From a virus: a DNA stretch of 23,154 nt. Position numbers and translations under genes: made by a program. The stretch is taken from the IMG/VR virus record IMGVR_UViG_3300008448_000685, positions 1 through 23,154 of that record; one strand, written 5' to 3'. Below the pieces are notes generated by a model. It ran no database searches, was not told the origin of the DNA, and saw nothing but the letters and a program-made list of their open reading frames with translations. This document shows positions 1 to 23,154 of this stretch, one piece after another; position 1 is the first letter of the stretch, and every line of letters begins with the position of its first letter.

Positions 1-1287
1 GACCAATAGCTGCACACCAACACCAGACGTTGAGCCTGAGCCGCGAACAGCCACATCAATCGTGCGCCCACTGTTGTTTGTGTAGTTGGTTGATAGCGCC
101 CTTGATCCTCCAACCTGCTTCCAAACTTGTCCATAACCCGACAACCAAAGCGCCAAAGGCTCCGCACTGCCAGCAACCAAACTAGGCGCAGTGGCCCACG
201 TTCCCGCAGTAGCTTGCGTGGATTCAATGAACCGCAGAATGCGATAGGGGACGTTCGTTCGAGCCGTGGTGCTGTAGACCACAGTCGCAGAATCTGCCGC
301 GCCTGCGCCGCCCTCTGCCGTGGTGCTAATGACTCCGTTTTCGGAAATGTCTACAGCGCCAGCCAAATTAACCACGGCCAGCTCAATAGTGCCCGCGTTG
401 TTTAAGGCTAGAACTGCCAAGCGGGACAGCGTGGCATTAGTCGTTCCAAGCGTCGAGCCGCTGCTGATGACAAGGTTTGCAGGCGTGCCGCTGACCGTGG
501 TAACAGCGCCGTTGCCTAGCGTAGTGTTGCGAAAATCAAGCGTCATCGCACCGCAGGAGATGGTCAAAGCGTTTGCCGCGACCGAAGCCGTAACAGGTGC
601 AATGGCCGTTTGACCAACCGATGCCGACAGCGTACCGGCAGCCAGCGTGAGCCCCGCACCAATGGTGATTTCTTCAGCGGGACCAGTGCTCGCTGTCGTG
701 CGACCCAAGAGACGACCAGTCGGTATCAAGTCCTCACGCACTCCAAGCAAAACACGCGCTGCAGCAGCGTTCAATGCAGACACCAAGGAAGCGCCAAACG
801 CGGATGCCGGAACGGTTAATGCGCCAATTGCAGCAATTGCCTTGCCCAGTGCATCAAACGCCAAGAAGGTGTTGGCCCGCTCAGCCACCGATGGCAAAAC
901 CACAGGAGCTGCCGTGTCGCCAGCAGGCAGTCCAACCGTCAGCCCAGCGCGATAACCAGCGTCTTGCTGTGCCTGCCACAAGCGGTCAAAGTCTTGATCC
1001 AGCACGTCCGACGGCAGATCGCCGTTCAGTGGGTAGTCCGTGCTTCTGGTGAGTGGTATGTCGCGCAGCAGTTCGACCAGCACTCCGTTGGCTGGGGCTA
1101 CTGAGAACGTGACATCCCCGCCGGCCTGCACCCCGATCCCGCCAATGGTGAAGCCGCTAACCTGCGGCACACCATCCAACTGCACCACAAGGTCACCGGC
1201 CTGCAGAACCTGAAACGTGAATCCGAAGACGGTGGTGACGCCGTTTGCTGTGTGCGCGTTGTATGGGGTCTGTGCAACGACGGTCAT
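1..1287 (-). CDS. Tail fibre protein, T7 gp17-type anchor (3' end outside window)
   Basis: The frame is open for 429 codons from the ATG at 1287 to the left edge, so the protein is incomplete. Residues 1-110 look like the virion-anchoring domain of podovirus tail fibres: YNAHTANGVTTVFGFTF, then VVQLDGVPQ, FSVAPANGV, TDYPLNGDLPS and a helix DRLWQAQQDAG. Residues 115-350 are Ala/Thr/Gly/Ser-rich, as in a fibrous shaft. Residues 355-429 (VPYRILRFIESTQATAGTW, then QVWKQVGGSRA and YTNNSGRTI) resemble a small beta module common in phage fibres. An AAAAGG Shine-Dalgarno six bases ahead supports the start. It follows the large terminase, as the last virion gene seen, and should bind the host surface. 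Receptor specificity and the true C-terminus cannot be seen. Naming as a fibre is confident. Confidence 0.9.
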   Translation of the reverse strand, partial: MTVVAQTPYNAHTANGVTTVFGFTFQVLQAGDLVVQLDGVPQVSGFTIGGIGVQAGGDVTFSVAPANGVLVELLRDIPLTRSTDYPLNGDLPSDVLDQDFDRLWQAQQDAGYRAGLTVGLPAGDTAAPVVLPSVAERANTFLAFDALGKAIAAIGALTVPASAFGASLVSALNAAAARVLLGVREDLIPTGRLLGRTTASTGPAEEITIGAGLTLAAGTLSASVGQTAIAPVTASVAANALTISCGAMTLDFRNTTLGNGAVTTVSGTPANLVISSGSTLGTTNATLSRLAVLALNNAGTIELAVVNLAGAVDISENGVISTTAEGGAGAADSATVVYSTTARTNVPYRILRFIESTQATAGTWATAPSLVAGSAEPLALWLSGYGQVWKQVGGSRALSTNYTNNSGRTIDVAVRGSGSTSGVGVQLLV

Positions 1288-1289
1288 GC

Positions 1290-1321
1290 GGGGCCTTTTG
1301 CGGGTGGCCCCAGGCTGGGGC
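1290..1321 (-). promoter_or_regulatory. Two alternative hairpins over the fibre ribosome binding site
   Basis: In the leader between terminase and fibre, GCCCCA and TGGGGC (1307-1321) can pair around a three-base loop. The same GGGGCC (minus strand 1311-1306) can instead pair with GGCCCC (1295-1290). The second fold buries the GG of the AAAAGG ribosome site in a stem. The two folds share bases and exclude each other. A role in setting fibre translation is inference. Confidence 0.4.
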
Positions 1322-1323
1322 GA

Positions 1324-2940
1324 TCAGGTCTCCAGCTCGTAGGTGTGGCTGTTGACCAGTGGTCGCCAATCTTGTTTTGAAACCTCGTTCGCATTCCCGA
1401 CGAAATGACCAATGCGGGCCGGTGCATCGGTGACTGCACCAGCGCCTGCGTCCAAGAAGTCGTCAGGCTGTTCCGTGATTGCCGGGTTCCAGTCGCGCAT
1501 CTGATCCCACAGGTCGCCGTTGAGCACGTCCACATGAGCCCACAGGTGGCCGGACTGGATCAACGGCTCCAGCGCTTCCAGAATCCGCTTGTTCTTGTTG
1601 GCGGTGGCGTCCACCTCTTTGACGGCGCACCGCAACTGGCGGCGCTTGATTGCTGCCCGCAAGAACGCCGGGGCGAACCGACCTATGCCGTTCGTCTCCA
1701 CCGTCACCCTGGGCACCTGGAACTTCTCAATCAGGTCACAGAGCTGCCAGACCTGCCCACCCGATGGAACGCCCTTCTCGTCAGTTTCGGCAACGTCTCC
1801 GGTGAGCGCTGCCACCTGGTGCCAGTAGTGCCGGCCTGCCGCGTCTTGCAGGTCTAAGACTGCCGCCGACACATCGCTGTTGGCCTTGCCGCTCGATGGG
1901 TCCCAGCGCAGGGACATGCCAACGATCTGCACACTTCCAAGCCAGCAGGTCAGGGTCTTGTTCTGAGTCACAAAGCGCGGCTGGCAGTCGTAGGCTTTCA
2001 CCCGCTTGGGGTCGAGCCTGATCTCGTGGATGGGCTTTGAGTGCAGTTGGTACTGACTGTCCCACTCGTTAATGGTGCGGGTCTTGCGTCGGCGTTTCTC
2101 AAGCTCTTTGCCGTCGAACCTCTCGGGCCATGCCACCCCCGCGTAGCAGTCAATCAGCCCACCTGGCGCGCTGGCGAAGACCAGCCGCTTGCCCTGCATC
2201 TTGTAGTCCGTGCCAGCAACCAAAAGCCGGGCCGACTTGCCGATTCCCCAGAACACGAACTCCGGCACGAAGGGCAGTTCATACGCCGCGATGGTGGCGC
2301 TCTCAATTCGGTGTTCTTGGTCAAACATGCGGATGGTCAGGCAGTCGGCACCGGCCTGCTCTTGCTCGTCATAGATGCTGTCGTGGGTGTGCGGCGTGCC
2401 CACAAACAGCATGCGCCCGCCGGGCACCAAGATGTGCACTTGCTCACCCAGCCGGTAGCGCAGCTTCTCTCTGGCATCGGTGGTCTGGATGTTCCGTGGC
2501 ACCTCGACATCATCGTTCTGTGCCTCATCGGCCCGCGCGCTGGTGACGTTCGACAGGATGCCTCGGGCGTACATGCTGGCGTTTCTGGGGTCGATAGCCC
2601 CATTGACCCACCACTCAGAGACCCCGCCCTCACGGAACATGCCTCGAGTGAGTGGGTGATTGCGCAGCACGTTCTGGGTGTCGCGGCTGGTCTTGTAGGC
2701 CGTGGGGTCTGCCTCGCTCTGGTGCAGGATGCGGTAGGTGGGGTCGGAGTAATACCGCCAAGCGTTGTAAACCGCCAGGATGGTGGACTTGGAAAACCCT
2801 CGGTGAGCCCGAAGAACAGCGACCTCGCCACGGTGCTGCATCCAATGGCAGACGCGCAGATGGACAGGGGGCACCTTCCACTTGCGCCGCTTGGCCCACA
2901 GCAGGTAGAACGCTGCAAAGGAAATGTCAGGGCTTGCCAT
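1324..2940 (-). CDS. terL: Terminase large subunit (packaging ATPase and nuclease)
   Basis: 538 aa, the usual length for T7 gp19-type terminases. The motor domain shows the Walker A variant AHRGFSKST at residues 45-53, an acidic cluster NDDVEVP at 142-148 in the Walker B position, and a coupling motif LFVGTPH at 178-184. The nuclease half shows the expected acidic residues: D347 in RWDPSSG, E415 in VETNGIG, and D493/D494/D497 in DDFLDAG. The enzyme should pump DNA into the prohead through the portal and cut concatemers. Residues about 224-270 carry a small beta-rich insert. The strand before the Walker B acids reads ADEAQN, unusually polar. The start at 2940 overlaps the preceding gene by 14 bases, which suggests coupled translation. 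Identification is firm. Confidence 0.95.
   Translation of the reverse strand: MASPDISFAAFYLLWAKRRKWKVPPVHLRVCHWMQHRGEVAVLRAHRGFSKSTILAVYNAWRYYSDPTYRILHQSEADPTAYKTSRDTQNVLRNHPLTRGMFREGGVSEWWVNGAIDPRNASMYARGILSNVTSARADEAQNDDVEVPRNIQTTDAREKLRYRLGEQVHILVPGGRMLFVGTPHTHDSIYDEQEQAGADCLTIRMFDQEHRIESATIAAYELPFVPEFVFWGIGKSARLLVAGTDYKMQGKRLVFASAPGGLIDCYAGVAWPERFDGKELEKRRRKTRTINEWDSQYQLHSKPIHEIRLDPKRVKAYDCQPRFVTQNKTLTCWLGSVQIVGMSLRWDPSSGKANSDVSAAVLDLQDAAGRHYWHQVAALTGDVAETDEKGVPSGGQVWQLCDLIEKFQVPRVTVETNGIGRFAPAFLRAAIKRRQLRCAVKEVDATANKNKRILEALEPLIQSGHLWAHVDVLNGDLWDQMRDWNPAITEQPDDFLDAGAGAVTDAPARIGHFVGNANEVSKQDWRPLVNSHTYELET
1394..1407 (-). repeat. Degenerate third copy of the CATTTCATCGGGAAACC element
   Basis: On the minus strand, CATTTCGTCGGGAATGCGAA starts at 1407 and matches 17 of the first 20 bases of the element at 15503. 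It lies inside the terminase 3' end, about 100 bases upstream of the tail fibre start. It codes HFVGNAN here, a different reading from the other copies. It may be a chance match. Confidence 0.35.
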
Positions 2941-3286
2941 GGACGCGGCGGTCGAATTCCTTCTTGCCGGTTTGCAGGCGCTTCAAGATCGCATCGGCTT
3001 CCTTTTCCGCCGCCTTGACTTCTTGGTCTAGGTTGGCATCCGACAGCGGGTCGTCTCCGTCCTTTTTGCCGTCAATGCTGGCGATCAGCGCTTCCGTGCG
3101 GTTCAGCACCCCGATGCTGGCCAGCGCCATCTTGCGGCACCAGTAGGCGTCTCCGCGTTCCTGCTGGGTCAGCTCGCTGGGCAGCTTGTCCTTGCCCACC
3201 CAGCCGTCGGGGTCGGCATCACTGAGAACGACATCGGCCAGCTTCTCGGTCAATGCCCTCAAGCGTTCTTTCTGGTCTTCACGCAT
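2927..3286 (-). CDS. Probable terminase small subunit (119 aa)
   Basis: The chosen start is the ATG at 3286, not the upstream in-frame codon at 3352, because GGAGG lies six bases ahead and the start overlaps the preceding stop as TGATG. The protein is charged and mostly helical: MREDQKERLRALTEKLADVV at 1-20, a central QQERGDAYWCRKMALASIGVL, and a Lys/Glu-rich coiled-coil end. Position directly before terL and size fit the DNA-recognition subunit, which guides the large subunit to the packaging site. I see no diagnostic motif, so the role rests on context and general shape. It could instead be an unrelated small phage protein. Confidence 0.6.
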   Translation of the reverse strand: MREDQKERLRALTEKLADVVLSDADPDGWVGKDKLPSELTQQERGDAYWCRKMALASIGVLNRTEALIASIDGKKDGDDPLSDANLDQEVKAAEKEADAILKRLQTGKKEFDRRVHGKP

Positions 3287-5775
3287 CACGATCCTCCAAT
3301 GGCTGACATGTCGGGAGCGCGCATCTCGTCGAATCCGGCACCCGGCTCCCACCAGTAACCGCCGCCCCAGTCGTTCTGGTGTCTTGCCTTTTGGCGCGCA
3401 AGATAGCCTGGGCTCAGGTTCTCCTGCAGACCGTGCAGCAGCAGATGGTCAAGCGCTGCTTTGCTGTACCAGAGGTTGATGTAGGGCAAGTGCCCCTTGG
3501 CAAACCGCAGGCCCTCGGCTCCGATGTGGGTGTCCTTACCCGCCATGGCTTCATCGACGTTGCCCTTGGTCAGTTCCCACAGGTCTGCGGCACTGCCGAA
3601 GGACGGGCCCAGCGTCAGGCGTCCAAGCGAATCCAGCGGCGAGCGGTCCTGCGTGGTGTCGCCCAAGATGATGTCGCTCAAGAACCCTGCGCCGCCACCC
3701 TGAGCCGCTGCCCGGCCCCAGAACTTCGGCGTCGTCATGTCCACCGGGTCCTTGCCCTGGACAACCTGCTTGGCTTGGAACGCAATGGCACCAAGGGCGG
3801 TCGTGGTCAGGAACAGCGCCGCGGCATAGGCTGCCTTGTTGGCCGTCAATGGAGCGCCGTCCAAGCCCTTGTCGCCCTCCAACATGCGCCGCCAGTGGCG
3901 AGAGATCATGGCAATCGGAAAGCTCTTGAACTGCATGGTCATGCGGGCCAGCTCGCCCACGCCAGTGCCTGCCTGTTGCGCTCCCCACGTCTGCACGGCG
4001 CGAGTCGCCAAGTCCGGGTTCATGACCGCGTATTCGCTCTCGTCGGTGATGAATCCCAAAATCTTGGCGGTCACCTCGCTTGAGCGTGCGTCCCCGCTGG
4101 CTGCAATGGCCTCCGGCGTCAGGAACTTCGCCCCTTGGAAGTCGGTGAGCTTCGCTTGAGTCACCACATCCCAGTCGGCTTCGGTGATGCCCTTGCGGCC
4201 CAAGTGCGAACGGTCCCACTCGGTCAGGTCGGCCCACTTCTTGTCTGCCAGCTTGGCGAGGCCCTGCATCATCGTCATGCTGAAGCCGCGCCGCATGGTG
4301 TCGGTCCAGGCGTTCATGAGCGAGAGCTTCATCGTCGAGTTGGCCAGCCTGCCCGACCAGTTGTTGGCGATGTTCTCGCCAGCCCAGCGGTTCAGGTCGC
4401 CGATCATGGATTCAGCGATCAGGCCGTGGCTCGTCAGGAACTCGCGCACCTCTGGGCTGGCCTGCTTGCCGACGTTCTTGATCATGTCCCAGTAGGGCAG
4501 CCGGTTGTAACCCGTGGTCACCGCCATGGTTCCCAGGTCGGTGATGCTCGAAATCACAGCCCCGGCCAGCTTGCCGAAGACCTGCACATTTCGGATGTTC
4601 TGCCCCACGGCAGCCAAGCGTGCGCTGTCCGGTGCGCCCGCTTTGCCGCTCATGATGTCCCAGTAGGCTTGGGGACGGTTAAGGAATGAGCGCTCCACCT
4701 TGCCGCCATCTGCTCGCGCAGCCAAGTCGTTCTGCAGGCGGAACTGCGCTTCCGGGTTTGGCCCGTAGCGCTCGATCATGGCGATGTCGCGGGCCATTGC
4801 TGCCACATGCCCGATCATGGCGTCGTACATCGAGCCGCGCCCAAACTGGCTCAGATAGGTGGTGTAGGCCTCACCGTCCTTGAAGTGAATCTGCCGTGAG
4901 TCGCTGCCCTTGTTGACTCGGGCGCCTGATCCAGTGAACTGGCCCGGTGCAGTTTTGTTCAGGCCGTCGGTGGCAATGGTTTCGTGCGCGGCCCGCAGGA
5001 AATCCAGCACCTCGGCATCGTTCATGCGGCTGCCGTCTTCCCTGATGTACCGAGAACGGTCCAGCAGCGGCAGGGTTTGGTCGGCCCACTTCTGAGCGCC
5101 AGCATTGCGCACGCGCGCTGAATCATGGGGCTGTGGCAGGTAGCCGTAAGCCAGTCGGCCCACATCCCCGCCGGCGGCGTTGAACCGCTGGCGCATGCTC
5201 TCGATGACGTTCAGCCAAGCCTTGGCCCCGTTTTTGGCCAGAGTGTTGCCGGTGCCGCCCTTGCCGTTGGCGAACACCTCATTGACCAGATCGCGGGTCA
5301 TCTGCGGGTTCTCGGCGTCGAACAGGAACATCAGCGACTTCCGCCCGAAGCCCGCGCCCTGCCCGCTGCCAGAGGCCTCGATCAAGTCCACCAACTGAGA
5401 CACCGACTCGCGCTTGACGCCATCGGCATAGAGGTTCGTGTTGTTGATGTCTTCGACCAGCGCGCGCGACTGGCCGCTGCCGATGTTGGCGCGCAGATCG
5501 GCGATGCGCTGTGCCGTGGCCGCGGTGGCCAAGGCCTGCCGCTGCACGTTGGCAACCTTGCGCGCTGCCTCGGCTTGCAAGTCCTGCATGGCCGCTGTAG
5601 CTGCTGCCATCACGCGGTCGTTCATGGGCATGGCCTGCCACTTCGGGATGTCGGCCATGGCCAGACGCTTCATGGCGGCGTTCATGCGGTCGTCAATGGC
5701 CTTGAGCTCGGACGGCCTCAGCTCTCGTCCGGCCCGCAGGTTGACAGCCCGGATGCAATCGGGTTTCATCGCCAT
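3286..5775 (-). CDS. Large internal virion / DNA-ejection protein (T7 gp16-like position)
   Basis: 829 aa when started at the ATG at 5775, which has an AAAGGTGAG ribosome site; a second ATG lies six bases on at 5769. The longer in-frame extension to 5868 is Gly/Asp-rich and looks non-coding. The protein is largely helical with Ala/Gln-rich stretches near the N-terminus and many Trp/Met-rich amphipathic segments. One clear hydrophobic helix, AAYAAALFLTTTALGAIAF, lies in the last quarter. I see no lytic transglycosylase motif like that of T7 gp16. Size, helix content and place after two other large internal proteins suggest an ejected core protein that helps DNA cross the envelope. The assignment is by context, not by a recognised domain. 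Confidence 0.75.
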   Translation of the reverse strand: MAMKPDCIRAVNLRAGRELRPSELKAIDDRMNAAMKRLAMADIPKWQAMPMNDRVMAAATAAMQDLQAEAARKVANVQRQALATAATAQRIADLRANIGSGQSRALVEDINNTNLYADGVKRESVSQLVDLIEASGSGQGAGFGRKSLMFLFDAENPQMTRDLVNEVFANGKGGTGNTLAKNGAKAWLNVIESMRQRFNAAGGDVGRLAYGYLPQPHDSARVRNAGAQKWADQTLPLLDRSRYIREDGSRMNDAEVLDFLRAAHETIATDGLNKTAPGQFTGSGARVNKGSDSRQIHFKDGEAYTTYLSQFGRGSMYDAMIGHVAAMARDIAMIERYGPNPEAQFRLQNDLAARADGGKVERSFLNRPQAYWDIMSGKAGAPDSARLAAVGQNIRNVQVFGKLAGAVISSITDLGTMAVTTGYNRLPYWDMIKNVGKQASPEVREFLTSHGLIAESMIGDLNRWAGENIANNWSGRLANSTMKLSLMNAWTDTMRRGFSMTMMQGLAKLADKKWADLTEWDRSHLGRKGITEADWDVVTQAKLTDFQGAKFLTPEAIAASGDARSSEVTAKILGFITDESEYAVMNPDLATRAVQTWGAQQAGTGVGELARMTMQFKSFPIAMISRHWRRMLEGDKGLDGAPLTANKAAYAAALFLTTTALGAIAFQAKQVVQGKDPVDMTTPKFWGRAAAQGGGAGFLSDIILGDTTQDRSPLDSLGRLTLGPSFGSAADLWELTKGNVDEAMAGKDTHIGAEGLRFAKGHLPYINLWYSKAALDHLLLHGLQENLSPGYLARQKARHQNDWGGGYWWEPGAGFDEMRAPDMSAIGGS
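5741..5769 (+). promoter_or_regulatory. Candidate sigma70-like promoter on the plus strand
   Basis: TTGACA at 5741-5746, a 17-base spacer, then TTTCAT at 5764-5769 (four of six matches to the -10 consensus). Transcription would be expected to start about seven bases later, near 5776, exactly where the plus-strand ORF opens with GTG. It overlaps the start of the gp16-like gene. A TTGACA alone is expected several times by chance in this window; position and spacing make this one notable. Confidence 0.4.
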
Positions 5776-5970
5776 GTGCTCACCTTTCTGAAAACCGCCG
5801 CCATCATCGCGGCGATGGTCGCCATCATTCCGCTCAGCATCTGGGCTGCCACCGGCAACTGGCGGCACGGACTACACGCGCTGCGCGAATACCTCACCGC
5901 CATGGCCGTGATCGTCGTGCCAGTGCTGCTGCTGGCTGGGTTGGTGCTGGTCACTGAACACCTGTTCTGA
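5776..5970 (+). CDS. Candidate antisense small membrane protein, two helices
   Basis: This 64-aa plus-strand ORF (GTG start) fills the only sizeable gap in the tightly packed minus-strand ejection cluster. It predicts two clean membrane helices: about residues 6-25 (KTAAIIAAMVAIIPLSIW) and 40-60 (YLTAMAVIVVPVLLLAGLVL). A polar link with NWRHGLHALRE joins them, and the end is TEHLF. Leucines are mostly CTG. No Shine-Dalgarno is seen, but a sigma70-like promoter would start the transcript on the GTG, giving a leaderless message. Third codon positions coincide with those of the competing minus-strand ORF, so codon bias cannot choose the strand. If real, it may be a prophage-expressed moron. Superinfection exclusion is one guess from its place among ejection genes. 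Confidence 0.4.
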   Translation: MLTFLKTAAIIAAMVAIIPLSIWAATGNWRHGLHALREYLTAMAVIVVPVLLLAGLVLVTEHLF

Positions 5971-8209
5971 GCGCGCAGGCTGCCGCCGTCTCAATCAACG
6001 GCACCTCGGCCAGGTCATCGGCCACGCTCTGGCGCACCTCGGCCATGAGGTCGGCCAAACGCATGGGTGCTTCCATGCCGTCCAGCTGGACCATCAAGTC
6101 GGGATTGATCGCTTCTAGATCGCGCGCGGCTGTGTCTACCGCTGCGGATTCAACGGGCACACCCTGAGCGTTGGGTGCGCCTTCTGGGGTCAGGCCTGCG
6201 CCTTCTCCGCCAGCTTCTTGGCCTGTTCGTCCTTGGCCGCTTCCGCCATCACGTTGCGGTTGAGGTTGTCCACGAACATCTGAGCGTAGAACGGACCCCG
6301 CTCCCGGATCGGCATCGCCCGCCGTTGCTCGGAAGACAGACTCTGGAATTGCTCCAGCGTCATACTGCTGCTTGAGTGCTTCATACAGCCTCCCTTCGAC
6401 ACCATTGTAGTCAAACCCCTTGACGAACTCCAGATCGGCCAGGGCGGCGTTGTTCCTGCCTCGGGTGTTGTCCACCACCTGAATGAACACGCGGGGATCG
6501 TCTTTGTAGCGCTCCGCAAGCTGCTGGATAACTTCGGCTGAGCCGCGGTGGGTGTCTGCATGAGCCTTGAGCGGCACCGTGCGGCCCGTGCCGAACTCTT
6601 TGGCCTGTCTAGCAGCCCGGGGCAACGCACCTTGGACAAGGGCCTCCACTGGGTCGCGCTGCACATGGATGATCTGCACTTCTGCGCCAGCCTTCAAAGC
6701 CTGCTCGACCTTCTTGACGGCGCTGGCCAGCTTGTTCATGTTCGTGTCGTACACGATGGCGGCGTCTTCGAACATGGCGCGAGCTGCTGGCACGCTGTTG
6801 ATGCCGGTCGTTTTCCCAGCCCCGGTGCCGCCCGAGCTGAACAGCACCGAATCTCCGGGCTTGATCTCCGCCAGTCGCTGCTCGTACAGGCGCTTGATGA
6901 AGTAGCTGGCCGGTTCGTGCACCGCCGCAGACTTGGTGCGGTCGGCCAGATACTCCGGTGACAGCTCGCGTGCCACGTCAGTGTTGAGCACCTTCCCACC
7001 CATGGCATCTGGTCGACCAGCATATTCAACGGCAGCGGCGTCGAAGTCCTCTGTAATCTTGGCGGCCAAGCGCCCCTCGATCAGACGGTCAGGCTGAGAC
7101 AGGCTTGCATCGCGCGGCACTTGCTCCGGGCTTGGATCAGGTTCAATCCGCCGCGCAGCCAGACTCTCGGCAGCACGAACGCCAGCGGCTTCAACATCTG
7201 GCAGCACATCAGCCACTTGAACCCGCTCTCCTGCAGCCATCTGATCCAAGGCACGGGCAATCGCGTCTTGGTGGGCTTGAGCTCCTGCCATGTCATCGTC
7301 GGGCGTCAGGCGCGTGGCTTCCGCGTTCTCTCGCAGCAGGTTCACCCGAGCGGCATCAACCGTTTCCTCGTCGACCACTGGTCTTGGCTCTGCCGCTGCT
7401 TTGGCCTTGGCCGCTGAGCGCATGGCCATCGCTCCAAACCCCAGCGGCAGCACAGTGGACAGCGCCAGCCCCACAGGGTCGAACGGGTCGTATTGGTCGG
7501 CCAGCTTGTCATATCCAGCGTTGCTCAGGATTTCGCGGGTCGCAGCCTGCTGGCCGATGAAGCTGGCCGGGCCACCAGCCACCGCAAGCCCGACCGTCTG
7601 GGCCACCGTCTTGCCTGCCACCGGCAGCGCGAACCCAACGGCATTCAGCACCCCTGTCACCGCCCCGACCTTGGAGCGAGTTTCAATGTCCACGCCCTCC
7701 TGGGCCAGCTTGTCCGAAGTCGTGAAGCCTTCCTCAGCCCCAGCAACCACGGCCCCTTGAACTGGCCCCAGCACCAAAGCAGAAGCAATGGCTTTGGAGC
7801 CCAGCCGGGCGAACTCCGCCACAGCCACTTCGGCACCGCTTGCCGTCACTGGGTCGGGCATCAGGTCGCGCGCCACGTTGCGGAATGACGTGCCCACCTC
7901 GCTGGTGAATTGCCCTTCCTTGGGCTTGAGCATGTCCATGGCGGTCTGGCTGACCGCCTGAATACCCGCCATGAAGGGCAACTTGCCAAACGGACCACTG
8001 ATCGCCGCGGGCACGTTGTCACCCACGCCACCGGCAAAGTCAGCAGCAGAACCAGCAGCCTCTGCGACACCAGCCCTCACGCCCCGATCTGGTGCTCGAA
8101 CCAATCCCCACACGCTGAACGCGGGTGCCTGCGGCTTGGGTGGGCGTGGCCGCTGTGCCAAGTCGGTCAGCGCCGCGTCTGTCGAATCCTGGTAGGCGTC
8201 GTCGAGCAT
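5951..8209 (-). CDS. Virion-associated protein with zeta-toxin-like kinase domain (752 aa)
   Basis: The ATG at 8209 overlaps the preceding stop as TGATG. Residues 1-40 are Pro-rich. Residues 45-265 are Ala/Gly/Val-rich with several weakly hydrophobic segments, plausible for membrane insertion. About 380-600 resembles the zeta-toxin / P-loop kinase fold: a helix YLADRTKSAAVHEPASYFIKR, Walker A GGTGAGKTT at 460-468, an acidic D488 after a beta strand (IVYDTN), HVQRDPVEALV at 515-525, and a strand VFIQVVDNT. A low-complexity Gly/Gln linker follows (630-685). The end, IETAAACALRTG, is a tail sequence I associate with phage internal proteins. Its place between the gp15-like and gp16-like genes suggests ejection with DNA. 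Kinase substrate is unknown; UDP-N-acetylglucosamine sugars are the known zeta substrates. A nested ORF overlaps the linker. Confidence 0.8.
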   Translation of the reverse strand: MLDDAYQDSTDAALTDLAQRPRPPKPQAPAFSVWGLVRAPDRGVRAGVAEAAGSAADFAGGVGDNVPAAISGPFGKLPFMAGIQAVSQTAMDMLKPKEGQFTSEVGTSFRNVARDLMPDPVTASGAEVAVAEFARLGSKAIASALVLGPVQGAVVAGAEEGFTTSDKLAQEGVDIETRSKVGAVTGVLNAVGFALPVAGKTVAQTVGLAVAGGPASFIGQQAATREILSNAGYDKLADQYDPFDPVGLALSTVLPLGFGAMAMRSAAKAKAAAEPRPVVDEETVDAARVNLLRENAEATRLTPDDDMAGAQAHQDAIARALDQMAAGERVQVADVLPDVEAAGVRAAESLAARRIEPDPSPEQVPRDASLSQPDRLIEGRLAAKITEDFDAAAVEYAGRPDAMGGKVLNTDVARELSPEYLADRTKSAAVHEPASYFIKRLYEQRLAEIKPGDSVLFSSGGTGAGKTTGINSVPAARAMFEDAAIVYDTNMNKLASAVKKVEQALKAGAEVQIIHVQRDPVEALVQGALPRAARQAKEFGTGRTVPLKAHADTHRGSAEVIQQLAERYKDDPRVFIQVVDNTRGRNNAALADLEFVKGFDYNGVEGRLYEALKQQYDAGAIPESVFRATAGDADPGAGSVLRSDVRGQPQPQRDGGSGQGRTGQEAGGEGAGLTPEGAPNAQGVPVESAAVDTAARDLEAINPDLMVQLDGMEAPMRLADLMAEVRQSVADDLAEVPLIETAAACALRTGVQ
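6190..6363 (-). CDS. Nested 57-aa ORF inside the zeta-like kinase gene
   Basis: A different frame from the 752-aa protein runs from the ATG at 6363 to a stop at 6190. It encodes a balanced, protein-like sequence: MTLEQFQSLSSEQRRAMPIR, then GPFYAQMFVDNLNRNVM, then a Lys/Glu/Ala-rich helix ending LAEKAQA. Most of its third codon positions are G or C, like true genes here. The 752-aa frame over the same bases gives a Gly/Gln/Arg linker with only about half G or C third positions. That contrast suggests this frame was shaped by selection. No strong ribosome site is seen. Options are a real overlapping gene, an internal translation product, or the relic of an old frame change. Function unknown. 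Confidence 0.45.
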   Translation of the reverse strand: MTLEQFQSLSSEQRRAMPIRERGPFYAQMFVDNLNRNVMAEAAKDEQAKKLAEKAQA

Positions 8210-10218
8210 CAGCGGATCTCCACGATCAGCGGCTTACCGTCAGGGCGCTGCACCAGACCTCCTGCAGCCTCCACCGCATACCTTCCCTGCCCTGCGTGCA
8301 CCAGAGGCGCATTGCCCATCTGCCGCAGAAAGTCGGTGCTGCTCATGGGCTTGCCACCCACCAGCACTTGGTCGGTCTTGATCTCGGCCGGCGTCAGTGC
8401 ACGCAAGCGCTTGTCAAAGGTCTTGGCGTCCACACCGTAGGGCAGCGGCACCTTGCGCCCACCACGCTCAGCAATACCCCCCGTGGCCAACCGGACGGCG
8501 CGGCCAATGTCGCCTGAGCCCTCGGACTGCAAGCCGTACTCAGCCAAAACAGCCGCCTCAATCATGGTTTCGCGCAGTTCTTGGTTGGTGTAGGCGTCTC
8601 CGATTTCCTCGGTGACCCTCGCGCGAATGCCGGTCACTGCCGCGTTGTCAGGCTTGACCGACTTGTCCTTCATGGCTTGGGCTCCGCGCAGCACCAACTC
8701 CGAGGTGTAGCGCCCGGCGCTGGTCTTTGCCCCGGCCATGCCCAATGCGATGCCAAGGGCCTTGTCCTTCGGGGCGATCTGCCGGGCGAGTGCCGCCGCC
8801 TGCTGTGGTCCGAGTGCCTGGGACACCTGAGCCAATGCGCTGGCTCTTTGCTCAATCGGCAGGATGTTGATCATCCGGCCCACCTGATCCGCCTCTTGGC
8901 TCAGTAGTGGCGACACGGGCGCACCGGTTTGCTGCTGGGTGATCGCCGCCTGCTCCACCCGCTTGCCAATGGTCTGCACCAACCCGGCCATGCTCTGGGT
9001 GTTGATCGGCTCAATCGCTTGGATGACGCCACGCTCAAGTGCAGCTTGGAGCGGCTCGGCCGCATAGTCTTTCACGGCCGCCGCGTGCACCTTTTCCAGT
9101 TCAGCCACCTTCTTCTCAAGCGCCGGGTTAGTGCCTTGGGTGTTGAGCTGGGCTCGCGCCTGCATCAGCGCGTCTCTCTGAACGGACAAAGGCTGCACGC
9201 CAAACATGGCCCGCTCGGGTGCCTGCCGCAGCGTCTCATTGAGCGCCCGCGCGTAGGGAGTGCCAGCGGTCGCGCGCGTCACCTGTTCAACGTACTCTGG
9301 CGACAGCGTTTTGCCCTGACTGATGATCGACTGCGCAGCGTTGAACTCAGCCTCAGCCCGGCGCAGGTAGCGCTCTTGGTCGGCATCACGACGCCGGGCC
9401 TCAGCCTCTGCGCGTTGAAGGTTGGCAACCTTGAAGCCCTCGATCTGGCCCAACAGCGTGGCTTTGCGGCCAGGGTCCAAGTCTGCAAACTCGTCACCGC
9501 CCAAGGCTTTCTCCACCTCGCTCAGCGCTTTGTTATCGCGCCGCGCCGCCGTCAGCAGGGTCTGAGCTTTGTTGAGTCGAGTGTTCTCGCGCCAGGTCTG
9601 CTGGGTCTTCTGCAAGTCCGCAGGGTCCATACCGCTGAACGGACCAATAGCGGCGATGGTGTCGGCCACCATCTTGTCTGCAGCCACTGGGTCTTTGAGG
9701 TACAGCCGCTGGGCATATTCCAACTGCTGATTGATGCCTGAGCGCACGTCCGCTTGGTCGCGCTGTGTCACTGCCTTGCCCACCGCCCGGCCGAGTCTGC
9801 CAGTGCGCCCGTTGAGCGCTGCCTGAGCCAATGCCGCGTGCGCTTGTGGGATGTTTGGCAGGCTTGTCTTGACACGCTCCTGAGAGCGCCGATTGAATTC
9901 CTCCGTCGCCTTGGCCTTGTCGATCTGGCCGGTTCGAACACCCTCGGCCACCTCGTCAGCGATCAGGTCCAGGTCAGTCTCCGCGCCCTGCAGCTCGATG
10001 GCTGCTTGAGCACGGTCTGCGGCTTCCCGAGCGGCCTTGGCCTGCGCCGCCTCCTGGGCTGCCAATCGGCGCTCCTGCGTTACCAGCTCGCTGCCGACTT
10101 GCTCCACAGCACCGGCCATCTGCTCGCCAAAAGCGCCGCGCGATACCTGCGTTTCGTTGTACCGCACTGGCCGGGCAACAACCTCGCCAAAGCCCTCCCC
10201 GCTTGGAATCTTGGCCAT
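8209..10218 (-). CDS. Internal virion protein (T7 gp15-like position), long coiled coil
   Basis: 669 aa, starting at an ATG directly after the preceding TAA. After a short extended N-terminus (MAKIPSGEGFGEVVARPVRY), residues 30-130 form an Ala/Gln/Glu-rich coiled coil. The middle (about 170-330) is helical and repeat-like. A further helical body follows, then a C-terminal part with YTNQELRETMIEAAVLAEYG, and an end IEIR-type motif GKPLIVEIR. Size, helical nature and place between the gp14-like and zeta-like genes match ejection core proteins of T7-type phages, which form a channel across the periplasm. I recognise the class by context and composition. No enzymatic motif is visible. Confidence 0.75.
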   Translation of the reverse strand: MAKIPSGEGFGEVVARPVRYNETQVSRGAFGEQMAGAVEQVGSELVTQERRLAAQEAAQAKAAREAADRAQAAIELQGAETDLDLIADEVAEGVRTGQIDKAKATEEFNRRSQERVKTSLPNIPQAHAALAQAALNGRTGRLGRAVGKAVTQRDQADVRSGINQQLEYAQRLYLKDPVAADKMVADTIAAIGPFSGMDPADLQKTQQTWRENTRLNKAQTLLTAARRDNKALSEVEKALGGDEFADLDPGRKATLLGQIEGFKVANLQRAEAEARRRDADQERYLRRAEAEFNAAQSIISQGKTLSPEYVEQVTRATAGTPYARALNETLRQAPERAMFGVQPLSVQRDALMQARAQLNTQGTNPALEKKVAELEKVHAAAVKDYAAEPLQAALERGVIQAIEPINTQSMAGLVQTIGKRVEQAAITQQQTGAPVSPLLSQEADQVGRMINILPIEQRASALAQVSQALGPQQAAALARQIAPKDKALGIALGMAGAKTSAGRYTSELVLRGAQAMKDKSVKPDNAAVTGIRARVTEEIGDAYTNQELRETMIEAAVLAEYGLQSEGSGDIGRAVRLATGGIAERGGRKVPLPYGVDAKTFDKRLRALTPAEIKTDQVLVGGKPMSSTDFLRQMGNAPLVHAGQGRYAVEAAGGLVQRPDGKPLIVEIR

Positions 10219-10686
10219 TTAGCTGACCTCCCCACCACGGCCACCAGACCAATCCCAGCCCTGATTAGTGGTCTTGGCGCCCTTCCAGTTTGAGTAGCCG
10301 TCGTTGGCCGTCTTGAACAGCGATGTCTTGAAGTCGTTGCGCCCAGCTCGTGCAGCGGACTCACCCGAGAACCGCAGCGAGCGCGCCCGGCGATCCCCGC
10401 TCAGGATGGTCATGGCCGCGTCTTCGCCAGCCAGTGCATCAATCTCCTGCTCAGCGCCCATGGAGAACTCGTCGATACGTGCACCGCTTGCCCCCGTTGC
10501 TGCGCGCGCCGCGCTCTTCTGCTTTGCGCCAGCGCGCAGAATCTTCTCGGCCTGCTGCTGGGCCGCGTCCTTTTCGTACAGCGCATCAGCGTTGGCCAGC
10601 GACTGCTGAGACTTCCCCTGCACCATGCGGGAGTAGCCTCCGGCTGCCTGACCCGCCATCTGCATGCTTTCCGCTCCGGTGCACAT
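10219..10686 (-). CDS. Small internal virion protein (T7 gp14-like)
   Basis: 155 aa, starting at 10686 with GGAGG eight bases upstream, inside the end of the acetyltransferase gene. The start MCTGAESMQMAGQ followed by an Ala/Gln-rich helix is typical of the gp14 class, where T7 gp14 also begins Met-Cys. Residues 25-70 look coiled-coil; the C-terminus is Gly/Trp/Asn-rich (WDWSGGRGG). In T7 the counterpart is ejected and forms a pore in the outer membrane. The same MCTG-x-E start occurs on the 83-aa protein before the portal gene. The assignment rests on the N-terminal motif and order, and is likely but not proven. Confidence 0.7.
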   Translation of the reverse strand: MCTGAESMQMAGQAAGGYSRMVQGKSQQSLANADALYEKDAAQQQAEKILRAGAKQKSAARAATGASGARIDEFSMGAEQEIDALAGEDAAMTILSGDRRARSLRFSGESAARAGRNDFKTSLFKTANDGYSNWKGAKTTNQGWDWSGGRGGEVS

Positions 10687-10689
10687 AGC

Positions 10690-11136
10690 TCATGCCTCCA
10701 AGATTGCGCCGCAGCGCTTGAACCCCAGCCGCTCAAACAGCAGGGTCGTGGTTTCGGTTTGAACGCCAGTGCTCACGCCAAGCTGGACGATGGCTGCCGC
10801 CATCTCCATCTGCGCCCACTTCCGGTAACGGTTGACCAGCCGCAGCACGGCCAGTCCGCCGCGGTGTTGGGGCGCCACGAACAGCGCCAAGTCGCTGGCC
10901 ACCAAGTCATTGCTGCACCAGTGAGGCAAAGCCACAGCGGCCATGCCGCCGATCAGCCGCCCTTCGTGCTCAGCCACCCAAAGGAACCCCCCGGGCGCCT
11001 CCAGCAGCTGGGTGAGCGTGGCGCGCAGCTTGTCGCCCACAAACTCCAACCGTGAGAACCTTGGGCTCTCGGCGTGCATCAGAGCGCCCAGCTCCACCAG
11101 GGCGTCCAGATCGTCGTGTGTGGCCTTGCGGATCAT
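10690..11136 (-). CDS. GNAT-family N-acetyltransferase
   Basis: 148 aa with the full GNAT layout: an N-terminal strand-helix MIRKATHDDLDALVELGALM, a central strand FLWVAEHEGRLIGGMAAV, motif A LALFVAPQHRGGLAVLRLV at 83-101 containing the Q-x-x-G-x-A acetyl-CoA loop (Q90, G93, A96), and a C-terminal TTLLFERLGFKRCG. It would transfer an acetyl group from acetyl-CoA to an amine; the substrate cannot be read. The start at 11136 lies just ahead of the gp12-like stop, with AGG six bases upstream. It lies between tail tube and internal core genes, with no gap on either side, so it is expressed with virion proteins. It may modify a virion or host protein. Confidence 0.88.
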   Translation of the reverse strand: MIRKATHDDLDALVELGALMHAESPRFSRLEFVGDKLRATLTQLLEAPGGFLWVAEHEGRLIGGMAAVALPHWCSNDLVASDLALFVAPQHRGGLAVLRLVNRYRKWAQMEMAAAIVQLGVSTGVQTETTTLLFERLGFKRCGAILEA

Positions 11137-11138
11137 GC

Positions 11139-13310
11139 TCAGCCTGCGTTCACGGTGAACTCGCGGATGACAGCCAGCACCGTCCAGGGGTATGGCTGCC
11201 TCTGTTCCAGCGTCAGCGTGGACTCGCCCATGGCCCAGCCCAGCGTGGAAATCTCTTTGATGCCGCTAAACGGCTGCAACGGCTGGTCCAGCGTCTCAGG
11301 CACATCGAACGCACGGAATGGCAAATCCTGACCATTGACCTGACAGCCGATGGTCTTGAAGAACCGAACCTGCACCTTGTTGGTCGAGATGGCCTGACCC
11401 TGCGAGGTGCCCGTGCCCGTGCTCACCTCGGGCGGCTGCTGAACAATGCGGGCCACGTAAGGCAGGCCGGCAGAAACCTTGGTCGCTGTTCTGGGCAGGG
11501 TGATGACGCCACCCGTCACCTCCACATCACCAACATAGATGTCGTCGGCCAAGACGCTGACCGTCTCGCCTTCGAGGTGTCCGAAGCCCGCCCAAGTGGT
11601 CGATGCAGCCCCGGTGACCTCTTTGCGGCAGTCGTGGGCGTTGCGAATCACTTGCGTGTCGGTCCAGTCGCCCCAGTCCAGCTTTTCGATGTAGCGCTTG
11701 CTCACGCCGTTGATCGTGCGCTGAACCAGCAGGTAGGTGCCGTCCGGCACTGAGGCAACCCACTCCACATTGCCGCCCACGTCACCGCTGCAGAACGCCA
11801 CGGTGTTCTGCTCAGAGTTAAAGGTGATGGCCAGCAGCTTGCCGTCGCCAGTGGCCGCCCAGATGACGGATTCAGGGGCCTGCTCGTAAGCCATTGACCG
11901 CAGGCCTTGGCGCATCAGGTGCTCACTGAACACGGACACGTCGCGGGCGCTGAACCCCTCGGACTCATTCGCCAGTGCGCGCAGGGTCTTGCCACCACGC
12001 TCCACGAACAGCAGCTCGCTGCCCACACGCTCAGGCCGGACCTGATCGCAGCCCCAGCGCGTACGCAGGGTGATGTTGGCGTTGGTCTGAGACACAGGCT
12101 TTTCAATCCCGCCGCGCGTCTCAAACTCACCTCCCAGCGTCAGGCTGATCAGGCTGCTGCTGCTGCGCAGGTAGTCGATGGGGTTCACCTCGTCGGTGTC
12201 CAGGGTCTTGTAGATCGCTGAGTCGTCATCGACGCCGGGCGTGAAGTCGAAGAACAGGCCGGACTTGCTGCCCCACTTGGTCTGCGGGTAGCGCTGGGTG
12301 TTGGCCAGCCAGGTGCGCTGCTGATAGAACGTCACCGCCTTCGGGTAGCCGTCATCAACATTCCAAGCCACCTTGCGCAGGCCCCAGGCATCGGCTGGTG
12401 CACCGGTCGTGCCGCTCAACACCTTGACGATGACGCCGCTGATCACCGTGGTGCTGCTGTAAGCCGTGATCCGCACCAAACCGCCGTTTAGCTCCACCAC
12501 CCCACCCACAGCGTCAGAACGCCAGCCAGCAGCGGACAGCGTGAGCGTGCAGGCAGCACCCAGCGGACTGGCCGCACTCGGCGTGCATGTGGTCTGGGGT
12601 GTGCCGTTCAGCACCCAGCCAGCCGTACCGACCGCAGAAGCTGAGCCGAACGCAGCATTTACCGTGGCCGTGGCGCTGGTGCCAGAACCCACGGCGGTGA
12701 TCGTGGCGTTGCCGCCTGCCCATTCAATGGTGCGGCCTACGTCAGCCGCCAGGAAGAATGCCCCACTGGCCGTCAATGTCCGGCCGGCGCCCACGGCCAC
12801 GTTGCTGATCGTCATGGTGACAGCCGCCCTGTCCCCAACCTCAGTCACCGCAGCGGGCTTGAATGTGGCCGGGGCCACTGTCCACTGATCGTCAGCAAAC
12901 CGGCGGATGGCTTGGACCGGCACCGAACCGTGAGCCGCCAGCATCGTGTCCGCGCCTTGGCTGTAGTCCACCTGACCGATCTGCGAGGCCAAGTAAGGCG
13001 TCACCACCTCGTAGGGTGCACCCACCGCAGCGCCGTTCTTGAACACCCGCATGTAGTTCTCGCCCATCTCCAACAGGTAGGCGTCGGTGCGGGAGAACAC
13101 GAAGGGAACGATGCGCGTGGCCTTGGTCGAGTCCTTGACCTCAGCAATGAACCGCGTGGGCGGTCGAATCGAGACGCCGCCTTGGCGGAACACAAAGCAG
13201 TTGAAAAGCTCCTGCGCGCTGGCGTTGTACTTATCTAGGTCCACCCGACCGCGCAGCCGCGGCGACTGCTCGCCGGCTGTGAAGTTCGTGGTGATCGTCT
13301 GAACCTTCAT
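11139..13310 (-). CDS. Tail tube nozzle protein (T7 gp12 / tail tubular protein B-like)
   Basis: 723 aa, close to T7 gp12 in size and directly after the gp11-like gene. The N-terminus (TNFTAGEQSPRLRGRVDLDKY, then FRQGGVSIRPPTRFI) is the typical opening of this family, and AYLLEMGENYMRVF follows. Residues about 165-310 contain two related beta modules of the form D-V-G-r-x-I/V-E with GG and ITA segments (FFLAADVGRTIEWAGG; WRSDAVGGVVELNGG). The second half is beta-propeller-like (FVERGGKTLRALANE; YEQAPESVIWAATGDGKLLAI). It should form the tail nozzle below the portal and tube. Assignment is good on family pattern and order. Confidence 0.85.
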   Translation of the reverse strand: MKVQTITTNFTAGEQSPRLRGRVDLDKYNASAQELFNCFVFRQGGVSIRPPTRFIAEVKDSTKATRIVPFVFSRTDAYLLEMGENYMRVFKNGAAVGAPYEVVTPYLASQIGQVDYSQGADTMLAAHGSVPVQAIRRFADDQWTVAPATFKPAAVTEVGDRAAVTMTISNVAVGAGRTLTASGAFFLAADVGRTIEWAGGNATITAVGSGTSATATVNAAFGSASAVGTAGWVLNGTPQTTCTPSAASPLGAACTLTLSAAGWRSDAVGGVVELNGGLVRITAYSSTTVISGVIVKVLSGTTGAPADAWGLRKVAWNVDDGYPKAVTFYQQRTWLANTQRYPQTKWGSKSGLFFDFTPGVDDDSAIYKTLDTDEVNPIDYLRSSSSLISLTLGGEFETRGGIEKPVSQTNANITLRTRWGCDQVRPERVGSELLFVERGGKTLRALANESEGFSARDVSVFSEHLMRQGLRSMAYEQAPESVIWAATGDGKLLAITFNSEQNTVAFCSGDVGGNVEWVASVPDGTYLLVQRTINGVSKRYIEKLDWGDWTDTQVIRNAHDCRKEVTGAASTTWAGFGHLEGETVSVLADDIYVGDVEVTGGVITLPRTATKVSAGLPYVARIVQQPPEVSTGTGTSQGQAISTNKVQVRFFKTIGCQVNGQDLPFRAFDVPETLDQPLQPFSGIKEISTLGWAMGESTLTLEQRQPYPWTVLAVIREFTVNAG

Positions 13311-13313
13311 GGA

Positions 13314-13886
13314 TCAGCCCCGGACCTGAAGGAATGGCGAGTCGTTCCAGTCTTCTGGCGGGTTCTCCTGGCCGTCAATGGTCTTGGCCTGGGCCAGCAC
13401 ACCCACGCCTTTGGCGTAGAACTCCTGCTTGAGGCTGTCCCGCAGGCTGGTGGACTTGGTGATGGGATAGGCCAGATCCATCTCCATGCGCTTGACCATC
13501 ACGTTCACCAGCAGGGAGTCCCACTCGCCCTCGGTCACATCGGCCACGTACAGCAAGGGCAGAACGTTGGTGTTGGCCAGGATGCGCACACCCTCCATGA
13601 CGTACTCCAGTTCGTCGCCCCTGTAGCCCACCTGGATGGTGCGCAGCCAGTTGTTGGGCCGGGCGAACTGGTACTTCCAATCGAATGCCGGGTTCGTCAC
13701 CTCGGGCGACAGCACCACGCGCTTCAGGCAGCAGTTCCAGTTATGCCGGCGCAGGATGTCGCGCTTGGCCAGCGGGTAGATGTTGGCGCACAGCTTCGCC
13801 GCATCGCTCACCTCGGTGAATGAGGCAATCGTCCGGGCACCCAGAAGCAACAGGGCGTTGCTGCAAATCTCCACATCACTGGCCAT
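13314..13886 (-). CDS. Tail tube adaptor (T7 gp11 / tail tubular protein A-like)
   Basis: 190 aa, the usual size of this family. The pattern EICSNALLLLGARTIASF, AKLCANIYPLAKRDILRRHNW and FDWKYQFARPNNWLR is characteristic of gp11-type adaptors that ring the portal and receive the nozzle. The C-terminal half includes DSLLVNVMVKRMEMDLAYPI. The start at 13886 has GGAG seven bases upstream. That ribosome site sits directly after the T-run of a strong terminator, so expression depends on readthrough or an unseen promoter. It is the first gene of the tail and ejection block. Confidence 0.88.
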   Translation of the reverse strand: MASDVEICSNALLLLGARTIASFTEVSDAAKLCANIYPLAKRDILRRHNWNCCLKRVVLSPEVTNPAFDWKYQFARPNNWLRTIQVGYRGDELEYVMEGVRILANTNVLPLLYVADVTEGEWDSLLVNVMVKRMEMDLAYPITKSTSLRDSLKQEFYAKGVGVLAQAKTIDGQENPPEDWNDSPFLQVRG

Positions 13887-13900
13887 GCGCGATCTCCAAA

Positions 13901-13928
13901 GAAAAAGGGAGCCCCGAGAGGCCCCCTT
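13901..13928 (-). terminator. Intrinsic terminator between head and tail modules
   Basis: On the minus strand AAGGGGGCC (13928-13920) pairs with GGCTCCCTT (13913-13905) around a six-base loop, allowing one G-T pair. It is followed by TTTTTCTTT. This is a textbook Rho-independent terminator after the 156-aa head gene. The T-run continues into the GGAG of the next gene. Confidence 0.85.
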
Positions 13929-13952
13929 GCTTACTCAACGGGGCAGCCCCGA

Positions 13953-14423
13953 TCAGCAGCCGTAGGGAACGTACTCAATGTCGATCCGCGCCTGAGCGTT
14001 GGCAGTGGGAGTGCCACCGGCCAGCGTTGCGTACACCTCGGCGTCTTCCGGCACGATGTAATCCACACCAGCCGCGCAGAGCGAACCGTTGTTCAGTTGG
14101 AACACACCAGCAGAGGCCACGGACACCGCACTGGCAATGCCAGCAGCGCCGCCTGCGCCTGTGATTGCAGCCTTGGTGCGGAAGTTGCGGATGCCCACGC
14201 TGAGCGTGATGCCAGCGCCCATCGCAGCCGTGGACACCAAAGAGCCCAGCTTGAGGCGTGAGCCCTTGGGGATCATCAGACCACTCGCGATGGTGTCGTT
14301 GGCAGCCCAAGCAGCCGTTGCTGGCGTGATGATCGTCAGCGTGCGGCCAGTGCCGTCCGAATTGCTTTGGACCTTCTGGCCCGAGGCAATCAGCGCCGCT
14401 TGTCGTGAATTGAATTCAGGCAT
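13953..14423 (-). CDS. Head-associated protein of unknown role (156 aa)
   Basis: It lies 24 bases after the major capsid gene with GGAG seven bases before the ATG, and is the last gene before the terminator. The sequence is Ala/Gly/Thr-rich and beta-like: FNSRQAALIASGQKV, then RTLTIITPATAAWAANDTIA, then GLMIPKGSRLKLGSLVSTAAMGAG, ending in DIEYVPYGC. Such proteins directly after the capsid gene are often decoration, cement or head-fibre proteins, and the shared transcript with the capsid gene implies high expression. I do not recognise a specific domain. Confidence 0.75.
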   Translation of the reverse strand: MPEFNSRQAALIASGQKVQSNSDGTGRTLTIITPATAAWAANDTIASGLMIPKGSRLKLGSLVSTAAMGAGITLSVGIRNFRTKAAITGAGGAAGIASAVSVASAGVFQLNNGSLCAAGVDYIVPEDAEVYATLAGGTPTANAQARIDIEYVPYGC

Positions 14424-14447
14424 GGTGTTTCTCCGGTTTCAGGTTGA

Positions 14448-15314
14448 TCAGGTGAAGGCCACTTCGACGACCTTCTTGGCGTCCTGACGACCGGCACCGT
14501 AGGAGGCACCCATCGACACTTGCCAAGCGTCCTTCTTGTCACCGCGGCGGGTGACGTTGCCTTCTTCGTAGCCCTTGCCGAAGTGGATGCCAGACTTGGC
14601 CCAGGCAATGGTGAAGTAGGAGCCGCCGTTGAGCTCGATGCCGTTGAATGGCAGCCACTTGAAGCCCATCCACTTGCCCGAGATGTCGCCGTTCTGCAGC
14701 ATCTTCACGGCCATGTAGTCGGCGCTGGTCAACTGGGTGTCGGCCAAGATGTCTTCGAGCATCACATCGTTGTAGGCGATGTACAGCTCTTCGCCCGCGA
14801 ACTCGTCTGCTTCGTTGCGGCGGAAGATTTTCTTGGTCTCGATAACCTTGGCCTTGGTGAAGCCAGTGCCACCTGCAGCAATCTTCTGCGTGGCGGGCAA
14901 AGCCTGCGAAGTGCCGTCCTTGCGCAACTGGCTGCCGCGTGCTGCGCGGTAGATGATGTCGTCGATGCGGCGGTTCTTGGCGTTCATGAGCAAGCCCATG
15001 TAGTCGCCACCAGTCACAGGGTTGACGATCATCTTGGGGATGTCGTTGCGGTCGAGCGGATAGGCCTTGTAGAAGTCGGCCATGTTGACCACAGGCGTTG
15101 CATGCTCTGGAATGGTCCATTGCGTGTCGCCGTGGCGGACGTTGTTGGCATCCAGCAGGCTGCCGTCGTCGCCCAGGAAGTTGATGGTGAACGACTCGCC
15201 AGTGATCGTGCCACGGTCGTTGACCGCAGACATGAAACGGGAATCGCGCTGTGCTGCCTCAGCCCGAACAGCGGTATCCCACTGCTGGACGAATGCTTGG
15301 GTGATCGTGGACAT
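14448..15314 (-). CDS. Major capsid protein
   Basis: 288 aa. The opening MSTITQAFVQQWDTAVRAEA, the Arg/Asp-rich centre (YPLDRNDIPKM, NAKNRRIDDIIYRAARG) and the end (WQVSMGASYGAGRQDAKKVVEVAF) fit the HK97-fold coat proteins of phages with P22-like or BPP-1-like heads. Residues 140-180 (AAGGTGFTKAKVIETKKIF) resemble the spine-helix region. Scaffold and portal genes lie upstream in the expected order. GGAG precedes the ATG by eight bases, and a 218-base structured leader precedes that. No maturation protease is visible in the window. Assignment rests on family pattern and neighbourhood. Confidence 0.85.
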   Translation of the reverse strand: MSTITQAFVQQWDTAVRAEAAQRDSRFMSAVNDRGTITGESFTINFLGDDGSLLDANNVRHGDTQWTIPEHATPVVNMADFYKAYPLDRNDIPKMIVNPVTGGDYMGLLMNAKNRRIDDIIYRAARGSQLRKDGTSQALPATQKIAAGGTGFTKAKVIETKKIFRRNEADEFAGEELYIAYNDVMLEDILADTQLTSADYMAVKMLQNGDISGKWMGFKWLPFNGIELNGGSYFTIAWAKSGIHFGKGYEEGNVTRRGDKKDAWQVSMGASYGAGRQDAKKVVEVAFT

Positions 15315-15358
15315 GATCTGAACTCCGAAGTTGAATGGTTGGTTCGCCTTGGGGTCAG

Positions 15359-15438
15359 GGTGTCCGGTTACCCGGGCCTGCTACGGGAGTGAGACCGGCT
15401 TGTGTCGCACTCTGCGAGCGTTTAAGAGGTGTCCGGTT
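15359..15438. repeat. Direct repeats GGTGTCCGGTT, 69 bp apart
   Basis: Exact 11-bp copies at 15359-15369 and 15428-15438. Both continue on the minus strand as AACCGGACACC preceded by GCCCGG, with a four-base difference between the copies. They could be operator half-sites, or each arm could form RNA structure with CCGG. Function unknown. Confidence 0.5.
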
Positions 15439-15474
15439 GCCATGCCGGGCTCTGAGTGGCTCGCAGTGTGAAAC

Positions 15475-15509
15475 GGAAGGCGTTTCGGTTTCCCGATGAA
15501 ATGCCTTCC
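15475..15509 (-). repeat. Hairpin GGAAGGC/GCCTTCC enclosing the shared 17-bp element
   Basis: GGAAGGC (15475-15481) pairs with GCCTTCC (15503-15509). TTTC and GAAA can extend the stem after one mismatch. The apex carries ATCGGGAAACC. Downstream on the minus strand there is only CCGTTTCAC, so it is a poor terminator and more likely an RNA processing or stability element. Confidence 0.6.
15487..15503 (-). repeat. CATTTCATCGGGAAACC element, copy 1
   Basis: An exact 17-bp match to 19275-19291, in the same orientation and non-coding here. The similarity continues for a few bases as (A/G)AAAC then CGC. It lies about 170 bases upstream of the capsid start. Confidence 0.6.
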
Positions 15510-15532
15510 AAATGCGCGTGCGCGCGAGGCGC

Positions 15533-15919
15533 TCAGTCTGAAGCAGTCAGCGAATACGTGAACGAAGTCCCAGCGCTGTGGACAACCCGGCAGCGGTACT
15601 GGCCCAGCTGGATCGGTGCTGAATGACGCACTCCACCGGCCGCCGATGCTGGCGTCAGGACTGGTTGGCCTTCACCCAAGATCACGATGTCGGTGCCAAC
15701 GGCCACACGGGCGGCGGCTGTAAATGCGGCAATGACTCGGCCCGCTTGGTCGATGTGCTCGACGACGAGTTGCACCGTGTCCGTGCCTGGGACTGCGGAA
15801 ACGTCAAAGACCAGCGTGACTGTTTTGCCGGTATCCGACTGCGAATTGATCGAGCCGGTTTGCGGCGTCGTTTGTGAAGCCGTGCGTGCTGCGGATGCGA
15901 GCAGTGTTTGGAATGACAT
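15533..15919 (-). CDS. Beta-rich head protein of unknown role (128 aa)
   Basis: Located between scaffold and capsid genes. After a Ser/Thr/Gln-rich N-terminus (SAARTASQTTPQTGSINSQ) it alternates beta strands: TVTLVFDVSAV, TVQLVVEHIDQ, ARVAVGTDIVIL, QLGQYRCRVVHSAG and SFTYSLTASD. This suggests a single beta-sandwich domain, as in capsid decoration proteins. Only a weak GAGA ribosome site is seen. No family is recognised, and the decoration role is inferred from place and fold. Confidence 0.75.
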   Translation of the reverse strand: MSFQTLLASAARTASQTTPQTGSINSQSDTGKTVTLVFDVSAVPGTDTVQLVVEHIDQAGRVIAAFTAAARVAVGTDIVILGEGQPVLTPASAAGGVRHSAPIQLGQYRCRVVHSAGTSFTYSLTASD

Positions 15920-15952
15920 GGTGGGTCTCTGTTAAGTTGATGGTTGAACGGA

Positions 15953-16807
15953 TCAGGCCATGGCTGGAGCGGTGCCAAAGCGCTTCTCAAACGCCTCACG
16001 AACCTGCGCGCTGACCTTGGCGTGGTCTGGGTTCTTGGGGTTGCGGTAGGCATCAGTGCGCATCAGGGCGTCCACGTCGGTTGCTGTGGCTTGCGCGCCT
16101 GGGGATTGCGGTGAGCGGTCTTCACCCACCTCACGCCCGTACTGGGCTGCGAACTGCCAGAACAGCGGGTCGGTGCCGTACTTCTCCCGCACTTGCTGAG
16201 CCAGTGGGCCGGGGAGCGCTGAGACTGCGCGCTCCGCGTGGGTCATGTTGGCCTGCAGCTCGGCCGGGTTGCTCCACACTTTGGACAGCTCGGCCCGCGC
16301 TTGATCGGCAGTGAAACTGGCCTGAGCGTTGAGCAGCGAAGGCACCACGCCAAAGTATTCCCCCATGACGAAATCGAGCTGTGACTGGGTGAGTCCGGCC
16401 TTGTGTGCGCGCTCACGAAAAGAGCGGGTGAGTTCGGGGTCCAAGGGCACGTCCTTGAACTCGTCCGGTATGGGACTGTCCTTGTAGGCGTCCGGAGACT
16501 CTGGCGGGAGGTCCCCAGTGCCGATGCGCTTGACCGCGTTGGAGTAGCCGTCGGCCAGCTTCTGCGAACTGGCGGCCAGGTCGAGCTTGCCGTCGGCACC
16601 CAGCACCGCGTACTTCTCGGGCAGCCAGTCGGGACGGCCTTCGGCTGCTGGCTTGGGCTCACCGGGTGGGGTGTCTTGGGGTGCCGGGGCGGCAGCTGGT
16701 GCGGCAGCGGCAGGCTGAGTGAACAGCGAGTCTTGGGATGGGGCTGCTGCGTTCGCTGCGGCGCTTGGATCAGCGGGAGCAGGGGCTGGGGCGGCTTCAG
16801 GTGGCAT
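15953..16807 (-). CDS. Capsid scaffolding protein
   Basis: 284 aa when started at the ATG at 16807, which has AGGAG six bases upstream; the longer frame to 16879 runs through the preceding gene. Residues 1-60 are a disordered Pro/Ala-rich stretch. The motif RPDWLPEKYAVLGADGKLD near residue 60, the following helix with Lys and Asp, and the end VDALMRTDAYRNPKNPDHAKV are hallmarks of T7-like and related scaffolds. The acidic, helical body (FRERAHKAGLTQSQLDFVM) fits an internal assembly template that leaves the head before packaging. It stands between portal and capsid genes as expected. Confidence 0.85.
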   Translation of the reverse strand: MPPEAAPAPAPADPSAAANAAAPSQDSLFTQPAAAAPAAAPAPQDTPPGEPKPAAEGRPDWLPEKYAVLGADGKLDLAASSQKLADGYSNAVKRIGTGDLPPESPDAYKDSPIPDEFKDVPLDPELTRSFRERAHKAGLTQSQLDFVMGEYFGVVPSLLNAQASFTADQARAELSKVWSNPAELQANMTHAERAVSALPGPLAQQVREKYGTDPLFWQFAAQYGREVGEDRSPQSPGAQATATDVDALMRTDAYRNPKNPDHAKVSAQVREAFEKRFGTAPAMA

Positions 16808-17069
16808 GGTCATCTCCTGGGGTGGGTTGGGAATCGTTGACGCCGTTGGCCCGGTTGCAGCGAGTGACGATGTACTCAATGACCTCCCGGTGCGCCGCGT
16901 CTTGGTAGGTCTTCAACACCGCGTCGATCCCACCCGCTGTGTGCACCTTGGCCTTGCTGGCGAACCGCCGGTAGAGGTCTTCGAACACCTCCGTGCCCCG
17001 CTTGTCCACCTCGAACAGGTCGCGGTACAGGGCATCAAGCCGCGCGCGTTCGTCTGGTTCCTGGCTCAT
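16797..17069 (-). CDS. Bbp19-like small head protein (90 aa)
   Basis: The start overlaps the portal stop as ATGA, and the end overlaps the scaffold start by 11 bases. The sequence is charged and helical: DERARLDALYRDLFEVDKRG, then VFEDLYRRFASKAKV, then GGIDAVLKTYQDAAHREVIEYIV. The D-x2-Y..F..., then AHREVIEYIVTR pattern matches my memory of the Bbp19-like domain of Bordetella phage BPP-1 and relatives, which also lies between portal and scaffold genes. Its biochemical role is not known to me; help in head assembly is likely from position. Confidence 0.7.
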   Translation of the reverse strand: MSQEPDERARLDALYRDLFEVDKRGTEVFEDLYRRFASKAKVHTAGGIDAVLKTYQDAAHREVIEYIVTRCNRANGVNDSQPTPGDDHAT

Positions 17070-18688
17070 GCTGCAGTCGCCACACGCTGAGCCATCGCAC
17101 CCTGCATCTCAACCTGGCCTTGGGCTTGAATGGCCTGCTGCTGGGCTTCCTGTTGCGCTTGGGCGGCCTGCTCGCGGATTTGTTGGAGCGCCTTGGCATC
17201 CCGAATGAGCTTCTGAGGCACACCCAGCATGCGGGACTTCTCGCGCTTGCCCTCTTCCCAGTCGTACAGGTCCAGCAGGTCAGTGCGGCCAGTCGTTTGA
17301 GAGGTCATGCCCAAGTCAGCCTCGAAGCGATCCATGCTGGCCAGCTCGTTCTCACGCTGGGCCCGGGCCAGCGGCGACAAGTAACGCACCGTGAAATTGC
17401 GGTCCAGCAGCGTCTCAGGTGGCCTGCCCATGAGGCGGTAGCCGCTGCGCTCATTGGCACGCCAGGCGATGCCGAAGCAGCGCTCCACCAGTGGACCCAA
17501 GAACTCGGCTTGGAACCGCCCGAACATCGGACCCATCATCTGGCGCAGCATCTGCACCCGCACCGACCACTCATAGGCGGTCTTGCTTTGGCCCTCGACT
17601 GGCGGCAACTGATCGGCCATCAGGATCTTGCGGATGCCAGCCTGCAGGCCTTCGCGGGTCATTTGCCCGAAGTCCACCCGCGCCCCGGTGATCAGCGGCT
17701 TCATGGAATCCACCGAGTTGGCCACGATGATCTTGCGTGGCCCCATCTTGATGTTCTTCGGGTTCAGAACGCCGTCGTCTTCCGCGATCATGGGCGGTGC
17801 GATGGCAGTCTCGGCACCCATCAAGGTCCACTTGGTGACCTCGTTCAGCGTGCGCACGTCGGGCAGAGCGTCCGACATGGGGCCGGTGGCATAGGCAGAA
17901 TTGGGCAGGCGCGACCACCGCGGCACCATGCAGGGGAACTCTTGGTAGCCACTCTCGCGCAGCAGCTTCTTGCTGTCGTACTCCATGTGGCACGACGCAA
18001 ACCGCATGGCAGTGCCCATCTTGGCGTTGCCGTCGTACTGCTCGCGGGGCTCAATGGCGTGCAGCAGCTCGACCTTCTCGTCGAACTTCTTGTTCTCCCA
18101 CATCGTGCGCACCTTGTCCGACACCGCATCCAAGCCGAACTTGGTCACCACTTGGCCCACGGTGTTGCGGTAGCGCCGGTAGACCGTATCGATCAGCCCG
18201 CCAGTGCGAGTCGATGCGACCTTGCACTCACCGATCGGCCAGCACTCAAAGTGAAAGCCGCCTTCGTCCTGCTCGTCGCAATACAGCACGAACCATCCGG
18301 CGATCCACACGTCGTGCATGGCGTCGAACGCCTCGGCGTCAAAGTTGCTGCTGTGGATGTTCTGCCAGATGAACTTGGCAGTCTCGTCCAACCAAACCTG
18401 CTCGGCGTCGGTCTCGCTGCCGATGTCCAGGTAGAACCACTGCGCATTGCTGGGCACCATGCCGCCCATCGCCGTGGCTGAACCAACCCGCACCGATTCG
18501 GGTGCCGTCGAGTCGTAAATGATCGCCTTGCGCTGCTGGGCGTCGGTCGCCGTGATGATCTCGGACATTAACCCATGAGCACGGGCAGGCATGCTCAGAT
18601 CAAAACAGTCCTTCCAAACCTGCTCGTGGAGTTGCTTCTCCGCTTGAAGGTCAGCATCGCGGCGCTTGATCTTGTCGGCATCGGCCAT
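17066..18688 (-). CDS. Portal (head-tail connector) protein, podovirus type
   Basis: 540 aa from the ATG at 18688, overlapping the previous stop as TGATG; the in-frame TTG just before is less likely. The family opening is clear: EQVWKDCFDLSMPARAH, then IIYDSTAPESVRVGSATAMG and MVPSNAQWFYLDIG. The middle shows DVWIAGWFVLYCDE, FECWPIGECKV and the stem/wing segment RWSRLPNSAYATGPMSDALPD. The tail is a Gln/Ala-rich coiled coil (AAQAQQEAQQQAIQAQGQV), as in the barrel that reaches into the head of long-barrel portals. It forms the dodecameric DNA channel that binds terminase and gp11. Identification is firm. Confidence 0.93.
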   Translation of the reverse strand: MADADKIKRRDADLQAEKQLHEQVWKDCFDLSMPARAHGLMSEIITATDAQQRKAIIYDSTAPESVRVGSATAMGGMVPSNAQWFYLDIGSETDAEQVWLDETAKFIWQNIHSSNFDAEAFDAMHDVWIAGWFVLYCDEQDEGGFHFECWPIGECKVASTRTGGLIDTVYRRYRNTVGQVVTKFGLDAVSDKVRTMWENKKFDEKVELLHAIEPREQYDGNAKMGTAMRFASCHMEYDSKKLLRESGYQEFPCMVPRWSRLPNSAYATGPMSDALPDVRTLNEVTKWTLMGAETAIAPPMIAEDDGVLNPKNIKMGPRKIIVANSVDSMKPLITGARVDFGQMTREGLQAGIRKILMADQLPPVEGQSKTAYEWSVRVQMLRQMMGPMFGRFQAEFLGPLVERCFGIAWRANERSGYRLMGRPPETLLDRNFTVRYLSPLARAQRENELASMDRFEADLGMTSQTTGRTDLLDLYDWEEGKREKSRMLGVPQKLIRDAKALQQIREQAAQAQQEAQQQAIQAQGQVEMQGAMAQRVATAA

Positions 18689-18939
18689 CAAACCCCCAAG
18701 GTCTGCTGGCCAGCCGAAGTGCCGCCCCCGGTGAACAGTGAGTTCTCGCGCAGAGCCTTGCGCGACATCTGGGTTTGGGCGTAGGCGTTTTGCTGGGCCT
18801 TCGTTTCTTCGGCCTTGCGCTCAGTCTCAGCGTTGGCTGCTTGGCGCTCAGCGTTCTTGGACGCCTTGCGCTGGTCGTTGGCCGACTTGATGCTGGAAGC
18901 AGTGCCAGCAGCAGCCAGCAGCTCAAGCCCGGTGCACAT
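18688..18939 (-). CDS. Small MCTG-type virion-associated protein (83 aa)
   Basis: AAGG lies seven bases before the ATG. The start MCTGLELLAAAGTASS is followed by an Ala/Lys/Glu/Gln coiled coil (residues 18-60) and a short end SLFTGGGTSAGQQTLGV. The first residues match the 155-aa gp14-like protein (MCTGAE), and both resemble the Met-Cys start of T7 gp14. It is coupled to the portal gene by TGATG. It may be a truncated gp14-like core protein, or a factor using the same N-terminal signal. No proven function. Confidence 0.7.
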   Translation of the reverse strand: MCTGLELLAAAGTASSIKSANDQRKASKNAERQAANAETERKAEETKAQQNAYAQTQMSRKALRENSLFTGGGTSAGQQTLGV

Positions 18940-18941
18940 GG

Positions 18942-19220
18942 TCAGGCCTTCGCAAAGCCGGATTCGTCGCGCTCGCGCACGATCTTGGGCAGGGTGACGT
19001 AGCCCGACTTGGACAGCACCGAGCGACGGACCGGATCAGCCCGAACGATGGCCAAGGCTTGTTCTTCGGTGGGAAGCTCGCCGGGTGCCAGCGCTACAAC
19101 CGGCTGCTCTGGCTCTGCCGCTGGCGCTTCGGTAGGAAGCTCGTCTGCAGGCTGCTCACCAGCGGCTTCGTTGGCTTCGCCAGGGACGTGGACTACATCA
19201 ACGCGGGCAGCTCTGGGCAT
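18942..19220 (-). CDS. Hypothetical acidic protein, first gene of the late block (92 aa)
   Basis: GGAG lies five bases before the ATG, directly after a hairpin. Residues 20-55 are Pro/Glu/Ala-rich and probably disordered. The C-terminal part is more ordered: EEQALAIVRADPVRRSVLSKSGYVTLPKIVRERDE. The last residues overlap nothing, and the stop sits three bases from the next ATG. I do not recognise the family; position suggests a head-assembly or regulatory role. Confidence 0.65.
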   Translation of the reverse strand: MPRAARVDVVHVPGEANEAAGEQPADELPTEAPAAEPEQPVVALAPGELPTEEQALAIVRADPVRRSVLSKSGYVTLPKIVRERDESGFAKA

Positions 19221-19231
19221 GGCAACTCCAA

Positions 19232-19249
19232 GGGGTTTTTCGAAACCCC
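19232..19249 (-). promoter_or_regulatory. Hairpin at the early/late boundary
   Basis: GGGGTTT and AAACCCC (minus strand 19249-19232) form a 7-bp stem with a CGAA tetraloop, right before the ribosome site of the 92-aa gene. It is followed only by TT, so it is weak as an intrinsic terminator. It may be a processing or stability element separating early and late messages. Confidence 0.5.
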
Positions 19250-19256
19250 CCGAGTC

Positions 19257-19547
19257 TCAAGACAAAGCGGTTTTGGTTTCCCGATGAAATGGAAGCTCAG
19301 TGCCGCCGGTTTTCTCCGCCCACAAGCCGATCAGCATCATGCCGTCGTGGAACTTTGGCTCGGTTCCGTCCACGTTCTTCAAGGCCCACACCCAGCTCGG
19401 GCCACGCCCGCAAGCCTCGGCAATGGCTTGCATCGGTGTCCACTTCCTCTGCGATTGCCCCCAGTCGGACCGCTGAAGGTCCAGGATGACCTGCGGCCAA
19501 TCAATGCGATTGCCTGACCTCAGATCGACGAGGGTGGTTTTACTCAC
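19257..19547 (-). CDS. Small helix-turn-helix protein, possible transcription regulator (96 aa)
   Basis: The start overlaps the ninB stop as ATGA, making it the last gene of the early operon. The layout resembles phage HTH proteins: WPQVILDLQRSDW, then PMQAIAEACGRGPSWVWALKNV as a likely helix-turn-helix (about residues 38-59), then EPKFHDGMMLIGLWAEKTG, which mirrors the K-x-G..EP.y..G..L..L pattern of Cro-like families. At the boundary to the virion genes it could control late transcription. The second helix is atypical (Trp-rich), so this is tentative. Its 3' end contains the repeated 17-bp element. Confidence 0.6.
   Translation of the reverse strand: MSKTTLVDLRSGNRIDWPQVILDLQRSDWGQSQRKWTPMQAIAEACGRGPSWVWALKNVDGTEPKFHDGMMLIGLWAEKTGGTELPFHRETKTALS
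19275..19291 (-). repeat. CATTTCATCGGGAAACC element, copy 2
   Basis: Exact 17-bp match to 15487-15503 in the same orientation. It lies in the end of the HTH gene, about 55 bases upstream of the first late gene, just before the boundary hairpin. Confidence 0.6.
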
Positions 19548-19996
19548 GGCATCACCTCGCCAGTCTCAGGGTCCACCCACTGGTCAGCCAGGCGAACGCC
19601 CTGCTCCACCGCCCAGGCTTGGACGAACTCGATCAGCTCGGCCATCTCGCCCTTGGTCAGTTCCGAGGTGCGCCTGAACACCACGTCAACCCCATGACCA
19701 TCCAGCGCTGGCAGTATCTCGATGGACTCACCACGGGCCCGGCACCACGCGGCCACAAGAAGGCGCTTCCAGACCTCGCTGTCCCGGCGCTGGCCAGCCC
19801 AATGCTTCTGGTTGGCAATCTCACCCAGCATGGCGTGCAGTTTTGCGTTTTGCTCCGTGCTTCGCGTGGCTGGCTTGGCCGTGATGCTGATCTGGTGGCC
19901 AGCGGTCAGCATTGCCTTGACGAAGGGCCAAAGCTGCTCAGACAGCGCCTTGTGCGCTTGTTGAGGGTTGATGGCGTTGATCGTGCGGACGTTCAT
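19544..19996 (-). CDS. ninB: NinB-like recombination protein
   Basis: 150 aa from the ATG at 19996, close to lambda NinB in length. I chose this start over the in-frame one at 20044 because it forms an ATGA overlap with a mini-ORF, as at most junctions here. Family features are clear: SITAKPATRSTEQNAKLHAMLGEIA, KRLLVAAWCRARGE, VVFRRTSELTKGEMAELIEFV and the end WVDPETGEV. NinB (Orf) binds single-stranded DNA and helps phage recombination, taking the place of host RecFOR functions. RusA is encoded two genes upstream, giving a recombination pair. Confidence 0.92.
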   Translation of the reverse strand: MNVRTINAINPQQAHKALSEQLWPFVKAMLTAGHQISITAKPATRSTEQNAKLHAMLGEIANQKHWAGQRRDSEVWKRLLVAAWCRARGESIEILPALDGHGVDVVFRRTSELTKGEMAELIEFVQAWAVEQGVRLADQWVDPETGEVMP

Positions 19997-20091
19997 TTGC
20001 GCCTCAGTGCCCGCATGTGCTGGCCTGCTGATCGGTTGATCCATTCGTTGATGCGTTTGAGCGCTTCGGCGCAGCGTTGCTCTGTGGTCAT
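19993..20091 (-). CDS. Mini-ORF bridging rusA and ninB (32 aa)
   Basis: It starts at 20091 with ATGA over the rusA stop and ends at 19993 with ATGA over the ninB start, so it fills the space exactly. It encodes MTTEQRCAEALKRINEWINR, then a basic end MRALRRK. The predicted product is one amphipathic helix with a basic tail. It may be a real small protein or a translation bridge that couples ninB to rusA. No family recognised. Confidence 0.5.
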   Translation of the reverse strand: MTTEQRCAEALKRINEWINRSAGQHMRALRRK

Positions 20092-20462
20092 GACGGCAGC
20101 TTCGGTTCAGGGGTGAGCCGCACCTTCACCATGCCGCCCACTTGGGCCATGACATAGGGGTGAATGCGGAATCGCTTGTCGTCCACGCCCAGGGCATCGG
20201 CCAGCCCATCGCGGCCCGACTTGAAAGCCGCGATCAGGTTGTCGTCGTCACGAGCGCGGCGATCAGGCGGGTAGAAGTCGATCCAGACGTGGATGTCGCC
20301 TTCCCACGTCACTGAGCCTTTGCGCAGGCCGGCCTCAAGCGCCAACAGGTTGCAGGCTGCGCGGTACTTCTTCGCCGCCTTGCTCCGCACCGTCCAATGC
20401 GCCCGGACGTTAGGACTTAGCTCTTTGAGCGGCCATGGCAGGGTCACTTGCAGCGCGCTCAT
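20088..20462 (-). CDS. rusA: RusA-family Holliday junction resolvase
   Basis: 124 aa, near the 120 aa of E. coli RusA. It opens VTLPWPLKELSPNVRAHW, typical of the family. The catalytic acids are in place: D72 and D74 within RARDDDNLIAAFKSGRDGL, and D94/D95 in ALGVDDKRF. It should cut four-way DNA junctions in recombining or branched replication intermediates before packaging. The ATG forms ATGA with the stop of the 122-aa winged-helix ORF and lies inside the 95-aa ORF. Identification is firm. Confidence 0.93.
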   Translation of the reverse strand: MSALQVTLPWPLKELSPNVRAHWTVRSKAAKKYRAACNLLALEAGLRKGSVTWEGDIHVWIDFYPPDRRARDDDNLIAAFKSGRDGLADALGVDDKRFRIHPYVMAQVGGMVKVRLTPEPKLPS

Positions 20463-20697
20463 GCTGTGACCTCAGCGCCTTCATGCGCGCCAGAAACTTG
20501 GCCTTCGACCCCGGCCATATCGTGTCCATTGCCCTGACCTCCGCCCAGACGTAGTCGCGCCATCCACTTTGCAAGCTCACATTGCCGTCTTGCCAGGCGA
20601 GCCACACGGCTTGATCGATGTGCCACTGCTCCCCCATAGCTGCGGTTTTTCGCAACTGCATAAACACCGCCTCGGGCACTTCCTGATCGCGTGACAT
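20410..20697 (-). CDS. Overlapping 95-aa ORF, unknown function
   Basis: The start at ATG 20697 has AAGG five bases upstream. It overlaps the 122-aa winged-helix ORF by 239 bases in another frame and rusA by 53 bases. The sequence is protein-like and Trp-rich: EQWHIDQAVWLAWQDGN, then SGWRDYVWAEVRAMDTIWPG, then a basic helix KFLARMKALRSQHERAA. Third positions are mostly G or C, as in the certain genes. In the overlapping frame about half are G or C, and the product is a Gly/Arg-rich string. This is probably a true gene. No family recognised. Confidence 0.65.
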   Translation of the reverse strand: MSRDQEVPEAVFMQLRKTAAMGEQWHIDQAVWLAWQDGNVSLQSGWRDYVWAEVRAMDTIWPGSKAKFLARMKALRSQHERAASDPAMAAQRAKS

Positions 20698-20827
20698 ACC
20701 CACCTTGTCTCAAGCCCTGAAGCGCGGTTTTGACTGCGCTGGCATCCCAACCCGTGGCCTTAATTAGCTGGGGCTGTGTCATCGGTTTGGTTTGGAGGAG
20801 TTGGTAAACGGTCATGCGGCGACTCAT
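20459..20827 (-). CDS. Winged-helix protein with overprinted C-terminal half (122 aa)
   Basis: The start overlaps the helicase stop as ATGA. Residues 5-62 form a neat winged helix: MTVYQLLQTKPMTQPQLIKA, DASAVKTALQGLRQGGYV, then a wing with RGGVYAVAK. It would bind DNA or act as a small adaptor in replication. From about residue 64 the sequence becomes Arg/Gly-rich with poor codon bias, while the other frame carries the 95-aa ORF. The stop makes ATGA with rusA, so full-length translation is still plausible. The original gene may have lost a stop codon and run into its neighbour. Confidence 0.6.
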   Translation of the reverse strand: MSRRMTVYQLLQTKPMTQPQLIKATGWDASAVKTALQGLRQGGYVTRSGSARGGVYAVAKNRSYGGAVAHRSSRVARLARRQCELAKWMARLRLGGGQGNGHDMAGVEGQVSGAHEGAEVTA

Positions 20828-21765
20828 GCGCTCAGCCTTGGGTTTTCGTACAAAGCCAATGGCGGCTGCCCTGCCTCTCCAACGAACTGCATGCTCGGAC
20901 GGTCAAACCACAGTCCGATGGTTCCCTCCCAATCGCCGTTGCGCTGCTTGTCGCAAATCAGCAAACAGTCGTGCTCTTTCTCGCGGTCAGTCTTGCCGCC
21001 CTCTTTGGCGCGTTCCTTGGCCTTGTTACGCCAGACGCTGATCACGTTGTCCACCTGATCGGTGATCGAACCTGAGCCCTTGTAGGCGTACTTATTGGGC
21101 TTGCTGTCTTCGCTCTCAGGCTTCTTGATGTGGTGCACCAAGTGAACGTGGATGCCGTGATCGCGGGCAATGGCCGTCAGCTCGTCAACAAACGCCTTCT
21201 GGCCGTTGTAGTCATCCTCGCCGGCCACGCACTTCATGAGGCTGTCAATGAAGACATGGGTGATGCCCCTCTCTTTGGCGCAATACCTGACCACGGCAAA
21301 GACTTGCCGGGCCGTCACCGTGCCCTGCTGGTCGTACAAAAACAGCTTGCCGTTTGTCCAGTCCCTGAACTGCTCATAGCTGTCGATCAGGCCGGCGCTG
21401 CTGTCCATGTCTGGCCCTGCCCATTGCGTGGCCATGCGCTCCAAGGTCTTGATCGGCTTCATCTCAAAGCTAGCAATGCAGACCTTTTCACCCTGAGCGC
21501 AAAGGCTGAGCGCGACTTGTCCGGTCACCAGTGACTTGCCGTGGCCGTTGGCACCGCCCCAAACCGTGACCTCGCCCGGCCTGAACTGGATTCGGTTGTG
21601 CGTCTTCGCCCACGGCATCAGGGTGTGCTGTGACCGCACCGGGTTTTTGATGCGGTCAATGAGTTCTTGCACCCAAATCGATGCGTCTTTGACCTTTTGC
21701 TGCGCCTCTGTCTCGCGCTCGTATAGCGAAAAATCGATGTCGTCGCTGTCGATGATTTCAGCCAT
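20824..21765 (-). CDS. DnaB/Twinkle-type replicative helicase domain protein
   Basis: 313 aa from the ATG at 21765, chosen over the in-frame 21792 because GGAG lies five bases upstream. The RecA-like core is complete: Walker A GANGHGKS (71-78), EMKP after a strand (101-104), Walker B THVFIDSL with D174, HLVHHIKKP (208-215) as sensor, YKGSGSITDQVDNVISVWRN, and an end QRNGDWEGTIGLWFD. No primase or zinc domain is present, so it is a helicase core alone, loaded perhaps by the DUF1376 protein upstream. It should unwind DNA at the phage fork. Confidence 0.9.
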   Translation of the reverse strand: MAEIIDSDDIDFSLYERETEAQQKVKDASIWVQELIDRIKNPVRSQHTLMPWAKTHNRIQFRPGEVTVWGGANGHGKSLVTGQVALSLCAQGEKVCIASFEMKPIKTLERMATQWAGPDMDSSAGLIDSYEQFRDWTNGKLFLYDQQGTVTARQVFAVVRYCAKERGITHVFIDSLMKCVAGEDDYNGQKAFVDELTAIARDHGIHVHLVHHIKKPESEDSKPNKYAYKGSGSITDQVDNVISVWRNKAKERAKEGGKTDREKEHDCLLICDKQRNGDWEGTIGLWFDRPSMQFVGEAGQPPLALYENPRLSA

Positions 21766-22105
21766 GTGCTCTCCGATGTAGCCAAACGTCATTGCCTTGA
21801 ACCGAAACCACCGCAGCCGCGCCAGCCTTCACCAAGGCATCAAAAACGCGCTTGGCGCGGCTTTCAGACCGCTGGCAGTCCAGATGCACCTCCAAGCCCA
21901 CCACGCAGCGCAGATCAAGCGTCTCGGGGATGTCCTCGCGGGTCATGCGGATGCAGGCGAAAAAGCGCTGCGCGTAGGGGTTGGGTTGTTCGTGCCACTG
22001 CGCCGCGGCTTGCACGCAGATCGTCGCGTCGTCGTCGTAGACCATCACGCACTGAGGGCGCTTGCCAGCCCGGCGCATGCGCAGCAGCGGTTCGTGGCCG
22101 GTCAT
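21758..22105 (-). CDS. Hypothetical protein between replication genes (115 aa)
   Basis: ATGA overlap with the DUF1376 gene before it, and an eight-base overlap with the helicase start after it. Sequence: basic N-terminus (RMRRAGKRPQCVMVYDDDAT), central PYAQRFFACIRMTREDIPETLDLRCVVGLEVHL, then RAKRVFDALVKAGAAAVVSVQGNDVWL. It looks like a compact alpha/beta fold. Tight coupling to replication genes suggests a part in DNA replication, but no domain is recognised. Confidence 0.75.
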   Translation of the reverse strand: MTGHEPLLRMRRAGKRPQCVMVYDDDATICVQAAAQWHEQPNPYAQRFFACIRMTREDIPETLDLRCVVGLEVHLDCQRSESRAKRVFDALVKAGAAAVVSVQGNDVWLHRRAHG

Positions 22106-22821
22106 ACGATCACCCCGACTTGATCCGACCGAGCCGCACCTGGCCGGCCAGTGGCCTTGTCCCGGTCGTGCCAGCTCGCCTTGAACCCGGCCCAGTTGCT
22201 GCCCACGGCGTGCGCCACCGTCTGCGCCGCGTCAAGGCCAACCTTCAACCCCTCCGCCTTCGTCTCCGCCCAGGCCGTGGCCGTCAGGGGCAAGCGCTTG
22301 GCTTTCCGCAGGACCAGCCAGTCCGATGCCACCTGCCGATCGACACCCTCTGCCACCAAGTCTTTGACCGAAAGCGGCTTGGCAGTCGGCTCCGCGATAG
22401 CGGAACGACCACTGTCTTCTTCTTTGGTTATTGGTTCTTGGTTACTGGGAGCATTGCCTTCGCTATGCGTTCGCATTGCGTTCGGTGATGCGTTCGCATT
22501 GCGTTCGGTATGCGCCCAGCGTGCTTCAGCCGATGCCTTCGCTTTGCGTTGCTTGTCCTTGAACTGTTCAATTTCTTGATCGCATCTGGACTGCCGCCAT
22601 GCGTCCGCATCTCGCACAAAGAACTCTTGCAGAACCGCCGCCAAGGCTTCGCGCTCTTCTTTGGATCGAACACCAATCAGCCTCGCCGCCTGATCGTCAG
22701 GAATAGGGCCTTCGCGGGTGTAGTACACGTCCATCAAGCGCGTGAAAACACCGTGCTCCAAAAGCGATAAGTGGGCAGTGTTTCTGAGGTAGTCACCAAT
22801 GTGACGTGGGTAGAAGTTCAC
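22102..22821 (-). CDS. DUF1376 replication-linked protein
   Basis: 239 aa. The N-terminus MNFYPRHIGDYLRNTAHLSL, then HGVFTRLMDVYYTREGPIPDD, is the DUF1376 signature, a winged-helix-like domain found in phage replication modules before DnaB/DnaC-type genes. Residues 80-135 are a low-complexity Asn/Ala/Arg/Thr link (ERNANASPNAMRTHSEGNAP) that is encoded by iteron-like DNA repeats. The C-terminal part ends with LVLRKAKRLPLTATAWAE and VGSNWAGFKASWHDR, as in related initiators. I infer an initiator or helicase-loader role. ATGA overlaps join it to both neighbours. Confidence 0.88.
   Translation of the reverse strand: MNFYPRHIGDYLRNTAHLSLLEHGVFTRLMDVYYTREGPIPDDQAARLIGVRSKEEREALAAVLQEFFVRDADAWRQSRCDQEIEQFKDKQRKAKASAEARWAHTERNANASPNAMRTHSEGNAPSNQEPITKEEDSGRSAIAEPTAKPLSVKDLVAEGVDRQVASDWLVLRKAKRLPLTATAWAETKAEGLKVGLDAAQTVAHAVGSNWAGFKASWHDRDKATGRPGAARSDQVGVIV
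22466..22509. repeat. Iteron-like tandem repeats within the DUF1376 gene (possible origin)
   Basis: An exact 21-bp unit occurs at 22466-22486 and 22489-22509. Each holds two TGCGTTCG motifs, giving four motifs spaced 11 to 12 bp, about one helix turn. A partial TGCG follows. The 23-bp period is not a multiple of three, so the repeat is not explained by repeated amino acids. A stretch rich in A and T (about 22405-22448) lies beside it. Confidence 0.6.
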
Positions 22822-23078
22822 GTTATTCCGCGCTCCACTTCCATGCGTCGCACCTGTTCCGGGCTGCGCGCCTTGATGGCGTCGTTCTGACGCCTCAGCC
22901 AGTCCATGGCATCGGTTCTGCGGCCTTCTGAGTGAGCCAAGCGCATCTGATCGCCACAGGCTTGGATGTGCAGCTCAAGCTCGTCGTCACCCATTGGCAA
23001 CTGGTGAACCTCGCAGGAGACGCGAACAGCCGCTGGAACAGGCCTTGTCTGCACGACGATGGCTTCGGCGCGGGTCAT
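22818..23078 (-). CDS. Hypothetical early protein (86 aa)
   Basis: ATGA overlaps join it to the gene before and to the DUF1376 gene after. The sequence starts MTRAEAIVVQTRPVPAAVRV, contains a Cys-x-Val-His segment (SCEVHQLPMGDDELELHIQAC), and ends with a charged helix MDWLRRQNDAIKARSPEQVRRM. No family recognised. Place suggests a replication accessory role. Confidence 0.7.
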   Translation of the reverse strand: MTRAEAIVVQTRPVPAAVRVSCEVHQLPMGDDELELHIQACGDQMRLAHSEGRRTDAMDWLRRQNDAIKARSPEQVRRMEVERGIT

Positions 23079-23154
23079 GCCGGCCTGCCAATCACACGGC
23101 GCAGGGCCTGCACTTCCTCGCGCAGCAGCCGGTTCTCGCGCTCGGTTTCGCTCT
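23075..23154 (-). CDS. C-terminal end of a coiled-coil protein (5' end outside window)
   Basis: The frame is open from the right edge and ends in a TGA that overlaps the next ATG as ATGA. The 25 visible residues, ETERENRLLREEVQALRRV then IGRPA, form a strongly heptad-like charged coiled coil. Too little is present to name it. Confidence 0.6.
   Translation of the reverse strand, partial: SETERENRLLREEVQALRRVIGRPA

Follow-up and report, generated by a model that had tools for sequence, protein, structure and literature searches.

The locus raises the question of why a phage gene of the DUF1376 family should carry a tightly spaced array of short repeats inside its coding sequence. The gene occupies 22102–22821 on the minus strand of the window, by which we mean the whole 23,154-nucleotide stretch of viral DNA analysed here, and encodes, from a GTG start, a protein of 239 amino acids whose residues 2–85 match the Pfam family PF07120 (E=1e-28, 100 bits against a cut-off of 30.1). 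Judging from comparisons between sequences, we consider it very likely that positions 22416–22514 are a replication origin embedded in the gene, where the DUF1376 protein would bind iterons through the end of a helix, open a neighbouring tract and bring in the helicase.

The repeat array in the DUF1376 gene is confirmed. It extends over 22451–22514 (plus strand) with a period of about 11 bp and contains four exact copies of TGCGTTCG, starting at 22466, 22477, 22489 and 22500, with a one-mismatch copy, TGCCTTCG, ahead of them at 22455. The start-to-start distances of 11, 12 and 11 bp agree with the helical-turn spacing described in the earlier note, as does the position of the array in the linker-coding part of the gene. 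The same note had placed the four motifs in two exact 21-bp units; four copies and two exact units are indeed present, but the identical unit, ATGCGTTCGCATTGCGTTCGGT, is 22 bp long and found at 22465–22486 and 22488–22509, an offset of 23 bp. Inside each unit lies a perfect 12-bp palindrome, ATGCGTTCGCAT (22465–22476 and 22488–22499), and the palindromes of the array carry ATGCG half-sites. No 8-mer other than TGCGTTCG reaches four occurrences inside 60 nt anywhere in the 23-kb window.

Relative to the coding (minus) strand, the starts of the exact copies fall in frames 0, 1, 1 and 2, so that all three frames are used and an amino-acid repeat cannot account for them. When synonymous codons were exchanged inside the gene, leaving the protein unchanged, none of 5000 shuffles produced four identical 8-mers within 60 nt, and the longest direct repeat, 22 nt in the actual gene, reached at most 14 nt. 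Across the DUF1376 family, repeats with non-triplet offsets were likewise observed 148 times against 23 expected. These results support the view that the repeats go beyond what the protein sequence forces and that selection acts at the DNA level, as had been argued from their non-triplet period. That the repeats could merely follow from selection for a disordered and repetitive linker of Asn, Ala and Arg is suggested by the linker itself, which is rich in N, A, R and T and of low predicted confidence; the use of three frames and the excess over all 5000 codon shuffles largely refute this reading, the family-wide non-triplet periods weigh against it too, and we regard it as hardly credible.

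The 30-bp segment at 22416–22445, next to the array, has the lowest nearest-neighbour stability of 23,124 positions in the window; it is the proposed unwinding element and bears out the A/T-rich stretch reported beside the motifs. A 7-bp tandem repeat, TTGGTTA (22424–22448), overlaps this segment. In 68 of 108 homologues, compared with 24 expected, the least stable 30-mer of the gene also falls inside the linker. Read on the coding strand, the 7-bp repeat of the tract is often AACCAAT or AACCAAG, and it is present in many genes with differing iterons.

The AlphaFold2 model of the window protein comprises a confident, winged-helix-like N-domain (the Pfam domain, codons 1–85, 22567–22821, minus strand), a long helix of residues 78–108, a linker of mostly low confidence at about 109–151 and a confident C-terminal helical domain of residues 152–224 (22150–22368, minus strand). 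The iterons and the A/T-rich tract are coded directly past residue 102 and across this linker. Searching the PDB for the fold of the DUF1376 model returned no E-value below 0.1 and only generic MarR-like and methyltransferase matches with low TM-scores. Among the PHROG families, the protein matches those named 'primosomal protein' and, at its C-terminus, those named 'replication initiation O-like', with residues 103–223 matching phrog_678 of the latter kind (E=2e-12). Two further members of the family, L005 3001–3489 and L012 3001–3504, encode short DUF1376 proteins of 163 and 168 amino acids, which keep iterons and A/T tract but apparently lack the C-terminal domain, so that helicase recruitment would have to differ there.

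Downstream of the DUF1376 gene, the minus strand encodes a DnaB-like helicase of 322 amino acids (20824–21792; PF03796, E=5e-15, and PHROG helicase families), the proposed partner, beyond which Pfam and PHROG matches indicate RusA- and NinB-like genes. A protein of 115 amino acids (21758–22105) is encoded between the genes of the initiator and the helicase, a position in which one might look for a helicase loader; it matched neither Pfam nor PHROG, and no separate helicase loader gene was identified in the window. Another contig, L002, carries an identical DUF1376 gene preceded by a divergent repressor-like gene and a small regulator-like gene, whereby the gene order resembles a lambdoid early region. 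In named phages, the gene after DUF1376 is often annotated as helicase or helicase loader.

In the mechanism we propose, the DUF1376 protein would bind the array of iterons, probably as a dimer, and would read their sequence through residues 88–102, where the long helix behind the winged-helix-like domain comes to its end. Several protomers aligned on one face of the DNA could then strain and open the adjacent 7-bp-repeat tract, while the C-terminal domain would recruit the DnaB-like helicase encoded downstream. Since palindromic sites suit any dimeric DNA-binding protein, and since the comparative data speak for protein-DNA matching rather than for replication as such, the iterons might instead be autoregulatory operators through which the protein controls transcription of its own operon, with replication starting elsewhere. 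The array, however, lies about 300 nt into the gene and not at a promoter, it is coupled to the unstable 7-bp-repeat tract, and the adjoining helicase or loader genes reproduce the layout of known in-gene origins, which makes an operator role improbable in our judgement.

To see how far the arrangement extends, we gathered DUF1376 genes from viral contigs, bacterial genomes and E. coli K-12; because a query alignment of 15 N-domains offered no stretch conserved enough for scanning the collection, single-protein queries were used. Clustering at 75% N-domain identity gave 92 divergent clusters, whose linker 9-mer repeats were compared with 200 codon shuffles each. In 58 of the 92 the repeats exceeded all shuffles (floor p=1/201), and 71 reached p≤0.05. 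Control segments, evaluated with 100 codon shuffles each, reached p≤0.01 in 1 of 91 cases for the N-domain, 2 of 76 for the C-terminal part and 4 of 91 for other ORFs of the same loci. An enlarged set of loci, re-clustered at 80%, yielded 79 of 108 at p≤0.01. Roughly a quarter of the clusters, mostly from bacterial genomes, fail the repeat test; these may represent decayed prophages, longer linkers or other functions.

Exact repeats of at least 8 nt occurred at an offset of 11 in 31 genes (2.9 expected) and of 22 in 17 genes (1.5 expected), with further peaks near 33–34 and 44–45; offsets of 11, 22, 33 and 44 are, on this pattern, the helical-turn spacing of putative iterons. Offsets of 7 (42 genes, 2.4 expected) and 14 (26 genes, 1.8 expected) stem from the A/T-rich tract. 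Comparing the linker DNA of many DUF1376 genes, for which the earlier note had suggested an alignment, returns repeats at the same site with 11/22/33-bp spacing, and the comparative evidence agrees with its expectation of a widespread origin type. Its idea that an Asn/Ala/Arg linker is what DUF1376 proteins have in common did not hold: place and spacing are common, whereas the iteron sequence varies from phage to phage and tracks the protein helix instead. One DUF1376 protein, L008 3001–3573, has a C-terminal part that by eye reads like an HNH nuclease, and its gene lacks linker repeats (p=0.66), while a neighbouring DUF1376 gene in L008 does carry them; the former may belong to the family and yet play no part at an origin. 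In Vibrio phage 1.183.O, an annotated CRISPR spacer match (L391 1861–1890) falls in the DUF1376 gene, at or near the iteron region.

Which part of the protein goes along with the iteron sequence was assessed by scoring gene pairs that share repeated words for each N-domain column, controlling for overall N-domain identity and permuting genes. In these comparisons, whose permutation tests take no account of phylogeny, iteron identity is predicted by residues 90, 91, 93, 94, 97, 98, 101 and 102 (window numbering) at the end of the long helix, while residues 92, 95, 96 and 99 show a near-zero signal, a pattern that marks one helix face. Column by column, residues 52–67, the usual recognition helix of a winged-helix domain, gave no iteron signal, and this helix was rejected as the specificity element; neither the other parts of the N-domain nor the C-terminal domain proper tracked iteron identity. 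Overlapping codons were also rejected as the source of the helix signal, as it persists when only iterons at least 6 codons past the N-domain end are counted. The iterons are hence best read as being recognized by the helix end at codons 88–102 (KDKQRKAKASAEARW, 22516–22560, minus strand), a proposal based on this co-variation and on a check with held-out phages.

Residues 97 and 98 divide the family into classes. Class S-A goes with iterons GCGAACGC/GCAATGCG, class A-N with TCTGAAATCAGA, class I-A with ACGAATCG and class A-G with CGTTCAAC, the last including YdaU of the Rac prophage with GTTCAAAC; class N-G (NGKKGG) has AACCCAG iterons with the core AACCC. Few genes represent the classes G-A, with GCCCCC-like iterons, and A-A, with ATGCT-like iterons. 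A second structure prediction, made for an N-G class protein, ends the long helix at residue 100, and a helical reading head may therefore not hold in every class.

The class also matters between close relatives. Pairs that are 60–85% identical over residues 1–86 share iteron words in 90% of cases if they belong to the same class, as opposed to 19% if they belong to different classes; the effect persists down to 25% N-domain identity, including pairs at 25–40%, and is not significant for pairs below 25%. An example is the pair L096 and L084, which are 87% identical over residues 1–86 and differ in both helix ends and iterons: in one of them a GKRGAAKRW helix end goes with C-rich iterons, in the other SKAGKAS goes with CGTTCAAC. 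DNA identity between the two runs at about 70–87% up to nt 270, drops to about 50% at 271–360 and returns to 73–80% at 361–420. Such a profile would fit a short cassette, made up of helix end and iterons, having been exchanged, although faster divergence of nt 271–360 would look similar. As helix end and iterons are coded within about 100 bp, a single exchange would replace both, and initiator and origin would stay matched. We lean, with some reserve, towards a short, swappable recognition helix (about residues 88–102) that obeys a readable code, in which residues near 94, 97 and 98 set the iteron core and a helix-plus-iteron cassette of about 100 bp is exchanged as a unit, switching the specificity of initiator and origin in one event. 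Apparent exchange of this block between phages could also be taken to mean that the repeats are a recombination-promoting or other mobile or packaging sequence devoid of a replication role; such an account leaves the helical-turn spacing, the adjacent unstable tract and the match of iterons to helix residues unexplained, and we give it very little credence.

The correspondence was carried over to 22 named or isolate-derived phages, for which iteron cores had been recorded before the sequences were fetched. Their hosts include Acinetobacter, Vibrio, Pseudomonas, Moraxella, Bordetella, Xanthomonas, Thalassomonas and Escherichia, and further sources are a green sulfur bacterium, a cyanobacterium and environmental records. 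Linker word counts led to the right helix class in 14 of 20 held-out phages (4.6 expected by chance, p=2e-5), in a test that is partly blind, since the precise words to be counted, the mismatches allowed and a wider stretch for L382 were fixed afterwards, and that includes L394, a near-identical YdaU relative of the training set. Two misses concern class I-A, seemingly owing to the likeness of the 7-bp tract to AACCCAG. A 6-mer classifier trained independently assigned 12 of 20 (4.1 expected) and, in leave-one-out, 60 of 83, its lower performance relative to the fixed cores being due mainly to the heterogeneous A-G class in the training set. In the codon-shuffle test, 19 of the 22 held-out linkers reached p≤0.03.

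These data bear on a further reading, in which linkage alone produces the match between helix and iterons, and another host or phage protein reads the iterons at what would still be an origin. The helix codons do adjoin the iterons, so linkage may contribute to the co-variation, and just two columns of the C-terminal alignment score above 3, both of them in the linker on the 3' side. Against this, the signal is confined to a single helix face, being close to nil at residues 92, 95, 96 and 99, and it persists in distant pairs (25–40% N-domain identity) and in held-out phages; we think the linkage reading unlikely. With recognition by the helix end as the preferred explanation, the DUF1376 proteins, a widespread phage family, appear to act as replication initiators whose binding sites lie within the gene that encodes them. 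What is new, going by the compared genes, is that the iteron sequence follows helix residues 90–102, coded next to the iterons in the DNA. A large family so far annotated as unknown would thereby gain a function, and in many phages of Proteobacteria and other groups, temperate as well as lytic, a sequence rule would show where to look for the origin. A reader coded beside its target sites would mean that protein and target can change together. If binding confirms the correspondence of helix and iterons, it would represent a natural specificity code and would explain why the origin is kept in the initiator gene, as target and reader travel together through recombination.

Among known systems, iteron plasmids offer a general parallel, in that the initiator binds direct repeats that adjoin an unwinding element; their iterons usually have a period of roughly 20–22 bp and are located outside the rep gene. 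Among the open-access papers searched we found none tying DUF1376 to origins or iterons, and an earlier prediction in subscription papers is possible. Origins within the initiator gene are known from phage lambda and Stx phages (PMC7466680). For SPP1, the origin oriL was mapped within the initiator gene of G38P, and for ORF20 of the staphylococcal phage 80alpha, which has a loader gene next door, an in-gene origin was inferred from failed complementation (PMC5499656). Both parallel the embedded origin proposed for the window; they belong to Gram-positive replisome-organiser families and are likened to DUF1376 by layout. The Rac prophage of E. coli K-12 has an active origin, oriJ (PMC3945230). 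Its DUF1376 gene, ydaU, lies beside ydaV and has linker repeats at the floor p value, which suggests a possible place for the Rac origin; it differs in having an A/T tract without the AACCAA 7-bp repeat.

The closest likeness is to lambda O and ori-lambda with their Stx-phage variants, where iterons and an A/T-rich tract also lie in the initiator gene between a DNA-binding N-domain and a C-terminal domain. The lambda-like layout that the earlier note had recognized, iterons and an A/T-rich segment inside the likely initiator gene, is found here, with iterons between N- and C-domains and an adjacent unstable segment, and the comparative evidence speaks for it; a helicase partner gene is present as well. 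Lambda has its helicase-loading gene next door, the window a DnaB-like helicase after one 115-aa gene, and palindromes occur in the iterons of both. The four annotated 18-bp lambda iterons (39034–39118 in gene O) are spaced by 20, 24 and 23 bp, as opposed to the period of about 11 bp, the 7-bp-repeat unstable tract and the wide divergence of iterons between relatives seen here. Furthermore, the lambda O N-domain belongs to PF04492 (Phage_rep_O), whereas the window protein matches only PF07120. The best reading is that the DUF1376 protein would work like lambda O without being a member of that family by its N-domain. Its C-terminal domain is O-like by way of one bridging family, phrog_678, while BLAST of lambda O against the window protein gave no direct similarity. 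In phrog_678, the N-terminal part matches lambda O and the C-terminal part matches DUF1376 proteins including YdaU. This amounts to a natural swap of domains between two types of initiator and suggests that either N-domain comes joined to the same kind of C-terminal domain.
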